NCBI GenBank assembly: GCA_018725565.1 | Contig: QLUR01000011.1 | Location: 1-64,000, forward strand | DNA length: 64,000 bases | Direction of reading: 5' to 3' | Origin: Bacillota bacterium | Lineage (GTDB): Bacteria; Bacillota; Dethiobacteria; Dethiobacterales; Dethiobacteraceae | In this document: one piece after another, positions 1 to 64,000 of the stretch | Position numbering within the stretch: position 1 is the stretch's first letter | Layout of the letters: each line of letters starts with the position of its first letter | Notes under the pieces: model-generated | Told to the model about the DNA's origin: nothing | The model's input: the letters and a program-made list of their open reading frames with translations, nothing else | The model's database searches: none | Position numbers and translations under genes: made by a program

Positions 1-57
1 ATTGCTTTCTTGGGCGGTAATCTCCCGACCGTCAACATAAAGTTGAACTGTTGCCAT
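1..57 (-). CDS. N-terminal fragment of a ferredoxin-domain oxidoreductase
   Basis: Only the first 19 codons are in the window. The gene runs off the left edge on the minus strand. The start is an ATG with a strong AGGAGG ribosome-binding site about 10 bases upstream (near 69-74). The peptide starts MATVQLYVDGREITAQ, which resembles the first beta strands of the plant-type 2Fe-2S domain found at the N-terminus of NuoG, HydA and NAD-linked formate dehydrogenase subunits. A similar start is seen in the 1244-residue protein at 27454-31188. No cysteines are visible yet, so the family is a guess from the first strand only. It lies downstream of the MFS gene on the same strand, separated by a hairpin. 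Confidence 0.55.
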   Translation of the reverse strand, partial: MATVQLYVDGREITAQESN

Positions 58-168
58 GCACCGTTTCGCCTCCTAAAATAAACAATAAATCATCAACAAC
101 AAATCACTGACCGTCAATGTATACGATGCCAGACGGGTATATTCCTGCTTTCGAGGCAGAAATATTTT

Positions 169-201
169 GGGGGAGCTGGGGCAAAATGCCCAACTCCCCC
201 C
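169..201 (-). terminator. GC-rich hairpin downstream of the MFS gene
   Basis: The arms GGGGGAG and CTCCCCC, with inner TGGG/CCCA pairs, form a stem of about 11 pairs with one mismatch around an AT-rich loop. On the minus strand the hairpin follows the MFS stop codon by about 60 bases, and AAAATATTT follows it rather than a clean U-tract. It could end or weaken transcription into the partial oxidoreductase gene, but the missing U-run makes this uncertain. Confidence 0.5.
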
Positions 202-262
202 GCTTTCTCTGAAAACAAGAACCTGTAATTATAATTAGAATAATTGTTTACAAGCACCTGTC

Positions 263-1543
263 TTATGGCATCTTATATTTTATCTTGAGGCCAAACAGAT
301 AGATTACCCATCCCAGAAGGACAAGCACTCCGGCACCAGCGAACGGCAGGACATAAGTTCCTGTTACATCGAAGGCCCAAGCCGCTGCCATAGGACCAAA
401 AAAAGCAGCCAGGCCAAAAGCAGTCTTCAAGGCTCCATAAATTGCACCAAGATTCTTAACCCCAAAGCCAACCGTGGTCAAAACCGGCAGCAGCCCCAGT
501 GTAGTTCCGAAAAGACAACCAAAGATGAATGAACTGATATACAGGGTAGCCGGCGTCCTTGCTATAGTATTAAATAACAAAAACGTCACTCCAGATATCG
601 CATAAACTACCAACATTATTTTCATAGGTCCGGTTTTTTCAGCTATCCACCCGGCGATAGGCCTGCCGAACCCGTTAGCCAGGCCGAAAAACACCGCAGC
701 TAAAGCCGCAGCCGGCCTTTCCATGCCTAGAATCGTTACGCCGTATGGCACCACATGCGCCATGGCCATTAAACCGGCAAATATTATACAAAAATACCCA
801 ATCCACATTGTATGGAACAACGGCGACCTTACTGCCTCGCTCAAGGTAGCCTCCGTCCTTGGGGCATACATCGCGGCAGATGTGCCGGGCTGGATTCCTT
901 CCCAGCCCTGAGGCACCCATCCCTGCGGCGGCAGCCTCATTACCCAGGCCCCAATCATAATAAATACGAAGACTACTATTCCGACAGTAAGAAAAGTTTG
1001 TTCGATTCCGACCGTACGAATCAGCCTGGTGATCCAGGGCGCAAAAATAGTGGCGGCTAAGCCAAAGCCGGTTACAGACATAGCTACAGCCAAAGCAGTT
1101 TTGTCGGGAAACCATTTCCTGGCCGCGGGAATGGCGGCACAATAGGCCAATCCATTAGCAAGCCCGCCGACAATACCGTAAGTTAAGACCAGCCACCACG
1201 TATAGGGAAATCTGTGAATCTGTGTCATCATCAAATAGGCGATGAGAAATAATACTCCCCCGGCAGCGGGAACTTTCCTTGGCCCGAATCTATCTTGCAA
1301 GATACCGCCATAAATCATGCCCACCGTAGTGAAGACCATCAAATGTATAGACAATGGTAACATGGCTTCCGACCTGGTCCAGCCAAACCTTTCCTGCAGG
1401 GGAACGACATAAACACCCCAGGCATAAGCAATACCGCCCATTAACGTTAATACGAGCCCGGCGAGCGGAATGCTCCACCTTGAGATAAAAGGCTTAACCT
1501 CCGCTTGAGCAGCTGTTGCCGGCATCAGATTTGCCGTTTCCAT
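263..1543 (-). CDS. MFS transporter, OFA (oxalate/formate antiporter-like) family
   Basis: This 426-residue integral membrane protein has about 12 hydrophobic segments, the usual size for the major facilitator superfamily. The first segment (GLVLTLMGGIAYAWGVYVV) and the loop DRFGPRKVP after TM2 (the MFS signature loop) match the OFA branch, which includes OxlT and related monocarboxylate carriers. The ATG start follows AGGAGGTAAAATA. The gene stands alone behind promoters at 1669-1818, with a leader of about 130-240 bases. Upstream on the same strand are a CoA-transferase-family gene and fumarate-reductase genes, so a carboxylate substrate is plausible. The sequence alone does not tell which one. 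The family call is firm and the substrate is unknown. Confidence 0.85.
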   Translation of the reverse strand: METANLMPATAAQAEVKPFISRWSIPLAGLVLTLMGGIAYAWGVYVVPLQERFGWTRSEAMLPLSIHLMVFTTVGMIYGGILQDRFGPRKVPAAGGVLFLIAYLMMTQIHRFPYTWWLVLTYGIVGGLANGLAYCAAIPAARKWFPDKTALAVAMSVTGFGLAATIFAPWITRLIRTVGIEQTFLTVGIVVFVFIMIGAWVMRLPPQGWVPQGWEGIQPGTSAAMYAPRTEATLSEAVRSPLFHTMWIGYFCIIFAGLMAMAHVVPYGVTILGMERPAAALAAVFFGLANGFGRPIAGWIAEKTGPMKIMLVVYAISGVTFLLFNTIARTPATLYISSFIFGCLFGTTLGLLPVLTTVGFGVKNLGAIYGALKTAFGLAAFFGPMAAAWAFDVTGTYVLPFAGAGVLVLLGWVIYLFGLKIKYKMP

Positions 1544-1615
1544 TATTTTACCTCCTTGCTTATTTCATGATAAATCCGGCATCTTTTTCTTAAAAAACAA
1601 GCCTAATTCCTCGTC

Positions 1616-1636
1616 TTACCACCGGGATTTTCTCAT
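1616..1636 (-). CDS. possible 6-residue leader peptide
   Basis: An ATG preceded by an excellent AAAGGAGGG ribosome-binding site opens the short reading frame MRKSRW followed by TAA. It lies in the MFS transcript leader, about 70 bases before the MFS start and downstream of both predicted promoters. A short translated leader could attenuate or couple expression, or it could be the remnant of a decayed gene. Only the ribosome-binding site and the frame support it. Confidence 0.3.
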   Translation of the reverse strand: MRKSRW

Positions 1637-1668
1637 CGCACCCTCCTTTCATAAGGCAACCAGCATAA

Positions 1669-1697
1669 ATTATAAAGTATTTTCTTTATTTTCTGAA
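1669..1697 (-). promoter_or_regulatory. second candidate sigma-A promoter for the MFS gene
   Basis: The minus strand reads TTCAGA, 17 bases, TATAAT. The -10 is perfect and the -35 matches four of six positions. The start would fall just upstream of the small leader ORF. Confidence 0.4.
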
Positions 1698-1789
1698 TTC
1701 GCTGAACAATTAAATAGCATTGCTCTCTTGATTTTCTGGCCGGGCCGTTTGCCTATAATGTTTCGAGCTGCTTAATTAATATACTATGC

Positions 1790-1818
1790 ATTATATCTAA
1801 CACGTCGAACTTCGTCAA
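1790..1818 (-). promoter_or_regulatory. sigma-A promoter for the MFS gene
   Basis: The minus strand reads TTGACG, 17 bases, TATAAT, close to the consensus. It lies just after the stop of the CoA-transferase-family gene and would give a leader of about 240 bases before the MFS start. The whole gap 1544-1856 holds this promoter, a weaker second one (1669-1697) and the tiny leader ORF (1616-1636). I see no riboswitch fold there. Confidence 0.65.
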
Positions 1819-1856
1819 CCATTTGCATAAAATATTCTGATAAGTTTGTGTTTTCA

Positions 1857-2996
1857 CTAAACTATGCCCTTCTCCTCCAACAAAGCGAGTTCCTGTTCAG
1901 TGTACCCGGCCGCCAGGAGAATCTCCCTGGTGTGCTGTCCAAGGCCCGGAGCCGGCCTGTCCTCAGTTTGTTCCTGCCCGCTTACTTTTACCGGAAAAGG
2001 TGATGCTTGTCCGGCAGCAAAACCGCGTGCCTTTACCTGGGGATGACTGAAAGTCTCCTCTAAATCCAGTACAGGTTCGCAGCAGGCATCGGCCTGCCGA
2101 AAAATTTCCTCCCATTCCCGGCGTGCGCGAGAGGCAAAAATATCTGCCACTTCTTTGCTTAACATTGCCTGGTCAGGCTGATACTGCCGGGTAATCAAGT
2201 CCAGCCGGCCTGTCGCACGGCAAAAGTCCGCCCAGAATTTAGGTTCCAGAGCCCCCAGTGACATGTAGGAGTCGTCAGCAGTCCGGTATACACCGTAACA
2301 AGCCAGGCCGCCGTTCAGCATCATTTCCCCCCGCCTGACCGGCCAGCCGGCAATCAACTCTGCCGATGCCAGCGGCAGCCAGGACAGCAGGCCGTCCAAC
2401 ATAGCTACGTCAAGATAACATCCGCAGCCGCGGCTCGAACGTGCCACAAGGGAGGCCAGGATAGCCATTACGGCCATCAGTGAGCCTGCACCGACATCGC
2501 CTATCTGTACCCCCGGGATAGCGGGCGGACCACCCTTGCCGCCGGTCAGCCCCAGGATTCCGGCCAAGGCGATGTAGTTAAGGTCATGTCCGGCTCTTTC
2601 GCGATAAGGGCCGTCCTGCCCATACCCGCTGATCGAGCAGTAAACAATCTCCGGATTAACCTCACTTACCGGCCGGTAACCGATACCCAGCGCATCGACC
2701 ACACCGGGCCGGAAACCCTCTACCACCACATCAGCGGTTTTGGCCAGGCGTAAAAAGATCCTGACTCCATCTTCCTTTTTTAGGTTAAGGGTCATGCTTT
2801 TTTTGTTTTGGTTCAGCATACGAAAGTACAGGCTCTCACCCGCGACTAGCGGCCCCATCCCGCGCAGGTAGTCGCCTTCGCCGGGGCTTTCCACCTTAAT
2901 GACCTCCGCCCCCATGTCGGCAAGCAGCATGGTGCAGAACGGTCCGGGATAGAGCCTAGTCAGGTCCAAAACACGGATTCCCCGCAGTAAATCCAA
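1857..2996 (-). CDS. CaiB/BaiF family (class III CoA-transferase / alpha-methylacyl-CoA racemase-like)
   Basis: The 379-residue protein opens with the family start LLRGIRVLDLTRLYPGPF, followed by the ADMGAEVIKVE motif. The active-site region favours the racemase branch. RAGHDLNYIALAG places His137-Asp138, IGDVGAG places Asp167, and LEPKFW places Glu251. From memory, these correspond to the His/Asp/Asp/Glu set of mycobacterial methylacyl-CoA racemase. Class III CoA-transferases also carry the first Asp, so transferase activity is not excluded. The gene starts 16 bases after frdA and is probably co-transcribed with frdB-frdA, which suggests work on a branched or dicarboxylic acyl-CoA. The family is firm and the reaction is uncertain. 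Confidence 0.8.
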   Translation of the reverse strand: MDLLRGIRVLDLTRLYPGPFCTMLLADMGAEVIKVESPGEGDYLRGMGPLVAGESLYFRMLNQNKKSMTLNLKKEDGVRIFLRLAKTADVVVEGFRPGVVDALGIGYRPVSEVNPEIVYCSISGYGQDGPYRERAGHDLNYIALAGILGLTGGKGGPPAIPGVQIGDVGAGSLMAVMAILASLVARSSRGCGCYLDVAMLDGLLSWLPLASAELIAGWPVRRGEMMLNGGLACYGVYRTADDSYMSLGALEPKFWADFCRATGRLDLITRQYQPDQAMLSKEVADIFASRARREWEEIFRQADACCEPVLDLEETFSHPQVKARGFAAGQASPFPVKVSGQEQTEDRPAPGLGQHTREILLAAGYTEQELALLEEKGIV

Positions 2997-3012
2997 TTTA
3001 ATCCCTCTCCTG

Positions 3013-4620
3013 TTACCGGCTGCGGTGAGTATAGCGGGGCAGCAGCAACGGCGCCACCCGTCCCGCGGTAAGCACTCCGTTCGCCTCCAGTTGACGGTGG
3101 TATGCTGTCACATGTTCCAGGTGCAGTTTACCGACCCTGACACCGGCGGCACGGGCACCGGCATCCCGGCCGGCACGGCAGCCAAAGACCACGATATCAA
3201 GGAGAGAGTTGCCCATCAGGCGGTTGCGGCCGTGGATCCCGCCGGCGCATTCACCGGCCACATAGAGGTTTTCAATATTGGTGCGGCCGTTTTCTTCTAT
3301 TAACAGTCCCCCGTTCTGGTAATGCAACGCAGGGTAAACCAGCATCGGGTCCCGCACAATGTCTACCCCAAAGCGGTTAAACTGGCGCACCATGGCTGGC
3401 AGTTCCCGCTCTATCGTCCCGGGACCGTGAATAATCTCAATCATCGGGGAATCAAGCCAGACACCAACCATGCCGGTTTCGGTGACAATGCCTTTCCCAC
3501 GATCTTTGATCTCGCGGATGATAGCCGAAGATTCCACATCACGTGTTTCCAGCGGATGGACAAACTGCTCCCCGTCTATGTTGACCGGTTCAGCGCCCAG
3601 GCCGCGAACCTTTTCCGTGATAAGCAAGCCTAATATTTGCGGCGGGAAAGCCGCTCCGGTGGGATGGTACTGGATAGTGTCCATGAAAGCGAGCCTGGCA
3701 CCGGCACGGTAACCGATAATCAGCCCGTCGCCGGTGGCGCCGTAATGATTTGTCGTCGGAAAGCCCTGGTAATGCAGCCGGCCAGATCCTCCGGTGGCTA
3801 GGATTACCGTCTTGGCCCGCGCAATTTCATATTCCCCTGTCTCCATATTGTACAGGACAGCGCCGGCGGCCCTGCCTCCCTCGTCGAGCAGCAGCTCGAC
3901 GACCGCGCAAAACTCCACCACGCGCAAGCTCCGGTTACGTACCTCGTCACGCAATGTGCGCATGATTTCTGCGCCGGAGTAGTCACGGGCAAAATGCATC
4001 CGTTTGCGCGAAGTGCCGCCGCCATGAATGCTTTTCATAGTGCCGTCGTCTTCTTTGCTGAACATGGCGCCAAGGTCTTCCAGCCACCTAAGCGCTGCCG
4101 GCGCGTCCATGGTCAGCGCCCGCACCAGCTCCGGGACGTTGGAGAAATGACCTCCCCCGATCACGTCCAGGTAGTGGACAGCTGGCGAGTCGTTGGCCTT
4201 GTCGGCCACCTGAATGCCTCCCTGGGCCATTACCGTGTTGGCGTCACCAAAGCGCAACTTGGTGAGCAGGAGTACGTTCGCCCCCTGCTCCTGTGCAAGA
4301 AGGGCCGCGGCAGCTCCGGCCCCTCCGCCGCCGACAACCAAGACATCCACGTCATACTGGAGTTGTTCCAAATCAAGCCGGACATTCTCCAGGCGGCTGC
4401 GCGCCTCCAGCAAGTCTGCAAGTTCATGAGGCACGCGGTCTCCCGTGTTAACCCCCACCTGTAACGGGCGCATACTGGCCTCGATATAGTCCGGGTGAAA
4501 TTTTCTTAGAACTTCTTCTTTTTCCGCAGCCATCAGACGCGGGAAATAGCCCTGCAGGCGCTTGTTTCGCGTGGCTTCCACCCGTGTCAGCAGTTCTCTC
4601 AGTTGCGGGGTATATGTCAT
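3013..4620 (-). CDS. frdA: fumarate reductase/succinate dehydrogenase-type flavoprotein subunit
   Basis: This 535-residue FAD protein belongs to the SdhA/FrdA/TfrA family. A helical extension of about 85 residues precedes the Rossmann motif VVGGGGAGAA (96-104). The dicarboxylate site motifs are present: IQYHPTG, the Arg in EKVRGLGA, and HGRNRLMGNSLLD near the C-terminus. The usual covalent-FAD His (SHT in SdhA/FrdA) is replaced by Asn128 in DANTVMAQGG, so FAD is probably bound non-covalently, as in soluble thiol:fumarate reductase. The ATG has a GGGAGGG site. frdB lies immediately upstream and no membrane-anchor gene is present. It probably interconverts fumarate and succinate in the cytoplasm; the electron partner is unknown. 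Confidence 0.85.
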   Translation of the reverse strand: MTYTPQLRELLTRVEATRNKRLQGYFPRLMAAEKEEVLRKFHPDYIEASMRPLQVGVNTGDRVPHELADLLEARSRLENVRLDLEQLQYDVDVLVVGGGGAGAAAALLAQEQGANVLLLTKLRFGDANTVMAQGGIQVADKANDSPAVHYLDVIGGGHFSNVPELVRALTMDAPAALRWLEDLGAMFSKEDDGTMKSIHGGGTSRKRMHFARDYSGAEIMRTLRDEVRNRSLRVVEFCAVVELLLDEGGRAAGAVLYNMETGEYEIARAKTVILATGGSGRLHYQGFPTTNHYGATGDGLIIGYRAGARLAFMDTIQYHPTGAAFPPQILGLLITEKVRGLGAEPVNIDGEQFVHPLETRDVESSAIIREIKDRGKGIVTETGMVGVWLDSPMIEIIHGPGTIERELPAMVRQFNRFGVDIVRDPMLVYPALHYQNGGLLIEENGRTNIENLYVAGECAGGIHGRNRLMGNSLLDIVVFGCRAGRDAGARAAGVRVGKLHLEHVTAYHRQLEANGVLTAGRVAPLLLPRYTHRSR

Positions 4621-4644
4621 GCGTTTACCCTCCCGGTTAGCGTA

Positions 4645-4666
4645 ACATGATGGCCTGAGCAGTTAC
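4645..4666. repeat. repeat family copy A (end fragment, 22 bp)
   Basis: ACATGATGGCCTGAGCAGTTAC is the inverse of the left end of the element copies at 5387 and 54064. Only this end is present. It lies in the 57-base gap between frdB and frdA, with its terminus facing frdB. Confidence 0.65.
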
Positions 4667-4677
4667 CGTCACGCCTG

Positions 4678-5364
4678 TTATTCAGGCTCAATATCACGTT
4701 CGTTGTAACGCTTTTTCAGCTCGTCGGCCGAAGCAGTCATCAACATGGCAATATCCTCGTCAAATTTACCGGAGCGGATTTCTGTCACCCTGTCCTGCAG
4801 GTGCCCGGCTGGCGGTACCAGATAACGCGAGTACAGGCGGCGAGCCAAAATCCCTACATTGTAATGGACAATCAGCGCCGGGCAGCGGGAGGCGCATAAG
4901 CCGCACATTACGCAGTCAAACGATTCATCGGCACACCTGTCAATCTGTCCGCGCTGGGCATAACCGATATACTGCATGACTTTCAGGTCCTGCGGGCAGA
5001 TTTTCGTACAGGCGTTACAGCCGATACAGCGGTAAATTTCCGGGTAGTAGTAAGCTATCTGCTCCGCCGTGGCTTTCAACTCCCGGATATTGTACTCCGC
5101 TTTTTGTGCCGGGAAAAAAGGAAGTTGCGTCAGGTACATATCCGGTTCCACTTTAGTCTGGCAGGCCAGACCCACTTTCAGTTCATAATCGCCTTTGATC
5201 CGGTAAACGGTGGCGCAGGCTCCGCAAAAACCGGCCCGGCAGCCACAGCCCCGCACCAACTGGTAACCGGCATATTCCAGGGCGTTCATAATGGTCAGCG
5301 ATGCCGGCACCTGGTAGCTCTTGCCCATGATATAAACATTGAGCAGCTCCGTTTCCTGTGTCAC
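4678..5364 (-). CDS. frdB: fumarate reductase/succinate dehydrogenase-type iron-sulfur subunit
   Basis: This is the electron-transfer partner of FrdA. The N-terminal ferredoxin domain has CGCRAGFCGAC plus a later LACQ (cysteines 42, 47, 50 and 68), suited to one 2Fe-2S cluster. Two CxxCxxCxxxC motifs follow (CIGCNACTKIC and CVMCGLCASRC), giving two 4Fe-4S clusters rather than the 3Fe-4S set of classical SdhB, as in TfrB-type subunits. I chose the GTG at 5364 because TGAAGGGAG lies 7 bases upstream. A longer frame reaches an ATG pair at 5406, but those extra codons fall in the terminus of repeat copy B and have no ribosome-binding site. frdA follows after a 57-base gap. Confidence 0.85.
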   Translation of the reverse strand: MTQETELLNVYIMGKSYQVPASLTIMNALEYAGYQLVRGCGCRAGFCGACATVYRIKGDYELKVGLACQTKVEPDMYLTQLPFFPAQKAEYNIRELKATAEQIAYYYPEIYRCIGCNACTKICPQDLKVMQYIGYAQRGQIDRCADESFDCVMCGLCASRCPALIVHYNVGILARRLYSRYLVPPAGHLQDRVTEIRSGKFDEDIAMLMTASADELKKRYNERDIEPE

Positions 5365-5386
5365 AAGTATTCTCCCTTCATTTTCA

Positions 5387-5555
5387 GTAACTGCTCCGGC
5401 CATCAAGTAACGCTGACTGCTTAGAAATCGTCAGATGCTAGGCGCGACGAGGACCGGAACGAAGGCGTACCAGGGCGTACGTCGGAGTGAGGACCGCAGG
5501 AGCAACAACGCTGATGGCGGTTTAAGAGCAGTTATATCTATAGGTGGGCAGTTAC
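5387..5555. repeat. repeat family copy B (full element, 169 bp)
   Basis: This is the most complete copy. Its ends are inverted: GTAACTGCTC at the left (5387-5396) and GCAGTTAC preceded by TATAGGTGG at the right. The core CAGATGCTAGGCGCGACGAG is shared with copies at 8162 and 54064. The middle is purine-rich with a GCGTAC/GTACGTC inverted repeat. No open frame explains it. It lies between mdh and frdB, ending 5 bases from the mdh stop codon. It looks like a MITE-type non-autonomous element; no flanking target duplication is obvious. Confidence 0.75.
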
Positions 5556-5560
5556 CAATT

Positions 5561-6511
5561 TTAGGTCAGCACATTGGCCTTGACATACTCAATAGTCGCC
5601 TGAACAGCCGCGGCACTCTTATCCAGTGCTTCTTTTTCTGCCTGATTCAGGTCAACTTCAATCACTTTTTCCAAACCCTCTCCTCCAATAACGGCCGGCA
5701 CACCCAGGTACATATCCCGGAAACCATACTGGCCGTTCAAGTAGGCGATAGCCGGCAGCAGGCGATGCTGGTCGCGGATAATCGCTTCCGCCATCTGCGC
5801 GATAGCAGCACCTGGCGCATAGCCGGCGCTGGTACCCATCAGACCGACAATTTCGCCGCCGCCTTTACGGGTTCGCTCGACGATAGCCGCGATTGTCTCT
5901 GCGGGCAGCAATTTTTCCAGCGGCACACCGCCCACGCTGGTATAGCGCACCAGCGGCACCATTTCATCACCATGGCCGCCCAGCACCAGGGCACTGATAT
6001 CACGCACTGAAACAGAAAGCGCCTGCGCGATAAAGGTGCGGAAACGAGCCGTATCCAGCACGCCGGATTGTCCCATGACCCGGTGAGCCGGAAAGCCGGT
6101 CCTGCGAAACATGGTGTAAGTCATGGAGTCTACCGGGTTGGTCAAAACAATAACATAGGTTTCCGGTGCGTATTTTACAATGTTTTCTGCCACCTGTACC
6201 ATAATACCGGCGTTGACCGTGATCAGGTCCTCACGGCTCATCCCCGGCTTGCGGGGCAATCCGGCAGTGACGATAACTACATCGGAGCCGACTATATCGG
6301 CGTAGTCTGCAGTCCCATAAACGTTGATATCTTTTAAATTAACGGGCATAGTCTGCAGCAAGTCCAGCGCCATACCTTTGGCATAGTTCTCTCTTGCCGG
6401 AATATCAAGCATAACGATATCACCAAGCTCTCTCTCCGCACAGGCCACCACCGTACCCTGGGCTGTAAACCCGGCACCAATAACACTTATTTTGGCACGC
6501 TTTCCAGCCAT
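5561..6511 (-). CDS. mdh: malate dehydrogenase (NAD-dependent)
   Basis: The 316-residue protein is of the LDH-like malate dehydrogenase type. It has the nucleotide-binding loop IGAGFTAQG (11-19), Asp36 at the end of beta strand 2 (MLDI), which favours NAD, and the active-site-loop arginines in PRKPGMSR (87 and 93), which mark MDH rather than LDH. The catalytic pair is Asp153/Arg156 and His180 in [10 protein letters not shown]. The ATG at 6511 has AAAGGAGAG about 8 bases upstream. The frame extends further but without a ribosome-binding site. It lies between fumarase and frdB, joining fumarate, malate and oxaloacetate. Confidence 0.92.
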
Positions 6512-6581
6512 CTTCAGCTCTCCTTTCTTTTTCCCGGATTGATCAACACCCTGCTTAAGACAGACGGCTCCCGGCAATCCC

Positions 6582-7139
6582 TCACTCTGCTATGCAGTAC
6601 TGCCGGCGCCCTGCCTCATAGACATCGCCGCCAAAAGCATCATTTACGACCGTTGCCGGAAAGTCAGCCACTTCCAGCCGGTAAATGGCCTCTGCACCCA
6701 GTTCCGGATAGGCCACCACCTCCGCCTTGCTGACAGTTTTCGCCAGCAACGCCGCTGCCCCTCCGGTGGCAGCCAGATAGAGACCCTTGCAGCGTACCAG
6801 CGCGTCCTTAACTTCCTGGCTGCGACTCCCCTTGCCGATGCAGGCTTTCAATCCCAGCGCCAGCAAAGCCGGAGTATAGGCGTCCATCCGGCCGCTCGTT
6901 GTCGGACCGGCGGAGCCGATAACTTTGCCGGGCTTGGCCGGTGCAGGACCGACATAATAAATCATCTGGCCGCGCAAGTCGACCGGCAGCGGCTTTCCCG
7001 CCTCCAACAAATCGACCAGTTTTTTATGGGCCGCATCACGGCCGGTGTAAATGACTCCTGAAATTAATACGTTATCACCCGCCCGCAGCTGCAAAACATC
7101 TTCATCCGTCAGCGGCGCCTTTAATGCTTTCACTGTCAA
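6582..7139 (-). CDS. fumB: fumarate hydratase (class I), beta subunit
   Basis: The 185-residue protein is the small (C-terminal domain) subunit of the two-part iron-sulfur fumarase or tartrate dehydratase family. Typical motifs are [26 protein letters not shown] near the start, GPTTSGRMD and IGKGS, and the closing GGDVYEAG. The start lies 23 bases after the alpha-subunit stop, so the two are co-expressed. With the alpha subunit it hydrates fumarate to malate using an oxygen-labile 4Fe-4S cluster. L(+)-tartrate dehydratase is an alternative by family, but the adjacent mdh and frd genes favour fumarase. The symbol is used generically for the beta subunit. Confidence 0.9.
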
Positions 7140-7162
7140 CCTTGCTCCCCCCCCTCGCTTTA

Positions 7163-8005
7163 TCAGAGCACCCGCTCTTTGTGGCGCGACGCATGGCAGT
7201 TGATGTTGACCGCTGCCGGAAGGCTGGCAATGTGGGCCGGGTATGTTTCTATATGCACCGCCAGCGCTGTAGTTCGCCCGCCATAGCCTTGCGGCCCGAT
7301 GCCCAGCTTGTTGATTTTCTCCAATAAATCACGCTCCATGCCGGCATAGAACGAGTCAGGATGAGGTTCCCCCAGTTTGCGCAACAACGCTTTTTTAGCA
7401 ATAAGAGCAACCTTCTCCATGGTCCCGCCTATTCCTACACCTACAACTACCGGAGGACAAGGATTGGATCCGGCCCTGCTTACCGTGTCTACGACAAAAT
7501 CCATTACCCCTTTGGCCCCGTCGGCAGGTTTAAGCATTCTTACCGCACTCATATTTTCACTGCCGCCGCCTTTAGGAGCCACGATCAGCCTGATTTTGTC
7601 ACCAGGCACTATTTCCACATGAATAACAGCGGGAGTGTTGTCTCCGGTGTTAACCCGGTTCAGCGGGTCTGCCACGATCGATTTGCGCAGGAAACCGTCT
7701 ATATAAGCTTGCCGCACACCTTCGTTGACAGCTGCGTAGAAATCACCGCCAACCACACGCACGTCTTGCCCAAGTTCGGCAAAAACGACAGCATAGCCGG
7801 TATCCTGGCACATCGGAACCTGCTCGTCCCGGGCTATTTCAGCGTTGACGATCAGTTGTTCCAGCACGTTTCTCCCTGTAGGCGACGGTTCCACCTGCAA
7901 CGCTGCCTGCAGAGAAGCTAACACATCCTCTCCTAAATCATAATTGGCATCCAGGAACAGCATGAACACTGCCTTACTGATTTCCGCCACTTTAATTTCC
8001 CGCAT
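7163..8005 (-). CDS. fumA: fumarate hydratase (class I), alpha subunit
   Basis: The 280-residue protein is the N-terminal-type, cluster-binding subunit of class I fumarase. The three expected cluster cysteines are visible: Cys66 (PMCQDTG), Cys183 (NPCPP) and Cys270 (INCHASRH). A glycine-rich PKGGGSEN loop lies near 145. The start is the ATG at 8005, with GAGGAGGGG about 10 bases upstream. A longer frame to 8035 lacks such a site. It heads the run alpha, beta, mdh, frdB, frdA, CoA-transferase. The preceding 126 bases are AT-rich with a hairpin and must hold the promoter, but I could not define one. Confidence 0.9.
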   Translation of the reverse strand: MREIKVAEISKAVFMLFLDANYDLGEDVLASLQAALQVEPSPTGRNVLEQLIVNAEIARDEQVPMCQDTGYAVVFAELGQDVRVVGGDFYAAVNEGVRQAYIDGFLRKSIVADPLNRVNTGDNTPAVIHVEIVPGDKIRLIVAPKGGGSENMSAVRMLKPADGAKGVMDFVVDTVSRAGSNPCPPVVVGVGIGGTMEKVALIAKKALLRKLGEPHPDSFYAGMERDLLEKINKLGIGPQGYGGRTTALAVHIETYPAHIASLPAAVNINCHASRHKERVL

Positions 8006-8040
8006 CTGCCTCTTTCCCCTCCTCGAAAACGGCAAGCGCT

Positions 8041-8079
8041 TACTGCTAAGAAGCGCGTTATTTTTTTATTCTTAGTACT
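8041..8079 (-). promoter_or_regulatory. leader hairpin before fumarase
   Basis: CTAAGAA and TTCTTAG form a 7-bp stem, extendable past a bulge, around an A-rich loop about 40 bases before the fumarase start. It could be a leader structure or a terminator for readthrough from pdp. No U-tract follows it directly. Confidence 0.3.
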
Positions 8080-8161
8080 CAGCGAAATTCCTGCCGATGA
8101 ATAGAAGTAGTTTAAATATTTAAAGAAATTCCATTTTTTAAATTGAAAATCTCCCTGCCCC

Positions 8162-8232
8162 GTGACTGCTCAGTCCAGCATGTGGCTCTGACTGCTAAAG
8201 TCAACCATCAGATGCTAGGCGCGACGAGGACC
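8162..8232. repeat. repeat family copy C (left 71 bp)
   Basis: It starts GTGACTGCTCAG and runs through the shared core GCTAGGCGCGACGAGGACC, where it stops. The last base of the match is the first base of the pdp stop codon (CTA on the plus strand, 8232-8234). The right half is absent. Confidence 0.7.
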
Positions 8233-9545
8233 TATACCACCCGTTCCAATACCAGCGGGCCTGCCTGCGGCGCGCTGTCCCCAAAAGCATAGGCGGTCTC
8301 CAGTAAGGCTGCAGCCGGAGCAATTGTTTCTGGCCCGGAGGAGAACAGTTCCGCCAACAATTCGCCGCGGCTCACCGCATCACCGCATTTTTTATAGAGC
8401 CGTATCCCGGCCAGCAGATCGACCGCATCACCTTTTCTCTTACGCCCTGCCCCGAGCGCCATGGCGGCATCGCCCGCTGCCCTGGCATCAAGGCGGGTGA
8501 GATAGCCGTCGCTGTTCGCCAGCAGTTCGCCCTTAGCACGCGGAACGCCCAGTCTGTCCGGGTCGTCAACTATGCGGGCATCGCCGCCCTGTCCGGCTAT
8601 AAAGCGCCTCATCGCTTGCAGGGCCGTGCCGTCTGCCAGTAATGAAGTCAGCCTGTGGCGGGCGGCGGCAAAGTCCCGCTCTTTATCTGCCAGCAGCAGC
8701 ATCTCGGCCCCGAGATGCAGACAAAGGTCCCGCAAATCCGCAGCCCCCTCGCCTCGCAGCGCCTGCAGCGCCTCAATTACTTCCAGATGGTTGCCTACTG
8801 CCTGGCCGAGCGGTTGCTCCATGGCTGTCACAAGAGCCACCGTACGACGGCCGAGACTTTTGCCGATAGAAACCATCAGCGCGGCCAGTGCTGCGGCATC
8901 GGAGAGAGAACGCATAAAGGCGCCGCTGCCTACTTTGACGTCAAGCAGTAGGCCTTTCGCGCCGGCCGCAATTTTTTTGCTCATCACAGAGGCGGCAATC
9001 AGCGGAATGCTGTCCACTGTGGCCGTCACGTCCCGCAAGGCATACAGCTTGCCGTCGGCGGGCACCATATCCGGCGACTGACCGGTGATGGCCAAACCCG
9101 TTTCAGCAACCTGCCGGGCAAACTCGTCCCGGGCAAGTTCGGTGCGGAAGCCGGGAATGCAGGATAACTTGTCAATCGTCCCACCCGTGTGGCCAAGGCC
9201 GCGGCCGGACATTTTGGCCAGCGTGACACCGGCGGACGCGAGCAACGGCAAGAGAACAAGTGTCGTCTTGTCACCCACACCGCCTGTGGAATGCTTGTCC
9301 ACCACCGTCCGCCCCAAAAAAGAAAAATCGAGCTGCGCGCCGGAATCAGCAAGAGCGCAGGTCAGAGCCGATGTTTCCCGCTCGTCCATGCCGCGCAGGT
9401 AGACGGCCATCAGCCAGGCGGCCGCCTGGTAGTCCGGGATCTCGCCCGCTGTGTACCGGTCGATAAAGAACCTGACGGCCTCATCAGACAGGGCCGCACC
9501 GTCTCTTTTCTGCCGGATAATGTCTATGGCACGCACTACTGACAC
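8232..9545 (-). CDS. pdp: pyrimidine-nucleoside phosphorylase
   Basis: The 437-residue protein cleaves uridine, thymidine or deoxyuridine with phosphate to give the base and (deoxy)ribose-1-phosphate. The family signature [15 protein letters not shown] is intact, as are the [10 protein letters not shown] phosphate loop and the [10 protein letters not shown] segment. The N-terminal helices begin [13 protein letters not shown], the usual start of the family. The GTG at 9545 overlaps the end of deoB by 10 bases, so the two are translationally linked. DeoB converts the pentose-1-phosphate product to pentose-5-phosphate. The stop codon abuts repeat copy C. Thymidine phosphorylase (deoA) is the close alternative. 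Confidence 0.9.
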
Positions 9546-10708
9546 AGCCCCATTTCACAGCAAAAACTGGTCCCGGCCGCCGGCCGGGCGATTCTAAGCA
9601 GGCAGGCGACCGTGGCGCCCACGTCAGCGAATGTTTCCCTGGTGCCCAGCGGCACCGGCCTGACCTTGTTCCCGATGGCCAGCAGCGGCACATACTCCCG
9701 CGTGTGATCGGTATGGGGGAATGTAGGGTCACAGCCGTGGTCGGCGACTATAAACAGGATATCCTGCTCTTTCATCCCGGACAGGACGAGAGCCAGCTGA
9801 GCGTCAAAGCGTTCCAGGGCGTGCCCGTAACCGGCAACGTCATTGCGGTGACCGTAAATCATGTCAAAATCGACCAGGTTGGTGAACAGCAACCCGCGCG
9901 GGAATCGTGAAAGAGCGGCCTGCAGCCGGATCATGCCGTCATCGTTGTTTTCGGTATGCAGCGATACGGTGATGCCGCGCCCGGCAAAAATATCTGGTAT
10001 CTTGCCGATACCCACCACCTCCTGCCCTGCGGCTGACAGCATATCCAGCACCGTCTGCCTGGGGGGCGGCAGCGAATAGTCCTTGCGGTTTGCCGTACGG
10101 CGGAAACTGCCGGGGACACCGGTAAAGGGACGGGCTATAACCCGGCCGACGGCGAACTCGCCGCGGAGGAGGCGGCGTGCCCCCTCACACCAGGCATAAA
10201 GCTCGGCCAACGGGACAACTTCCTCGTGAGCTGCAATCTGAAAAACGCTGTCGGCCGAAGTATAGACTATCGGGCAACCGGTCCGCAGGTGTTCTTCGCC
10301 GAGCCGGTCAATTATTTCAGTCCCGGAAGCCCTGATATTGCCAAGCACCCCTCTGCCTGTCAGCTGCTCAAAAGGTTCCGTGACAGCCGGCGGGAAACCT
10401 TCCGGGAAAAGAGGAAACGGCTTGTCTAAAATCAACCCCATCATTTCCCAGTGCCCTGTTGTGGTATCTTTACCGGGGGAACGCTCCGCCATTTTACCGA
10501 AAGCAGCCGAGGCCCTTTCCGGGCACGGCACGCCTTCCACATCAGTCAGGCAACCCAGGCCGAACGATTGCAGGAGCGGGACGTTCAGCCCTCCTGTCGC
10601 CTTGCCGATATTGGCCAGGGTGTTACTGCCCTCGTCCCCATAAAGAGAGGCGTCGGGAAGCGCTCCCACGCCCAGGCTGTCCAGTACAATAATTATCACG
10701 CGCTCGAT
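9536..10708 (-). CDS. deoB: phosphopentomutase
   Basis: The alkaline-phosphatase-fold mutase interconverts (deoxy)ribose-1- and 5-phosphates using two Mn ions. Metal and active-site motifs are present: [13 protein letters not shown] at the N-terminus, [11 protein letters not shown] with the phosphorylated Thr, and [19 protein letters not shown] near the C-terminus. The start is unclear. AGGAGG sits 8 bases before an ATC codon (10708), giving the expected [11 protein letters not shown] start. The nearest GTG (10699) is 17 bases from the site and would clip strand 1, and an ATG at 10759 has no ribosome-binding site and lies inside xerD. The chosen start is therefore tentative. It sits between xerD and pdp, as in many Firmicutes. 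Confidence 0.88.
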
Positions 10709-10727
10709 TGAGTTGACCTCCTTCGGC

Positions 10728-11615
10728 TCAGGCCCTGGGGTGGGACCTGTCATAAACATACTTCAGTTGATTCTTAGAGATCTGGGTATAAATCTGTGTT
10801 GTGGAAATATCAGCATGACCAAGCATTTCCTGAACAGAGCGCAGGTCAGCGCCGTTCTCCAGAAGATGTGTGGCAAAGGAGTGGCGCAAGGTGTGCGGCG
10901 TAATTTCTTTTTTAATACCGGCTTGCCGGGCATATTTCTTCAGGATTTTCCAGAAGCCCTGGCGGGTCAGGCGCTTGCCGTGCTGGTTTACGAACAGGGA
11001 TATCTCGGATGTCTTGCGGGCCAGTTTCGGGCGGCTTCCAGTCAGGTAGCTTCTTACCTGGCAGACAGCTTGTGAGCCAAGAGGGACAATGCGCTCTTTA
11101 CTCCCCTTGCCGATGCAGCGCAAAAACCCGGCTTCCAGGTTGATATTTCCCAGATCAAGGGATATCAATTCCGAAACGCGCACCCCCGTGGCATAAATCA
11201 CTTCCAGCATCGCTTTGTCGCGCATACCGGTCACTTGTCGTTCATCCGGCTGTTCCAAAAGCAATACTACCTCCTGCGTGGAAAGGATCCGCGGCAGTTT
11301 CTTTTCTTGCCTGGGGAACTGCAGGTCCACGGCCGGGTTGTTTTCTACCAGCTTCTCCTGGAAAAGATAATGATAAAAGGAGCGGATAGATGCGAGGTTG
11401 CGCGAGCGGGTCGCTGCGGCTTTACCGGCTGCTTGCAGGGTATAAAGATAATCAGTAATCTGCTCACTCCCTACTTCCTGCAGATTCCCTACCTTATTTT
11501 GCCGCAAATATGTACAAAAAAAACTCAGATCCCGATTGTAAGACGAAAGCGTATTATTAGCCAGTCCTTTTTCCACCGCCAGATAATGTATAAATTCCTT
11601 AAGCGTCTTGTCCAT
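10728..11615 (-). CDS. xerD: site-specific tyrosine recombinase XerD
   Basis: The 295-residue recombinase resolves chromosome dimers at dif. The N-terminal SAM-like DNA-binding domain (about 1-100) precedes the catalytic domain with the full set of residues: Arg146 (TGVRVSEL), Lys170, His241-x-x-Arg244 ([10 protein letters not shown]), His267 (LGHADI) and nucleophile Tyr276. The length is typical and there is no sign of decay. The ATG follows AAGGAGAG. The order yqzK-like, xerD, deoB, pdp matches the conserved Firmicute neighbourhood, which supports a housekeeping XerD rather than a phage integrase. Confidence 0.93.
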
Positions 11616-11705
11616 GAAGCTCTCCTTAATACACTGTGCAATAATTGTTGATCATTATCAAGCTTTCCCAACTTCCGGGAACAAAAACTGCTTCCCTTTC
11701 AGCAC

Positions 11706-11954
11706 CTAAAAGCCGTGTTGATAGAACTCCCGGATGTTTTCTGCAGTTCGTTCCCACCATCCGCCCAACTTCCCAGACTGCTCCGGATACTGCGTAACTA
11801 CAACTGTTTCCTCTGTTGGCCTTAAATGCTGTACAGGGTACAGGCTGATAATTGCCTGATACCCATAATAATGTAAAAGCGGTAAGGCGAGGAGCAGTAT
11901 CACTCCGCCCAGCAGCAGGCGGCAAAATTTTTCACCCAGCACATAAAAGCGCAC
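11706..11954 (-). CDS. YqzK-like small membrane protein (DUF4227)
   Basis: The 82-residue protein has one transmembrane helix (about residues 11-30, RLLLGGVILLLALPLLHYYG) and a soluble tail rich in aromatic residues (GGWWERTAENIREFY). It starts at GTG 11954 behind GGAGGGGGAGAAG. Position and form agree with YqzK of Bacillus, which lies between spoIIM and xerD. Here ald lies between it and spoIIM. Its function is unknown. Confidence 0.65.
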   Translation of the reverse strand: MRFYVLGEKFCRLLLGGVILLLALPLLHYYGYQAIISLYPVQHLRPTEETVVVTQYPEQSGKLGGWWERTAENIREFYQHGF

Positions 11955-11996
11955 CTTCTCCCCCTCCCGTATCTAGCGTATGGGAAGAGAGGGCTG

Positions 11997-13118
11997 TTAA
12001 GAACCAAGCACTTCCGGCAGCGGCACAAAGTTCAGTCCCAGCGCCTCAGCCACCGCGACATGGGTGCAGTGCCCGCTTACCAGGTTAGCGCCGCCAGCCA
12101 GACATTGGTCTGACAGCATTGCCTCCCTGTACCCCTTGGTTGCCAGCAGCAGCAGATAAGGCAGTGTAACGTTGGTCAGGGCAAAGGTGGCGGTTCGCGG
12201 CACCGCACCCGGCATGTTGGCTACCGCATAGTGAATAACCCCGTGCCTGTCATAGGTCGGCATGCTGTGAGTGGTGATGCGGTCAATTGTTTCTATTGAG
12301 CCTCCTTGGTCCACTGATACATCGATAATGCAGGTCCCCGGCTTCATCGACCTGACCATCTCCTCCGTCACCAGCCGCGGCGCTCTGGCCCCGGGAATCA
12401 GGACGGCCCCTATCAGCAGGTCAGCATACTGCACAGCTTTTTGAATAGTGTGGGTATTGGAAATATAGGTTAGAAGCCGGCCGTCAAACAAGTCATAAAG
12501 CGCCCGCAAACGCTCGGCGCTGATATCCAGCACCGTTACCCTGGCCCCCATCCCAAGGGCTACCCTGGCCGCAGCCGTGCCGACCACACCGCCGCCAAGG
12601 ATAACTACTTCGGCTGGAGGTACTCCAGGCACGCCTCCAATCAGCACTCCCCGCCCGCCATACGTCTTTTCCAAAAGCCTGGCGCCAACCTGTACGGCCA
12701 TGCGACCAGCTATTTCACTCATCGGTTCCAGCAGCGGCAGCGACCCGTCCCGCTTTTGGATGGTCTCATAGGCCAGGGCGACCGCCTTTTTTTCCGCCAG
12801 TACATTCGCAAGTTCCGGGACGGCAGCCAGGTGCAGGTAGGTAAAAATAATATGTTGGTCATTGATAAAGGCATACTCCGCAGGTAGCGGCTCCTTAACC
12901 TTAGCTATCAGTTTCGCCTCGTGCCAGACGGCTTGTCCGTCATTGACCAGCACCGCTCCGGCGGTCCGGTACTCTTCGTCCGTAAATCCGGCCCCCTCCC
13001 CAGCCAGTTTTTGCACCAAGACCACATGCCCTCCCCTAATCAGCATTTCCACCCCGGCTGGCGTGACAGCTACCCGCTGCTCATCGGTTTTGATCTCACG
13101 CGGCACACCGATAATCAC
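11997..13118 (-). CDS. ald: alanine dehydrogenase
   Basis: The 373-residue enzyme catalyses reversible oxidative deamination of L-alanine to pyruvate and ammonia with NAD. The N-terminal catalytic domain starts IIGVPREIKTDEQRVAVTP with the substrate-binding Arg. LVKVKEPL-type sequence (IAKVKEPLPAEY) and HLAAVPEL carry the catalytic Lys and His region. The Rossmann motif is GGGVVGTAAARVALGMGA. IDVSVDQGG and NMPGAVPRT close the active site. The GTG start at 13118 has AAGGAGGG 8 bases upstream. Ald is a well-known spore-development and spore-germination-linked enzyme in Bacillus, which fits its place beside spoIIM. Confidence 0.93.
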   Translation of the reverse strand: MIIGVPREIKTDEQRVAVTPAGVEMLIRGGHVVLVQKLAGEGAGFTDEEYRTAGAVLVNDGQAVWHEAKLIAKVKEPLPAEYAFINDQHIIFTYLHLAAVPELANVLAEKKAVALAYETIQKRDGSLPLLEPMSEIAGRMAVQVGARLLEKTYGGRGVLIGGVPGVPPAEVVILGGGVVGTAAARVALGMGARVTVLDISAERLRALYDLFDGRLLTYISNTHTIQKAVQYADLLIGAVLIPGARAPRLVTEEMVRSMKPGTCIIDVSVDQGGSIETIDRITTHSMPTYDRHGVIHYAVANMPGAVPRTATFALTNVTLPYLLLLATKGYREAMLSDQCLAGGANLVSGHCTHVAVAEALGLNFVPLPEVLGS

Positions 13119-13146
13119 GGCAAACCCTCCTTAAAAAAATCGGTCA

Positions 13147-13785
13147 TTATAACACACTGGCTACCGTCTGCATAAAAACCGGCGTAATCACTGATTCCAC
13201 CACTCCACCCGCTGCAAGCAGAGCTGCGGCAAACAGCAGCAACAACGTATACTGGACGAAATACCGCCCGTAAGGAAAATTTCTCCCGGTAAAGCGGCGG
13301 CGCAGCAACAGCACGGAAAAGATAAAGGCACATGCGCCGGCAAGTAAGGAAGCCGGCACATACAGCAGGTTTTGCGGTAAAACTGCGGCGGCGGCAAACA
13401 ACATTCCCTGCAGTGCGTTCTCTCTGGCCAGAAAAGCAACGGTAAATCCAATGGCAAAGCCGCGATAAAACAACAACCCCAAAACAAAGGCAAAGCCAAA
13501 AAAAAGATTGCCGCAGACCCAAAGCGCCAGGATAAATTTGCCGTTTTGCAGCAGCGCCCTCCGCAGGATAAGCGTCTGGTCTATCGGCTGCCGTCCGGCC
13601 AGGTGATCAAGAAAGCCAAAAAAATACTGGTTTAAATCCTGAAGGTGTGTTTCGTCCAGAAGCCGGGCAGACAAACTGCCTCCTGTCACACCGGCCGCAA
13701 AAACCAGGCAGACGAGCACATAAACCGTCAGCTGAGCGCGGACATGCTCCACCAATGTTTCGCGCAGCCTGCGCCACATAAGCAT
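13147..13785 (-). CDS. spoIIM: stage II sporulation protein M
   Basis: The 212-residue polytopic membrane protein belongs to the SpoIIM family. Together with SpoIID and SpoIIP it drives peptidoglycan remodelling during engulfment. There are five or six hydrophobic segments, starting at about residue 19. The conserved FxxGxxxGG-like region AAGVTGGSLSA follows TM1, and the GFALGLLFYRGFAIGF-like segment (AFVLGLLFYRGFAIGFTVAF) is characteristic. The ATG is preceded by AAGGGGGA. It lies 28 bases beyond ald on the same strand, in the mother-cell/engulfment part of the cluster. Confidence 0.88.
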   Translation of the reverse strand: MLMWRRLRETLVEHVRAQLTVYVLVCLVFAAGVTGGSLSARLLDETHLQDLNQYFFGFLDHLAGRQPIDQTLILRRALLQNGKFILALWVCGNLFFGFAFVLGLLFYRGFAIGFTVAFLARENALQGMLFAAAAVLPQNLLYVPASLLAGACAFIFSVLLLRRRFTGRNFPYGRYFVQYTLLLLFAAALLAAGGVVESVITPVFMQTVASVL

Positions 13786-13865
13786 TCCCCCTTGTCCCCC
13801 TGGGAAAGTTTATGCGCAAGCCGGCACAGTTATGTTGCCTTCTCAGACCCTTATATGACGTTTGT

Positions 13866-13885
13866 ATCTATAGGTGAGCAGTTAC
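13866..13885. repeat. repeat family copy D (right-end fragment, 20 bp)
   Basis: ATCTATAGGTGAGCAGTTAC matches the right end of copy B (ATCTATAGGTGGGCAGTTAC) with one change. Its terminal TTA (13882-13884) is the TAA stop codon of nudF. The rest of the element is not visible to the left. Confidence 0.65.
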
Positions 13886-14403
13886 AAAAGATCGGCGGCC
13901 AGCAGCAAGGCAATAAGTGTCTTGCCATCGGTAATTTTTCCCTCTTTGGCCATTTTAATCGCCTCAGGCAAAGAAATCCTGCTTACCTGCAGGGTTTCTT
14001 CCGCCTGTTGCAGCGCCTCCACCGGTTCCAGCCCGGTCGCCAGGTAAAGATACAGTCTTTCTGAAGCAAAGCCGGGAGAAGAATAATAGAGTGCGATCTG
14101 CCGCAACTCTTTGGGCTTCACGCCCACTTCTTCGGCCAATTCGCGGACAGCACATTCGGCGGGGCTCTCTTCAGGCTCCAGTTTTCCCGCCGGTATTTCA
14201 AGCAAGTCTTCCGCTACCGCCAGCCTGTACTGCCGGACAAAATAAGCTTCCCCGCTATCGTTGACAGCAAGTATAGCAACCGCTCCGGGGTGTTCCACCA
14301 CCTCCCGCCTGGCTTTGCGTCCATCAGGCAGGAGGACTTCGTCAAGGCGCAGGTTGATGATTTTTCCCTGATAAATCGGTTGAGACGAAATAATTTTCTC
14401 CAT
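13882..14403 (-). CDS. nudF: NUDIX hydrolase, ADP-ribose pyrophosphatase type
   Basis: The protein of about 173 residues has a complete Nudix box, GKLEPEESPAECAVRELAEEVG, with the catalytic REL-EE helix. The N-terminal half (YQGKIINLRLDEVLLPDG and REVVEHPGAVAI) is the usual ADP-ribose pyrophosphatase start. The start is the ATG at 14403 (AGGA 5 bases upstream); a TTG seven codons earlier is possible. The stop codon lies within the terminus of repeat copy D, so the last codons may have been changed by that insertion, although the C-terminus LLLAADLL looks complete. It would hydrolyse ADP-ribose to AMP and ribose-5-phosphate. Confidence 0.88.
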   Translation of the reverse strand: MEKIISSQPIYQGKIINLRLDEVLLPDGRKARREVVEHPGAVAILAVNDSGEAYFVRQYRLAVAEDLLEIPAGKLEPEESPAECAVRELAEEVGVKPKELRQIALYYSSPGFASERLYLYLATGLEPVEALQQAEETLQVSRISLPEAIKMAKEGKITDGKTLIALLLAADLL

Positions 14404-14559
14404 TGTTTTCCTAGTATTCTGCAAAAATCCTGCTTTTCCTCCTGCCTTGAGGGTAAAAAAAATGAGGACAGGCTATTTTTCCTTTCCCCCATTTTCCATA
14501 TATATTTAAAAGCCAGCGACACGTGACGGCCTGAAGATTGGCCTGCTCCCTTCTCTTCC

Positions 14560-15327
14560 CTAGGCAGTTTTACTGTTCAGACGAAGTCTGTCGGCCACCA
14601 GCGCGATAAATTCCGAATTTGTCGGTTTGCCCCGCTCTGTATTGATGGTATAGCCAAAGAATTTTTTAATCGTCTCAATGTTATTTCTTGACCAGGCCAC
14701 TTCAATAGCATGCCGTATAGCTCTTTCCACCCGGGAGCTGGTCGTGTCGAATTTTGCGGCAATCCGGGGATAAAGAATTTTAGTAATGGAACCCAGCAGG
14801 TCCACTTCCTCCACCACCAACATGATCGCCTCGCGCAGGTACTGATACCCTTTAATATGAGCCGGGATGCCCATTTCATGGATGATATTAGTTACTTCCA
14901 CCTCCAGAACCGGCCTTTTTGACAAACGGGCCGCTCCCCCGGCAGTTATTGCTGTTTTAGCGGCTGCCAACAGGCGGATACGATCCACCAAGGTTTCCAT
15001 ATTAAACGGCTTCAGTATGTAATAAGCTGCGCCCAGCTCCACCGCCTTGCGGGTGATGTCTTCCTGGCCGAAGGCGGTTAGCATGATTACCTTGGGCCGC
15101 GGGTCAAAGTCGAAATTATTCAGCCCTTCCAGGACACCAAGTCCATCCAGGTGGGGCATAATAATGTCCAGGAGCAGAATATCCGGAGGGTTTCGCGGAA
15201 TCAGCTCCAGCGCCTCCTTGCCGTTGTACGCTTTTCCGATGATATTAATACCGGGTTGCTGCTCAAGGTATTCGATCAGCAAGTCGCTGAATTCCCTGTT
15301 ATCGTCAGCAACAAAGACTTTTAGCAT
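14560..15327 (-). CDS. spo0A: sporulation master regulator Spo0A
   Basis: The 255-residue response regulator controls entry into sporulation. The receiver domain has Asp8-Asp9, phospho-acceptor Asp54 ([12 protein letters not shown]), Thr84 and Lys106. A linker of about 25 residues leads to the Spo0A C-terminal DNA-binding domain with the recognition segment [15 protein letters not shown] and the closing region [18 protein letters not shown]. The start is the ATG at 15327 behind TAAGGAGG. The frame extends upstream to 15441 without a ribosome-binding site. It is preceded by spoIVB, as in Bacillus and clostridia, with a sigma-H-type promoter and a 0A box in between. Confidence 0.97.
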
Positions 15328-15382
15328 AGCTTCTTCCTCCTTAGTTAAACAACTTTTTTTGTAATTATTCAATTCGAATGAA

Positions 15383-15411
15383 TAATTCGACAGACGATTG
15401 GATACTCCTTT
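15383..15411 (-). promoter_or_regulatory. sigma-H promoter with overlapping 0A box for spo0A
   Basis: The minus strand reads AAAGGAGTA, 11 bases, GTCGAATTA, which fits the sigma-H pattern RnAGGAWWW-N11/12-RnnGAATWW with one mismatch. TGTCGAA, the Spo0A-binding box, overlaps the -10 (15386-15392). The pair lies about 55 bases upstream of the spo0A start. The arrangement resembles the sporulation promoter of B. subtilis spo0A. Confidence 0.7.
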
Positions 15412-15427
15412 CACGTTTTCCATTATT

Positions 15428-16795
15428 TTAAATAATATCACATAAAAAAACGCCGTCAGGCGTTTTTAAAGACAAGTTTGAGCTGCCGCCGGCACTGAGC
15501 AGTCCCGATTCCATAATCATCCATTCAATAAACAGTCCGTACCCTCTGGTCGGGTCATTAACGAAAACATGAGTCACGGCTCCGACCAGCCTGCCGTCTT
15601 GAATAATCGGGCTCCCGCTCATGCCCTGCACAATGCCGCCTGTGCTGTCCAGCAGGCGCTTATCGGTTATCCGGATAATCATCCCTTTATCACCTGGTTT
15701 TGTCTGTTGGTAAACGCGCTGTATCTCTATATCAAAGCGCTCAATATTTTCGCCTTCGATAACGGTAAGAATTTCTGCAGGGCCGGGGATAACCAGCGAC
15801 ATTAAACCGATAGGTATTGGCTGGTGATAACCGCCTGCCACCTCCGCTATCCTGGATAGCGTGCCAAAAATGCCATACGGTGAGTTAACCTTGATTTCTC
15901 CGAGCAGATCCTCTTCTTCTTGAAAAACCCCGGTTTTTTCTCCGGGAATGCCGCGCCTGGCTGCTTTAATATTGACAATATCAGCCTTAACGACCTGCCC
16001 GTCCCGGATTTCGATGGGCTGATTGGTATCAATGTCTGCAATGGCATGACCCAACCCACCAAAAATCATAGTCTTGGGGTCATAAAAGGTCAACGTTCCC
16101 ACACCTGCCGCGGAGTCCCGCACATACAGGCCGATCCGGAAACGTCCCGTCTGCTGGCAGAGCAGAGGTTTCACCTTTTTGTCTATTTCCCTTCCCCGCC
16201 TTCTGATTTCAAACAGCGCACTCTTTCCCGCTGTTTCCTGCCGGTTAACCAGCTCAGCAACCTGGTTGGCATCCAGCAAGCGGATACCATCGATTGCCAT
16301 AAGCAGATCGCCCACTTCGATTCCGGCTTCTTTGGCCGGAGATATCGTCCTTCCGATAGTAGGCACCAAGTGGTGCCCGACTACCAAAACTCCTTCACTG
16401 TGCAGTTTAACACCGATTGAATGGCCGCCCGGGATCAGTTTTTTTTCCGGCAAAACGTTTACGGTCAGCTCTCTGAGCGGGATAAGGCCAAACAATTTAA
16501 ATTGCAAATTTACAGAGCCCAACTCCAGACCGCTCAACAACAGGGGATGACGCAAATTTACTTTGCTGGCGCTTGATGAAACCGGCACACCGTTTAAGGA
16601 CAAGATTCCGTCCCTGTCACCACGGACATGGATTGTCAGCGGTGAAGCTATGTTCACGGAATATTGTTCGCCCTCCAGAATCCGCAAAGCCGGATGCATA
16701 TTCAGCCAGATTCGCCAAGGAACAGCCGCCGCCAGCAACAACAGGAAACTAAGAACGGTCAGAACAAGCTTTTGCCTTACGGATAATTTTTCCAC
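15428..16795 (-). CDS. spoIVB: SpoIVB serine peptidase
   Basis: The 455-residue S55-family protease is secreted from the forespore and triggers pro-sigma-K processing. The signal/membrane helix is at about 10-28. A PDZ domain lies around 130-210 ([15 protein letters not shown] through GDLLMAIDG). Catalytic His250 is in [11 protein letters not shown] and the catalytic Ser in [11 protein letters not shown] (391-401). The GTG start at 16795 has AAGGAGG 8 bases upstream. The 3-prime end of the gene contains a terminator-like hairpin. spoIVB directly precedes spo0A and follows recN, the standard Firmicute order, and sigK lies 46 kb away in this window. Confidence 0.95.
15445..15467 (-). terminator. 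hairpin within the spoIVB 3-prime end
   Basis: AAAAACGCC and GGCGTTTTT form a 9-bp stem with a GTCA loop and run on into T on both strands. It is encoded by the last codons of spoIVB (KTPDGVF). As a rho-independent terminator it would separate spoIVB from spo0A, in agreement with spo0A having its own promoter. Confidence 0.6.
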
Positions 16796-16954
16796 GTGGA
16801 TTTCCTCCTTGTCCTGCTTTCAGACGGAATGATCACCTCCATCACTTTTTAAGATCAATCAAAGTATCTTTAAGATTACCCTGTCGCGATTTTTTATGCC
16901 GTTTTGGTTGACATAATCATATTACTTCTCTTGTGCAAACCGGAAAACATTAGT

Positions 16955-16994
16955 AAAAAAAATAAACTGCCATAAGTTTGCTGATGGCAGTTTT
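16955..16994 (-). terminator. rho-independent terminator of recN
   Basis: The minus strand shows AAACTGCCAT and ATGGCAGTTT, a perfect 10-bp stem with a 10-base loop, followed by ATTTTTTTT. It begins about 20 bases after the recN stop. The remaining sequence up to the spoIVB start (16796-16954) must hold the spoIVB promoter; a GCATA-like element near 16895 is suggestive of sigma-G/F, but no good -10 accompanies it. Confidence 0.9.
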
Positions 16995-17015
16995 GGCCTT
17001 GCTTACTTTAAAGCG

Positions 17016-18701
17016 TCAGCTGCTGACGCCCCGCGCTGTATTCAGCATTTCACGGGCGTGCTCCAGTGCGGCCTGATGTTGTACATCGCCGCCCAGCATA
17101 CGGGCCAGTTCCCCCTCCCTGTCCGTATCGTTAAGTTTAGTGAGTCTGGTAACCGTCCGGCCATCCTCTTCCTGTTTAAAAATCAGGAAATGATGGTCGG
17201 CGGCTGCGGCAAGCAAAGGCTGGTGTGTCACACAGATCACCTGGCGGTGCCTGGAAAGCAAGCGCAACTTCTCTGCTACGGCACGAACGGTCAGGCCGCC
17301 TATTCCGGCGTCTATTTCATCGAAAATCAGAGTCGGCACACTATCCTGGACAGCCAAAACACTTTTCACCGCCAGCATCACCCGGGTAATTTCACCGCCC
17401 GACGCTGTTTTGGCAAGTGGCTTGAGCGGTTCGCCGCTGTTGGCGGAAAACAGAAACTCCACCCTGTCCTGTCCGTTCGGACCAAACGTTTCGGTCGAAT
17501 GAACTGAAATCTGCAGGCGGGCGCCATGCAGCGCCAGGCTCCGCAGAGCCGCCTCAATCTCCTTTTCAAGTCCAACGGCTGCCTCACGCCGCTGCTCGCT
17601 CAACAGGCCGGCAGTTTGCCGGAGACGCTGCTCCAGCAGTTGGCATCGTTGCCGGTATTCGGCAATTTTTTCCTGACGGCCGTCCGACAACTGCAGCTCT
17701 GCCTCAATCTGTTGCCCAGTAATCAGTACATCATCTACAGTTGGACCGTATTTTTTTTTCATTTTTTTGTAAACATCCAACCGGTCAACCGTTTGCTGCA
17801 ATAAAACCTCGTCATGTTCCAAGGACTGATAATAGTCGCGTAAAGTCCGTGCCGCAAGAAGCAACTCCTGCAATGCTCCATCCAATCGTATCTTTACACC
17901 GGCTAATTCTTCGTCCAGCAGCACAGCCGCTGCCAATTCCCTGGCCGTTTCGCCCAAGCGCTCAATTACAGCTGTCCCGGAAGCGCTCTCCAGCAGCGCA
18001 TCGTAGACTTTTGCCGTCCGCTCCCGTAAACGCTGAACCTGGGACAGTTTTTTGAAACGTTTCTCCAACGCCTCTTCCTCACTGACGGAAAGCTGCGCCG
18101 ACGCTATCTCCGCCGATTGGTAGCGCAGGAAGTCTGCTTTGCGCTCCAGCCCAGCATCACCGCCAGGGTCGTGCAGTTGTCTTTGTACTTCGGAGTATTC
18201 GCGGTACAGCCCTGACAGTTCCCCGAGACAGGCACTCAGCTGCGGGCCGCCGTAACTGTCAAGCAGCCGGCGCTGCACAGCTCTGGAAAGCAAGGATTGC
18301 TGCTGATGCTGTCCATGCAGGTCAATCAGTTTTTGTGTCACAGCTGCAAGCTGTGCCAATGACAGCACTTTCCCGTTAACACGGCAGAGATTCGGCCCGC
18401 CGATGCGCAGCTCACGTCCCAACACTACACGGCTATCGTTCCCCGCGGAGCAAAAAACTTCCTCGTCTTCCTCTGACGCTGCCGGCAGGTGCGCATCAAA
18501 CACAGCCTGCAACAAGGCACAGTCGGAGCCGGTACGGACCGATTCAGCGCCGGCGCGCCCGCCAAGGAGCAGTTCCAGCGCTCCTACCAGCAATGATTTG
18601 CCAGCCCCTGTTTCACCGGTTATCACGTTCAGCCCTGCCCCGGGATAAAACGACAGGTTGTCCAGCAAAGCCAGGTTGTTCACTTCCAGTAAACGCAGCA
18701 T
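17016..18701 (-). CDS. recN: DNA repair protein RecN
   Basis: The 561-residue SMC-like ATPase acts in double-strand break repair. The Walker A motif GETGAGKSLL is near residue 30. Long coiled-coil segments fill the middle (about 150-370). The C-terminal signature LAKTASGGEITRVMLAVKSVL and Walker B PTLIFDEIDAGIGG form the second half of the head, followed by CVTHQPLLAA. The length is normal. It starts 5 bases after the nadK stop. The regulator argR, often found beside recN in Bacillus and clostridia, is not present here. Confidence 0.96.
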   Translation of the reverse strand: MLRLLEVNNLALLDNLSFYPGAGLNVITGETGAGKSLLVGALELLLGGRAGAESVRTGSDCALLQAVFDAHLPAASEEDEEVFCSAGNDSRVVLGRELRIGGPNLCRVNGKVLSLAQLAAVTQKLIDLHGQHQQQSLLSRAVQRRLLDSYGGPQLSACLGELSGLYREYSEVQRQLHDPGGDAGLERKADFLRYQSAEIASAQLSVSEEEALEKRFKKLSQVQRLRERTAKVYDALLESASGTAVIERLGETARELAAAVLLDEELAGVKIRLDGALQELLLAARTLRDYYQSLEHDEVLLQQTVDRLDVYKKMKKKYGPTVDDVLITGQQIEAELQLSDGRQEKIAEYRQRCQLLEQRLRQTAGLLSEQRREAAVGLEKEIEAALRSLALHGARLQISVHSTETFGPNGQDRVEFLFSANSGEPLKPLAKTASGGEITRVMLAVKSVLAVQDSVPTLIFDEIDAGIGGLTVRAVAEKLRLLSRHRQVICVTHQPLLAAAADHHFLIFKQEEDGRTVTRLTKLNDTDREGELARMLGGDVQHQAALEHAREMLNTARGVSS

Positions 18702-18706
18702 TTACA

Positions 18707-19579
18707 TCAGCTCCGCTCCCGATGGATGACTTTCATCAGCTTTCTGTGCAAAAGAGTGTAAAAGTCTGTGCCCTGCAGCTGAATAAGCGGTGTTGTCAGC
18801 GGCGCACGTGTAACCTGTACCACGTCGTTGTCTTGCAGAGGCAGGCTCACCTGGCCGTCCACCGTCAGCATAACCTTTGCCTGTCTCGCCTGCGCCTGCA
18901 GCGAAACCAGTTCGGCGCTTGCCACTACCACAGAGCGGTGGTGCAGCAAGTGCGGGCAGATCGGTGTGATAATCATGACATCCAGTGCCGGGTTGACCAG
19001 TGGGCCGCCGGCTGAAAGAGAATACCCGGTGGAACCGGTGGGAGTGGCCACAATCAGCCCGTCACAGGGGTAAGTTTCCAAATGTTTGTCGTTGATATAG
19101 GTGTCCACATAAATAATGCGCGAGACAGGACCTTTGCTCACAATAATGTCGTTGAGCGCCGTATATTCGGCTGCCGGCCGGCCCTCGCGCAAGACACAGG
19201 CTGATAACATCAGCCTGTGGCAGACCTTGTACTTGCCTTCCAGCAGGAATTGCAGTGCCTCTTCCAGCATCGGCGGCTCCACTTCGGCCAAAAAGCCCAT
19301 CTGCCCCAGGTTGACCCCGAGCAAAGGAATACCGCTGCCGGCAAACTGCCGGGCGACTCGTAAAATAGTTCCGTCTCCGCCAAGAACGATCAAAAAGTTG
19401 ACCTTGCCGACGAAATCAGCGGGAGGTATGTACCGTGCGCCCTCGAAAACCGCCGCGTCAGCAGTGGCAGGCAAGTAAACCCCGACTCCCCAGCGGTGAA
19501 GAAAAACAGCAATTCTGCCGACCAAAGCCCGGACTTCTTTTTCTTTTTTCCAGTTTGGAATAATGCCTATACCCTGCAT
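18707..19579 (-). CDS. nadK: NAD kinase
   Basis: The 290-residue enzyme makes NADP from NAD with ATP or polyphosphate. The hallmark GGDGTILRVAR is at about residue 66-76, with the second conserved segment NDIIVSKGPVSRI, the PCDGLIVATPTGSTGYSLSAGGP region and the C-terminal strand-rich domain. The N-terminus IGIIPNWKKEKE is the usual start. It is placed between the small anchored protein and recN in one minus-strand run from dxs onward. Confidence 0.95.
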   Translation of the reverse strand: MQGIGIIPNWKKEKEVRALVGRIAVFLHRWGVGVYLPATADAAVFEGARYIPPADFVGKVNFLIVLGGDGTILRVARQFAGSGIPLLGVNLGQMGFLAEVEPPMLEEALQFLLEGKYKVCHRLMLSACVLREGRPAAEYTALNDIIVSKGPVSRIIYVDTYINDKHLETYPCDGLIVATPTGSTGYSLSAGGPLVNPALDVMIITPICPHLLHHRSVVVASAELVSLQAQARQAKVMLTVDGQVSLPLQDNDVVQVTRAPLTTPLIQLQGTDFYTLLHRKLMKVIHRERS

Positions 19580-19592
19580 GGCCCACCTCGCT

Positions 19593-20009
19593 TCAGACGC
19601 GGAAACTTACCTGCTGCAGCGTTTCCCTGTCCAGATTCATTACAATTATCCCGGCGACCCGAAACGCCAGCACATCCCGTAATAACGCATTGCGCCAGAC
19701 TTTGGCCTGCAAGCGGGCAGGCTTGCCGTCCCGGTGAAGGCACACCAGGTACCGTCGCCCGTCACAGGCGACCAGGTAGTCGCTTTTCAGCTCGAACTGA
19801 TGTTGGCTGTCGCCGATTTCCATCCGGACCTCGACAGTCGGTTTTATTTTCAATACCTGGTAGCCTGCTTCCTGCAGCAACTGGACGGCGCGGGAATTTA
19901 CTTTTTCCGGTGACCTGCCACGGATTCGCCGCCCTTTGCGCAGGTACCACAAAAGCAAGGCCGCAGCAGCCAGCGCCAGCAATACCCAGTCTAAAACCCT
20001 TAATCCCAT
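19593..20009 (-). CDS. membrane-anchored hypothetical protein
   Basis: The protein of about 138 residues has one N-terminal transmembrane helix (VLDWVLLALAAAALLLWYL), a basic stretch (RKGRRIRGR) and a soluble domain of about 100 residues. The domain alternates strands and charges (LLQEAGYQVLKIKPTVEV, FELKSDYLVACDGRRYLV, LAFRVAGIIVMN), which recalls restriction-endonuclease-like folds (Asp-x-Tyr-Leu-Val after an initial helix). That is only a resemblance. The start ATG at 20009 has AGGTG upstream. It sits between tlyA and nadK and is surely co-transcribed with them. I do not recognise a named family. Confidence 0.7.
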   Translation of the reverse strand: MGLRVLDWVLLALAAAALLLWYLRKGRRIRGRSPEKVNSRAVQLLQEAGYQVLKIKPTVEVRMEIGDSQHQFELKSDYLVACDGRRYLVCLHRDGKPARLQAKVWRNALLRDVLAFRVAGIIVMNLDRETLQQVSFRV

Positions 20010-20025
20010 TGCGACACCTGCCTCT

Positions 20026-20853
20026 TTATTTCTCGCGTTCGGGCAGGCTTTCCCTGGTAAAGGCCCGGTGAGCGTCTGCCACCACATCCGGGAAAGCAGC
20101 TTGGTCCGGAGGAGGTATACTTTCCTCCAGGCGGAGAAAAAGAAAAAATTCTATATTGCCTTGCGGTCCGCGCAGCGGAGAATAAGTAACCCCTGCTGCC
20201 GCATACCCCTCACTTGCCGCGGCAGCAGCTACCCGCTCCAGTACAGCCAGATGGTCGGCCGCCGTTCTGACTACACCGCCTTTGCCTACCCGCCCCTTGC
20301 CCACCTCAAATTGCGGTTTGACAAGAGCGATTACCTCCGGGACAGCCAGTCTTTTCAGCACAGGAAAAACAAGAGTCAGGGAAATAAAAGAGACATCAAC
20401 CGCGGCTAGGTCCGCCTGTCCCCTGATTTGCCCGGGTGTAAGCAGGCGGATGTTTGTCCGTTCCATCACCACTACCCGCTCATCCTGTCGCAGTCGCCAG
20501 TCCAACTGGCCGTAACCGCAATCAATACTGTACACTCTGGCGGCACCGGCCTGCAACAGGCAGTCGGTAAACCCGCCGGTGGAGGCACCAACATCCAGGA
20601 CAACCCTGCCGCTGACCTGAACGGGAAATTCCTGCAGTGCTTTAACCAGCTTATCCCCGCCACGCGAAACAAAGCGCGGCGGAGTTAGCACCTGCAACTC
20701 CGCGCTGCTGGAGACCGGCATCCCCGGCTTACCGGCCGGACGTCCCCCCACCTGTATGAGACCAGCCATCACCGCCGCCCGGGCTGCGGAACGATTCTGG
20801 AAAAACCCCCGTTCCACCAAAAGGCAGTCCAAACGCACCCGAGTCGTGCTCAC
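20026..20853 (-). CDS. tlyA: TlyA family rRNA 2'-O-methyltransferase (S4-FtsJ)
   Basis: The 275-residue protein starts with an S4 RNA-binding domain (RLDCLLVERGFFQNRSAARAAVMAGLIQVGG) followed by a FtsJ-like methyltransferase domain with the SAM motif VVLDVGASTGGFTDCLLQAGA. DLAAVDVSFISLTLVFPVL and ALVKPQFEVGKG complete the domain. Family members methylate 16S and 23S rRNA; some are called hemolysin A for historical reasons. The GTG start at 20853 overlaps the dxs stop (GTGA), suggesting translational coupling. Confidence 0.93.
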   Translation of the reverse strand: MSTTRVRLDCLLVERGFFQNRSAARAAVMAGLIQVGGRPAGKPGMPVSSSAELQVLTPPRFVSRGGDKLVKALQEFPVQVSGRVVLDVGASTGGFTDCLLQAGAARVYSIDCGYGQLDWRLRQDERVVVMERTNIRLLTPGQIRGQADLAAVDVSFISLTLVFPVLKRLAVPEVIALVKPQFEVGKGRVGKGGVVRTAADHLAVLERVAAAAASEGYAAAGVTYSPLRGPQGNIEFFLFLRLEESIPPPDQAAFPDVVADAHRAFTRESLPEREK

Positions 20854-22739
20854 GGGCCGTCACCCTTCTTCTCTCCGGCCAATTGCAGGCAGGCGGAAAC
20901 AATTGCCTCAGCTGTCAGGCCGACCTCCGCCAGTAAAATTTCCCTGGCGCCATGCCCGACAAACCGGTCAGGAACACCCAGCCTCAGCAGAGGCCGGGAA
21001 AGCATTCCGCTTCCGGTCAGCAATTCCAGTGCCGCCGAGCCGAAACCACCGGGCAGGGTATGTTCCTCCACCGTCAGCATGCCGTAACGTACTGACCCGG
21101 CCACTTCCCGCAAAAGGAACTCATCCAACGGTTTGACAAAGACCGGGTCAACCACGGCAGCGGAAAGACCAAGGCGCGACAGGCGCTCCGCCGACTCCAG
21201 AGCAAGGCTGACCGCAGTTCCCACCGCCAGTATGGCCACATCTTCCCCCTTGCGCAGCAACTCTCCCCGGCCCCAGGGCAAACAGCGCGGCTCCTCCGGC
21301 GGCAACCCCCTCCCCTTGTCCCGAGGGTAGCGGACGGCCAGCGGGCCGTCATAAGCAAATCCTGTAAACAGTGCGTGGCGCAGCATATTCTCATCCCTTG
21401 GCGCGATAATCGACATGTTGGGAATATGACGCAGGTAAGCCAGGTCAAACAGCCCGTGGTGTGTTTCCCCGTCCTCCCCGACCACGCCGGCCCGGTCCAA
21501 AGCAAACAGCACCGGCAGCTGCTGCAGGCATACATCATGCAAAATCTGGTCATATGCGCGCTGCAGGAAAGTAGAATAAACAGCCACCACCGGCCGGTGC
21601 CCGCCGGCAGCCAGACCCGCGGCAAAGGTTACAGCATGCTGTTCGGCAATGCCCACATCAAAAAACCTATCCGGATATGTTTTGGCAAACTGCTCCAGCC
21701 CAGTGCCGCTTGCCATCGCCGCCGTAATGGCCACTATTTTGCGGTCGGCCGCAGCAGCCGCCGTAACGGTGGCTCCGAACACTTCCGTGTAAGTCGGGTT
21801 GCCTGAACGCCGGAGAGAAACGGGCTCACCAGGGTTAAACGGGCCGACTCCGTGGTAAACGTCCGGGCTGCCTTCAGTAAAATCAAATCCCTTGCCTTTT
21901 TTGGTCAATACATGGATAACAATTGGACCTTTCATGCTCCTGACACTGCGCAGGACGGCCAGTAAGGCCTCCAGCTGGTGGCCGTTGACCGGGCCGAGAT
22001 ACGTGAAGCCCAGCTCTTCAAAAATCATTCCCGGCACCAGCAGGTATTTCAGGGCGTCTTTCAGCCGCTCTGCCGACTTGACCATCCGTTCGCCGATAGC
22101 CGGGATTTTTCTAAGTATCTCTTCGACGTCTTCCTTAACACGGAAGTATTTTGGATCAGTGCGCAACCGGCCGAGATAGGCCGCCATACCGCCGACGTTT
22201 TGGCCGATTGACATTTCGTTGTCATTCAGGATAACGAGCAGGTCCGTTCCGGCGTGGCCGGCATGATTCAGTGCCTCAAAGGCCAAGCCTCCGCCTATGG
22301 CCCCGTCACCGATCACAGCGATCACGCGGTGCTTCCGTCCGTGCAGGTCGCGTGCCTTCGCCATTCCGAGCGCCGCTGAAACCGAGGTGGAACTATGCCC
22401 AGTTTCGTAAACGTCATGAACACTTTCCCGACGCTTGGGAAAACCGCTCAACCCCCTGAAGCGCCGCAGCGTGTCAAAGGTTTCCCGCCGCCCGGTCAGC
22501 AGCTTGTGGACATAAGATTGGTGACCGACATCCCAGATTATCTTATCCTCGGGACTGTTAAAAACAGTATGCAATGCTATAGTCAGCTCCACCACTCCCA
22601 GATTGGAGGCCAGGTGGCCGCCGTTTTGCGCCACGGTCTCGAGCAGGAAAGAGCGCAGCTCGCCAGCCAGTTGCCCCAGTTCCGCCACACTCATTTTTTT
22701 CAGGTCCCGCGGCTCATTTACCATGGACAGCAATTGCAC
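20850..22739 (-). CDS. dxs: 1-deoxy-D-xylulose-5-phosphate synthase
   Basis: The 629-residue thiamine diphosphate enzyme carries out the first step of the MEP isoprenoid pathway. Motifs include VWDVGHQSYVHKLLTGR-type sequence near residue 70, the ThDP-binding block starting GDGAIGGGLAFEALN, NDNEMSIGQNVGG, the catalytic Glu in GIAEQHAVTFAAGLA, and the C-terminal transketolase domain (VVDPVFVKPLDE). The GTG start has AGGAG 6 bases upstream. oapA ends 10 bases before it and ispA lies upstream, so two isoprenoid genes bracket the OLE locus. Confidence 0.96.
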   Translation of the reverse strand: MQLLSMVNEPRDLKKMSVAELGQLAGELRSFLLETVAQNGGHLASNLGVVELTIALHTVFNSPEDKIIWDVGHQSYVHKLLTGRRETFDTLRRFRGLSGFPKRRESVHDVYETGHSSTSVSAALGMAKARDLHGRKHRVIAVIGDGAIGGGLAFEALNHAGHAGTDLLVILNDNEMSIGQNVGGMAAYLGRLRTDPKYFRVKEDVEEILRKIPAIGERMVKSAERLKDALKYLLVPGMIFEELGFTYLGPVNGHQLEALLAVLRSVRSMKGPIVIHVLTKKGKGFDFTEGSPDVYHGVGPFNPGEPVSLRRSGNPTYTEVFGATVTAAAAADRKIVAITAAMASGTGLEQFAKTYPDRFFDVGIAEQHAVTFAAGLAAGGHRPVVAVYSTFLQRAYDQILHDVCLQQLPVLFALDRAGVVGEDGETHHGLFDLAYLRHIPNMSIIAPRDENMLRHALFTGFAYDGPLAVRYPRDKGRGLPPEEPRCLPWGRGELLRKGEDVAILAVGTAVSLALESAERLSRLGLSAAVVDPVFVKPLDEFLLREVAGSVRYGMLTVEEHTLPGGFGSAALELLTGSGMLSRPLLRLGVPDRFVGHGAREILLAEVGLTAEAIVSACLQLAGEKKGDGP

Positions 22740-22749
22740 TGTCTGCTCC

Positions 22750-23343
22750 TCACTTTCTCCGTGGCGGTAGCTGCCGGCCGAAAAACAGGCGTCCGGGTAA
22801 AACTGCCTCTATCTTAACCAAAACTGCTGCCGTCCAAAGCAAAATATCGGTTGAACGTTCAATGGCCACCGCCTTGCCAAACGCCTTACCTCCCACAGTC
22901 AAGGCTGAAATCAGGCCGGTTATGACGATGCTGACAGCGGGACTTTCATTTACAACCCCTGTAACGGCCAGACGGAGCACCAGAAAAGCAGCTAGCACTC
23001 CACTGACAATATTGGCAATATCGCCCACCACGTCGTTGCAAAAGTTAGCCACCCGGCCGGCATTGCGTACCAGGTACAACGCTTCCCTGGCGCCGCTCAC
23101 TTTTTTGGCCGCTTTAGCCAACAGCGGAACCTCATCGGCAGCCGTGGCGGCGATGCCGATCATGTCAAACAGGATGCCGATGAAAACTACCGCCAGCAGG
23201 ACAAGCAGCGCGGCGATGAAGGATTCGACAATGCCAAACAGCAACTGCGTAGTTACGCTAAGCAAAACAGCCAATACAAAAGTCAACAGGGTAGTAGTGG
23301 CCACCCAACGCAAATGTTGTCCATTTTTCCTGTTTTGGTTCAC
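22750..23343 (-). CDS. oapA: OLE RNA-associated membrane protein OapA
   Basis: The 197-residue protein has four or more transmembrane segments and contains GILFDMIGIAATAADEVPLLAKAAKKVSGA, RNAGRVANFCNDVVGDIANIVSG and a final helical hairpin. The DxxxD motif falls at residues 104-108, the position I recall for the conserved motif of Bacillus halodurans OapA. The GTG at 23343 is chosen because AGGAG lies 8 bases upstream; a longer frame to 23586 reads through the RNA gene and is not plausible protein. OapA binds OLE RNA at the membrane and is linked to stress and Mg tolerance. It lies directly after the RNA and before dxs. Confidence 0.85.
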   Translation of the reverse strand: MNQNRKNGQHLRWVATTTLLTFVLAVLLSVTTQLLFGIVESFIAALLVLLAVVFIGILFDMIGIAATAADEVPLLAKAAKKVSGAREALYLVRNAGRVANFCNDVVGDIANIVSGVLAAFLVLRLAVTGVVNESPAVSIVITGLISALTVGGKAFGKAVAIERSTDILLWTAAVLVKIEAVLPGRLFFGRQLPPRRK

Positions 23344-23384
23344 CGGATTCGCTCCTGTATTATCGGCTGTATTTTGGCCCGATA

Positions 23385-23985
23385 AAAAAAAGACTTTATC
23401 TTGATTATAAAATGTTACCGTAAGTGAGCAACCCTGCAAGTAAACGTTACGGCTTGAGGTCCAGCAGGTTTTCCCAACCGGCCGCCAGAATGTCACCATT
23501 CTGACCGTTTCCGTTTCAGACCGGTTCTGCCGTGTTGCCAGCGGCAGGGCTGGATTGCCACTTAGTCCGTACTTTAATCCCTGCAAAGTCTCCCTGTCAG
23601 GAACAGTCTAGGGGTTTTCCCCGATAATACAGAACACGCTTTCTATCCTCTTTTGCAGTGCAGGTTTCATTTGCCACACTCCACCTGCACCACTCAAGGC
23701 AGGCTACACTGTACACAGCGCGCACCGCATACAGGTTCTTCCCAAGCTGTAATCCTTTACCCAAAAGGTAATTCACCACACGCTTTGGGTCTCCACGGGG
23801 CCAGGGTCTACGCCTGCATGCCTTTGCAGATCGCCCCGATCCCTTAACTCCCAGCACCAGCCCCCGACTGGGCGTCGGCGGCCCGCACCAAGAACTTCAT
23901 CGGTGTGCCCTTTACGGATTTTTAGGCCCGTCCTCGAAAGCGGTTGTACTAACTAGAATACTGCGCCACCTACGGTTTCATGTTA
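23385..23985 (-). ncRNA. ole: OLE RNA (ornate, large, extremophilic)
   Basis: About 600 bases without a credible protein gene lie between the ispA terminator and oapA. The length, strand and neighbours (xse, ispA upstream; a DxxxD membrane protein and dxs downstream) are those known for OLE RNA loci of anaerobic and extremophilic Firmicutes. The stretch is GC-rich and full of short inverted repeats, for example around 23850-23940, as expected for a structured RNA. An apparent 86-residue frame inside it is basic, Cys/Arg-rich and featureless. Boundaries are estimates: the 5-prime end from the promoter and the 3-prime end from the known size. The assignment rests mainly on context, as I cannot run a covariance model. 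Confidence 0.8.
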
Positions 23986-23987
23986 TC

Positions 23988-24017
23988 ATTGTAACACGTT
24001 CGCTGCCAGGGACGCAA
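23988..24017 (-). promoter_or_regulatory. candidate promoter of OLE RNA
   Basis: The minus strand reads TTGCGT, 18 bases, TACAAT, beginning right after the ispA terminator. Transcription would start near 23981, giving a transcript of OLE length up to oapA. Confidence 0.5.
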
Positions 24018-24050
24018 AACCTGCCACCCGTGTTCACGGTGTCTGGCAGG
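24016..24050 (-). terminator. terminator after ispA
   Basis: CCTGCCA and TGGCAGG, with inner CCGTG/CACGG pairs, form a strong hairpin followed by TTTT on the minus strand, about 100 bases after the ispA stop. It separates the folD-xse-ispA run from OLE RNA. Confidence 0.75.
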
Positions 24051-24147
24051 TAGCTTTCAAGAGAAACTGTCCGGTTTTCCCCTCCGTAAGATAGCCTGCT
24101 CATGATTGCACAGGCACAGTCTCACAGGCGCCCCAAGCGCGGAAACA

Positions 24148-25050
24148 CTAACATTCACGGTTAACAAGGAAATCTGCCAGAACGAGCAGCTGACCCGCTT
24201 TGTCACCAAACGGCGCAAGGGCAGCTTTGGCTGAATTCAGGGTTTCCGTTGCTTTCCGTTTTGCTTCCGCCAGGCCGAACATTGCCGGATAGGTAACTTT
24301 TTGCTTTCGCAAATCCGAGCCGGGTTTCTTGCCCAGCACTTCTAAATCACCGACAATATCCAGGATATCATCGGCAATCTGAAAAGCAAGCCCGGCATGT
24401 TCAGCAAAGCTGTTCAGCTGTGCCAGGTCCCCGGGACTGGGCTCCCCCAGCAGTGCGCCGCTGCGGACGGCGCAGGAAAACAGCATACCCGTTTTGTGTC
24501 GGTGTATGTAGTCCAGCGTTCCGGCATCAACCTTTCGGCCCTCGGCGAGAAGATCAACTACCTGCCCGCCGATCATACCGGCAGCGCCGGCTGCAGCGGC
24601 CATCTCCTGCACCAGGCGTACCACGGTCGCCGCAGGGAACAGGTGCGCCGTCTCCCTGGCCAGCAGTTCAAAAGCTAGGGTTAGCAGTGCGTCTCCGGTC
24701 AAAATAGCAATGGCCTCCCCAAAGACACGGTGATTCGACAGGCGTCCGCGCCTGTAATCATCGTTGTCCAGCGCCGGCAAGTCGTCGTGGACCAGCGAAT
24801 AAGTATGGACCAGTTCCAGTGCGCAGGCCACCGGCAGGGCATGTTGCCGGGGAATTGAGTAAATGTCGGCGGCAGCCAGCGTCAGCAGCGGCCGCAAGCG
24901 CTTGCCGCCGGCAAAAACGCTGTAGCGCATGGCCCGGTAAATCTCTTCCGGGTATGCTTCTTCCGCCGGCAGATAGCGTTCCAGCGCCCTGTCCACCTCG
25001 GCAATCAAGGCCCGTATCTCAACCCGCACCGGCAGCGCGCCTCCCTGCAT
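24148..25050 (-). CDS. ispA: (2E,6E)-farnesyl diphosphate synthase family (polyprenyl synthetase)
   Basis: The 300-residue trans-prenyltransferase has both aspartate-rich motifs: first VHDDLPALDND (DDxxD), second FQIADDILD. KRLRPLL near the N-terminus binds the diphosphate. The KVTYPAMFGLAEA segment is typical of the short-chain IspA type that makes farnesyl or geranyl diphosphate. The ATG at 25050 overlaps the xseB stop as TAATG, indicating translational coupling. It joins the MEP pathway gene dxs downstream in isoprenoid synthesis. Confidence 0.94.
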   Translation of the reverse strand: MQGGALPVRVEIRALIAEVDRALERYLPAEEAYPEEIYRAMRYSVFAGGKRLRPLLTLAAADIYSIPRQHALPVACALELVHTYSLVHDDLPALDNDDYRRGRLSNHRVFGEAIAILTGDALLTLAFELLARETAHLFPAATVVRLVQEMAAAAGAAGMIGGQVVDLLAEGRKVDAGTLDYIHRHKTGMLFSCAVRSGALLGEPSPGDLAQLNSFAEHAGLAFQIADDILDIVGDLEVLGKKPGSDLRKQKVTYPAMFGLAEAKRKATETLNSAKAALAPFGDKAGQLLVLADFLVNREC

Positions 25051-25268
25051 TATAAATCGAACGGCACCTTTTCTCCCGCTTCACCGATCAGAACTGCGAT
25101 TTTTCCCTCGACGTCGGCCAGAACTTTCCGGCAGTAGGCCAGCAGTTCCATCCCCTCCTGAAAAAGGGCTAATGATTCCTCCAGCCGGCAGTCACCGCGT
25201 TCCAGCTTCCCCACAACCTGTTCCAGCCGCTCCAGCGCCTGCTCAAACGAGCGGCTTGGTGCTTCCAT
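25050..25268 (-). CDS. xseB: exodeoxyribonuclease VII small subunit
   Basis: The 72-residue protein has the XseB pattern: SFEQALERLEQVVGKLERGDCRLEESLALFQEGMELLAYCRKVL, two helices that pack on XseA. The ATG at 25268 has GGGGG upstream and lies inside the end of xseA (overlap of 26 bases). A longer frame exists but is out of proportion to the family. It is coupled to xseA upstream and ispA downstream. Confidence 0.92.
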   Translation of the reverse strand: MEAPSRSFEQALERLEQVVGKLERGDCRLEESLALFQEGMELLAYCRKVLADVEGKIAVLIGEAGEKVPFDL

Positions 25269-26490
25269 CACGGGAACCCCCTTCATAAGCCTTTTCGACA
25301 ACAACTTCCGCCCGACCCCGCTGCAACAAAATCTCCAAACTGTCTCCGGGAGCAAGCCCGGCGGCGTCTCTGACCACCTGCCCCGTACGGTCAAGACACA
25401 GTGCATAGCCTCGCTCAAGGACCTGGTTCGGATTTAGGGCGGTCAGTTTCGCCTCAATAGCCTCAAGACTGGACCGGAACTTTTGCAGCAGGAAGTAAAT
25501 CCGGCTCTCCAGACGCGTCTGCACATTGTCCAGGCTTTGTTTCTGCTGTTCCAGGCGATCAAGCGGTCGAGTCAAGGCTGCTCCGGAAGCCAGCCTTTCC
25601 AGATAGCGACGGTCCTGCTCCAAATTACGCTGCAAGGCAGCTGCCATTCGTTGCCGCGCAGAGAGCAAAAACGCCTGTATCTCCCGCTGATCAGGAACTG
25701 CCAATTCAGCAGCCGCCGTCGGTGTAGCAGCCCGTACATCGGCTACAAAATCAGCAATGGTAAAGTCAGTCTCATGTCCTACGGCACTGACTACGGGAAG
25801 ATCCGAAGCATGAATGGCGCGGGCCACGCTTTCTTCGTTGAAAGCCCACAACTCTTCAATCGCGCCGCCGCCACGGGCTAAAACAATCGCATCTATCCCC
25901 GGTGTGCGGTTAAGCAACTGAATACCTGCAACAATTTGCCCCGGCGCTTCCGGCCCCTGGACCAGCACCGGGACAATCAGCACTTCCGCCTGCGGGTAGC
26001 GTCGCCCAACTGTGGTCAAAAAATCACGGACAACCGCACCGGTTAATGAAGTAACCAAGCCCAGCCGCCGAGGAAAACGTGGCAGCTTTTTTTTGTGTTC
26101 TGCCGCAAAAAGTCCCTCGGCCTGCAATCTTTGCTTCAGCTCGGCAAAAGCGGCATAGAGACTGCCTACCCCTTCAGGTGCCAGCGATTCCACATAAAGC
26201 TGGTACTGACCGTCCCGTTCATAAACTGAAACCCGCCCTGCGGCCACCACCTGCATGCCGTCGGCAGGACGGAAATTCAGGCGTGTGCTTTGCGAGCGGA
26301 ACATTACACAACGTAAAGAGGCTAAGGCGTCCTTCAGGGTAAAATACAGGTGCCCGGAAGTATGACGCTTGAAGTTGGAAATTTCACCGCTGACCCGCAG
26401 CCGTGAAAGCTGTGGGTCAGCGGTGAATAATTCTTTCAGATATTGTGTTAACTGGCCAACTGTCAAAATACGGCTGCTGTCGTCAGTCAT
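25243..26490 (-). CDS. xseA: exodeoxyribonuclease VII large subunit
   Basis: The 415-residue nuclease subunit starts with an OB-fold domain (ILTVGQLTQYLKELFTADPQLSRLRVSGEISNF) followed by the catalytic domain with LGLVTSLTGAVVRDFLTTVGRRYP, VLARGGGAIEELWAFNEE and VSAVGHETDFTIADFVADVRAATPTAAAEL. A coiled coil follows and the C-terminal segment NPNQVLERGYAL binds small subunits. It degrades single-stranded DNA in both directions. It is followed by xseB with overlap and preceded by folD, the order found in Bacillus. Confidence 0.95.
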   Translation of the reverse strand: MTDDSSRILTVGQLTQYLKELFTADPQLSRLRVSGEISNFKRHTSGHLYFTLKDALASLRCVMFRSQSTRLNFRPADGMQVVAAGRVSVYERDGQYQLYVESLAPEGVGSLYAAFAELKQRLQAEGLFAAEHKKKLPRFPRRLGLVTSLTGAVVRDFLTTVGRRYPQAEVLIVPVLVQGPEAPGQIVAGIQLLNRTPGIDAIVLARGGGAIEELWAFNEESVARAIHASDLPVVSAVGHETDFTIADFVADVRAATPTAAAELAVPDQREIQAFLLSARQRMAAALQRNLEQDRRYLERLASGAALTRPLDRLEQQKQSLDNVQTRLESRIYFLLQKFRSSLEAIEAKLTALNPNQVLERGYALCLDRTGQVVRDAAGLAPGDSLEILLQRGRAEVVVEKAYEGGSRDGSTKPLV

Positions 26491-26544
26491 CAGTTTTTCT
26501 GCAGTCTGCCAAAATCATACTTTACAAACAGCACAATTATGGCG

Positions 26545-27432
26545 CTACTTCAACCCGCTGGCGGCCTTTGCCGCGTTTGCCGTATTCAGCATCAGCATCG
26601 TAATCGTCATGGGACCTACCCCTCCCGGAACTGGGGTAATCATACTTGCTTTCTCTTTGACAGCCTCAAAGTCCACGTCTCCGCACAAGATCGCTTTGCC
26701 TTCGGCTGTCATGCCGATTCTGTTTACACCTACGTCAATAACCACCGCGCCATCCTTTACCATGTCAGCCGTCACAGCCTTGGGCCGCCCTGCCGCGACA
26801 ATCAGGATGTCCGCCCTGCGTGTATGTTCAGCCAGGTCTTTTGTCCCGGTATGACACATCGTTACAGTCGCATTAGCGCCCTTTTGCTTTTGAACCAGCA
26901 TCATGGAAATCGGCTTGCCCACTATATTGCTCCTGCCTACCACGACTACCTCGGCGCCGCTCATTTCTACCCCGGACCTGATCAGCATCTGCTGGACACC
27001 ATAGGGGGTGCACGGGTAAAAGCTCGCCTCACCAATCATCAGTTTACCCACATTTATAGGGTGAAAAGCGTCTACATCCTTGTCAGGATTAATTGCGAGC
27101 AGCACTTGATTTTCGTCTATATGCTTGGGTAAGGGAAGCTGAACCAGTATCCCGTGTATTTGCGGATCCTTATTGTATTTATCAACCAAGGTAAGCAGCT
27201 GCGCCTGACTGATATCTGCCGGCTGATTGTCCTGAATCGAGAAAAAGCCCAGTTCTTTCGCCGTTTTCTGCTTTCCTGTGACATAACTTACTGAAGCGGG
27301 GTTTTCTCCCACCAGGATGGTAACCAAACCGGGTATTATGTTATGTTTGTCTTTTAAAGCCTTTACTTCCTCCTTGAGTTCCTGCTGGATAGCCTTTGCG
27401 ATCTCAGTGCCGCGGATGAGTTTTGCCGTCAT
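26545..27432 (-). CDS. folD: bifunctional methylene-THF dehydrogenase/cyclohydrolase
   Basis: The 295-residue enzyme of one-carbon metabolism has VGENPASVSYVTGKQKTAKELGF with the catalytic Tyr and Lys, the QLPLPKHIDE motif, PCTPYGVQQML and GRSNIVGKPISMMLVQK for cofactor binding, and PVPGGVGPMTITML near the C-terminus. The start is the ATG at 27432, with GGGAGGG upstream. In an anaerobe it would supply formyl- and methylene-THF for purines and, if present, the Wood-Ljungdahl pathway. It starts 19 bases after the large redox protein and is likely co-transcribed with it. Confidence 0.95.
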   Translation of the reverse strand: MTAKLIRGTEIAKAIQQELKEEVKALKDKHNIIPGLVTILVGENPASVSYVTGKQKTAKELGFFSIQDNQPADISQAQLLTLVDKYNKDPQIHGILVQLPLPKHIDENQVLLAINPDKDVDAFHPINVGKLMIGEASFYPCTPYGVQQMLIRSGVEMSGAEVVVVGRSNIVGKPISMMLVQKQKGANATVTMCHTGTKDLAEHTRRADILIVAAGRPKAVTADMVKDGAVVIDVGVNRIGMTAEGKAILCGDVDFEAVKEKASMITPVPGGVGPMTITMLMLNTANAAKAASGLK

Positions 27433-27453
27433 CACAATTCCCTCCCTGTTTTT

Positions 27454-30400
27454 TTAAAATCCTTTTTGTCGCATGCTGGCAGCCAGCCAGTTCTCGCTGC
27501 TCTGGCAAAAGCCGGACTCCTTAAAAGCCGGAGCAACGCTTGGGTTTATTGCCAAAGTCAGCTTGCCGCTTTCCGCCAAGCGTTCCACCGGATAAACCGG
27601 TTTCTGCAGCGAAAAAGGCGCGTCATCCGGGGAGAGCGCGGCATAGTCCGGTACAACCGTACAGATTTCCCGCCAGATATCCTCCACCGTGGCAAGCTTC
27701 TGGTAATACCCCATCATAGCCATCATATCCAGCAGAACCTGCCAGTTCTGCTTACCGGTAATCGCCGGCAAAGCCGGTTGTAAACGCTGGATACGCCGCT
27801 CGCTGCTGGTATACGTGCCACTGGTCTCAGCGAATCCGGCTGCCGGCAATACTACGTCCGCTTTCCTGGCCAGTTCTGTCAGGAAAATGTCCTGGACAAC
27901 CAGCAGATCAGCCTCCGCAAGTTTGGCGGCCTGTTCAGCGGTTGGCTCCTCACCGAAAACAAAGGCAGCCTTCATTTTGCCGGCAGCCAAGGTCTGCAAG
28001 GCCTCCTCGCCTGATAGGCCAGGGTTGCCCGGCACCGTTGCCTGCCAAAGACTGCTTAATGCAATTCTTGCCGTCTCGTCAGTAACTTTGCGATACCCGG
28101 GCAGGAATTCCGGTGAAATGCCCATGTCGGAACTGCCCTGGCTGTTACAATGTCCTCTCAGGACAATAATCCCCCGCCGTGGGCGGCCGACTTTACCGCA
28201 TAGAGCCGCAAAACTGGTCAATGCCCTGACCGCCTCCGCAGTGAGGCGGCTGCTGCCCAGCAGCAACAAGCCGGTCGCTGCCGCGGAAAAATTGCGCGCT
28301 ATCAATTCAACGTCAGCAGCCGTCAGCCCGCTGCCTTCCAGGAGCTGAGGCAACTTAGCAGTTCTGAGTGTTCCTGCCGCCCGCTCAAAGTCTTCCAGCC
28401 AGCGCTCTGCAAAAAGTTTGTCGCACAGATTCTGTTGCAGGAGGGCAACCGAAAAAGCAGTAAAAACGCCGGCCCCAGCATTACTATGAACGGGGAAAAA
28501 CCTGGTCGCGTATTTGGCCAAGCGGCTGTTCTCCTGATCCACTACCCATACTTGTTTACCCTGCTGGGCGGCTTGCCTAACCTTCAGCATTGCAACCGGG
28601 TATTCTGGCAGGTCGGCGCCCACTACCAAGAGATTATCCGCCGCCGCTATTTCCGCATAAGAACTGGTGGAAACATCTCTTCCCAGCACGTCAGCCACAG
28701 GGCTTGCCGGCTCAGACAAGCTGTTCAGGTGATTTGTGCCAAAAACAGCCCTCGCCAGCTTCTGGATCAGATACGCTTCTTCGTTGGTATAACGGGACCC
28801 GGCAAAGACAGCTATTTTCTCACCGCCGAAATGGGCTTTGATAGCTTTAGTTTTCTTGGCAATCCGCAACAATGCATCCTGCCAGCTTGTTTCTTGCAGT
28901 ACGCCGTCCGTGCGTACAAGAGGTCTAGTAATCCGCTCCCGGCTGTTATGATAGCCGAAACCAAAGCGTCCTTTTTTGCATAGCAATCCATTGTTAGCAG
29001 GCCCATCGGCTGCAGGCAGGACCCGCGCGATAGTGTCGCCGACCACTTCGATCTGCAAGGCACAGCCCACGCCGCAGTAGCCGCAAATGGAAGGCGTCCG
29101 CCGCGCTTCCCAGGGTGCCGGCTTAGCAAAGGGCAGTGTTTCCACCAGCGCCCCGGTAGGACAGACAGCCACACACTGGCCGCAGGCCACACAGGATGTC
29201 TGCTCCAGCGGCAGGTCGAGCGAGGGACTGACATAAGCCTCAAAGCCACGTCTTACCAAGCCCAGCGCCTCTGCTCCTATAATTTCACTGCAGGTTCGCA
29301 CACAAAGGCCGCACAGGATACATTTACTTGGCTCGCGCCGAATCAGGGGATGGCTGACAACCTGTACGGCACGCCGCTCGCCGATGATCCTCTCCGGTTT
29401 GGCCGAGTAGAGATGTGCAAAGCTGCGCAGTTTACACTCAAAAGCATCGAAACAGCCGCACTCCAGGCACCTTTGCCCCTCTTGCGCGCAAGTCTCCGCT
29501 GTCAGGCCCTGCTCGATCTCCTGGAAGCTTTGCACGCGCACGGCAGGCAGCAGTACCGGCATCTCAACCTTTGCCTGAGCCGGCACATCCTTATAATCTT
29601 CCGCTGTCAGATCCTTCTCCTGCAGATTATATGAAGTCCGGAATGGCGCCGCTGTCCCGCTTCTCAGGTACTCCTCAATTACTTCCGCCGCACGTTTCCC
29701 GGCGGCGATAGCTTCAATGGCGATACCGGGACCGGTAACCGCGTCCCCTCCGGCAAAAATGCCGGGGGAACTTGTGGCAAAAGTTTTTTCATCCGCCAGC
29801 AACGTGTTGTGGCGGCTCACGGCAACATCGTCCCTGTCCAGAACAGCCACATCAACATCCTGTCCGATAGCCGCAATTACCGTGTCAACTTCCAGAGCGA
29901 AAAAAGCTCCGGGGATGGGAACAGGGCGGCGCCGGCCCGAAGCATCGGCGTCTCCTAGCTCCATTTTTTGGCAGGTCATCTGCAGCGCAGCGCCGTTCTC
30001 TTCCAGCTTAACCGGCGCGGTCAGCAGGTGGAACTCAACCCCTTCCTCTTCTCCCTCCTCAACTTCTATTGGTTGCGCCGGCATTTGCTCCCGCTCACGC
30101 CGGTAAACTACCATTACCTGCTCCGCACCAAGCCTGCGAGCGGTTCTGGCCGCATCCATCGCCGTATTGCCGCCGCCTATCACGGCGACCCGATTCCCAA
30201 TACTGACCGGTTCATTCAGCATCACGGCCCGCAGAAACTCCGCTCCGCCGATAACGCCCGGCAGGTCCTCGCCAGGTACCCCCATGCGCTTACTGTTCTG
30301 AGCCCCGATCGCCAGATAGACCGCGTCATAACCGCTTTTCAACAGGTAGTCGATAGTAAAATCCTCGCCAAACTGCACGTTTACCTGAGCTGTTACGCCC

Positions 30401-31188
30401 AAGGACAGTACCTGACGGATTTCAGCGTCCAGAATACTTTTGGGTAAACGGTACTCCGGGATGCCGTAGCGCAGCATCCCTCCCATCTCCGGCAATGATT
30501 CGTAAATTGTTACAGCGTGACCGCGGCGCCGCAGGAAATAAGCAGCAGTAAGTCCGGCCGGGCCAGATCCGATGACCGCAACCTTCTTCCCAGTGTTTGC
30601 GGCCACTTCCGGCACATAAGGCTCAGCAGAGGCCATGTCAAGGTCAGCAACCAGCCTTTTAAGGTAGCGGATGGACACCGCTCCCTCCTTCAGCCTGCGG
30701 CGGCAGTTTTGTTCGCAGGGGGCAGGGCAGACCCGGCCGATGGAAGCAGGCAGCGGCATAAACTCTTTAACCAATTGCAGTGCTTCTCTGTACTGGCCGT
30801 TGGCAATCAGGCCCACATAACCTTGCGCATCGCAGTTGGCCGGGCAGGCCAGCACGCACGGGGCGCGACAATCACCGCGATGGTCGGAAAGAATCAGTTC
30901 CAAAGCAGTTTTACGGGCCTGCCTGATTTTTTCGTTATTAGTGCAGATAACCATCCCATCACTTATTTTAGTGGCACAAGCCCGCAGCAGTTTAGGCATC
31001 CCTGCCACTTCCACCAGGCACAAACCGCAGGATGCGTAAACTTCCAAGTCGCCGCTGTGGCACAGCGTAGGAATAATGACCCCGTTTTCCCTGGCCACAT
31101 CAAGAATTGTCTGCTCCGCTTCGCCCGTTAATTCCCAGCCGTCTATATTTATCTTACACTTACTCATCAGCCTGCTCACTCCCCCCAT
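27454..31188 (-). CDS. large NfnB/NuoG-like iron-sulfur flavoprotein with a molybdopterin-type domain
   Basis: The 1244-residue fusion contains, in order: a 2Fe-2S domain (Cys43, 54, 57, 71); a GltD/NfnB-like segment with iron-sulfur cysteines (107-162), an FAD motif GSGPAGL (207-213) and an NAD(P) motif GGGNTAMDA (338-346); two 4Fe-4S motifs (623-633, 666-676); and a molybdopterin-oxidoreductase-type domain opening with CGYCGVGC (702-709). Where formate dehydrogenases have the Cys/Sec-His pair, this protein has NSLSEPASP (about 822-830), so classical formate oxidation is unlikely, and no C-terminal dinucleotide-binding domain follows. It is encoded directly after NuoE- and NuoF-like subunits. 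The best analogue I know is the Sporomusa-type Nfn (Stn) ferredoxin-dependent NADH:NADP transhydrogenase. The function is inferred. Confidence 0.8.
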   Translation of the reverse strand: MGGVSRLMSKCKINIDGWELTGEAEQTILDVARENGVIIPTLCHSGDLEVYASCGLCLVEVAGMPKLLRACATKISDGMVICTNNEKIRQARKTALELILSDHRGDCRAPCVLACPANCDAQGYVGLIANGQYREALQLVKEFMPLPASIGRVCPAPCEQNCRRRLKEGAVSIRYLKRLVADLDMASAEPYVPEVAANTGKKVAVIGSGPAGLTAAYFLRRRGHAVTIYESLPEMGGMLRYGIPEYRLPKSILDAEIRQVLSLGVTAQVNVQFGEDFTIDYLLKSGYDAVYLAIGAQNSKRMGVPGEDLPGVIGGAEFLRAVMLNEPVSIGNRVAVIGGGNTAMDAARTARRLGAEQVMVVYRREREQMPAQPIEVEEGEEEGVEFHLLTAPVKLEENGAALQMTCQKMELGDADASGRRRPVPIPGAFFALEVDTVIAAIGQDVDVAVLDRDDVAVSRHNTLLADEKTFATSSPGIFAGGDAVTGPGIAIEAIAAGKRAAEVIEEYLRSGTAAPFRTSYNLQEKDLTAEDYKDVPAQAKVEMPVLLPAVRVQSFQEIEQGLTAETCAQEGQRCLECGCFDAFECKLRSFAHLYSAKPERIIGERRAVQVVSHPLIRREPSKCILCGLCVRTCSEIIGAEALGLVRRGFEAYVSPSLDLPLEQTSCVACGQCVAVCPTGALVETLPFAKPAPWEARRTPSICGYCGVGCALQIEVVGDTIARVLPAADGPANNGLLCKKGRFGFGYHNSRERITRPLVRTDGVLQETSWQDALLRIAKKTKAIKAHFGGEKIAVFAGSRYTNEEAYLIQKLARAVFGTNHLNSLSEPASPVADVLGRDVSTSSYAEIAAADNLLVVGADLPEYPVAMLKVRQAAQQGKQVWVVDQENSRLAKYATRFFPVHSNAGAGVFTAFSVALLQQNLCDKLFAERWLEDFERAAGTLRTAKLPQLLEGSGLTAADVELIARNFSAAATGLLLLGSSRLTAEAVRALTSFAALCGKVGRPRRGIIVLRGHCNSQGSSDMGISPEFLPGYRKVTDETARIALSSLWQATVPGNPGLSGEEALQTLAAGKMKAAFVFGEEPTAEQAAKLAEADLLVVQDIFLTELARKADVVLPAAGFAETSGTYTSSERRIQRLQPALPAITGKQNWQVLLDMMAMMGYYQKLATVEDIWREICTVVPDYAALSPDDAPFSLQKPVYPVERLAESGKLTLAINPSVAPAFKESGFCQSSENWLAASMRQKGF

Positions 31189-31199
31189 AAATCGTACTC

Positions 31200-32963
31200 C
31201 TATTCCACCAAAACTGCGTTAACCTTGCAGGCGTCATAACAGTTTCCGCACCGCACGCACATCTCCTGGCTGATGATGTGCACCGCCTTTTTCTCACCAG
31301 TTATTGCCGCCGTCGGGCAGCGCCTGGTACAGAGACCACAACCCGTACAGGACGCGGCGTCGATTGTGTAACTAAGCAGTTCGCGGCACACCTTTGCCGG
31401 GCACTTCCGTTCCCGGAGATGAGTTTCATACTCCTCCCGGAAATACTTCAGGGTCGTCAGCACCGGATTTGGTGCCGTCTGCCCCAGGCCGCACAAAGAT
31501 CCTTCCTTGACCTCAAGAGCCAGCTCGTACAGTAAGTCCAACTCTTCTAGCTGTGCTTTGCCCTCCGTAATGCGGACCAGTATCTCCAGCATCCGCTTGG
31601 TGCCGACACGGCAGTGGGTACATTTGCCGCACGATTCATTCTGGGCAAAGTTGAGGAAAAACCTGGCCATATCAACCATACAGGTGGTCTCGTCCATGAC
31701 AATCATCCCGCCGGAACCTACGATAGCCCCGGTTTTCACGATGGACTCATAGTCCACCGGAGTGTCTAGCAAGCTTTCCGGCACACATCCCCCGGATGGG
31801 CCGCCCAGTTGGATGCCTTTAAAATTTTTCCCCCCGGGGATACCGCCCCCGACCTCAAAAACAATTTCCCGCAGGGTAATTCCCATGGGCACTTCAATTA
31901 ACCCGCCGCGCCTGATTTTCCCCGCCAGTGCAAACACTTTTGTCCCGCTGCTCTTCTCTGTTCCGTAAGCCTTAAATTTGTCGCCACCGTTAAGAATGAT
32001 CCACGGTACGTTGGCAAAAGTTTCTACGTTATTGATACACGTCGGCTTTTTCCAGAGGCCCTGTTCGGCCGGGAACGGCGGCTTAAGCCTGGGCATGCCT
32101 CGCTCGCCTTCCAGGGAGGCCAGCAGCGCTGTTTCCTCGCCGCAGACAAAAGCACCGGCCCCTTTTTTGATTTTTAAAATAAAATTAAAATTAGTACCTA
32201 AAATGTTTTCCCCCAGGAACCCGGCCTCTCTGGCAGCCTCGATAGCCTTTTCCAGGCGGACAATGGCCAGCGGATATTCCGCCCGGACATAAACATAGCC
32301 GACAGAAGCGCCGATAGCGTAGGCAGCCAGCAACATGCCCTCCAGCACCGCGTGCGGGTCTCCTTCAATAATGCTGCGGTCCATAAAAGCTCCGGGGTCA
32401 CCTTCGTCCGCGTTACAGACGAGGTATTTAATTTCTCCCTTTGCCGCGCGGGTGAAGCGCCATTTCAACCCGGTCAGAAACCCGGCGCCGCCGCGGCCGC
32501 GTAAGCCTGATGCCAGCATTTCCCCGATTACCTGTTCAGGGCTCATCTCCAACAAAGCTTTGCGTAACGACTCATACCCGCCTCTACTCCGGTAATCGGA
32601 GATTGACTCCGGGTCAATATCACCGCAATTGCGGAGCGCTACCCTGACCTGTTTGCTGAAAACGTTCTCCTTTTCATGGGAGACCTGCAACCCGTATGGC
32701 GGTACGCTTTTTAACAAATGCTCCTCAACAAGCTGCACAGCCTTATCTTCTGTGACAGCGCCATAATAGTCGTTTTCACCCACCGGCGAGATTATCTCCA
32801 CTATCGGCTCAATGTAGCACATACCTATACATCCGGTTCGCCTCAGTTCCACGTCCAAACCGTGTTTTGTGATTTCCCTTGCCAGCGCCGCATAGGTTTT
32901 CTGGCCTCCCGCGGCAATGCCGCAAGTGCTTAAACCGACTTTAACCACTGTTTTTCCCTGCAA
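31200..32963 (-). CDS. NuoF/HydB-like NADH-binding flavoprotein subunit
   Basis: The 587-residue protein has an N-terminal thioredoxin-like 2Fe-2S domain (STCGIAAGG and GCIGMCYIEP), then the NuoF core. GRGGAGFLTGLKW binds FMN and GAGAFVCGEETALLASLEG binds NADH. An SLBB domain follows, then the 4Fe-4S site ESCGKCTHCRVG, and finally two extra 4Fe-4S motifs (CTGCGLCTRRC, CVRCGNCYDAC). This architecture is that of HydB, StnB and other bifurcating enzymes, not of respiratory NuoF. It starts at TTG 32963, behind AGGAGG, one base after the nuoE-like stop. It links NADH to the large subunit encoded next. Confidence 0.9.
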   Translation of the reverse strand: MQGKTVVKVGLSTCGIAAGGQKTYAALAREITKHGLDVELRRTGCIGMCYIEPIVEIISPVGENDYYGAVTEDKAVQLVEEHLLKSVPPYGLQVSHEKENVFSKQVRVALRNCGDIDPESISDYRSRGGYESLRKALLEMSPEQVIGEMLASGLRGRGGAGFLTGLKWRFTRAAKGEIKYLVCNADEGDPGAFMDRSIIEGDPHAVLEGMLLAAYAIGASVGYVYVRAEYPLAIVRLEKAIEAAREAGFLGENILGTNFNFILKIKKGAGAFVCGEETALLASLEGERGMPRLKPPFPAEQGLWKKPTCINNVETFANVPWIILNGGDKFKAYGTEKSSGTKVFALAGKIRRGGLIEVPMGITLREIVFEVGGGIPGGKNFKGIQLGGPSGGCVPESLLDTPVDYESIVKTGAIVGSGGMIVMDETTCMVDMARFFLNFAQNESCGKCTHCRVGTKRMLEILVRITEGKAQLEELDLLYELALEVKEGSLCGLGQTAPNPVLTTLKYFREEYETHLRERKCPAKVCRELLSYTIDAASCTGCGLCTRRCPTAAITGEKKAVHIISQEMCVRCGNCYDACKVNAVLVE

Positions 32964-32964
32964 C

Positions 32965-33507
32965 CTACAGCTCCTCCTTTGCAATCTGCGCTTCTCCGGC
33001 CGACTGCTCTTTCTCCCGCAGCTGCCCAATCAGGCGGCGCACCTGGGCCGGCGTCATATTGGCGTACGCTTCTCCATCAACCACTATCACCGGGGCTAGG
33101 CTGCAGCAGCCTACGCAGGCCACTCTTTCCAAAGTAAACATCCCGTCCTCCGTGGTTTCTCCTCCGGCAATGTTCAGCTCATCACTAATGGCACGCGTTA
33201 GGGACTTTGCGCCGTTAACGTGGCAGGCGGTTCCCTCGCAAACCATTAAATTAAACCTGCCAACCGGAGCAAGCCGGAACTGGGCGTAAAAAGTTACAAT
33301 TCCGTAAATTTTTGCCGGAGAAACATGCAGTTTTTCCGCCATATAAGCAATGCTTTGCTTTGGAATGTAGCCAATCAGTTCCTGTACATCCTGCAGGATG
33401 GCAATAATTGCTGCCGCCTCTCCCCGGTATTTGGCAATTACTTCATCCAGCTGAGCATACGGGAGACTCTTTTCCTCCGTTGTCTGACAGGCGCATCCGG
33501 CCGCCAT
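32965..33507 (-). CDS. NuoE/HydC-like 2Fe-2S subunit
   Basis: The 180-residue thioredoxin-fold ferredoxin has the four ligands in CEGTACHVNGA and CVGCCSLAP. A helical N-terminal region (YAQLDEVIAKYRGEAAAIIAILQDVQELIGYIPKQ) is typical of NuoE and HydC. The ATG at 33507 has GAGGAG 10 bases upstream; the frame extends to 33615 without support. It is the first gene of the three-gene redox run. The gap to nusB (about 330 bases, 33508-33836) contains a palindrome and must hold the promoter. Confidence 0.9.
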   Translation of the reverse strand: MAAGCACQTTEEKSLPYAQLDEVIAKYRGEAAAIIAILQDVQELIGYIPKQSIAYMAEKLHVSPAKIYGIVTFYAQFRLAPVGRFNLMVCEGTACHVNGAKSLTRAISDELNIAGGETTEDGMFTLERVACVGCCSLAPVIVVDGEAYANMTPAQVRRLIGQLREKEQSAGEAQIAKEEL

Positions 33508-33661
33508 AGCACACCCTCTCCTCATCACATTAGTCGATACACACAGGCGAGGTATTTCGCTGCCCCGCTCCGGCTTCCCTGCCGCACCGCTAATTATTTT
33601 TAAAAAGAGCAGCAATTAATTCTATATTTCGGTATGATTACATTAAAAACATAGACAGGGG

Positions 33662-33676
33662 TGTTTGTTACAAACA
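33662..33676. promoter_or_regulatory. palindrome upstream of the redox operon
   Basis: TGTTTG-TTA-CAAACA is a perfect 6+6 inverted repeat about 155 bases upstream of the NuoE-like start. It could be an operator; it is not a good match to the Rex consensus. In the 33508-33836 gap I also see a T8 run (minus strand) about 95 bases after nusB, but no strong stem before it. Confidence 0.3.
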
Positions 33677-33836
33677 TGATAAACGTGACAGAAATATTTT
33701 GAGAAGGAATATTCGCGAGCTTCTTGCGGATGTCGGCAAAAACAAAAAAAACGGCCGTAATCCTCCTGCGCTCCGAGCCAGTGCCATACCTGATTGATGT
33801 ACAGTCGTTTGCAAATTTACGCCGCCTTCGCCCCCT

Positions 33837-34268
33837 TTACAATGCCGGGGTATTGTCCTGTTTATTCTTGGACATCCTGTCAAGCAAGCCGTTCAAAAAA
33901 GCGACCGACTCTTCGCTGTTAAAAGTTTTACTGAGTTCTAAAGCTTCATTGATAGCAACCACGTCAGGTATGTCTTCACAATACAAGATTTCGTACGCTG
34001 CCAGACGCAAAACGCTGCGGTTCACAGCTGCCAGGCGCGCAAACTCCCAATTCACCAGATATTGAGACAGCGTTCTGTCGATCACGGCCAGCTTAGCAAC
34101 CGTCCCCTCGGCCAGCTCGCGGGCAAAATACGCATATTCGTCGCTCAAGCCGCTTTCAGCCAACAGTTCCGTTAAAGCTGGTTCCAGTTGGTTTTTCCCC
34201 ATATCCAGTTGAAATAGCGCTTTAAAGGCAACCTCTCGCGCCTGATGACGGCTCATGCTGGCCCCCAT
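33837..34268 (-). CDS. nusB: transcription antitermination factor NusB
   Basis: The 143-residue all-helical RNA-binding protein starts SRHQAREVAFKALFQLD, the hallmark NusB N-terminus, and ends with ILYCEDIPDVVAINEALELSKTFNSEESVAFLNGLLDRM. With NusE (S10) it binds boxA in rRNA leaders. The ATG at 34268 overlaps the stop of the preceding small membrane gene as TAATG. The amaP/Asp23-nusB-folD order is conserved in Firmicutes; here a redox operon is inserted between nusB and folD. Confidence 0.95.
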   Translation of the reverse strand: MGASMSRHQAREVAFKALFQLDMGKNQLEPALTELLAESGLSDEYAYFARELAEGTVAKLAVIDRTLSQYLVNWEFARLAAVNRSVLRLAAYEILYCEDIPDVVAINEALELSKTFNSEESVAFLNGLLDRMSKNKQDNTPAL

Positions 34269-34489
34269 TAGTTCCTGTCCGGCCAAAATCTGTTCAGTAC
34301 CCTGCGCAAACGCTCACCGCGATCCAGCAGGCAGCCGGTTATCACACCTGCAATAACACAAAAAAAGAGAAAAAGGCTTTGCCAGAAACCGAAAACAAGC
34401 ACGCAGAAACCAATCGCCAGCCCGATCAACCCGCCGGCAATTTTACCCGTGTGCTCTGCCACAAACTGACGCATTGCCTGACTGATCAC
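34268..34489 (-). CDS. DUF2273 small membrane protein
   Basis: The 73-residue protein has two close hydrophobic segments (GKIAGGLIGLAIGFCVLVFGFW and LFLFFCVIAGVITGCLLDRG) and a basic tail (RLRRVLNRFWPDRN). Small DUF2273 proteins are encoded beside AmaP and Asp23 in Firmicutes and are thought to help anchor the Asp23 assembly at the membrane. The stop overlaps the nusB start. Confidence 0.8.
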   Translation of the reverse strand: MISQAMRQFVAEHTGKIAGGLIGLAIGFCVLVFGFWQSLFLFFCVIAGVITGCLLDRGERLRRVLNRFWPDRN

Positions 34490-34511
34490 CCCTGCACCTC
34501 TTCCCGTTTCA

Positions 34512-35045
34512 CTAATGCGCCGTTTTAAGCGTTTCGGCGGTCACATTCTCAATCATGACCTTAACTTCGGCAACCTGGCTGCCAGCTATGTTTTCCACAT
34601 ACTCTTTAACCGCTGTCTGTAACTGGGTCGCCAACTGCGGGATATTTTGCCCGGTAAAGGCCACGGCGCGCAAAAAAATCACCAGTCCGGCCGGTTTTAC
34701 CACGACCCGCGTCTTGATGTCCCGCACACCCTTTATTTCCCTGGCTGCTTTGAGAACCAGGGTTTCGATCGTAGCAAAACAAATCCGCACCTCGCCAAGC
34801 GGGCCGGACTGCAGCAGCGTTTCCTCCCCCGCGCCGCGGCGCATGCTAATAATTAGCAGCACTGCCGCCAACAGCAGCAACACCACGCTTACCAAAGCAA
34901 AACGGAGGTCGCCGTATACTTCTGCCAGGCTTGTCTGCATGCGCTCCAGGGGAAAGAGCGGCAGTGTTACAGCCGCGATAAGTGCACCGGCCGCTGCAAG
35001 CAGCAGCGCGGTTAAAGCAAGATATACCCTTTCCCGCAAGTTCAA
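34512..35045 (-). CDS. amaP: alkaline shock response membrane anchor protein AmaP
   Basis: The 177-residue protein has two N-terminal transmembrane helices (about 7-30 and 47-68) separated by a short loop, and a cytoplasmic domain (VRICFATIETLVLKAAREIKGVRDIKTRV) similar to Asp23. It anchors Asp23-family protein at the membrane and is linked to envelope homeostasis. It lies between the Asp23-like gene and the DUF2273 gene on the same strand. Confidence 0.85.
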   Translation of the reverse strand: MNLRERVYLALTALLLAAAGALIAAVTLPLFPLERMQTSLAEVYGDLRFALVSVVLLLLAAVLLIISMRRGAGEETLLQSGPLGEVRICFATIETLVLKAAREIKGVRDIKTRVVVKPAGLVIFLRAVAFTGQNIPQLATQLQTAVKEYVENIAGSQVAEVKVMIENVTAETLKTAH

Positions 35046-35090
35046 AAGGCCAACTCCTTCCCGTTCATCAGGCTTCCGCCGAAAGTGCTT

Positions 35091-35495
35091 TTACTTCACG
35101 GCACGCTGCTCATCCTCATCTTCATCAGCCTTGGCGGCATGAAAATTAACGCCCTGAACGTGAACGTTTACTTTGACGACTTCCAACCCGGTCATTGATT
35201 CCACAGCCCTTTTTACACTTTCCTGTATCTTCCAGGCCACGTCAGGTATGCGTACGCCAAAGCGCACAATGATAAATAAATCGACAGCCGCCTGCTTCTC
35301 CCCTACCTCCACCTTGACCCCTTTGGACAAGTTCCGTTTTCCCAGCATTTCTGCAATACCACCGGCCAGACCGCCGCTCATCCCGGCCACACCCTCAATC
35401 TCAGTGGCTGCCAGACCGCTGATAATCGCCACTACTTCATCTGCTATCTTAATACTGCCCATTTCAGCCGGTATCAACTCCTGATGTCCTGTCAT
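35091..35495 (-). CDS. Asp23/Gls24 family envelope stress protein
   Basis: The 134-residue protein has the family core IKIADEVVAIISGLAATEIEGVAGMSGGL, VEVGEKQAAVDLFIIVRFGVRIPDVAWKIQESVKRAVESMTGLEVVKVNVHVQGV. It is the YqhY-type member usually found upstream of nusB. The ATG at 35495 has GGAGG 8 bases upstream. A GTG three codons earlier is possible. accB and accC, common between spoIIIAH and this gene in Bacillus, are absent. Confidence 0.92.
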   Translation of the reverse strand: MTGHQELIPAEMGSIKIADEVVAIISGLAATEIEGVAGMSGGLAGGIAEMLGKRNLSKGVKVEVGEKQAAVDLFIIVRFGVRIPDVAWKIQESVKRAVESMTGLEVVKVNVHVQGVNFHAAKADEDEDEQRAVK

Positions 35496-35582
35496 TTCCT
35501 GCACCTCCCGTTGATTTTGTGTTATGCTATGCCCTTATAAATTTAATTGCCAAGTAATTCGCCGCTGAAAGCGGAATTCCTG

Positions 35583-36110
35583 CTATGGCCTGTGTTTCAC
35601 CACTGCCACCTCCTCTATCCTGATTCCGGCCAGACCGCTGACCATTTCGGCCAACTGGACAACTTCCCGATCACTAAGTTCTTCCGTATCCACCACCACG
35701 TTGGCCAGACCATCACGGTAGAAAAAGACAGCTTCCCGGTATCCTTTAGCTCTTACCATGTTTTCCACCAACAGTTCCTTCTCCATCAGCGCTATCAACG
35801 ACAGCAGCTGCTGTTCGGCTTGTTTTTTCCCCTCTGCGCTGATTTTTTCATTTTCAATGATCTGGTTCAGCATCTCTATTTCCCTGGACCTGACGCGGTC
35901 GCGCTGCAGCCGGTATTCCACAAAGAATAGAGGCCTCTCCTCCGTCGCCGCCTTTTCGTCGGGAACAGCTACCTCAGCAACCGGTTCCGGCACCGCTTCC
36001 CCGGTGACAATTTCAATCCGATTGACTTCTCTGTCCACCTGCACCAGCCACCAGATACTAGCAATAGCCAGCAACAAAGCTAACAAAGTAAAAAGCTTTT
36101 TCGGCGGCAT
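35583..36110 (-). CDS. spoIIIAH: stage III sporulation protein AH
   Basis: The 175-residue mother-cell protein has one N-terminal transmembrane helix (LFTLLALLLAIASIWWLVQV) and an extracytoplasmic YscJ/FliF-like domain (KGYREAVFFYRDGLANVVVDTEELSDREVVQLAEMVSGLAGIRIEEVAVVKH). Facing SpoIIQ of the forespore, it builds the channel (feeding tube) between the two cells. It is the last gene of the eight-gene spoIIIA run. Confidence 0.93.
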   Translation of the reverse strand: MPPKKLFTLLALLLAIASIWWLVQVDREVNRIEIVTGEAVPEPVAEVAVPDEKAATEERPLFFVEYRLQRDRVRSREIEMLNQIIENEKISAEGKKQAEQQLLSLIALMEKELLVENMVRAKGYREAVFFYRDGLANVVVDTEELSDREVVQLAEMVSGLAGIRIEEVAVVKHRP

Positions 36111-36124
36111 TCCATGTAACCTCC

Positions 36125-36694
36125 CTATTTCATCGGTAAAACAGTAATCCTGTGCGCAGCCGCGCCGAGTCCGGCCTGCAGCGCTAAAACAAGCTGCTCC
36201 CGCAGACGCGGCTCTTCAGCCCCCTCGGCAATGACCATCACCCCGCGCAGCCGCGGCTTTATTTCCATTAGCAGCAACGGCCTTTCCGACTGCCCATCCC
36301 TGGTGACTACAACCTCCGAACTAGCGGTGTTTTCTTCTACCTCCCGTCTCCCGCCCGCTCCATCTTCTTCCCTTGTCAGCCGGACGGTGGTTTCCTGATT
36401 CTCCCCATAGACACCGCCGGGACCGCTTTCCAGCGTCAGCAACACCACCACCTTACCGACGCCTTTAACCAGGCTTAATAAATCAGTCAATTCCTGCTCC
36501 AGACTCTCCCGGTAGCCATCGCTGCCGTCAGGTGTCGCCGGCGTTTCGCCGGTCGTTTCAGGCAGCCGGGGCGGGATACCCTCACCGTGCGGCCTGGCAC
36601 TGAGCAGTAATAACAACATTCCCATTGCCACTAACCCAACCAGTACAATGGTAGTTCGCCAACTCTTAATTCGCTCCGGCAATGTTTTCCTCAA
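36125..36694 (-). CDS. spoIIIAG: stage III sporulation protein AG
   Basis: The 189-residue protein has one transmembrane helix near the N-terminus (TTIVLVGLVAMGMLLLLLSA) and an extracytoplasmic ring-building domain (ELTDLLSLVKGVGKVVVLLTLESG and RLRGVMVIAEGAEEPRLREQLVLALQAGLGAAAHRITVLPMK). SpoIIIAG forms a large ring in the mother-cell membrane. It starts at TTG 36694, with GGAGG upstream, and lies between spoIIIAF and spoIIIAH. Confidence 0.92.
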   Translation of the reverse strand: MRKTLPERIKSWRTTIVLVGLVAMGMLLLLLSARPHGEGIPPRLPETTGETPATPDGSDGYRESLEQELTDLLSLVKGVGKVVVLLTLESGPGGVYGENQETTVRLTREEDGAGGRREVEENTASSEVVVTRDGQSERPLLLMEIKPRLRGVMVIAEGAEEPRLREQLVLALQAGLGAAAHRITVLPMK

Positions 36695-36745
36695 CGCCTG
36701 ACACCTCCGGCAGACAAGCCTCTTTGTATCAAGCTTATGCTGCGC

Positions 36746-37369
36746 TTAATTTTTTATCACCCGGACCTCAATCTTTTCCTCCGCCAGTCCCAGGCTTTCA
36801 GCAAGTAATGAGGCCAGCCGCCGGTCGGAAACACCGGCCATCCAGGGAGCCTCTCCATACTCCTGCTGCCGGGCGATTTCCCTCCCTTGGAGGCTAATCC
36901 GTATTTCAGGCACCTTTTTGACCGGCGGCACTGCCGGATTAAGCGCTGCTGCCAACACACGCACAGCAAGCAATTGACCGTAGGCATTGTGTCCTGGCTC
37001 TTCCACCATTTCCAGAGCCTGTTCCACGACCTGCAACCCTTCCGCCCGCAGCACTTCCGCGATTTTTCCCGCCAGCAATTCCCGGTAACGTTGCAATGTC
37101 AACCCCTGGTTTAATTGTCGCAGCCGATAAAGGCGCTTGTCCCCCTCCTCCGGCTGCAGCCTGTGCCGTTCACCAGCCGGCATTACCGGCTCTTGCGGCA
37201 GTTGCCGCAACGTCCAGAGCGGACCCAGCAGTGTCAGCATCAGCACCAGGCCAATCACCATATTCAGAAAAGGACGGAAATCGCCCCGCGGCAGAAACAT
37301 CTCCAGGAGACTGAAAACAATCAGCAGCACAACTATATTTCTGGTTATGTCAAACATGATTTCCAGCAT
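36746..37369 (-). CDS. spoIIIAF: stage III sporulation protein AF
   Basis: The 207-residue protein has two N-terminal transmembrane helices (NIVVLLIVFSLLEMFLP and PFLNMVIGLVLMLTLLGPLW) and a soluble C-terminal domain ending SLGLAEEKIEVRVIKN. The sequence MFLPRGDFRPFLNMVIGLV is characteristic of the family. It lies between spoIIIAE and spoIIIAG. Confidence 0.9.
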   Translation of the reverse strand: MLEIMFDITRNIVVLLIVFSLLEMFLPRGDFRPFLNMVIGLVLMLTLLGPLWTLRQLPQEPVMPAGERHRLQPEEGDKRLYRLRQLNQGLTLQRYRELLAGKIAEVLRAEGLQVVEQALEMVEEPGHNAYGQLLAVRVLAAALNPAVPPVKKVPEIRISLQGREIARQQEYGEAPWMAGVSDRRLASLLAESLGLAEEKIEVRVIKN

Positions 37370-37374
37370 CTTGC

Positions 37375-38553
37375 TTACCTCAACATAAAAGATGTGTTGC
37401 CGGCAGCTGCGATGATGGTTATCGCCAGGTAAAAAAACAGGCCGACGATTGCCACCGCCGCAAAAATAAGGGCCAGACAGTTGCTGAAAGTGTTCAACGC
37501 TTCACTGAGCGCCGTCTCACCCAACGGCTGGATAAGTGCTGCCGCCAGCTTGTAAATAAACACCAGAGCTAAAATCTTCAAGGCTGGGAAAGCCACCAGA
37601 TAGAAAACAAGCAGCACACCGGCCAGATGAACGCTGTTTTTCAAAATCAACGTGGCACCAGCCACTGTTTCCACCGCCTCTGTCAGCATCCCGCCCACCA
37701 CCGGCAAAAAAGCGCCCGTCATAAACTTGGCCGTCCTGATGGTGACAGCGTCTCCCACCGCCGCCGCCACTCCATGAACGGCCAGCAAACCGGTAAATAT
37801 CGTCATCGACAACCCCATAGACCAGACTGAGACTTGTTTCAGCAGTTCCGCAAGCCTCCCCACCGTAACCCGTGGTGAAATTTGATTAATGACCGACAAA
37901 ATGGTAGTCAGGTAAATCAGGGGGAAAATGAAGTCGCTGGTCAGTGAGGCAAAAAAATTAACGGCAAAAATAATCAACGGCCTGAATATTGCGGCAGACG
38001 CCAAACTGCCAAGAGCTGCCAGCAGAGTCAGAAGGAGCGGTATAGCGGACATGATCAGTTCCACCAGATTGTCCACTGTCTGGCGGCCGAGATTGACGGC
38101 GACAGCGAAACTTTGCATAGCGATTAACACCAGTGCCAGGTGAACAATGGTTTGTGTCAGAGTGGCGATGCTTTCACGCGCAAATGCTTTTTCCAAGTTT
38201 TTTAACAAGGCGGCGACCACAGCCAAAAATAGCAACTTGCCCAGCAGACGCAAATTAAGATATATTTCGCGCCACAAATAGCGCCACAGGCCGTTAAGGA
38301 CCTCCGCAAGCGACAACGGTTCCGCATTGCCGGGCTGAAACAGGCGCAACAAGTCCTGCCACTGAAAATCGGGCATATACTCCCCCACCTGCTCCTGCAA
38401 TTCCGGCCAAAACTTTTCAAGCTCAGCAAGACCGATTTCCTGTGCCTGCTGTTCAGCTATCTCCAGCGGACCAAGCGCCGCTACCAGAGGGGCCGGCAGC
38501 AATAACATCAAGAACGTCAAGCATATCGCCAACAGCTGACCGTTTCTGCCCAC
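37375..38553 (-). CDS. spoIIIAE: stage III sporulation protein AE
   Basis: The 392-residue polytopic membrane protein has a signal-like first helix (LLAICLTFLMLLLPAPLVAA) and six to eight further hydrophobic segments, ending in NCLALIFAAVAIVGLFFYLAITIIAAAGN. A GTG at 38553 behind GGAGGGGTGAAGGGGAA gives the normal family length (about 400); the frame runs on to 38745 but that extension overlaps spoIIIAD. It is probably the export-apparatus-like part of the SpoIIIA-SpoIIQ channel. Confidence 0.93.
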   Translation of the reverse strand: MGRNGQLLAICLTFLMLLLPAPLVAALGPLEIAEQQAQEIGLAELEKFWPELQEQVGEYMPDFQWQDLLRLFQPGNAEPLSLAEVLNGLWRYLWREIYLNLRLLGKLLFLAVVAALLKNLEKAFARESIATLTQTIVHLALVLIAMQSFAVAVNLGRQTVDNLVELIMSAIPLLLTLLAALGSLASAAIFRPLIIFAVNFFASLTSDFIFPLIYLTTILSVINQISPRVTVGRLAELLKQVSVWSMGLSMTIFTGLLAVHGVAAAVGDAVTIRTAKFMTGAFLPVVGGMLTEAVETVAGATLILKNSVHLAGVLLVFYLVAFPALKILALVFIYKLAAALIQPLGETALSEALNTFSNCLALIFAAVAIVGLFFYLAITIIAAAGNTSFMLR

Positions 38554-38618
38554 TTCCCCTTCACCCCTCCCCCGGCGCTTCAACGCCTGCCTTCCGGCAT
38601 CCAGTTTCCGAACCTCCG

Positions 38619-39005
38619 TTATGGGATAAAACCCAGGATCGTCGCCAAGACCGCCTCCAGCAGCGGAACAGCCATAATCAGGATTAACAGCTTCCCGGCA
38701 AACTCCACCTTGGCCGCGATTACCCCTTCTCCGGCGTCCTCGCAAACACGGGCCCCGAATTCGGCCAGATAAGCGACGCCCAGCACCTTTAGCAAAGTGC
38801 TCAGGTAAATATGGGGGATGTCAGCCCGCAAAGCCATCTCGGTCAACAACTGCAACACCGCCGCCAAATAGTCAAGTAGGCTCAGAAAAATAACAGTTCC
38901 GGCAGCAACCCCAAGAAACATGGAAAAAACAGGCTTATCAGGCCGCAAGATAACAGAAAGTACGGCGGCAACCAGAGCAAAGCCAACTATGCGGGCAATT
39001 TCCAC
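38619..39005 (-). CDS. spoIIIAD: stage III sporulation protein AD
   Basis: The 128-residue membrane protein has about four hydrophobic segments (GFALVAAVLSVIL, VFSMFLGVAAGTVIFLSLL, LKVLGVAYLAEFGARVCEDAGEG, LLILIMAVPLLEAVLATILGFIP). The YLAEFGARVCEDAGEGVIAAKVEFAGK segment is the conserved family core. The GTG start is behind GGAGG. It sits between spoIIIAC and spoIIIAE. Confidence 0.92.
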   Translation of the reverse strand: MEIARIVGFALVAAVLSVILRPDKPVFSMFLGVAAGTVIFLSLLDYLAAVLQLLTEMALRADIPHIYLSTLLKVLGVAYLAEFGARVCEDAGEGVIAAKVEFAGKLLILIMAVPLLEAVLATILGFIP

Positions 39006-39055
39006 ACCCCAGCCACCTCCTATGACAGTTTCGACCCGGGTAGCAACTGCGCCAT

Positions 39056-39262
39056 CTAGAACAGGTTGAAAATTGTCCTAATATCGGCAAACAGCTCACT
39101 TATCAGTTGAATCAACATCAGCAATACCACCACCACACCCCCCAAAGTCAGCATCTGCGCCTGCTCCTCTTTGCCAGCCTGCTTCAGCACAATAGCCAGT
39201 ACAGAAATGAAAATACCGATACCTGCGATGCGAAAGATCAGTTCCACGTCAAGCCCGTACAT
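39056..39262 (-). CDS. spoIIIAC: stage III sporulation protein AC
   Basis: The 68-residue protein has two transmembrane helices (IFRIAGIGIFISVLAIVLKQAGKEEQAQMLTLGGVVVVLLMLIQL). The KQAGKEEQAQMLTL loop is diagnostic. The ATG at 39262 follows AGGAGG by 6 bases. It is the smallest member of the spoIIIA operon. Confidence 0.92.
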   Translation of the reverse strand: MYGLDVELIFRIAGIGIFISVLAIVLKQAGKEEQAQMLTLGGVVVVLLMLIQLISELFADIRTIFNLF

Positions 39263-39272
39263 TTTCAACCTC

Positions 39273-39803
39273 CTACACTAGCAGAATGACAACAGCCAGG
39301 CCGCCCAGCGCCCCGAGATAGCGCCACATTTTTTCCCCGTCCCGGCAGCGGGCTGCCGCTTCCGCACAGCGTTCCGACAACTGCCGGCCGGCCATTTCCA
39401 GCTGCCGAACCTGGTCACTCCTCCCCAGGGTGCCAAGCCCGGCCGCGCCCCGCAACAGCGCGGCCCAGTCCTCGCCGGTCAGCGCCAAAGCGGCGCGTTG
39501 CCTCTCCTCCGCTGCTGCCCATGAAAAAGCAGCTTCAGCAAGTCTCCCTTCGCCGTTCAGCATCTCCCCCGCCAACAAGAAAAAATCACGAACCGGCTTC
39601 CGCTGCAGGCGGCTGGCTACCTGAAGCAACGCCCGGGGCAAGGGTGTTGACGTATAGCCGATTTCCGCCGACAACAGGCGCAAAGCCAGACAAAAATCTT
39701 CGAGTTCAGCCACCCGGCGCCTCGTTCGCACTGCCTTCATTTCCCCCAGGCCATAAGAAGCGGCAAAGACCAGCAGCACACCCGCCCATCTCTCCCATCC
39801 CAC
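39273..39803 (-). CDS. spoIIIAB: stage III sporulation protein AB
   Basis: The 176-residue protein has a transmembrane helix at each end (WAGVLLVFAASYGLG and YLGALGGLAVVILLV) and a helical middle related to TadC/GspF platform proteins (ELEDFCLALRLLSAEIGYTSTPLPRALLQVASRL). It lies directly downstream of the ATPase gene spoIIIAA, with which it probably works. Confidence 0.93.
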   Translation of the reverse strand: MGWERWAGVLLVFAASYGLGEMKAVRTRRRVAELEDFCLALRLLSAEIGYTSTPLPRALLQVASRLQRKPVRDFFLLAGEMLNGEGRLAEAAFSWAAAEERQRAALALTGEDWAALLRGAAGLGTLGRSDQVRQLEMAGRQLSERCAEAAARCRDGEKMWRYLGALGGLAVVILLV

Positions 39804-39808
39804 ATTTA

Positions 39809-40774
39809 CTATCCTCCCTTCCTGCCGGCCAAGAGAACCTCTGTGGCCGTCAGTACCGTTTCCACGGTCCCCGGACCATTGTTGCGGTTCAGCAGGACCA
39901 CCCGCTCAAAAACCTTGCGTTCCAGCAACTCGGCCAGGCTAGGACGCCTGAACAAGTCGGTCACCGTCCCGCCATGAGCAGAGGCCAGCAGCGTCGCCCC
40001 ACTGTTAATTACTTCTTCTACAGCCCGGACCTCCTCCTGGCGGCCCAACTCATCTGTCACCACAATCTGCGGCGACATGGAACGCACCAGCATCATCATT
40101 CCTTCCGACTTGGGGCAGCCGTCCAGGACATCGCTGTGCAATCCTACATCAAGTTGCGGTTCTCCGGCAAAGCAGCCGGCGATTTCTGAGCGCTCGTCGA
40201 CTATTCCCACCTTGAAGGCGGGGCGCCCGCTGCCAGGGTCGCCGTCAGCAAACAGGCGGGCCAGGTCACGCAGCAACGTTGTCTTTCCCGCCTGGGGAGC
40301 GGAAACAACCAAAGTATGCCGCACCCTTTTCTCCACCGGGTGATAGAGCTGGGCCAGCAACGCCTGTGCCGCACCCTTAACCTGCCTGGCAATGCGGATA
40401 TTGACGGAACAGATATCCCGCAGCAGTTTGACAGTACCGCCTGCCAGAACGGTGCGTCCCGCAAAACCGGCACGGTGCCCGCCGGGAAGAGACAAATAGC
40501 CGCGGCGCAACTCCTCATCACGGGCATACAGCGAATATTCTGTGGCTGACATTAGAATGCTGCTGATTTCCTCCCGGGAAACGAGATAAGCCGGCATACT
40601 TTTGCCGTCAAAGACACGCGTTGTCCGCCCGGCATGCAGCACCAGCGGCTTACCTGCCCGCAGGCGTATCTCTTCAACTTTTTCCAAAGTTTCTGCGTCG
40701 AGGCTGAGGACCAGTGCCGGCAACGGCACCGGCAAAAACGGCAGCACCTGATTCTCAAGAGTATGCCTGCCCAT
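39809..40774 (-). CDS. spoIIIAA: stage III sporulation protein AA, secretion-type ATPase
   Basis: The ATPase of about 321 residues is related to GspE/VirB11-type secretion ATPases and powers the SpoIIIA-SpoIIQ channel. Counting from the upstream GTG at 40783, the Walker A motif is SAPQAGKTTL (161-170) and Walker B is VVTDELG (241-247). N-terminal EEIRLRAGKPL and the C-terminal part with SAHGGTVTDLFRRPSLAELLE fit the family. I prefer the ATG at 40774, which has GGGGG 8 bases upstream. It is the first gene of the operon and lies behind a possible sigma-E promoter and the terminator of the previous gene. Confidence 0.94.
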   Translation of the reverse strand: MGRHTLENQVLPFLPVPLPALVLSLDAETLEKVEEIRLRAGKPLVLHAGRTTRVFDGKSMPAYLVSREEISSILMSATEYSLYARDEELRRGYLSLPGGHRAGFAGRTVLAGGTVKLLRDICSVNIRIARQVKGAAQALLAQLYHPVEKRVRHTLVVSAPQAGKTTLLRDLARLFADGDPGSGRPAFKVGIVDERSEIAGCFAGEPQLDVGLHSDVLDGCPKSEGMMMLVRSMSPQIVVTDELGRQEEVRAVEEVINSGATLLASAHGGTVTDLFRRPSLAELLERKVFERVVLLNRNNGPGTVETVLTATEVLLAGRKGG

Positions 40775-40791
40775 CTGTTTCACCCCCTACA

Positions 40792-40820
40792 TCTGTATGG
40801 GGACGAGCAGCCATTTATGC
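40792..40820 (-). promoter_or_regulatory. possible sigma-E promoter for the spoIIIA operon
   Basis: The minus strand reads GCATAAA, 14 bases, CATACAGA, close to the sigma-E pattern KMATATT-N14-CATACAnT. The operon is sigma-E-controlled in B. subtilis. A concern is that the start point would fall at about 40785, inside the ribosome-binding site of spoIIIAA. Confidence 0.45.
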
Positions 40821-40833
40821 CTTGGCCCGTCCC

Positions 40834-40868
40834 AAAAAACAGCCGGGCGGCTTTTCTGCCGCCCGGCT
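40834..40868 (-). terminator. strong rho-independent terminator
   Basis: AGCCGGGCGGC and GCCGCCCGGCT form a perfect 11-bp stem with a 6-base loop, followed by GTTTTTT on the minus strand. It ends the transcript of the zinc-ribbon gene (40879) and isolates the spoIIIA operon. Confidence 0.93.
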
Positions 40869-40878
40869 TGGGTGAGAT

Positions 40879-41370
40879 TCACTTGCGTTTTCCGCGCTGC
40901 TCCTCATCGTCACTGTCGTCCTCATCTGTATCATCATCAAAATCCTTGCCTTCGTTGACAAACACGATCCTCTCGCAGTTGGGGCAGAGGATCTCCACCA
41001 CTTCGTCATCATCCAGGATATCATCATCAATAAAGACAACCTCTTGGCAATCAGGACACTCTACGGAAAAGAGCTCCTCATCATCCGCATAGTCCGGTTC
41101 TTCATCGTCATCGCTTTCATCATCGACGTCAGGCTTATCACCGTTATCTTCGTAAATATCGTTTTCCAAGTCGCTCAAATCCTCATCCAGCGCCTCAATG
41201 TACTCAGCTAAATCCTCATATTCTTCCTGCAACTCGGTAACGGCAATAGCCATCGCGTCAAGCACCTCCACAATCTTGCCGAGCAATTTGCCTTCCCGGG
41301 TGCTTTCATCAAAACCGAGCCCTGAGGACAGCCCCTTCAGGTAGGCTACGCGTGATTTCAGGTCGTCCAT
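40879..41370 (-). CDS. acidic CD1247-type protein with a C-terminal zinc ribbon
   Basis: The 163-residue protein has an N-terminal helical domain (LKSRVAYLKGLSSGLGFDESTREGKLLGKIVEVLD), a strongly acidic coiled-coil and linker (about 50-100, many Asp/Glu) and a zinc ribbon with CPDCQEV and CPNCERI. This is the architecture named after Clostridioides CD1247 in domain databases. It lies between efp and spoIIIA in many Firmicutes. Its function is unknown; a role in nucleic-acid or protein binding is a guess from the ribbon. Confidence 0.8.
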   Translation of the reverse strand: MDDLKSRVAYLKGLSSGLGFDESTREGKLLGKIVEVLDAMAIAVTELQEEYEDLAEYIEALDEDLSDLENDIYEDNGDKPDVDDESDDDEEPDYADDEELFSVECPDCQEVVFIDDDILDDDEVVEILCPNCERIVFVNEGKDFDDDTDEDDSDDEEQRGKRK

Positions 41371-41418
41371 CTTTTTCCCTCCTGTCGTTTTTTATAAGAC
41401 ACACGATAATCCATCCTG

Positions 41419-41976
41419 CTACACTCTCTCAATATACTCACCTGAGCGGGTATCTATACGCAGGACATCGCCAACGCTGATAAAAAACGGCACCTGCACC
41501 ACCAGGCCGGTCTCCAGGGTGGCCGGCTTGGAACCACCGGAAGCCGTGTCTCCCTTTATACCCGGCTCCGTATCGGTTACCGTCAGCTCCACCGCGGTGG
41601 GCAATTCAGTCCCAATTACCTGATCCTGGTAAAGAACTACGGCGATATCCATGTTTTCTTTTAAAAATTTTGTATCATTACCCAGCTGCTCCCTGTTGAT
41701 AGTCAGCTGCTCAAAGCTTTCCGTATCCATAAAGTAAAAATCATCGCCGGCAACATACAGGAACTGCATCGGGCGCCGTTCCATCAGAGCCCGCTCAACT
41801 TTCTCGCCGGCGCGGAAAGTTCGTTCCGTAACACTGCCGCTTCTTATATTTTTCAGCCGTGTGCGGACAAAGGCAGCACCCTTGCCAGGCTTGACATGCT
41901 GGAAATCAGTAATAGTATAAATTTCCCCTTCAATTTCAATAGTCAGGCCGGTGCGGAAATCACTGGTAGAAATCAA
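41419..41976 (-). CDS. efp: elongation factor P
   Basis: The 185-residue translation factor relieves ribosome stalling at polyproline. It has three beta-barrel domains: the KOW-like N-terminus with the loop [12 protein letters not shown] (Lys32 at the tip, the usual modification site), the central domain starting [15 protein letters not shown], and the OB-like C-terminus ending [14 protein letters not shown]. It is followed by the zinc-ribbon gene and preceded by pepQ, as in many Firmicutes. Confidence 0.96.
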
Positions 41977-41993
41977 CAGCTCTCACTCCTCCG

Positions 41994-43064
41994 TCAGATA
42001 CAGGTTAATTGTTTGCTGCTCCCGGTCAAGTTGCGGCATCCCCCGTTTTCAATCACCGCCACATCCTCAATTCTTACGCCAAAGCGGCCGGCAAGGTACA
42101 CGCCGGGCTCCACGGTCACAACCATACCGGCTTTGAGTATTTCCTCCGCTTCTGCCTTCAGCCGCGGCGCCTCATGCACTTCCCGCCCCACGCCGTGCCC
42201 AAGACCGTGACCAAAGAAGTCGGCCAGCCCCTCCGCAGCCAGGCAGTCACGCGCCAGTGCGTCCGCTTCATGCCCGGACAATCCGGGGCACAAGCCGGCC
42301 AGTGCCAGCTCCTGTGCCGTCAGCACCGCCTGGTAAACACGGCGCTGCTCTTCGTCGGGCCGGCCGAGAAAGACGGTACGCGAGAGGTCTGAGCAATAGC
42401 CGTTCAGCACACAGCCAAAATCAAGCACAACTGTATCCCCCGGTGCCAGCAGCTTTCCGCCGGCTTTCCCGTGAGGCAGTGCCGACCGTGAACCGGAAGC
42501 GACAATCACCTCAAAAGCGATTCTTTGCGCCCCGCTCGCCCGCATGTAGCACTCCAGCTCCGCTGCTATCTCCTGTTCACTCCGGCCGGGAGCAATATAG
42601 CCTAGGATATGCTCAAAAGCATTGTCGGATAGCCTGGCAGCGGCGGCAAGGCTGGACAGTTCCTCCCCGTCCTTGACCAGGCGCAGGTCAGCCACCGGCG
42701 ACGGCACCGCTTCAAGAGCTACTTTGCCAGCCACAACCTGCCTGAGCCTTTCGAAAGCCTCCATCGTCAGGTGGTCAGCCTCCAGCGCCAGCCGCATGAT
42801 ACCTTCCGCTGCCAGAAGCGACTCCACCTGCCGCCATGCCGAGCGACCCGTATCCAGCACTTCCACCGCCCCGGTCTCTTCGCGCGCCTGCTCCAGGTAG
42901 CGGGAGTCAGTCAGCAGAAGATCACGGCCGCCGGTCAGCAGGAGATAGGCAAACGAACCGGTAAAGCCGGACAGGTAAGACACATTAACCGGATTACTGA
43001 CCAGCAACGCCGGCCAGCCGCCTGCTTCCATGGAGTTGCGCAAGCGCTCAAGTCTTTCCTTCAT
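41994..43064 (-). CDS. pepQ: Xaa-Pro aminopeptidase/dipeptidase (M24)
   Basis: The 356-residue metallopeptidase has an N-terminal creatinase-like domain ([31 protein letters not shown]) and the pita-bread catalytic domain with metal ligands in [46 protein letters not shown] and RIEDVAVI. The ATG at 43064 has GGGAGG directly upstream; the frame extends further into aroQ without support. The start overlaps the end of aroQ by 17 bases. aroQ-pepQ-efp is a common Firmicute order. Confidence 0.93.
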
Positions 43065-43506
43065 GGGCCTCCCTTGCCGCCAGCAACCCGGCCGCCGCCA
43101 GCAACCCCAGCCGGTAGCTGTCAAACCCAAACCCGCTGACCAAGCCATCCGCCGCTGCCGCCGTCACCAAGCGGCGCCGGAAATCTTCCCTGGCATGAAT
43201 ATTGCTGAGGTGTACCTCCACCACCGGACCGGCAAAATCAAGCAGTGCGTCGTGAAGCGCCACGCTGTAATGAGACAACGCCCCCGGGTTGATGACAATA
43301 GCCGCCGCCTGCGCCTGCTGGATCCGGTCTATCAGCGCACCTTCATGATTGGACTGAAAAAACTCCGCAACCAGACCCAACTCCGCCGCCTGCACCGCTG
43401 CCTGACGTTCCAGTTCATCCAAAGTGCTAGAGCCGTAAAACGCCGGGTCGCGCCGGCCCAGCCAGTTCAAATTAGGGCCGTTAAGCACTAAAATTTTACG
43501 CATCAT
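43048..43506 (-). CDS. aroQ: 3-dehydroquinate dehydratase, type II
   Basis: The 152-residue enzyme of the shikimate pathway has KILVLNGPNLNWLGRRDPAFYG (with the catalytic Arg and Tyr), EFFQSNHEGALIDRIQQA, VINPGALSHYSVALHDAL and VVEVHLSNIHAREDFRR (His). The type II class forms dodecamers and removes water from 3-dehydroquinate. aroK lies about 150 bases upstream and aroE 16 kb away beyond the pilus cluster, so the pathway genes are split. Confidence 0.95.
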   Translation of the reverse strand: MMRKILVLNGPNLNWLGRRDPAFYGSSTLDELERQAAVQAAELGLVAEFFQSNHEGALIDRIQQAQAAAIVINPGALSHYSVALHDALLDFAGPVVEVHLSNIHAREDFRRRLVTAAAADGLVSGFGFDSYRLGLLAAAGLLAAREAHEGKT

Positions 43507-43556
43507 CCACCGCCGCCCAGTTTATTATTTCGCGTTGACCAAGAAAAAATCCTGCC

Positions 43557-43650
43557 GAATACCGGAAGTCGGAAGTCAGATTGCCGGATAACAGCCTACT
43601 CCAGGAGTCCAATAACTGACTTCTGGTTTTCGGGGTACCGGAATTTCGGA
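43557..43650. repeat. low-complexity AGTC/inverted sequence between aroK and aroQ
   Basis: TACCGGAAGTCGGAAGTCAG at the left and CTGACTTCTGG...GGTACCGG at the right are imperfect inverted copies of an (A/G)GAAGTC-type motif. No coding frame is visible. Similar AGTC/GGAGA-rich tracts occur at 50561, 50708, 51980 and 60675. Confidence 0.45.
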
Positions 43651-43657
43651 GGGCAAA

Positions 43658-44170
43658 CTAGCGTGCCAGCAAGTCAAGAATTTCTTCTGCCACCTGCAGC
43701 ACCGTCCTGCCGGTCGTATCGACCTGCAGATGGGCCGCTTCACGGTACAACGGTTCGCGTGCACATAACAACGCCGCCAACTCCGCCTCGCCGCCAAACA
43801 ACGGACGCGACTCATCCCCCTGCAGTCTGGCAAACAGCGTTTCGGTTTCAGCCCGAAGCCAGACCAAGATGCCGCCGGCACGCAGAGCGGCAACATTTTC
43901 CGCATTTAACACCGCGCCGCCACCGGTAGCGATCACTAGAGCCCGCCTTTGTGCCAGCTCCCGGATCACTTCCCGTTCCAGCCCACGAAAATACGGCTCT
44001 CCGTGCCGGCAGAAAATTTCAGCTATGCTCTGTCCGGCACGGTGCTTAAGCAACTCATCCGTATCTGCCAGGCACCAGCCAAGTTGAGCAGCCAGGCGTC
44101 TGCCGACCTCTGTCTTACCGGTGCCCATCATGCCGATCAACACCAGGTTTTTGCCGGCCAACTGTTTCAT
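43658..44170 (-). CDS. aroK: shikimate kinase
   Basis: The 170-residue P-loop kinase has Walker A GMMGTGKTEVGRRLA, the shikimate-binding DTDELLKHR, REVIRELA and the ATGGGAVL motif, and the lid segment RPLFGGEAELAALLCAREPLYREAA. The ATG overlaps the stop of the CBS-PAS-HD gene as ATGA, so the two are translationally coupled. It makes shikimate-3-phosphate. Confidence 0.95.
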   Translation of the reverse strand: MKQLAGKNLVLIGMMGTGKTEVGRRLAAQLGWCLADTDELLKHRAGQSIAEIFCRHGEPYFRGLEREVIRELAQRRALVIATGGGAVLNAENVAALRAGGILVWLRAETETLFARLQGDESRPLFGGEAELAALLCAREPLYREAAHLQVDTTGRTVLQVAEEILDLLAR

Positions 44171-45600
44171 GGCTGCATTGCCTCCCGCCCGGCAAGGCGT
44201 TGCTTTTTATCAAGAAAAACCTGTTCAATACCGGTGTACAAATCGAGTTCCATTGTCCGGTCAAAGGAGGGATGAGCGTTATGCTCCAGCACCGTCAGGC
44301 GCGGGCCGCTGACCCGGAAGCCGATGCGGGCGTTGCGTCGCGTCAGGCCGGCCGAAAGGCCGTCAATGATTTTAAACAGGCGCAGCATCGGCAGCAGGTG
44401 CCGCGGGAAACAATCCGGCAAATCTTCCTCACGGTGATGATGGTAACGGATCAGCGTCACCACATCCGCGGGCTTCTGATAGTAGTTTTCCGCGACATCG
44501 GCGCTGCGCGCCGCGTGCTGCGTGCTTTCTTCAAATACCTTGTAGGGATCAACCACCTGCCCCACATTCAGTACCGGCTGGGATTTGCCGATATCATGGA
44601 ACATCAGCGCCTGCACCAGCGCATCCTTGTCAATGCCAAGCAGGCTCATCAGGCCTTTCTCGTTCAAATCGGCCGCCACTTTCAGCGCGTTAACCACATG
44701 CAGGTAGCCGCCGTCCTCAATCACCTGGGTAATCTCGATCATCCCGTTGGCCGGATTATAATTGTCGCGGTATTCCGGCGTACTTTTCAGCTTCTGCTCC
44801 AGCCTGGAATCGGGCAGGGTCAGGGCAAACGCCTTATCCAACTCGTCCCGCGCTTTAAGCAGCGCCAGATACATCTGTTTGGTCTCGGTAATATCCGTGA
44901 AGGTCTGCAACACCCCGGCGATGTGCCCATCCTGGACAATCGGCACATTGTTGGTCAGTACAACCCGCCCGTTATTAGATTGCACCTCTACATTATACAG
45001 CGGTTTGCCGCTTTCCAACACCCTGCGCACCACCGAGTCCGGCGCGCTATAAATCAGGGACTTTCGCCCCAGCATTTTCCTGGCCTCCAGCCCGCTGATC
45101 CTTTCCGCCGCCGGGTTAAACTCACGGACAACAAACTCATGATCCACAACTGCCAGGCCTTCGCATAACGAAGCCAGCAAAGACGGTGCCTGCCTGTATG
45201 GCTCAAACAAGTCACAGGACTGCCTGGCCTTAGCCGCCTTAGCCCTCAACACCGCTTCCATATTCAGATACCCTACGGGCATATTGCCTACTACCACCGG
45301 CAGCTGACTGATATGGCGCTCCGTAAGTATTTTGGTCGCCTCTTCCACCGGTGTATCCGGTGACACCACAAACATCTGCCCGCTTGGCAGCATGACATCT
45401 GCAACGCAGGAGTCGCAGCGGGCATCCGCCGTACTTTTGCGCAGGGAGTGACCGGAAACAAGCCCCAGCAGGCGCCCCAACTCATCCACCACCAGCGCAT
45501 GCGTTGACTCCGCCTCGATCATCTTCTCGGCCGCTTCCTGCAGTGAAGCCTCCGGGGCGACCAGCACCAACTTAGTAAGCATTATTTCTTGCACAAGCAC
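44167..45600 (-). CDS. CBS-PAS-HD domain signalling protein
   Basis: The 477-residue cytoplasmic protein has two CBS domains (about 1-58 and 65-120; VQEIMLTKLVLVAPEASL, TERHISQLPVV), a PAS domain (about 140-240; GLAVVDHEFVVREFNPAAERISG) and an HD domain (FHDIGK at 334-339, further His at 362 and 386-388 in RYHHHREEDLP). HD domains of this kind hydrolyse phosphate esters of nucleotides; there is no GYP motif, so cyclic-di-GMP cleavage cannot be claimed. CBS suggests adenine-nucleotide sensing and PAS a ligand or redox cue. It follows the last pilus gene and overlaps aroK. No close named relative is recognised. Confidence 0.85.
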   Translation of the reverse strand: MLVQEIMLTKLVLVAPEASLQEAAEKMIEAESTHALVVDELGRLLGLVSGHSLRKSTADARCDSCVADVMLPSGQMFVVSPDTPVEEATKILTERHISQLPVVVGNMPVGYLNMEAVLRAKAAKARQSCDLFEPYRQAPSLLASLCEGLAVVDHEFVVREFNPAAERISGLEARKMLGRKSLIYSAPDSVVRRVLESGKPLYNVEVQSNNGRVVLTNNVPIVQDGHIAGVLQTFTDITETKQMYLALLKARDELDKAFALTLPDSRLEQKLKSTPEYRDNYNPANGMIEITQVIEDGGYLHVVNALKVAADLNEKGLMSLLGIDKDALVQALMFHDIGKSQPVLNVGQVVDPYKVFEESTQHAARSADVAENYYQKPADVVTLIRYHHHREEDLPDCFPRHLLPMLRLFKIIDGLSAGLTRRNARIGFRVSGPRLTVLEHNAHPSFDRTMELDLYTGIEQVFLDKKQRLAGREAMQP

Positions 45601-45729
45601 AGGAATCCCTCATTTACTGCTAAAAATTATAATGCGTACGGCCGTTCTGCCCGGCACTCCGGAGTGATTCGACAAAAAGCGCGGTTACCCTGCCGCAGTA
45701 AGCGGAATACGCAAAATTTTCCTTAACAA

Positions 45730-46200
45730 TCAAAGCGGAGGCTGGTCCGAGATGCGCACTCTGGCCGTAACCGGCGTGACAATCACATACAGGAGCCGGC
45801 CCGCACTGTTGCGGAGTGCCACATGCCCTCCCTGGTTCGGGGCTCCGGTAAACCGGAACGACAATGTATGCCTCACACCGTCCGTAGGGAAGTTTATCGC
45901 GGCGAAAGAAAGACCTGGCGGCAACCGCACCAGTACATCCCGTTCCGGACACCTGACCCGATACAGCCCGTCAAACAGAAAAAACACCAGTTCCGTTCGC
46001 TGTCCGCTGGCAATAGCCGCATGGCGCGTTTCCCGCACCCTCGCCGCCAGCTCCAGCGCCGCCCCCTGCAGCTGCCAGTGACTGAGTTGACGGCGTGCCG
46101 GAAACACTGTCAGCAAAACAAGGGCGGCAATAGCGAGTACCACCAGCAGTTCCACCATCGTATAGCCCTTACCATACCTGCCCCTGTTTAACATAAACAT
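45730..46200 (-). CDS. minor prepilin, GspH/FimT-like
   Basis: The 156-residue prepilin has a short basic leader ending in Gly, then YTMVELLVVLAIAALVLLTVF, the class III signal with Glu at +5. The following helix (LELAARVRETRHAAIASGQRTELVFF) is typical of GspH/FimT minor pseudopilins. The ATG is preceded by a short spacer with no strong site. It is the last structural gene of the pilus cluster on this strand. Confidence 0.85.
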   Translation of the reverse strand: MFMLNRGRYGKGYTMVELLVVLAIAALVLLTVFPARRQLSHWQLQGAALELAARVRETRHAAIASGQRTELVFFLFDGLYRVRCPERDVLVRLPPGLSFAAINFPTDGVRHTLSFRFTGAPNQGGHVALRNSAGRLLYVIVTPVTARVRISDQPPL

Positions 46201-46288
46201 TAATCAATCCCTGCCCGCGCAATAATTACCATTCATGGCCCCAAAAATAGCGCCGTCCGCCCGGCGCTGTATCCTGGGTTACCTCTCA

Positions 46289-46897
46289 CTATTCATGCGA
46301 TAACAAAAATGCAAACTCCAAACGGCCCTGCACTTCTCCCTCCGCCAGCGTATAAGACACGGAACTCACCGGCACCAGAAAGTCCAGCGCCTCCAACCCG
46401 GCCAGCAGGCTGAAGAGCGCCTCCTTGCTGTCAGCGGTCACCGCGGCCTCCCCCGCTGCAACCAGCAGATCTCCCGGTTGCAGCGCCGCAACAGCTTCCC
46501 CTCCCTGCGGTGCCACCTGCGGGGTGCCATCCTGTCCAGCCGGTGCGGTCGTAACCAGTGGTATGGGCGATGTAACCCTGAAGCTGGCAACGTCCAATCC
46601 TGGACGGAAAAACAGGCTCTCCACCCGGGCCAGCATTTCCGGCCAATAGCTTACCGGCGGCAGCCGGCGCTCTAGCTCTGCAGCTTGTCCCTGCCATTTT
46701 TTCTCCGCTTCCAGTACTGCCGCCCGCTGGCCAAGCAACTGTTCCTGGGCCGCCAGCTCCGTCTGCAGTCTTGTCTTTTCAGCAATCACCTGCGCCCGCC
46801 TTACACTCCCAGGCAGCCAGGCAAACTGGTAGACCGCCGCGCCAATGGCCAACAGGAGCAAATACGGTAAAACAGCTTTCGCGCTCATCTTTGGCAA
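46289..46897 (-). CDS. pilO: PilO-like type IV pilus inner-membrane protein
   Basis: The 202-residue protein has one N-terminal transmembrane helix (AVLPYLLLLAIGAAVYQFAWLP), a coiled coil (about 35-75) and a ferredoxin-like C-terminal domain with a GGEAVAALQPGD insertion. It partners with PilN in the alignment complex that links PilM to the pilus machine. It lies 11 bases after pilN. Sequence similarity in this family is low, so the call uses position and architecture. Confidence 0.8.
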   Translation of the reverse strand: MPKMSAKAVLPYLLLLAIGAAVYQFAWLPGSVRRAQVIAEKTRLQTELAAQEQLLGQRAAVLEAEKKWQGQAAELERRLPPVSYWPEMLARVESLFFRPGLDVASFRVTSPIPLVTTAPAGQDGTPQVAPQGGEAVAALQPGDLLVAAGEAAVTADSKEALFSLLAGLEALDFLVPVSSVSYTLAEGEVQGRLEFAFLLSHE

Positions 46898-46908
46898 GGT
46901 CGATCACC

Positions 46909-47697
46909 TCAATCTTCAGCCGGCTGGAAGCCGGCTCTACTGCCGGGGGGTAGATTGATACGCTGGCCCGAAATAATCAGGCTGGGGTTTTTAATCTGCG
47001 GATTAACCGCCAGCAGTTCCTCCAGGGTAAATCCGAATTTATCGGCAATTTTGGACAGCGAATCAGTACGCCGAACAATGTATACCTCCGGCGGAAGGTC
47101 TGCCGGCTGCAGGGTTTCGTCGGCCGGCTCTTGAACAGGCAGCGGCTCTGCCGGTCCGTTCTGCAAAACAGCGTCCCGCACCACCTTTGCCGTCAGCACC
47201 ACCGAAAACCCGCCCTCCGCCATGTCAATGGATTGAAGCCGTGCATCCTCAAAAGACCCCGTATTCTCAACTGCTTCCGGCCACTGCCCGGCCTCCCGCA
47301 GCTTAGCCGCGTGTACGCGCAAATTAGCGTGGTCCTGCTGCCAGAAAAATTCCGACAACGTGACAGCCGACATCGCAGCCGCCTGCTCCAATTCCCGCAG
47401 GACAGCCGACCAGCGGAAACGTAACGCCAGCTGCTCCTCCAAGCGCTTATACTCCAGCAACAGACGATTGCCGGCGTCCAACGCGGCCCGTATCCTGTCG
47501 GCTTCGGCCCGCCCGCTCTCCAGCGTAGCGGAAAGGGCCTTTGCTTCGGCTTCCAGCTGTTCGTTCAGCAATAACTGTCCTCCCGGCAACACCACTAGCG
47601 CCAGCAGGTAACTCACCACCAGAAACAGCTTAAGAAATCTGGGCAGGTAAAAAACACGCCGCCCCACATAATCGGCCGGCCGCAGGTTAACTTCCAT
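46909..47697 (-). CDS. pilN: PilN-like protein with a C-terminal LysM domain
   Basis: The 262-residue protein begins VNLRPADY, the PilN segment that binds PilM, followed by a transmembrane helix (about 21-46) and a coiled coil. The C-terminal part (205-249; VYIVRRTDSLSKIADKFGFTLEELLAVNPQI) is a LysM peptidoglycan-binding domain, not part of usual PilN. The last residues (AGFQPAED) are encoded by a GC-rich palindromic repeat. The start overlaps the pilM end by 11 bases. The LysM module may fix the pilus machine to the thick Gram-positive wall; that is inference. Confidence 0.82.
   Translation of the reverse strand: MEVNLRPADYVGRRVFYLPRFLKLFLVVSYLLALVVLPGGQLLLNEQLEAEAKALSATLESGRAEADRIRAALDAGNRLLLEYKRLEEQLALRFRWSAVLRELEQAAAMSAVTLSEFFWQQDHANLRVHAAKLREAGQWPEAVENTGSFEDARLQSIDMAEGGFSVVLTAKVVRDAVLQNGPAEPLPVQEPADETLQPADLPPEVYIVRRTDSLSKIADKFGFTLEELLAVNPQIKNPSLIISGQRINLPPGSRAGFQPAED
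46917..46940. repeat. GC-rich REP-like palindrome (in the pilN 3-prime end)
   Basis: CAGCCGGCTGGAAGCCGGCT contains two AGCCGGCT palindromes. Related copies lie at 49265-49283 and 49309-49333. This one encodes the pilN C-terminus. Confidence 0.5.
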
Positions 47698-48637
47698 GCC
47701 GCCACCCCCTTAGCGCCAGACCGCAAGCCACCGCCAAATGCGGCGCGGCGTCATTCAACTCCAGCTCAGCCGACTTTTTCTGCATTTTCATGGACGTAAA
47801 AGGATTAAGTACCTGCGGCTCTATCTCCAGGTCGTCCCGCAGGCGCTCCAACAACGGACCGCGCTTTGATCCGGCGCCGGCCAGCCACACCTGCCGGAGC
47901 TGGCTTTCCCGCTCCCGGCTGTTATAAAAATAGTAGTCTACGGAACGTTGAACTTCCCTGCCTAAGTCTCCCGGGTCAGCTTCCCGCGAAAGCGGTACCA
48001 CACGCTGAAAGACCAGACGCCCTCCCTCGGCAATTAAAATACTGCTCGCCTCTTCACCGACGTCAAGCAACAACGAGGCTTGGCGAACGCTTTCCTCCGC
48101 TCCCGGACCGCCCAGATACAACAGCAAACGGAACAGGGCAAACGCTTCCACATCGACGGCCACCGGGTTCAGTCCCGCTGCTGCCGCCGCTTCCAGATAG
48201 CCGTGAACCACCTCTTTTTGCACCGCCGCCAGGTAAAGCTCCAGCTTGTTACCGTCTTCACTCTTGATTTCCCGCACTCCGGTATAATCAACCACCGCCT
48301 CCTCCAGCGGGAACTGCAAATGTTTCTCGGCCTCCCAGCGCACCGCCTCCCGCAACTCCCGCTCCGGCATGGCCGGCAGCTGTACTGTGCGTAAAATCAC
48401 ACTCTGTTTGCCAAGGGCAAGGAAACATTTTTTATGCGTAACTTGCGCGCTCTTGAGCAACTCGCGCAAACTCTTAGAGACCGCCTCAGGCTGCAAAACA
48501 CGCCCACCGGCGATAGCGCCAACCGGCGTTTCCCGGACCGCGGCAGCCGTCAGCTCGTCCCCATCTCTTGTCCGTTCCAACAGCACGACCTTTAGCAACG
48601 CCGCACCGAGCTCCACGCCAAGCCCCCGTTCCGCCAT
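47687..48637 (-). CDS. pilM: type IV pilus assembly protein PilM
   Basis: The 316-residue actin-fold cytoplasmic protein has the phosphate loops LGVELGAALLKVVLLER at the N-terminus and SLLLDVGEEASSILIAEGG in the middle, EEAVVDYTGVREI and the C-terminal segment PHLAVACGLALRG. It binds PilN at the inner face of the membrane. The ATG at 48637 has GGGAG upstream; a longer frame to 48673 is not needed. It heads the pilM-pilN-pilO-minor pilin run. Confidence 0.9.
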   Translation of the reverse strand: MAERGLGVELGAALLKVVLLERTRDGDELTAAAVRETPVGAIAGGRVLQPEAVSKSLRELLKSAQVTHKKCFLALGKQSVILRTVQLPAMPERELREAVRWEAEKHLQFPLEEAVVDYTGVREIKSEDGNKLELYLAAVQKEVVHGYLEAAAAAGLNPVAVDVEAFALFRLLLYLGGPGAEESVRQASLLLDVGEEASSILIAEGGRLVFQRVVPLSREADPGDLGREVQRSVDYYFYNSRERESQLRQVWLAGAGSKRGPLLERLRDDLEIEPQVLNPFTSMKMQKKSAELELNDAAPHLAVACGLALRGWRHGS

Positions 48638-48692
48638 CGCCGCTCCCCTTCCCAAATCAGCCCGTCCCGCCACTAAAAATAACCCTCACCCT

Positions 48693-48717
48693 TTCCCTCT
48701 CCCCAAGGGAGAGGGAA
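48693..48717 (-). terminator. perfect hairpin after the 141-residue coiled-coil gene
   Basis: TTCCCTCTCCC and GGGAGAGGGAA form an 11-bp perfect stem with a 3-base loop, 6 bases after the stop at 48724. No U-tract follows on the minus strand, so termination is uncertain. CCCTCTCCC hairpins of this kind are scattered in many bacterial genomes. Confidence 0.5.
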
Positions 48718-48723
48718 GTTTAA

Positions 48724-49149
48724 TTACCTGAGCATCACAGCGACAGTCAGGCCAAAGGCGGCGGTAATGAGGGCCAGCGTAGCCCAAATCAGGGCGCGCA
48801 CTCCGGCCATTTCCTGCCGCAGGTTAGCCTCTACCTGCTTTATTTCCTGCCGCAGGGTACTCTCTACCTGATCTATTCTTATCTCTACCTGCTTTATTTC
48901 CTGCCGCAGGGCAGATTCTACCTGATCTATTCTCTGGTGCAACTTAGTTTCTACCTGCTTTATTTCCTGCCGCAGGGTACTCTCTACCTGATCTATTCTC
49001 TGGTGCAACTTAGTTTCTACCTGCTTTATTTCCTGCCGCAAAGTTGTTTCCACCTGCTCAACTCTGTGCAACAGGTGAAAGAACTCAGGTGAAGCCAAGG
49101 TATACTCCGGCCCCCTAGCCGTCTCCGCGCGTTGCGTTTCCCCGCTCAT
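48724..49149 (-). CDS. membrane-anchored coiled-coil protein with 11-residue repeats
   Basis: The 141-residue protein has a short N-terminus, about seven units of an 11-residue repeat alternating EIKQVETKLHQ and RIDQVESTLRQ (residues about 29-113; one unit shortened to 7), and a C-terminal transmembrane helix (RALIWATLALITAAFGLTVAVML). An 11-residue period points to a slightly right-handed coiled coil. The DNA shows matching 33/66-base repeats (48811-49065), so the length may vary between strains. It lies between PilX-like and pilM genes. The function is unknown. Confidence 0.75.
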   Translation of the reverse strand: MSGETQRAETARGPEYTLASPEFFHLLHRVEQVETTLRQEIKQVETKLHQRIDQVESTLRQEIKQVETKLHQRIDQVESALRQEIKQVEIRIDQVESTLRQEIKQVEANLRQEMAGVRALIWATLALITAAFGLTVAVMLR

Positions 49150-49264
49150 CTGCGCTCACCGCCCTTTAACCTCATTATAGCGCACCCGCCGCACCAGAGG
49201 CAAGTAATCTTCGCGCTTTGTCCCGGCGCGCCGCCTGCCTTCGCAGCGCCTCCCCGTCGTAGTC

Positions 49265-49333
49265 GTAGCGCCGGCTTCCAGCCAAATGTGGAGTCAGATT
49301 ATATATATGTGGAGCCGGCTCCCAGCCGGCTGC
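49265..49333. repeat. two REP-like GC palindromes in the cluster gap
   Basis: GTAGCGCCGGCTTCCAGCC (49265-49283) and GTGGAGCCGGCTCCCAGCC (49309-) are related to the palindrome in pilN. They are separated by an AT-rich TATATATATG stretch and the flanking word ATGTGGAG occurs twice. The gap 49150-49416 has no gene. Confidence 0.5.
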
Positions 49334-49416
49334 AACTAGCCCCACCACCGGGGAAATCCCTCCGCCCTCCCGCCCGCCTGCCGCACCTGCCTGCAACAGG
49401 CAACAGGCAGGCCCGC

Positions 49417-50694
49417 CTAAGGTTGGGGATTGATGAAAGTAATGTTCATGACGGTACCGGCCGCTTGCTGCGGGAAATCCGGCTGCGCGTCCTGCTGCAG
49501 CAGATGCAACATAGCGTTGTTGTAAGCCAGGTTAGTATTTCTGAGCTCAGAATCCTTATTGCCCCCTTTGGCCACTACGATGCCGCTCATCTGTCTGACC
49601 CCGCCACCTTCGGAACGTTCGATCTCCACTCTGCCGTTGCTGTACAGCAGCGTATTGTTGCCAAGCGTATCCACCCTATGCCCCTGGCCCGTAGGGACAT
49701 CAATGTCTCCGGTAGTTAAAATAACTAGCGGGTTGTTTTGATGAGGTGCGGCATTAATATCGCGCCTGATGCTCACCTCCCTGGCCTGGATGACAATCAG
49801 ACCGCTGAAGCTGACCGGCTCGTCCAGGGTGACCTTGCCCTTGTCGTCGTCGTCACTTGTGAGCAAAATCCGACGGCGACCTAGACGGTTGGCTTCACGT
49901 ATGGCTTCGTCAAGATCGCGGGAAGGGGTCACATGCCACAGAGAGGGATTATCAACAGCCAGCCGTCGGTAATGGCCGAAATCAACAGGCGGGATCAGGG
50001 AATCCGCAATTTCGCCTTCTACCGGCTTATCTACCTGCTCGTTAAATATCTGGTCCATGTCAGAGTCAAAGGTATTGCCTTCGCTGTCTTTATGCAAGGC
50101 CTGGACCCGCACCGGTCCGCTAATCACCGAGCCCCGGATTTCCGCAGTACCGCCCGACAGGAAAGTATGCTGAAACAGAAAACTTTGCAGGGGAGCCGGG
50201 CTGAAAGTCACCCGCGCCGCCGCCTGATGCTGGCCGCCGCCCCAGCGGCCGGTCGCCGTTATCCTTCTTCTCCCTACCTCTCCGGGACCAGGCGTTTCAC
50301 TGATTATTTCGACAGCAAACGAGCCGCCATTTAACTCCCCCCTGATGGGATTGCCGGTGGGGGTAGTAAAGCCAGGCTCCTCCCGCAGCCGGGCAATGGC
50401 CAGCTCTACACCCGCCTCCGCGATGTAAAGCGCCGTGTTCTGCACCGCGTGGCTCCGGGCGATGCGCGCCTCGCTCAGGGCTAATGTCCCGGCTACCGGC
50501 GCCAGCACCGCAAAAATGGCGCTGACCAGCAGCACAAGCAGTATTACCGAGCCCTGCTCTGGAGGTCGGAGACTGGAGATTAGAGATCGGAAAAACCGGC
50601 CTCTAACTTCTATGCTATTGTACATGTTTGTACGCAGCCAGGTTCTGCCGAAGCTACTCATCCAATAGTTTTTCACGTTAACCACCCCCCTCAC
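49417..50694 (-). CDS. PilX-like pilus assembly protein
   Basis: The protein of about 425 residues has a hydrophobic segment (GSVILLVLLVSAIFAVLAPVAGTLALSEA) followed by ARSHAVQNTALYIAEAGVELAIARL, the PilX/N-terminal minor-pilin pattern of large Gram-positive pilus clusters. The large C-terminal part (beta-rich, with FGHYRRLAVDNPSLW and RRILLTSDDDDKGKVTLDEPVSFSGLIVI) may form an extracellular module. The start is uncertain: GTG or TTG codons upstream of the hydrophobic segment are possible, and the first 40 residues read through a low-complexity tract (50561-50592). It lies in the minor-pilin run. Confidence 0.75.
   Translation of the reverse strand: MRGVVNVKNYWMSSFGRTWLRTNMYNSIEVRGRFFRSLISSLRPPEQGSVILLVLLVSAIFAVLAPVAGTLALSEARIARSHAVQNTALYIAEAGVELAIARLREEPGFTTPTGNPIRGELNGGSFAVEIISETPGPGEVGRRRITATGRWGGGQHQAAARVTFSPAPLQSFLFQHTFLSGGTAEIRGSVISGPVRVQALHKDSEGNTFDSDMDQIFNEQVDKPVEGEIADSLIPPVDFGHYRRLAVDNPSLWHVTPSRDLDEAIREANRLGRRRILLTSDDDDKGKVTLDEPVSFSGLIVIQAREVSIRRDINAAPHQNNPLVILTTGDIDVPTGQGHRVDTLGNNTLLYSNGRVEIERSEGGGVRQMSGIVVAKGGNKDSELRNTNLAYNNAMLHLLQQDAQPDFPQQAAGTVMNITFINPQP
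50561..50592. repeat. low-complexity GGAGNNTCGGAGA tract
   Basis: GGAGGTCGGAGACTGGAGAT followed by TAGAGATCGG is built of short GAG/ATC words, like tracts at 43557, 50708, 51980 and 60675. This copy falls in the 5-prime part of the PilX-like frame. Confidence 0.4.
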
Positions 50695-50747
50695 TCCAAT
50701 TTTTGCGCTCTACTCTCTGACCTCTGACACCCGCTTCCGACATCCAG

Positions 50748-51251
50748 CTAAGGCAGATTGCGCGGAGAAACGGTGCTTTCCACAGTAAACTGCCGCCCGC
50801 CAAAGCTTGCGGTAACCGTCACCTCCACGACAGCACCACCGGTAAGGACAACACCAAAGGCGGTAATATGCGAGGCCAGCATCACCGTGTTATCCATAGG
50901 GCCAGGCGTTCCTTCCTGCAAAAGCGGCCTTCTCTCCCGAATCAGCGCGTTATCCGGGCGGCGGAGGATGGTATACTGAAAGTTTTCACCAGGCAGCCGG
51001 TAGTTCAGAACGCTGCCCCCTTCACGAATTTCCACCCAGTTCGCCAGATGCAGGTCGCTGGTGATAAAATCAAGCGCCACCCGGGCGTTTTGCTGCGCCT
51101 CCACCTGACTGGTGTCCCGCGCAAAGGCGCGCAATATATTTTCATGAAACATAAACACCGCCGACAGCACCAGCGCCAGCACCGCCGTCACCGCCAGCAA
51201 CTCCACCAATGAATACCCTTTGTCACTCTCTCTGCCGGTTTGCCTGCTCAT
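50748..51251 (-). CDS. minor prepilin, PilW/GspJ-like
   Basis: The 167-residue prepilin has the leader SRQTGRESDKG followed by YSLVELLAVTAVLALVLSAVF (class III signal, Glu at +5), then a helix (ARDTSQVEAQQNARVALDFITSDLHLANW) typical of PilW and GspJ minor pilins. It lies between PilV-like and PilX-like genes. The ATG start is plausible. Confidence 0.85.
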   Translation of the reverse strand: MSRQTGRESDKGYSLVELLAVTAVLALVLSAVFMFHENILRAFARDTSQVEAQQNARVALDFITSDLHLANWVEIREGGSVLNYRLPGENFQYTILRRPDNALIRERRPLLQEGTPGPMDNTVMLASHITAFGVVLTGGAVVEVTVTASFGGRQFTVESTVSPRNLP

Positions 51252-51475
51252 ACTTCTTACCCCTCGTTCGGCAGTGGTCAGTCTTCAGTTTTGTAATTGA
51301 CTCTTACTCTAAGACAATTATAACTGGCATAAGCCAGTGAATATGCTGTCCGAAAACCTTGAAATGGTTGAAGTTTGGTTTGGAAGCAGGCGTTAAAACC
51401 TCGCCTTTGAGCAAGAGCCTTGTAATTTTGTAATTAGGACACTCAGCATTTTACCGATAACTGTAAACTGTCTTA

Positions 51476-51874
51476 TTACCTGGGAAAGACGAACGTCTCC
51501 AGCGCCACCTGGCGCGATATCCCTCGCTCGTCCTGATAAGATACCACAACGTCAAGGGCCCAGACTGACACCTGGCGGCCGCCGGCATCAACCTGGCTCA
51601 CTTCCCAGGAAACAGTGCGGGTAACGCCCGGCCGCGGCGTGTCAGGGCGGGTGCCCGGCCCATGGGTGAAAGGCCGCCCTAGTAGAATCTGCCTCTGCTC
51701 TTCCAGGGCATCAGCCGCCAGCGCGGTGGCGGTCGTCTGCAGGCCGGCCCGCGCCACAGTGCGGCTGCCGGCGGTAAAAAAAGCCAGCACTCCGGGCAAG
51801 AGCAGCGCCAGCACGGCCAGCGCCACTAACAGCTCTATCAGAGACATGCCCCGTTCGCCGAGTATGCGCCGCAT
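51476..51874 (-). CDS. minor prepilin, PilV/GspI-like
   Basis: The prepilin of about 132 residues has the leader MRRILGERG then MSLIELLVALAVLALLLPGVL, a class III signal with Glu at +5. The rest has a short C-terminal beta part ending QVALETFVFPR. The start is set at the Met after GGAGGTGGGCGGG; the frame can be extended upstream by 19 codons. It follows pilD by about 130 bases. The 51252-51475 gap before the PilW-like gene shows nothing I recognise. Confidence 0.85.
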   Translation of the reverse strand: MRRILGERGMSLIELLVALAVLALLLPGVLAFFTAGSRTVARAGLQTTATALAADALEEQRQILLGRPFTHGPGTRPDTPRPGVTRTVSWEVSQVDAGGRQVSVWALDVVVSYQDERGISRQVALETFVFPR

Positions 51875-52006
51875 CCCGCCCACCTCCCGACCTTCTGTTT
51901 TCCAGAGAGACCTTTCAACTAATTTTTGCATATGTTTTGCTGTCCGTCTAACCAGGGAGCCAAAGCCGCGGGGATTTCCGGCCCTCAGACAATTGATCTC
52001 CGACCT

Positions 52007-52747
52007 CTAGTTTAGGTACCATTCCAGGATTTGCCGCCCGGCCAGGGCCGTCACCAGGGCGGCCAGAGCCAGGAACGGCCCGAACGGGATAGCGTCCTTG
52101 CGCCCCTTGATTTTCAGCAACAGCAGCGCTCCGCCGACCACCCCTCCGGAAATAAAGGCCAGCAACAACAGCAGCAGCGTCCCCGGCAGGCCGGAGTAAA
52201 AGCCGAGCGGCAGCATCAGCTTGACGTCGCCGCCGCCCATGCCGCCCTTCGTCACCACGGCCAGCGCCAGCAGCAGCAGGCTGCCGGCCAGCGCTCCCCA
52301 CACCGCGCTGCCTAGCGGCACCTCCGGCCAGAAAATCTGCCGGACCACGGCAACCCCGGACAGCAGAACAACCAGCCGGTTGGGGATCAGCTGGTGCTCC
52401 AGGTCAATAAAAGCAATTATGATTACAACGGCAAAGAAGGCGGCGCTTGTAGCAAAGGAAGCGGTCAGACCCAGCTGACGCCAGATCAGGAGAAAAACTA
52501 TTCCGGTCAACAGTTCCACCAGCGGATAGCGCCAGGAAACTGGCGCCGCACAGCCGCGGCAGTTTCCGCGCTGCCAGAGCCAGGAAATAACCGGCACGAG
52601 TTCCGCCGCGCGCAAGCGCCGGCCGCAGGACGGGCACTTAGACGGCGGGAAAACGATTGATTCCCCCCTTGGCAGGCGGCAGATGCAGACGTTTAAAAAA
52701 GAACCGACCAGTAACCCCAGGACAAAAACCAGCACGCCGTCCGCCAT
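52007..52747 (-). CDS. pilD: prepilin peptidase/N-methyltransferase
   Basis: The 246-residue membrane aspartic protease has the N-terminal methyltransferase zinc region (CPSCGRRLRAAELVP, GNCRGCAAPVSWRYPLVELLTG), several transmembrane helices and the two active-site aspartates in IAFIDLEHQLIPNRL and GGMGGGDVKLMLPLG. It cleaves and N-methylates the prepilins encoded around it. It lies between PilV-like and the 86-residue coiled-coil gene. Confidence 0.95.
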   Translation of the reverse strand: MADGVLVFVLGLLVGSFLNVCICRLPRGESIVFPPSKCPSCGRRLRAAELVPVISWLWQRGNCRGCAAPVSWRYPLVELLTGIVFLLIWRQLGLTASFATSAAFFAVVIIIAFIDLEHQLIPNRLVVLLSGVAVVRQIFWPEVPLGSAVWGALAGSLLLLALAVVTKGGMGGGDVKLMLPLGFYSGLPGTLLLLLLAFISGGVVGGALLLLKIKGRKDAIPFGPFLALAALVTALAGRQILEWYLN

Positions 52748-52773
52748 TCCCTCACCACTTAATTATTGAGTAT

Positions 52774-53034
52774 TTAAACTGCCTTCTGCTCTAGTCGTTC
52801 TATGCGCTTTTCAAGTCGTGCAATGTCTGAAAATACTCCTTGGTTAATTACATAATTGATTTCCGCAACGTCTTTCCTTATTGCTGTTACTTGTTTTATC
52901 AGGTTTTCCTGTCCCTTTACTAACGCTTCTTGACCTATGACTAATGTTTCTTGTCCCTTTTCAAATCGGTTTACGGATGTTTTCATTTCCTTTAACTCAT
53001 GGAGAATGGCTGCCAATAGATCTTTTTCTTGCAT
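52774..53034 (-). CDS. small coiled-coil protein with heptad repeats
   Basis: The 86-residue protein has three GQExLvx heptads (GQETLVI, GQEALVK, GQENLIK) followed by a leucine-zipper-like C-terminus (DIARLEKRIERLEQKA). It is preceded by an A-rich ribosome-binding region. The GQE words recall the 11-residue repeats of the protein at 54475. It lies between the major pilin and pilD. The function is unknown. Confidence 0.6.
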   Translation of the reverse strand: MQEKDLLAAILHELKEMKTSVNRFEKGQETLVIGQEALVKGQENLIKQVTAIRKDVAEINYVINQGVFSDIARLEKRIERLEQKAV

Positions 53035-53140
53035 TTTATCACGCTCCCAAAGTTTTTATATTCAGAGGAGGGAGAAAGAGCGTAATCGTAATTGAGTATG
53101 GTGTCCGTGCAATTACCCTGTGTAATTACTCTGTAATTAG

Positions 53141-53201
53141 TGTCCGGCGCCCGGGCCTGCCCGGGGGAGCAGTGGCTAAATGTTTTCCCGGACGCCGGAC
53201 A
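53141..53201. repeat. 61-bp inverted repeat downstream of the pilin gene
   Basis: TGTCCGGCG at the left and CGCCGGACA at the right, extended by CCGGG/CCCGG past a bulge, bracket a GC-rich centre. On the minus strand it starts about 20 bases after the pilin stop. It has no U-tract, so it may be a structured mRNA end, a recombination site or a small mobile remnant. Confidence 0.5.
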
Positions 53202-53219
53202 AGTTTAGTCGCGTTACAG

Positions 53220-53732
53220 CTATCTGGTGGTGCCAAGCCCGTTGGGCGAGACCCAGGTAAAGCCGGCTCTGCCGGCTGGGATGATGGGGGCTGCTGGGGG
53301 GGCTGGGGTATCAGGCACAACAATATCGCTAGAATCATACCGGACCGCATAGAGTGGATGCGTTCCGGGAGGTAGCCCCGTTGGCACGGCCGGCAGCGCC
53401 TCTGCTGGATCGGTGATATCGCCGTCGCCATTGCCGAAGTGAGCGTCTATGAAGGCTATGCCGGAAGGAGTAGTGCCATCAAGCGTCTCCGGATACCTCA
53501 ACCGCGGGCCGGCGGCGGTAATCCCCAGGTAAAAGGCGTCCAGGGCGTTTAAGATCATGCGTTCGTTGGCGATATCCGCCCCGACACGCGCCGCGCGGAT
53601 GTTTTCCGTCACGCGCGGCACGGCGATGGCCGCCAGGATGCCGAGGATGGCCACCACGACCAAGAGTTCCACCAGGGTGAAACCGCGCCTGTTACGGCGG
53701 CTGCGCTGCAAAACAACAGCAATTTTCAGCAT
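53220..53732 (-). CDS. pilA: major type IV pilin-like prepilin
   Basis: The 170-residue prepilin has a basic leader (RSRRNRRG) cleaved before FTLVELLVVVAILGILAAIAVPR, a textbook class III signal with Glu at +5 and the long hydrophobic alpha1 helix. The C-terminal domain is proline-rich (PDTPAPPAAPIIPAG). It starts at ATG behind AAAGGAG. The cyclic-di-GMP riboswitch lies about 480-560 bases upstream on the same strand, with repeat copy E between. By position and signal it is the most likely main subunit, but this is inference. Confidence 0.88.
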   Translation of the reverse strand: MLKIAVVLQRSRRNRRGFTLVELLVVVAILGILAAIAVPRVTENIRAARVGADIANERMILNALDAFYLGITAAGPRLRYPETLDGTTPSGIAFIDAHFGNGDGDITDPAEALPAVPTGLPPGTHPLYAVRYDSSDIVVPDTPAPPAAPIIPAGRAGFTWVSPNGLGTTR

Positions 53733-54063
53733 TATTTCAACTCCTTTAATAAATTTCGAGCTGTACGACAGAGCTACTAAAACAATAGAAATATTTGTTC
53801 ATTTTCTTCGGACAAAACTTCCCCTAAATTTGTCTTACTAAAAGATACTTCCTGTCTGCTTGTGCGTGTCCGTACGCAGACAGGCGTGTCCGCTGCCTGA
53901 AACCCCCTCTCACCGTTTATTTTCGCTGCCAACCGACCACGATGCCGCGCCGGGGCTTGCCCCGCAGCGGGGCTTGAAATGGCGAATTAGGTAGCGATTT
54001 CAAGCCTATCAGCAAAAATTCGCCTTTGTTTACCATTTTCCTTCCACTTTTCCTTACTTATTT
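53733..54063. other. hairpin-rich leader between the riboswitch and the pilin
   Basis: No gene is visible. The stretch holds CTGTCTGC/GCAGACAG around 53851-53883, CCCCGC/GCGGGG near 53957-53976 and GGCGAATT/AATTCGCC near 53980-54023. These could be leader structures or insertion remnants. I could not identify a convincing promoter next to the pilin. Confidence 0.4.
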
Positions 54064-54139
54064 GTAACTGCTCAGGCCATCATGTGCCGCTGATTAGACA
54101 TCGTCAGATGCTAGGCGCGACGAGGACCGGAACGAAGGC
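54064..54139. repeat. repeat family copy E (left 76 bp)
   Basis: It starts GTAACTGCTCAGGCCATCAT, shares the core GTCAGATGCTAGGCGCGACG and ends GGACCGGAACGAAGGC, matching copy B over its left half. It lies between the riboswitch terminator and the pilin gene. Confidence 0.7.
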
Positions 54140-54161
54140 TGCTGTCAGGGCATACTGCAGC

Positions 54162-54187
54162 AAAAAGCTTCAGCCGGAGCTGAAGCC
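54162..54187 (-). terminator. terminator of the cyclic-di-GMP riboswitch
   Basis: GCTTCAGC and GCTGAAGC form a perfect 8-bp stem with a 4-base loop followed by TTTTT on the minus strand. It lies about 20 bases after the end of the riboswitch aptamer, so it is the likely expression platform. Confidence 0.85.
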
Positions 54188-54207
54188 TTATAAAACAAAC
54201 TCCTGCT

Positions 54208-54292
54208 CTTCGGCGGCCCGGCTGTCAATAGGCTCATGGCCCTTAGACCCGCGGCTTTGCGTCCCAGCCTTTCGGCAGGTTAGCCTTTTCGG
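54208..54292 (-). ncRNA. cyclic-di-GMP class I (GEMM) riboswitch
   Basis: The minus strand contains the GEMM-I landmarks in order: AAAGGCTAACCTGCCGAAAG with the GNRA tetraloop, GGGACGCAAAGCC (the conserved junction), GCGGGTCTAAGG (tetraloop receptor side) and a closing GC-rich helix. A promoter TTGACG-17-TATCCT starts about 35 bases before the aptamer and a strong terminator follows. The pilin gene is the next gene downstream. Signal-dependent termination in this position would tie pilin expression to cyclic-di-GMP; whether the ligand turns it on or off cannot be read with certainty. Confidence 0.85.
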
Positions 54293-54332
54293 TTCAGGGT
54301 TAATTGCGAAGCACTTTGTTACCTCTGACACA

Positions 54333-54361
54333 AGGATACGACACCCGACAGATTTCGTCAA
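54333..54361 (-). promoter_or_regulatory. sigma-A promoter of the riboswitch transcript
   Basis: The minus strand reads TTGACG, 17 bases, TATCCT. The predicted start (about 54326) lies 34 bases before the aptamer. Confidence 0.7.
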
Positions 54362-54474
54362 TGCCTGAATGAGCTAACAATTAGCCTTATGAGACTGATT
54401 AGCCGGAATATCTCATTTCTGCTCTATATTTGACTAATTTACCATCTATACCATGAAATTCCTGACAGCTATGC

Positions 54475-55032
54475 TTACTTCATCCGGCGCAGAATATACT
54501 CGTCGTGCCTGATTACCTCCGCCTCAATCCGGTCCAGCTTTTCGGAATTTAACTGGTAACCGTCAAATAAAGCCTTAAGCTTAGCGCCATGGTCGTTTTC
54601 GATTCTGACCACGCTTTTTTCCACAAAAGACAGCCGCTCTTCCAAAGACGACAGTTTTCGGTTGACAACACTGAACCCTTCCTTCATCTCTGTCCGCAGC
54701 TGCTCCTGGCCGTCCTTCATCTCAGTCCGCAGTTGCTCCTGACCGGCCTTCATCTCTACCCGCAGCTGCTCCTGGCCGTCCTTCATCTCTGCCCGCAGTT
54801 GCTCCTGACCGGCCTGCATCTCTGCCCGCAGTTGCTCCTGACCGGCCTGCATCTCTGCCCGCAGTTGCTCCTGGCCGGCTGTCAGCTCTGTCCGCAGTTG
54901 CTCCTGGCCGGCTGTCAGCTCTGTCCGCAGTTGCTCCTGACCGGCTGTCAGCTCTGTCCGCAGTTGCTCCTGGCCGCCCTTTAAGTCATTGTAGATCCTG
55001 GTCATAAGCTCCAGGATTTTTTCATTTTCCAT
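54475..55032 (-). CDS. coiled-coil protein with nine 11-residue repeats
   Basis: The 185-residue protein has a short N-terminus, nine copies of GQEQLRxExxx (99 residues) and a C-terminal coiled coil (SVVNRKLSSLEERLSFVEKSVVRIENDH, EKLDRIEAEVIRHDEYILRRMK). There is no signal peptide or transmembrane helix. The 11-residue period is shared with the protein at 48724. The ATG at 55032 has GGAGG 9 bases upstream. It lies between pilC and the riboswitch. The function is unknown; a filament or scaffold is possible. Confidence 0.75.
   Translation of the reverse strand: MENEKILELMTRIYNDLKGGQEQLRTELTAGQEQLRTELTAGQEQLRTELTAGQEQLRAEMQAGQEQLRAEMQAGQEQLRAEMKDGQEQLRVEMKAGQEQLRTEMKDGQEQLRTEMKEGFSVVNRKLSSLEERLSFVEKSVVRIENDHGAKLKALFDGYQLNSEKLDRIEAEVIRHDEYILRRMK
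54679..54975. repeat. tandem 33-bp coding repeats
   Basis: Nine 33-bp units (for example GCAGTTGCTCCTGGCCGGCT) encode the 11-residue repeats of the protein at 54475. Three pairs of neighbouring units are nearly identical, pointing to recent duplication. They are coding, without spacers, so not CRISPR. Confidence 0.85.
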
Positions 55033-55059
55033 TTCGGACATCCTCCTCCGAATATAGAT

Positions 55060-56316
55060 TTACTGGATATGCTGAAAGATTTCAAACATGGGCGTGACGA
55101 TGGCTATCACGATGGTGCCGACGATGATGGCTACGCCAAGAATCAGGATTGGCTCAATGACAGCGCTGAGGCGGGAAACGGCATAGGCTACGTCCGCCTC
55201 GTAAAAGTCGGCGACTTTTCCCATCATGGTGTCAATGGCGCCGGTTTCCTCACCGATTTTCAGCATCTCGGTCAGCATGGGCGGGAAGATTGCGCTGGCC
55301 CGCAGCGGCGCCGCCATACTCTGGCCCTGCCGGATGCCGGCAGCCGACTTGGCTATGGCCTCTTCCACTATTTTATTGCCGGAAACCCGTCCGACCAGGA
55401 GCAAGGCGGGCAGCACGCCGACACCGGAGGCCAGTAATGTGGCCAGCGTACGGGAAAAGCGGGCGAAGATCACTTTCTGGTACAGCGGGCCAAAGACCGG
55501 CAGCCGCATTTTCAGCCGGTCCAGGAAGTAGGCGCCGCGGGCGGTGCGGACATAGCGGCGTAAAGCCAGGACAAGCAGCGCAAGACCAAGAAAAATAAAG
55601 GGCCACCACTGTTGCGCGCCGGTGCCAAGCGACATCAGTATCCTGGTAATCAACGGCAACTCGGCGCCCATACCGGCGAACATCTGGGCAAACATGGGCA
55701 AGACGCGGACGATCAGAAAAACTACCACCAGCAAAGCCACTACCATGATTACCGCCGGATAGGTAGAAGCCGACTTGACCTTTTCCCGCAGGTCATGCTC
55801 TTTCTCAAAGTAGTCGGCCAGTCGTTTCAGCGTTACGTCCAGGGAGCCGCTAAGTTCTCCGGCCTCCACCATATGGACTAAAATACGCGGGAAAAAAGGG
55901 CTGTGTTCGGCGAAAGCCTCCGCCAAGCCGCTGCCTTTTTCCAGCGCGGTGATAACTTCCTGTACTTTTTGCGCCAGGCTTTTGGGCCGCGTCTGAGCAG
56001 CTAAAATTTTCAGGGCGGCAAGTACTGTCATGCCCGCTTCCACGGCCGTGGCAAACTGGCGGCAGAAAACCATGAAATCACGGGAATTCGGTTTTTTGTC
56101 AGGGATAGCTGGCAGCAAACCCCGCTCCAGAGGTACTCCCGGCGCTTTGCTTTTGCCGGCCGGCCGCGCGGCGAGGCCGGCCTCCCTGATGCTGACAATG
56201 TAGAGCCCGCTTTCGCGCAGTTCCTGCGCCGCCTGGTGCGGCGCGGCCGCCGCCAGTTCGCCGCTGATGCTTTGTCCTTTGCCGTTCCTGGCCTGGTATT
56301 TATAGAGCGGCGACAT
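55060..56316 (-). CDS. pilC: type IV pilus platform protein PilC
   Basis: The 418-residue inner-membrane protein has the GspF N-terminal segment (YKYQARNGKGQSISGELAA), two repeated cytoplasmic domains with FCRQFATAVEAGMTVLAALKIL and RFSRTLATLLASGVGVLPALLL, and three transmembrane segments, ending IEPILILGVAIIVGTIVIAIVTPMFEIFQHI. It works with PilB and PilT. It lies between pilT and the 185-residue coiled-coil gene. Confidence 0.95.
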   Translation of the reverse strand: MSPLYKYQARNGKGQSISGELAAAAPHQAAQELRESGLYIVSIREAGLAARPAGKSKAPGVPLERGLLPAIPDKKPNSRDFMVFCRQFATAVEAGMTVLAALKILAAQTRPKSLAQKVQEVITALEKGSGLAEAFAEHSPFFPRILVHMVEAGELSGSLDVTLKRLADYFEKEHDLREKVKSASTYPAVIMVVALLVVVFLIVRVLPMFAQMFAGMGAELPLITRILMSLGTGAQQWWPFIFLGLALLVLALRRYVRTARGAYFLDRLKMRLPVFGPLYQKVIFARFSRTLATLLASGVGVLPALLLVGRVSGNKIVEEAIAKSAAGIRQGQSMAAPLRASAIFPPMLTEMLKIGEETGAIDTMMGKVADFYEADVAYAVSRLSAVIEPILILGVAIIVGTIVIAIVTPMFEIFQHIQ

Positions 56317-56336
56317 TCTTTGCCCTCCTCCGTACT

Positions 56337-57410
56337 CTAATGGCGCGCTTCCAGTTCGCGGAGCATGCTTTCCGGGTCGACGGCGTAATTTAAGGCGTCT
56401 TCGTAGCTGATTTTGCCTTCCCGGTACAGAGTGCGTAAAGAAGCGTCCATGGTCTGCATGCCAAAACGGGCGCCGGTTTGCATCGCCGAATAAATCTGGT
56501 GCGTTTTGCCTTCCCGGATTAGGTTACGCACCGCCGGGGTCACCACCATCAGCTCGGTGGCGGCAATCCGCCCGTCTGAGTCGCGCAGGCGCAGCAGCTG
56601 CTGGGAGAGCACGCCGATTAGCGAGTTGGAGAGTTGTACCTTTATCTGTTGCTGCTGGTGAGGCGGGAAAATATCAATGATGCGGTCTACCGTCAGCGGG
56701 GCGTTGATAGTGTGCAGGGTGGCCATCACCAGGTGGCCGGTTTCGGCGGCGGTGATGGCGATGCTGATCGTCTCCAGGTCACGCATCTCGCCGACTAGGA
56801 TCACGTCCGGGTCCTGGCGCAAGGACGCCCGCAGGGCGTTGGCAAAAGTATGGCTGTCGGCGCCGATTTCCCGCTGGTTGACAATCGATTTGCGGTGACT
56901 GTGCAGATATTCAATGGGGTCCTCGAGAGTTAAAATATGGCAGGAACGCTGCTCGTTAATCACGTTGAGCATAGCCGCCAGCGTTGTCGATTTGCCGCTG
57001 CCGGTCGGCCCAGTCACCAGAAAAAGCCCTTTAGTGCGCTTGGTAAATGATTCCAACACCGGCGGCATATTCAGCCTGGAAAGAGACGGGATATTACCGG
57101 AGATGGACCGCAACGCCAGGCTGACCGAGCCGCGCTGGCGGAAAATATTAACGCGGTAGCGGCCCACGCCGGCAATACCGACGGAAAAGTCAATCTCCCC
57201 GCGCTTGCTAAAGACGGCCCACTGACTGTCGTTTAAAATCTGTCTGGCCATGCTTTCCGCGTCCTCCATGGTACACGGCGGGTAATCCAGGCGGACCAGC
57301 TCGCCGTGCAGGCGCATAATCGGCGGGACGTTGACCGAGATGTGCAGATCGGAGGCCTGCCTCTCAGAAATCTGCTGCATCAGTTCTTTGATAGCTGGTA
57401 ACGGCAGCAA
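56337..57410 (-). CDS. pilT: pilus retraction ATPase PilT
   Basis: The 357-residue ATPase starts at TTG behind GAGGGGG. It has PAS-like N-terminus (ERQASDLHISVNVPPIMRLHGEL), Walker A GPTGSGKSTT, the Asp box ILTLEDPIEYLH, Walker B VILVGEMRDLETI, the His box GHLVMATLHT and the AIRNLIREGK-like segment (AVRNLIREGKTHQIYSAM) that is specific to PilT. It retracts pili. Confidence 0.95.
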   Translation of the reverse strand: MLPLPAIKELMQQISERQASDLHISVNVPPIMRLHGELVRLDYPPCTMEDAESMARQILNDSQWAVFSKRGEIDFSVGIAGVGRYRVNIFRQRGSVSLALRSISGNIPSLSRLNMPPVLESFTKRTKGLFLVTGPTGSGKSTTLAAMLNVINEQRSCHILTLEDPIEYLHSHRKSIVNQREIGADSHTFANALRASLRQDPDVILVGEMRDLETISIAITAAETGHLVMATLHTINAPLTVDRIIDIFPPHQQQQIKVQLSNSLIGVLSQQLLRLRDSDGRIAATELMVVTPAVRNLIREGKTHQIYSAMQTGARFGMQTMDASLRTLYREGKISYEDALNYAVDPESMLRELEARH

Positions 57411-57413
57411 TCT

Positions 57414-59099
57414 TTATACCCCCTCAAAAACTACCCTGATAGCTTCGCTGATACTGGTAACACCCTCACTGACCAGACGCATCCCCTCTTCCTGCAGAGT
57501 AACCATCCCGGACCGCAGGGCGCTGTTCCGGATATCTTCCATGGGGCTGGAACGGACGATCAGGGAGCGCAGCTCGCTCGTTAAGGCCAGTACTTCGTGG
57601 ATAGCGGTGCGGCCGCGGTAGCCCGTTTCCTTGCACTCCCGGCAGCCCCTGCCCCGGTAAAAGACCGGCCGCTCGTGGCTCGCGCTGTAATGGTTGTAAA
57701 TGCTCAGCTCCGGTGGAGTCGGCGTGTAGACGGCTTTGCAGTCCGGGCAGATTTTGCGCAGCAGCCGCTGCGCCACAATGCAAATAACCGATGAGGCGAT
57801 CAGGAACGGCTCGATACCCATCTCGGCCAGGCGGGACAGGGCGCGCGGCGCGTCGTTGGTATGCAGCGTGGAAAAGACCAGATGGCCGGTCAGGGCGGCG
57901 CGGATGGCGATTTCCGCCGTCTCGGCGTCGCGTATTTCCCCAACCATGATAATATCCGGGTCCTGGCGCAGAATGGAGCGCAGCGCCGCGGCAAAGGTCA
58001 GCCCAATTTTGGTGTTGACCTGCACCTGATTGATGCCGTCCAGGCGGAATTCCACCGGGTCCTCCACGGCGACAGCGTTTTTTTCCGGAGTGGCGATGGC
58101 GTTTAAGGATGAATAAAGAGTAGTCGTTTTGCCGCTGCCGGTCGGCCCTGTTACCAGGACCATGCCGTAAGCCGCCCGCAGGCAGGCGCGAAAAATCGCC
58201 TCATTATGAGGTGAAAACCCGAGCTGCTCCACAGGCAGCAGCATTTTGGCCTTGTCCAGCACACGCAGGACCACTTTCTCGCCCTGCACCGTCGGCAGCG
58301 AAGAAACCCTGATATTGATTGGCCGCCCCTCAGCTTGCAGCGTAAAGCGGCCATCCTGCGGCAGGCGGCGCTCCGCGATGTTCATGCCGGAGATAATCTT
58401 GACCCGGGAAGTAATCAGCGCCTGCGTTTTTTTGGGGGAAATCATGATGTCGCGCAAAAACCCGTCCACGCGCAGCCGCACCTGCAAGCCGCCTTCTCGC
58501 GGCTCCAGGTGGATATCACTGGCCCCTTCGCTGACAGCCTGCTGGATAACCGAGTTGACCACCTTGACAATCGGTGCGTCATCCACCATCGCCGCCAGGT
58601 TTTCCTGGTCAGCCAGGTCCTTTTCCGCATCGTCAAACTGAAGTGCCGCCTCAGCCGATTCCTTGAGGCCGAAAACCTGGTCTATGGTCTGGCGGATAAC
58701 ACTCTCTCTGGCAATGACCGGCTCTACCTCGCAACCGGTTAACAGCGCCACATCGTCTATGGCCAGGATGTTGAGCGGGTCAGCCATGGCCAGGATGATT
58801 TTGTTTCCTTTGCGGGCCAGCGGGAGGACGGAGTACCGCTTGGCAAGATAGGCGGGGAGAGCAGTAGCCACCTCCTGATCCACCATGGCCGGATTTAACT
58901 CTACGGATAGGACGCCCAGCTGCTCGGCCAACAGGGCAATGATCTGGTTTTCCGTAAGCAACCCCTTGTCCACCAGAAGCTTGCCGAGCCGTTCCCGTTT
59001 GCGTCCTTGTTCCAGCAGCGCCTCCTCCAGCTGCTCTCCTGTAATCAGTCCCGCCTGCCGCAACATATCGCCCAGCTTTCGCCGCTGCCGGTTTGCCAT
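57414..59099 (-). CDS. pilB: pilus extension ATPase PilB with two MshEN motifs
   Basis: The 561-residue ATPase has, at residues 7-31 and 37-60, two MshEN-type motifs of the form RLGxxLxxxGLLxxxQxxxxLxxQ (RKLGDMLRQAGLITGEQLEE; RLGKLLVDKGLLTENQ). In MshE and related ATPases this motif binds cyclic-di-GMP. The rest is a GspE/PilB: HLEPREGGLQVRLRVDG, Walker A GPTGSGKTTT (318-327), Walker B IIMVGEIRDAETAE, a tetracysteine zinc site (CPDC and CREC) and the C-terminal domain. The ATG is behind GGAGGTGG. It is the first gene of the pilus run. Confidence 0.94.
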   Translation of the reverse strand: MANRQRRKLGDMLRQAGLITGEQLEEALLEQGRKRERLGKLLVDKGLLTENQIIALLAEQLGVLSVELNPAMVDQEVATALPAYLAKRYSVLPLARKGNKIILAMADPLNILAIDDVALLTGCEVEPVIARESVIRQTIDQVFGLKESAEAALQFDDAEKDLADQENLAAMVDDAPIVKVVNSVIQQAVSEGASDIHLEPREGGLQVRLRVDGFLRDIMISPKKTQALITSRVKIISGMNIAERRLPQDGRFTLQAEGRPINIRVSSLPTVQGEKVVLRVLDKAKMLLPVEQLGFSPHNEAIFRACLRAAYGMVLVTGPTGSGKTTTLYSSLNAIATPEKNAVAVEDPVEFRLDGINQVQVNTKIGLTFAAALRSILRQDPDIIMVGEIRDAETAEIAIRAALTGHLVFSTLHTNDAPRALSRLAEMGIEPFLIASSVICIVAQRLLRKICPDCKAVYTPTPPELSIYNHYSASHERPVFYRGRGCRECKETGYRGRTAIHEVLALTSELRSLIVRSSPMEDIRNSALRSGMVTLQEEGMRLVSEGVTSISEAIRVVFEGV

Positions 59100-59367
59100 T
59101 ATCCACCTCCTCCGCCAGACCCTTGCTATGTTCGCTTCATTAATAAGCGACTTTGGCGCCTGATCTGCGTCAGGCGGCCAACGGCACCTTCAGACAATGC
59201 TGTTCGACAGAAAGGCGCCTTAGTCCTGCTCCGCACAAGGCGTCTCCAGAAATGTCCGGCAAGGATGGCCTCACCAGCAGCCAGCTCAAAGTTTCCAGTT
59301 GGCAAGAACGCATAAAACTCCTGTCAAAAGGTTAGCTTAACCGCCAAAAGCACTGGCGGTGAATAAA

Positions 59368-59784
59368 ATGAACAATACCAGCGGTTATACCCTTCTTGAA
59401 ACAGTAACAGTGATCTGCCTGGTGACTGCGCTGACAGCAGCCGGTATCCCTCCGCTTTCCCGGCACCTGGATACGGCCAGAAACAACGTGCTGGCGTACA
59501 ACGTGCGTGTATTGCAGCAGACAATAGAGATTTTTGCCGTGCTGGAAGGGAGTTACCCCGCCTGCCTTACTGAACTGGTCGAGGAAGGCTACCTTTACAG
59601 CCTGCCGGTTAACCCCTGGACCGGGCGGCCTGACTTTTGCTACGACCCGGTAAGCGGAAGAATCAGGTCGGCTCCCTTGGCAAATGAACCTGACGGACGA
59701 AGCTGCCCGAGATTCATTTTTGGCGGCGGGCGGCGGCAAGCAGCGCCCGCCGCATTACTTCCAGCGGCGGTTCATGTCCGGTAA
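59368..59784 (+). CDS. prepilin-like protein on the opposite strand
   Basis: The 138-residue protein starts at ATG 59368 (a GTG at 59359 is possible). MNNTSG is followed by YTLLETVTVICLVTALTAAGIPPL, a class III-like prepilin signal with Glu at +5, and AYNVRVLQQTIEIFAVLEGSYPACLTELVEEGYL, typical of pseudopilins such as GspG/competence types. Its last 71 bases overlap the 3-prime end of aroE on the other strand. CCGCCA/TGGCGG form a hairpin just before the start (59341-59359). Confidence 0.75.
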   Translation: MNNTSGYTLLETVTVICLVTALTAAGIPPLSRHLDTARNNVLAYNVRVLQQTIEIFAVLEGSYPACLTELVEEGYLYSLPVNPWTGRPDFCYDPVSGRIRSAPLANEPDGRSCPRFIFGGGRRQAAPAALLPAAVHVR

Positions 59785-60583
59785 ACAGTCGAAACGCTCT
59801 GACCCCCTGGTATAGAAGCATAGCAAGACCATCCAGCGCGGGGCTGGAGAGCTTGTCCGCCAAGGCCAGATAGTCGTCCGCTGCCGCACCATAACGCAAA
59901 TCAAAAAAGAGCGCCCCGGCTGCCGGGCTAAGGTCAACAAGCCATTCCCCCTCCCGACGGAAGGAAACGGACAAGGTGTTGACGACCAAGCCGGCGCCCG
60001 GCAGGTGGTCCTGCAAGTTTCCCGTCAGCGGCACGGCGAAAAGGACAGTTTGCCCGGTATTCCTGCGCCTCTGCAGGTCAGCCGCCAGCGTCTGCGCCCG
60101 CTCTGAGGTACGGTTCAGCACAACGATCTCCGCCGCATTACCTTCCAGCAATGCGGCAGCCACAGCCCTGGCTGCCCCGCCGGCACCTAGAATCACAACT
60201 TTCTTGCCTTGCGGGTCAAAGCCGGCCTCCAGGCGCAAGGCGTCAAGGAATCCTCCCGTGTCGGTATTGTAACCGGTTAGGGTGCCTTCCCTGTTGACAA
60301 CAGTATTGACGGCACCGCAAGCGGCGGCTGTATCGTCCAGGCAGTCCAGCAACGGCACGACCGCTTCCTTGAGGGGAACGGTGACATTGACGCCAGCCAT
60401 CCGCAACGCCCGGACAGCCGCTGCCGCCGCCGGCAGATCCTCTTGTCTGACATGGAAAGGGACATAGACGTAAGGCAGCTGCAGTGCGGCAAAAGCGGCG
60501 TTATGCATGGCCGGTGACAGTGAATGGGCCACGGGAGCGCCAAAAATTCCGGCAACTTTAGTTACCCCGCTAATGTTAACCAC
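59714..60583 (-). CDS. aroE: shikimate dehydrogenase
   Basis: The 289-residue NADP-dependent enzyme has the substrate segment GIFGAPVAHSLSPAMHNAAF, NVTVPLKEAVVPLLD with the catalytic Lys, the NTDTGGFLDAL motif, the Rossmann motif VVILGAGGAARAVAAAL and RTSERAQTLAADL for NADP. It starts at GTG 60583 with AAGGAGG upstream. A longer frame to 60670 has no support. It makes shikimate for AroK. Confidence 0.94.
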   Translation of the reverse strand: MVNISGVTKVAGIFGAPVAHSLSPAMHNAAFAALQLPYVYVPFHVRQEDLPAAAAAVRALRMAGVNVTVPLKEAVVPLLDCLDDTAAACGAVNTVVNREGTLTGYNTDTGGFLDALRLEAGFDPQGKKVVILGAGGAARAVAAALLEGNAAEIVVLNRTSERAQTLAADLQRRRNTGQTVLFAVPLTGNLQDHLPGAGLVVNTLSVSFRREGEWLVDLSPAAGALFFDLRYGAAADDYLALADKLSSPALDGLAMLLYQGVRAFRLFTGHEPPLEVMRRALLAAARRQK

Positions 60584-60674
60584 CGCATCCTCCTTGCGCC
60601 GATAGGCGGCGCAAGACTTCGTTCTCAGTCGACTCGCGCCTTGCCTGGCTTGCTTCTTGACGCAAGGCATCTTC

Positions 60675-60711
60675 CTGACAGAGGGCAGAGAACAGAAGTC
60701 AGAAAAAAGAG
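60675..60711. repeat. low-complexity AGTC/AGAGA tract before yqeG
   Basis: CTGACAGAGGGCAGAGAACA then GAAGTCAGAAAA is built of short purine-rich words, like the tracts at 43557, 50561, 50708 and 51980. No gene is visible in this gap. Confidence 0.35.
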
Positions 60712-60769
60712 ATAATTTAAGTATGGCGACACCTTTCAGACAGGCAAATAGCCCTGGCTGATTATACGA

Positions 60770-61258
60770 TTAATTCATGGTGCGCAGCAAAACGCGCTCC
60801 AGCAGGCGCACGAACTTCGTGCCAATAAATTCACGCTTGTCAAGCGGCGTTACCAAGACGGTGTACATGCCGCTGCGGTTGCCCCCGATAATATCTGTAA
60901 ACAACTGATCTCCGATAACGCACACCTGGCAGGGAGCCAAGCCAAGGCGGCCTGCCAGGTTCAGAAAAGCACGCCGCCGCGGTTTAACGGCGCGGGCCAC
61001 GGCAATAACGCCAAGACGTGAGGAAACCTCTTCCACACGGGCAGGAAAATTATTGGAAACAATCGCCAGTTCTAACCCCGCTTCCCGCAGACCGAACAAC
61101 CATTTTACCATCCGTTCGTCCACTTCCGTGGCGTTCCAGGGTACCAGGGTATTATCCAAGTCAGCAATCACGGCCCCAATCCCTTTTTCCCGGAGCGAAG
61201 ACAGATCAATCTCATAAATTGACCTGACAATCAGGTCAGGTCGCAGCAGTTTCGGCAT
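60770..61258 (-). CDS. yqeG: YqeG family HAD-type phosphatase
   Basis: The 162-residue HAD IIIA phosphatase has motif I ADLDNTLVPW, motif II AIVSNNFP and motif III CVIGDQLFTDIIGGN. YqeG proteins are often found beside aroE and replication or ribosome-biogenesis genes in Firmicutes; the substrate is not established by sequence. A promoter with an extended -10 lies directly upstream. Confidence 0.9.
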   Translation of the reverse strand: MPKLLRPDLIVRSIYEIDLSSLREKGIGAVIADLDNTLVPWNATEVDERMVKWLFGLREAGLELAIVSNNFPARVEEVSSRLGVIAVARAVKPRRRAFLNLAGRLGLAPCQVCVIGDQLFTDIIGGNRSGMYTVLVTPLDKREFIGTKFVRLLERVLLRTMN

Positions 61259-61285
61259 GGCTCACCTCACGGCAATGGTGAAAGT

Positions 61286-61315
61286 ATTATACCATACCGC
61301 GCCGTTAGTTGTAGA
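61286..61315 (-). promoter_or_regulatory. sigma-A promoter of yqeG
   Basis: The minus strand reads TCTACA, 18 bases, TATAAT with TGG directly before the -10 (extended -10). The leader is about 20 bases long. Confidence 0.6.
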
Positions 61316-61410
61316 GCCCTTTCAGTAATTTTTTGCATTTGATGGCAGGAAATAAGGGTACCGGCGCCGAAATGCAGCAGCAAGACCTGCTGAAGCGGGA
61401 GGAAGGAAAC

Positions 61411-62295
61411 ATGCTCCGTCAAAAAAGTAAGCTTCTGATTGTGGACGACTCGCCGCTCTTTCGCACTTATCTCAAGAAACTGCTGGCAAGTCAGTATGCC
61501 TTGGAAATGATTGAAATTAACACCGCGCGGGAACTGCAATCTTACCTTAACAATATTGACATCCGGGAAATAGCTTTGGTATTGATCGATTTACACCTGC
61601 CTGACGGTAACGGTCTGGAAGTTATTGAAAAAATTAGAATGAACCCGGCTACAAGTGACTTGGCCGTAATTGTCGTTAGCAGCTATATAGACAAAAACAC
61701 CGCGTTGCAGGTAATCAGGACCGGTGCCCAGGACCTGGTAGTCAAACCGTTCGAAGCTGAAGAACTTTTGGAACGCCTGGACAAACTGCTGGCATCCGAA
61801 CCTGTTGGGCAACCGATTTACCTGCGTGATTTCAAAGAGGTAAACGACTATTACCAACAGATTAATGAGGAAATGAAGCGGGCCAAACGAGCCGACTATC
61901 CGCTTACTCTGCTTCTCGCCGGCTTTTTCCGCAGCGGCTCGCTCGCCTCACCGCTCAGCGGCGCAGACTGCAGGCTAAATATCGCCTTGGGCGATGCTTT
62001 TCTTCAACTCATGCGGGAAAGTTTGCGCGAAACTGACTCCGTCTATTCGCTGGCGGCCAACGAGTACCTGCTTGTTCTGCCCTTTACTTGCGCGCAGGGA
62101 ACAGTCACTGTCCTGGAAAATATCAACCAAGCTTTTGCCAAAGTATTGCAACGCAGCGGCAGTTCTGACATGACTCTGCTAACCACCGCTGTCACATATC
62201 CGGGAGACGGCAGCGACTTACGGGAGGTCATCGCCGGCCTGGAGAAAAGTTTTCAGGCGCTGCTGGTCTCGCCCCGGCCGCCAGCAAGCCAATAG
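61411..62295 (+). CDS. response regulator with a degenerate GGDEF domain
   Basis: The 294-residue protein starts at ATG 61411 behind GGGAGGAAGG. The receiver domain (1-128) has Asp12-Asp13, phospho-acceptor Asp60 (VLIDLHLPDGNGLEV), Ser90 and Lys112 (VKPFEAEEL). The rest (about 150-285) has the fold and spacing of a GGDEF domain, but the signature place holds AANEY (215-219), so it cannot be a normal diguanylate cyclase. It might bind c-di-GMP or GTP, or act as a partner. It is one of only two plus-strand genes and lies near the pilus cluster. Confidence 0.8.
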   Translation: MLRQKSKLLIVDDSPLFRTYLKKLLASQYALEMIEINTARELQSYLNNIDIREIALVLIDLHLPDGNGLEVIEKIRMNPATSDLAVIVVSSYIDKNTALQVIRTGAQDLVVKPFEAEELLERLDKLLASEPVGQPIYLRDFKEVNDYYQQINEEMKRAKRADYPLTLLLAGFFRSGSLASPLSGADCRLNIALGDAFLQLMRESLRETDSVYSLAANEYLLVLPFTCAQGTVTVLENINQAFAKVLQRSGSSDMTLLTTAVTYPGDGSDLREVIAGLEKSFQALLVSPRPPASQ

Positions 62296-62346
62296 GCATT
62301 TAACCTGTCTTTATAAGCACCGTTTTTGGAGCAGCTCAGAATAAGC

Positions 62347-63057
62347 TCACTGCTGCCTGGGTGATTCTTCCGGTACAAATTCACTGCCAATTTTGTTAAG
62401 TGCTTTTTTTTCAATACGGGAGACATAAGAGCGGGATATGCCCAACATACGGGCGATATCCTTTTGCGTCCGGCGGGTTTTGTTCAGCAGACCGTAGCGC
62501 ATCGCCAATACCTGCCGCTCACGGGGATGCAGCCGCCTGATAATCTGGTAAAGCCTCTCCGCCGCAATTTTCCTGTCCACTTCTTCCAACACCTGCTCGG
62601 AGTCGGTACCCAAAACATCAATCAGTGTGATTTCATGCCCATCCGGGTCTTTCCCAATCGGGTTCTGCAGCAGCACCTCGTGCCGCCGCCTGGCGGTGGC
62701 GCGAATGTGCATGAGAATTTCGTTTTCAATGCAACGTGCGGCAAAGGTGGCCAGGCGCGTGCCTTTGCCCCTGTCGAAGGAATCGATAGCTTTAATCAAT
62801 CCGACAGTGCCGATGGAGATCAGGTCTTCCTGCTCTTCGCTGATATTGTCATATTTTTTGATTATGTGGGCGACAAGTCTCAGGTTATGCTCAATCAGCA
62901 TGGACCTGGCGGCGTGGTCTCCCGAAGCCATACGGTTGAGCCATTCTTTTTCCTCCGGCGGCGACAAAGGCTGCGGGAAAGAGTTGCTGTGCAAGTAGGA
63001 AGCAAGCAAGATAATATCCCTGACAACAGCGACCGCTAAGGTAACAAACATCAGCAA
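62347..63057 (-). CDS. sigK: RNA polymerase sporulation sigma factor SigK (pro-sigma-K)
   Basis: The protein of about 236 residues is the late mother-cell sigma factor. The N-terminus before the expected cleavage (VTLAVAVVRDIILLASY-LHSN) is the pro-sequence. Region 2 has HNLRLVAHIIKKYDN, DLISIGTVGLIKAIDSFD and FAARCIENEILMHIRA; region 4 has ERQVLAMRYGL and TQKDIARMLGISRSYVSRIEKKAL. The gene is intact without a skin element. I suggest the TTG at 63057 (GGGGGAGGA upstream); an ATG at 63078 lies in a hairpin. Confidence 0.95.
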   Translation of the reverse strand: MLMFVTLAVAVVRDIILLASYLHSNSFPQPLSPPEEKEWLNRMASGDHAARSMLIEHNLRLVAHIIKKYDNISEEQEDLISIGTVGLIKAIDSFDRGKGTRLATFAARCIENEILMHIRATARRRHEVLLQNPIGKDPDGHEITLIDVLGTDSEQVLEEVDRKIAAERLYQIIRRLHPRERQVLAMRYGLLNKTRRTQKDIARMLGISRSYVSRIEKKALNKIGSEFVPEESPRQQ

Positions 63058-63072
63058 AAAAAAATCCTCCCC

Positions 63073-63105
63073 CGGCATAATATTATTCCTATTATCTTAT
63101 GCCAG
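63073..63105 (-). promoter_or_regulatory. hairpin at the sigK start
   Basis: GGCATAA and TTATGCC, with inner AT pairs, form an imperfect hairpin on the minus strand between the penicillin-binding protein stop and sigK. It includes the ATG at 63076-63078 and is followed by GGGGGAGGA and a T9 run. It could end readthrough or shield the first ATG. Confidence 0.4.
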
Positions 63106-63125
63106 GGGTGGATTTTTGTGACTCC

Positions 63126-64000
63126 TTACCGTCGGCGCGGCAGAGCTTCTTCGGCAAGCAGGCGGAAGATGGCGGAGGCGGAAAGGTCGCGCGGCTGTTC
63201 GGCAAAGATGACCATAACCAGTCTTTCGTTCCCTCTCTCCGCCAAGCCGGCAAACCAGGAGTAAACGGGCGGATCGCGTCGGCCGCTCTGGGCCGTCCCC
63301 GACTTGCCGGCAATGTCCAGGTGAGGGCTGGCGGCGTCGCGGGCCGTGCCGCTTTGGACCACTTCACTAAGCATAGAACGGAGCTGACGCGCGGTGGCGG
63401 GAGAGACTACACGGGTACGGCGCAGGACAGCGTAACGGCGTACAGTTCTCCCCTGCCGGTCGGTAACGGCCTGGACCAGGCGTGGAGGAAGATCCAGACC
63501 GTTGTTGGCTGCCACTGCCAGCAGCCGTGCCACTTGCAGCGGCGTGGCCTCCACCAGCCCCTGTCCCAATGAAGTATTGGCCAAGTCGCCCAGGTACGGC
63601 AATTCCGCCAGTGTAGGCAGGCGGCCGGCATCTTCGCCAGGGAGCGGGAGACCAACCCTGCGGGCAAAGCCGAAACGAACGGCAAAATCAAGCACCGTTT
63701 CCCGGCCAAGCCGCTGCCCCAGACGGATAAAGTAAGCATTGCAGGACAGGGCCAGCGCCCGGGTCATTCCAAGTTGCCCATGCGGCCGGCCCTGGTAGCA
63801 GGATACCTCTCTCTCGCCTACCAAGGTCGCACCGCTACAGTACAACGGTTCGTCCGGCAGGTTCCGCTCGAGCGCGGCAGCGGCCAAGACTACTTTAAAG
63901 ACTGAGCCCGGAGGGTAAGCTGCCAATGCCTTGTTGACGAAGGGCTGGTGCGGGTTGGCCTGCAAAGTGGCAAATTCCTGTCGACTAATGCCGTGATGCA
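63126..64000 (-). CDS. class B penicillin-binding protein (transpeptidase), partial
   Basis: The C-terminal 291 residues or so are in the window; the frame stays open to the right edge. All transpeptidase motifs are present: SxxK in AYPPGSVFKVVLAA, SxN in LSCNAYFIRLG, and KSGT in IAGKSGTAQSG. The protein ends soon after a short tail (AEEALPRRR). The size of the domain and the sequence around SxxK fit the shorter PbpA/FtsI-like class B proteins that work with SEDS glycosyltransferases. With sigK directly downstream, a spore-wall role is possible but unproven. Confidence 0.88.
   Translation of the reverse strand, partial: HHGISRQEFATLQANPHQPFVNKALAAYPPGSVFKVVLAAAALERNLPDEPLYCSGATLVGEREVSCYQGRPHGQLGMTRALALSCNAYFIRLGQRLGRETVLDFAVRFGFARRVGLPLPGEDAGRLPTLAELPYLGDLANTSLGQGLVEATPLQVARLLAVAANNGLDLPPRLVQAVTDRQGRTVRRYAVLRRTRVVSPATARQLRSMLSEVVQSGTARDAASPHLDIAGKSGTAQSGRRDPPVYSWFAGLAERGNERLVMVIFAEQPRDLSASAIFRLLAEEALPRRR

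Follow-up and report, generated by a model that had tools for sequence, protein, structure and literature searches.

An OLE RNA gene with a shortened P9 directly upstream of oapA in a genome of the class Dethiobacteria

The stretch of DNA analyzed here (64,000 nucleotides, referred to below as the window) contains a complete OLE RNA gene followed directly by oapA, and the RNA encoded there has a shortened P9, from which the P9.3 arm is missing together with the palindromic kissing loop of bridge B3. Both the OLE/OapA identity of the locus and the shortening of P9 are held with high confidence. On every defining feature tested, the locus is a further member of the known OLE/OapA ribonucleoprotein (RNP) class, and by itself it adds just one more OLE genome. 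OLE is among the largest conserved bacterial RNAs of unknown biochemical function, that of Halalkalibacterium halodurans included. The B3 element is lost across nearly the whole class to which the window belongs and in several other families, and OLEs with a short P9 are natural variants for asking what role B3 has in dimerization, membrane placement, and the stress response.

The OLE RNA gene occupies positions 23985 to 23408 of the minus strand and matches the Rfam covariance model RF01071 with 476 bits (E = 1.4e-136; the gathering cutoff is 50 bits). The alignment spans model positions 1 to 616, for a gene length of 578 nt. The sequence-only reading of this DNA had taken a non-coding stretch of about 600 bases for OLE RNA and had named an Rfam covariance search of the minus strand as the check, with the lack of an OLE hit as the outcome that would speak against it; the match is instead strong and full length, and the coordinates then given, including a promoter at 24017, are correct. 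As in the OLEs of H. halodurans and Clostridium, the RNA aligns over its full length with conserved L4, L5, L6, and k-turn segments, oapA lies directly downstream, and the surroundings comprise isoprenoid, DNA repair, and sporulation genes, whereas the P9.3 arm with its palindromic loop is absent from the window RNA. Among the elements that are kept (all on the minus strand), the P4 hairpin with the L4 A-run GCCUAAAAAUCC (23914 to 23931) belongs to bridge B1 and the L5 loop GCCCA (23869 to 23873) to bridge B2, both being conserved in the comparison set, with roles as described for the dimer structure (PMC12286853). The L6 loop CAAAGGCAUG (23817 to 23826), also an element of bridge B2, is recognized from its sequence and the comparison set.

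P9 lies at positions 23647 to 23699 of the minus strand, and its shortening is seen in the Rfam alignment, in the flank-to-flank length, and in covariation. At the tip of P9, 3 nt of the window RNA stand for 46 model positions in the Rfam alignment, and the segment between the conserved flanks measures 31 nt, compared with 70 to 80 in most OLEs. Over 141 distinct OLEs the length of P9 is sharply two-peaked, with 48 sequences at 19 to 55 nt and 93 at 65 nt or more. A palindromic loop was found in none of the 48 short-P9 OLEs when the loop region was searched for palindromes of the defined kinds; nearly all of the 93 long-P9 OLEs carry one. The two groups show no noticeable difference in the lengths of P7 and P12-P13 or in L4, L5, and L6, and P8 is slightly shorter in the short-P9 group (median of 30 versus 35). 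In the window RNA, P7 aligns to the Rfam model without a sizeable deletion and P8 is 4 nt shorter.

The cryo-electron microscopy (cryo-EM) structure of OLE is an RNA dimer with three bridges, in which B1 is an A-A contact of L4, B2 joins L5, L6, and L7, and B3 is formed by the palindromic loop of P9.3 (GGCC, GAUC, or AGCU), which self-pairs with that of the second RNA (PMC12286853). Since the P9.3 arm and its palindromic loop are missing, B3 is predicted to be without its usual loop in the window RNA and cannot form through it. This comparison covers the parts of OLE other than domain 2, which is unresolved in the published structures, so that its contacts are not comparable.

The genome that carries the window (2.67 Mb, 98% complete) has one OLE and belongs with the Dethiobacter-like Bacillota, class Dethiobacteria. 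The earlier guess of a probable syntrophic or sulfate-reducing-type anaerobe is supported only in part, by this class placement and by the sporulation genes in the window. OapC is encoded between rpoC and rpsL (L116:3217-3528) and matches PF01248 with 43.4 bits; its best match in the PDB is the YbxF-type structure 3v7e (E = 2.6e-11), followed by YbxF 4lck. The 110-amino-acid protein encoded between map and infA (L115:6367-6699) is likely OapB, given a weak similarity to the OapB structure 7k9b (E = 3.6e-4, with archaeal eL14 scoring slightly better) that is supported by the position of the gene; synteny and the PDB search picked up this candidate, while the Pfam KOW model did not. The ribosomal protein bS21 was found in all 20 genomes of the family, including that of the window. 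In H. halodurans OLE, a CCUCC anti-Shine-Dalgarno mimic has been described for the binding of bS21, and this motif is absent from P6 of the window RNA (about 23790 to 23840). Most OLEs of both P9 classes also lack it (it is found in P6 of 12 out of 126 parsed OLEs), so the absence is not special to the window; with bS21 nonetheless present throughout the family, the missing CCUCC was rejected as a peculiarity of this RNA.

Two shortened forms of OLE are described in one published report (PMC11332333). Variant 1 (TANB77), found in many clades, has a shorter P7, P8, and P9 and in many cases no OapB site, and its clades are largely devoid of OapB and OapC; variant 2 (RF39) has neither P7 nor P8. 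The window RNA resembles both in being shortened with respect to full-length OLE, and the short P9 is also a trait of variant 1. It is nevertheless unlikely that the short P9 is simply the published variant 1 and nothing new: a shorter P9 in many clades would agree with that assignment, as far as the accessible part of the report goes (PMC11332333), but the window P7 and P8 are of normal length, the P12-P13 region is kept, and the genome has homologues of the OapB and OapC that variant-1 clades largely lack. The retention of P7, P8, and P12-P13 together with these homologues likewise sets the window RNA apart from variant 2. Judged from its sequence, the window OLE is neither variant 1 nor variant 2. 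A 2025 review accounts for the absence of P7 and P8 from some OLEs by pointing out that neither takes part in dimer contacts (PMC12265935); the window presents the opposite case, its RNA retaining both and having lost a contact of the dimer. No description of OLEs losing P9.3 alone was found in the literature texts, figures and supplements aside, and published alignments may already include the form lacking P9.3 without remarking on it.

Two isoprenoid genes flank the OLE/oapA pair, as had been claimed from the sequence, namely an ispA-type farnesyl diphosphate synthase gene upstream (24148 to 25050, minus strand; NF045485, 365 bits) and dxs downstream (20850 to 22739, minus strand; TIGR00204, 836 bits). 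The same-strand (minus) cluster around them includes folD, xseA, xseB, tlyA, recN, spoIVB, spo0A, and a gene named NAD-kinase-like from its sequence only. In the literature, OLE is likewise placed among clustered genes of isoprenoid and central metabolism, DNA repair, and sporulation (PMC12265935). In almost all loci examined, oapA follows OLE directly. The promoter expected downstream of ispA is likely the site at 24017 to 23988 on the minus strand, just before the start of the RNA, where TTGCGT (24017 to 24012) is followed after 18 nt by the extended -10 element TGTTACAAT (23996 to 23988); the generic promoter scan did not flag it. Of 130 loci across the Bacillota, 110 have the pattern TGnTAnnnT in the 50 nt preceding OLE, as opposed to 6 of 130 for a control stretch further up, and although these loci are related and the count does not equal independent events, it suggests that OLE broadly has its own promoter, which we consider probable. 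A polycistronic transcript has been described for OLE in H. halodurans. As for the proposed ispA terminator, an imperfect hairpin at 24050 to 24020 of the minus strand, followed by TTTTGCGT, was read by eye as a possible terminator, and the generic scan passed over it.

Between OLE and oapA, the window has a T-run only. A hairpin followed by a T-rich stretch (such as AAGAGTTTGCCTGCAAACTCTTTTC) is found in this gap in loci L002, L003, L005, L007, and L008, and these hairpins are possible terminators or attenuators. An alternative would make OLE chiefly a cis-acting element, a long structured leader of oapA instead of an RNP in its own right; it would draw on such attenuator-like hairpins in some relatives and on the proximity of the two genes, with the OLE end lying 64 nt upstream of the oapA start on the same strand. 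We regard this as very improbable, as the OLE of H. halodurans is abundant, its deletion phenotypes are common to OLE and its protein partners (PMC12054373, PMC12265935), and OapB, OapC, and bS21 are encoded far from the window locus.

The short P9 has a marked phylogenetic distribution. In a tree of 143 OapA proteins, a quick build with many weak branches, the window falls in a supported clade of 44 entries, of which 41 have a short P9, and the short form requires 8 changes compared with 41 for shuffled labels; it also recurs outside this clade. Because phylum-wide Rfam matches (the best 150 places) favor long-P9 OLEs, prevalence was taken from exact-pattern searches of the same genomes. Among 398 genomes of the phylum, taken as one sample, these searches gave 5 short and no long P9 in the class of the window and 7 short and 112 long outside it (Fisher p = 3.5e-6, indicative only since the genomes are related), with the exact flanks missing some OLEs of both kinds. 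Of the 13 short-pattern matches, the one in G379 was discarded, its sequence showing it to have arisen by chance. The relatives named here come from the 80 best matches of one scan. Locus L119 (G063:C128) is the sole parsed OLE from the class of the window to have a long P9 with a GGCC loop, which may point to the place within this class at which the P9 arm was lost or gained.

The remaining P9 stem was analyzed in 30 short-P9 sequences, using the real locus sequence of each. Paired cells amount to 96.4%, and 68 cells show double changes, compared with 23.6 in shuffles; sliding the partner strand destroys this covariation signal. Such strong covariation, together with the recurrence and clade-wide spread of the short form, indicates that the short P9 is a maintained structure and not decay. 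That the window OLE might instead be a decaying or non-functional copy would fit the absence of an arm that most OLEs possess, and the wider lineage may include cases of loss, since a close metagenome-assembled genome (MAG) of Dethiobacteria type (L022/G481) has oapA without an OLE match. In that MAG, no OLE was found in the 328 nt upstream of oapA (JANKMV010000230.1, 1 to 919) or in the whole 2.7-Mb genome, which is either a real case of OapA without OLE or an assembly fault (contig coverage of 3.4). Against decay stand the score of 476 bits with the conserved motifs kept, an intact oapA, a promoter-like site in place, and a short form common to about 40 species-level genomes, in which what is left of the stem shows strong compensatory change, and we give this explanation scarcely any weight.

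The oapA gene (22750 to 23343, minus strand) has a GTG start preceded by the ribosome-binding site AGGAG (23352 to 23356, minus strand). It encodes, as predicted earlier, a membrane protein of 197 amino acids with the DxxxD motif at residues 104 to 108. The identification as OapA holds: the protein can be aligned with the OapA proteins of 155 OLE-linked loci, and the better match to another family that would have spoken against it did not appear. D104, G107, and D108 are invariant throughout a collection of 155 distinct OapAs from other loci, nearly all of them OLE-linked, and within this collection the window protein is about 42 to 49% identical to Bacillus-type OapAs. Its length, DxxxD motif, FDxxG and NDxxGD segments, position after OLE, and tentatively its CNNM-like fold are those of known OapA, from which nothing of note differs. 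OapA is expected to have four transmembrane helices; the predicted structure (pLDDT of 75) has long helices at residues 2 to 38, 42 to 68, 95 to 128, 135 to 162, and 164 to 181. Its top five fold matches are all CNNM/CorB/CorC chains, with probabilities of 0.57 to 0.99 and E values of at least 0.15, which tentatively suggests a CNNM-like fold, and no meaningful match came from searching the PDB with an OapA sequence profile. The same genome separately encodes a 434-amino-acid CNNM protein of MpfA type, and the presence of OLE and MpfA in one genome is uncommon but published.

The Pfam CNNM match of the window protein is below threshold (24.4 bits, with a cutoff of 28.4), which fits the weak CNNM similarity already reported for OapA (PMC11332333). 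With the MpfA/CorC/CorB transporters (CNNM-CBS-CorC) it shares this similarity and, tentatively, the CNNM-like fold, whereas it carries DxxxD and lacks their tandem CBS and CorC domains, neither of which was found by the domain search of the 197 residues. In the same source, DxxxD is what separates OapA from CNNM/MpfA, the CNNM domains being without it (PMC11332333). That the protein is an ordinary metal transporter of CNNM/MpfA type beside OLE by accident, as the subthreshold match and the leading CNNM structures might hint, can be practically dismissed in view of its DxxxD motif, the missing CBS and CorC domains, its place next to OLE in nearly all loci, and the separate CNNM protein of the genome.

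By analogy with H. halodurans, the window OLE most likely works as a membrane RNP. The RNA, putatively made from its own promoter, would bind OapA, the CNNM-like membrane protein whose gene comes next, and OLE and OapA together with OapB, OapC, and bS21 would form a membrane-anchored particle. If its function carries over from H. halodurans, this particle would help the cell to cope with Mg2+, alcohol, cold, and energy stress. The leading reading of its assembly, given about an even chance, is that the window OLE dimerizes through B1 and B2 only, with the P9 arch as an add-on, in which case B3 would be dispensable. The loss of B3 could also mean that the RNA does not dimerize or does so otherwise. 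For the Dethiobacteria-type OLEs as a group, we place at roughly one-half the proposal that they build the membrane particle without the P9-P9 bridge, the B3 arch being accessory to a core of L4/L5/L6 contacts, or else adopt another stoichiometry or geometry. If true, the B3 arch seen by cryo-EM would be an accessory absent in several lineages, and the L4/L5/L6 contacts would be the essential core.

OLE was found in 14 of the 20 genomes of the family. Among the genomes with no OLE match at first, three (G007, G008, and G009) carry a 3' fragment of OLE at a contig end, ahead of oapA, and in a fourth (G015) OLE is very probably cut at a contig end too (L017). In G016, which has no OLE match, oapA lies near the contig start. 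G019 has neither an OLE match nor an oapA-like match and has three CNNM matches over the cutoff. OLE-negative relatives were set aside as a finding, those examined carrying OLE fragments at contig ends, and so were split OLE genes, which had been suggested by two OLE matches in each of two family genomes; each pair consists of two halves, located at contig ends. Breaks in MAG contigs often fall within OLE, at its most conserved segments (L013, L014, L015, L016, L017, L018, L019, L020, L206, L207, and L209), so that OLE is probably undercounted in metagenome assemblies, much as rRNA is.

Elsewhere in the window, a c-di-GMP-I (GGC) riboswitch at 54208 to 54294 of the minus strand (66.6 bits) lies upstream of a gene (53220 to 53732) that encodes the N-terminal motif of type IV pilins, in a type IV pilus cluster. 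At 27454 to 33615 of the minus strand, a 1,244-amino-acid fusion protein joins an NADPH-glutamate-synthase-like oxidoreductase to a formate-dehydrogenase-like molybdopterin domain; its gene lies next to NuoF-like and NuoE-like genes, and together they probably encode an NAD-linked formate dehydrogenase complex.

Follow-up and report, generated by a model that had tools for sequence, protein, structure and literature searches.

Tandem MshEN motifs in PilB and a class I c-di-GMP riboswitch in one pil cluster of a Dethiobacteraceae bacterium

The pil cluster of a bacterium of the family Dethiobacteraceae (Bacillota; GenBank assembly GCA_018725565.1) probably reads c-di-GMP twice, at the MshEN domain of the PilB motor and at a riboswitch acting on pilin transcription. 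Both elements lie in the window, the whole stretch of 64 000 nucleotides that was analysed (contig QLUR01000011.1, positions 1–64 000). Based on its motifs and predicted fold, PilB is likely to be a c-di-GMP receptor of known kind, and since a near-complete tandem motif and a genuine class I riboswitch share one pil cluster, two c-di-GMP read-outs would converge on one pilus.

The pil cluster and its riboswitch

The plus strand of 57414–59099 is broken by stops and the pilB open reading frame reads on the minus strand. Pfam domains identified in PilB were T2SSE (residues 172–555) and MshEN (63–148), the Pfam MshEN model representing the C-terminal subdomain without the two motifs. The T2SSE ATPase domain and the adjoining pilT and pilC identify PilB as an extension ATPase; the closest solved chains were Thermus PilF (6f8l) and the PilB chains 5zfr, 6olj and 5tsg. 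The order on one strand is pilB-pilT-pilC, a gene for a 188-residue repeat protein, the riboswitch and a pilin gene beginning at 53732 (Table 1). The cluster contains two small coiled-coil-like genes, one of 11-residue repeats (GQEQLRTELTA type) at 54475–55041 (minus), whose product matched an apolipoprotein model below cut-off, and a second at 52774–53034 (minus). A divergent open reading frame of 141 residues adjoining pilB (59359–59784, plus) has a prepilin-like N-terminus (GYTLLE) and no Pfam match. Elsewhere in the window, a full-length OLE RNA was found at 23408–23985 (minus; 476 bits).

Table 1. Features of the pil cluster in the window
Feature	Coordinates	Strand	Remarks
pilB, extension ATPase	57414..59099	minus	561 aa
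Modelled N-terminal domain, residues 1-160	58620..59099	minus	pLDDT 92.3, pTM 0.80
MshEN motif I, residues 8-31, KLGDMLRQAGLITGEQLEEALLEQ	59007..59078	minus	K8 L9 G10, L24, L28, Q31
MshEN motif II, residues 37-60, RLGKLLVDKGLLTENQIIALLAEQ	58920..58991	minus	R37 L38 G39, I53, L57, Q60
D107, likely counterpart of MshE D108 by sequence	58779..58781	minus	nearly invariant in relatives
pilT, retraction ATPase	56337..57410	minus	ORF, Pfam
pilC, platform protein (T2SSF)	55060..56316	minus	
Promoter-like TTGACG-17-TATCCT, just 5' of aptamer	54333..54361	minus	consensus match only
Class I c-di-GMP riboswitch aptamer (RF03167)	54208..54294	minus	66.6 bits vs gathering score 59
Possible antiterminator, aptamer 3' strand GCCG (54214-54211) with 54176-54173	54173..54214	minus	weak
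Strong intrinsic terminator (arms of 11 nt, 4-nt loop, U tract)	54159..54189	minus	begins ~22 nt past aptamer
Pilin gene, first 3' of riboswitch	53220..53732	minus	
Prepilin peptidase (PilD)	52007..52747	minus	

The riboswitch that the sequence-only reading had placed at 54208–54292 is genuine, matching RF03167 at 54294–54208 on the minus strand above the Rfam threshold. Its alignment contains GGC and GCC, that is, a G at the ligand-selecting position, which we take to correspond to G20 of Vc2, and the ligand-pairing C. The same reading had the cluster controlled by the second messenger at the level of both RNA and motor protein; the two do share a pil cluster, but the RNA cannot gate the motor gene. 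With pilB, pilT and pilC all lying 5' of it in one orientation, it could not control pilB in cis, whereas control of the pilin operon is possible. A further riboswitch was looked for 5' of the window's pilB and none was found (best score 4.5 bits with filters off). The pilin leader also contains two interleaved inverted repeats with arms of 13 and 11 nt (53971–54027, minus), which would fold either into hairpins that exclude each other or into a pseudoknot; they were rejected as a dispersed element, being single copy in the genome with no second copy in the window.

The direction of the switch was considered against two published layouts. In pilM, an ON switch, the aptamer strand carrying the ligand-pairing C is taken up into the terminator itself; in Cd1, an OFF switch, this C is instead captured by an antiterminator, and the terminator stands apart (PMC9262584). 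In the window the terminator does not overlap the aptamer (it spans +22 to +43, −15.3 kcal/mol), an ON-type overlap terminator was not found, and the alternative hairpin, which takes up the strand containing the ligand-pairing C, lies within the predicted minimum for transcript ends 54177–54168. This corresponds to the published Cd1 layout (PMC9262584) and hints at an OFF-type platform, on which the riboswitch would shut down the pilin operon when c-di-GMP is high. The sign of the RNA would then be opposite to that of the motor, with pili only at intermediate c-di-GMP. Against this reading, the antiterminator pairing was unexceptional, being as stable in 363 of 2000 dinucleotide and 31 of 2000 mononucleotide shuffles, and it was still in the fold when aptamer stems P2/P3 were enforced. 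Most relatives, moreover, look ON-type: in 19 of 23 loci with an aptamer after pilT or pilB, the aptamer strand was used by a hairpin with U tract at ≤ −14 kcal/mol, against 32 of 276 dinucleotide-shuffled controls (the overlap terminator was missing in L014, L283, L281 and L246), which points to an ON-type platform as the typical one. Because the pairing is unexceptional in shuffles, we regard the OFF reading for the window as evenly balanced.

The MshEN domain of PilB

MshEN domains are described as having a pair of 24-residue motifs, five residues apart, each with six key residues (PMC5013675), and the extended consensus of contacts per motif is (R/K/L)LG...L...L..Q, position 1 having been widened to R/K/L (PMC11731258). 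PilB has the two motifs of this length, separated by the five residues GRKRE. Residues 7–31 and 37–60 had initially been matched to one pattern twice; motif II fits that pattern in full, whereas motif I spans residues 8–31 and departs from it at position 1 (K8, R in the first pattern) and position 12 (I19 rather than L, allowed by the published consensus). At the ligand-contact positions 11 of 12 residues fit the extended consensus, the one miss being the conservative I53, with every Gly and Gln contact and five of six Leu contacts kept. When residues 1–90 were shuffled 20 000 times, the best shuffle scored 10 contacts and none reached 11; elsewhere in PilB the contact score was 3–5. The key ligand residues, whose absence would have refuted the sequence-only reading, are not missing. 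Core positions 6, 7, 11 and 12 and the Gly at position 10 all fit with one exception, R14 in motif I, which occupies core position 7, where L/V/I is expected; V, L or I stands there in 101 of 112 PilBs and R in two. At the position of I53 (motif II position 17) Ile was found in 24 of 112. A score of 11 or 12 contacts was shared by 29 of 121 PilB-like ORFs with an N-terminus, a set drawn from the window and the first 120 loci, which puts the window PilB in the top quarter and yet makes it not exceptional.

Lysine at position 1 of motif I is tolerated and is found in the tightest binders known. Three binders with this residue, PilF GSPII-B (6 nM), DgPilB2 (13.5 nM) and CtPilB (53 nM), are all reported to bind more tightly than MshE (500 nM) (PMC11731258), and by analogy K8 may possibly raise affinity. 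D107 is the likely counterpart of MshE D108, the single ligand contact contributed by the C-terminal subdomain (PMC5013675).

A model of residues 1–160, built from 32 aligned sequences of the window and related loci, contained the four-helix and the alpha/beta subdomains. In the comparison with MshE structures that the sequence-only reading had suggested, the model superposes most closely on c-di-GMP-bound MshE (5htl; Z 18.5, 2.0 Å, 138 residues; Foldseek was also run) and on c-di-GMP-bound PilF GSPII-B (8pdk; Z 15.9, 2.4 Å, 135 residues). Same-fold non-binders were also matched, XpsE (2d28) with Z 14.8 and PilF GSPII-A with Z 13.0, and the fold by itself is no proof of c-di-GMP binding.

PilB drives pilus extension, and from these data we infer that its MshEN domain most likely binds one c-di-GMP between two half-sites. 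The guanines would stack on the leucine-type clusters L9/I53/L57 and L38/L24/L28, under R37 and K8, with polar contacts from the amides of G10 and G39 and from Q31 and Q60. As in the MshE family, binding would be expected to promote extension. The class I riboswitch with its own terminator, placed before the pilin operon, would let the same messenger set the amount of pilin, so that c-di-GMP might be read at two speeds, fast at the motor and more slowly at transcription of the building blocks.

A possible but doubtful alternative is that the domain binds c-di-GMP and that the output is PilB stability or other signalling and not motor activity. A review reports altered PilB levels in M. xanthus mutants and an unresponsive ATPase in C. 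perfringens PilB2, and the latter observation, ATP hydrolysis unaffected by binding, also counts against the two-read-out reading; on the other side, V. cholerae MshE function is reported to track affinity in several single mutants, with the exception of a non-binding triple mutant that is constitutively active (PMC5013675).

That the domain is a structural module which has lost binding, as in XpsE or PilF GSPII-A, appears unlikely. Several PilB-type N-domains of the same fold are reported as non-binders (PMC12002112, PMC5013675), the model resembles XpsE as well, and R14 and I53 are off consensus; the rarity of R14 and the case of GSPII-A, which has a near-motif and the fold and fails to bind, also weigh against PilB as a receptor. 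However, the contacts kept in PilB differ from the state of XpsE, in which eight key residues were lost (PMC5013675). Non-binding by GSPII-A has been attributed to motif deviations, inter-subdomain contacts and a longer, stably capped helix alpha-1 (PMC12002112). In the PilB model helix alpha-1 begins at residue 9, after K8, and would leave the pocket open, although the model may just copy known forms.

Judged from its sequence, the genome can make and sense c-di-GMP: it contained 11 GGDEF matches (nine over cut-off), one EAL, two PilZ and three class I riboswitches, and no match to the class II riboswitch. A second MshEN ATPase is encoded on another contig (L192, G000:C39) by a PilB-like gene at 9518–11176 (plus) that keeps 11 of 12 contacts and has Phe for the last Gln; a riboswitch was not found within the 18.8 kb examined.

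Riboswitches and motif integrity in related pil clusters

A covariance model built from 28 aptamers and run on 41, 80 and 100 loci gave matches in 9, 4 and 25 loci, respectively; the window and L173–L175 were part of this model, and Rfam detected all four independently. Loci L213–L312 were 100 picks among the matches listed (best matches of 397 genomes), leaving aside several near-duplicates and a gene interrupted by an in-frame stop, and as such they yield fractions that are not prevalences. In 21 loci a class I aptamer directly followed a motor gene (pilT in 20, pilB in L268) and pilC was the first gene recognised after it; in L230 and L246 it followed pilT, and the next gene was not identified as pilC. 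The PilB motifs of L014 and L283 are identical, and the two loci may represent one species. The aptamer was directly 5' of pilB in four loci (L173, L174, L175 and L013), 5' of the pilin gene in three (the window, L016 and L306) and elsewhere in or near the cluster in L056, L190, L193, L197, L200, L202, L295 and L296. Class II riboswitches were found 5' of the PilB match in G213 (34 nt), G179 (34 nt), G102 (60 nt) and G194 (94 nt), the first three under the Rfam gathering score with E ≤ 3e-7.

On a PilB tree of 136 rows, riboswitch presence required at least 14 changes, 12 of them forced by well-supported branches, with gain and loss indistinguishable. The sister of the window PilB was L173 (support 99); its riboswitch lies 5' of pilB, which means that the two sisters carry the element in different places. 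At the ligand-selecting position the L173 aptamer (10408–10492, minus) has A, in contrast to the G of the others, and its ligand may therefore differ; G20A and cGAMP-type GEMM-I variants have been described (PMC6274999). Chance proximity to pilB, conceivable with RF01051 matches in 216 of 247 relatives and as many as 17 per genome, is very improbable given the repeated placement between motor gene and pilC, the excess of ON-type platforms over shuffled controls, the class II elements at pilB in four other genomes and the number of label changes on the tree.

In three home-class pil clusters (L193:812–2834, L197:2051–4125 and L200:12547–13593) a sigma-70-like gene with regions 2, 3 and 4 lies 3' of a class I c-di-GMP riboswitch. 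An adjoining close paralogue (45–59% identity in the set) keeps region 2/3 but ends in a PilO-like C-terminus where region 4 would be; it is possibly a pseudo-sigma tied to the pilus machine.

Co-selection of both layers would lead one to expect better motifs in riboswitch-linked PilBs. At the level of loci, at least 11 contacts were found in 22 of 30 linked and 49 of 104 unlinked PilBs (Fisher p=0.013). With one median per family (14 linked, 46 unlinked) the difference was gone (Mann–Whitney p=0.81), and none was found outside the home class (p=0.21). The idea that riboswitch and intact motif are statistically coupled was therefore rejected. As riboswitch linkage is no predictor of motif integrity across families, tight co-selection is argued against, which counts against the two-read-out reading in so far as the layers need not be co-selected, as do L197, L200 and L202, home-class PilBs with degenerate motifs that also have riboswitches nearby. 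These three were among the PilB-like ORFs dropped before the counts because their best motif pair was off register; at least 10 of 12 contacts were present in 28 of 30 linked PilBs, or 28 of 33 with the dropped rows restored. The riboswitch was present in 14 of 52 sampled families. An intact MshEN domain is the norm in sampled PilBs of the phylum, and the riboswitch is an addition.

The operon split after the motor genes could tentatively be read as a division in which, in many Gram-positive-type bacteria of the phylum, motors are always made and held by MshEN while platform and pilin await the RNA. Such an arrangement would form a coherent AND-like gate wherever the two layers agree in sign; in the window, with an RNA of OFF type, the signs would oppose and pili would form only in a band of c-di-GMP.

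Comparison with known pilus systems

Within this phylum, riboswitch and MshEN are not unusual companions. The literature covered was found to describe neither a riboswitch placed between pilT and pilC nor a general rule of pairing; this literature included few subscription papers, and the accessible text of PMC7988955 and PMC8835794 contained no such placement or pairing rule. The arrangement offers a testable design rule, in which one messenger is read by RNA and motor in one pilus machine, and strains with riboswitches at pilB, between pilT and pilC or at the pilin gene form a natural series in which the layers are separable by single mutations. Such experiments would show whether fast (protein) and slow (RNA) responses to c-di-GMP add or oppose. 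What most merits testing is the recurring split of the operon behind its motor genes.

PilB resembles Vibrio cholerae MshE in its two 24-residue motifs, 5-residue spacer, fold and likely Asp contact from the C-terminal subdomain, and differs in the Lys at motif I position 1, in R14 and I53, and in belonging to a Gram-positive-type pil cluster with a riboswitch. With Thermus thermophilus PilF GSPII-B it shares the Lys at motif I position 1 and the fold; unlike PilF, it has one MshEN domain and not three, and keeps the Arg of motif II. Clostridium perfringens PilB2 is reported to bind c-di-GMP (PMC11656802, PMC6958937), and the word riboswitch is absent from the accessible text of a C. perfringens pil paper. 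As for the RNA, two known layouts of GEMM-I-type aptamers serve for comparison: the platforms before pilC in relatives are like that of Geobacter pilM, an ON layout sensing cGAMP, whereas the pilin platform of the window is like C. difficile Cd1, an OFF layout with disjoint terminator. A two-layer design already exists at the C. difficile pilA1 locus, where the pilin gene has an ON riboswitch of class II (PMC6366702, PMC6200980) and PilB is reported to have MshEN or to be similar to binders (PMC9765702, PMC8653836). There, the class II element precedes pilA1 and the pilB operon lies downstream, whereas in the window a class I element follows pilB-pilT-pilC. The combination of both receptors was thus already known from C. 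difficile; their recurrence and placement are new.
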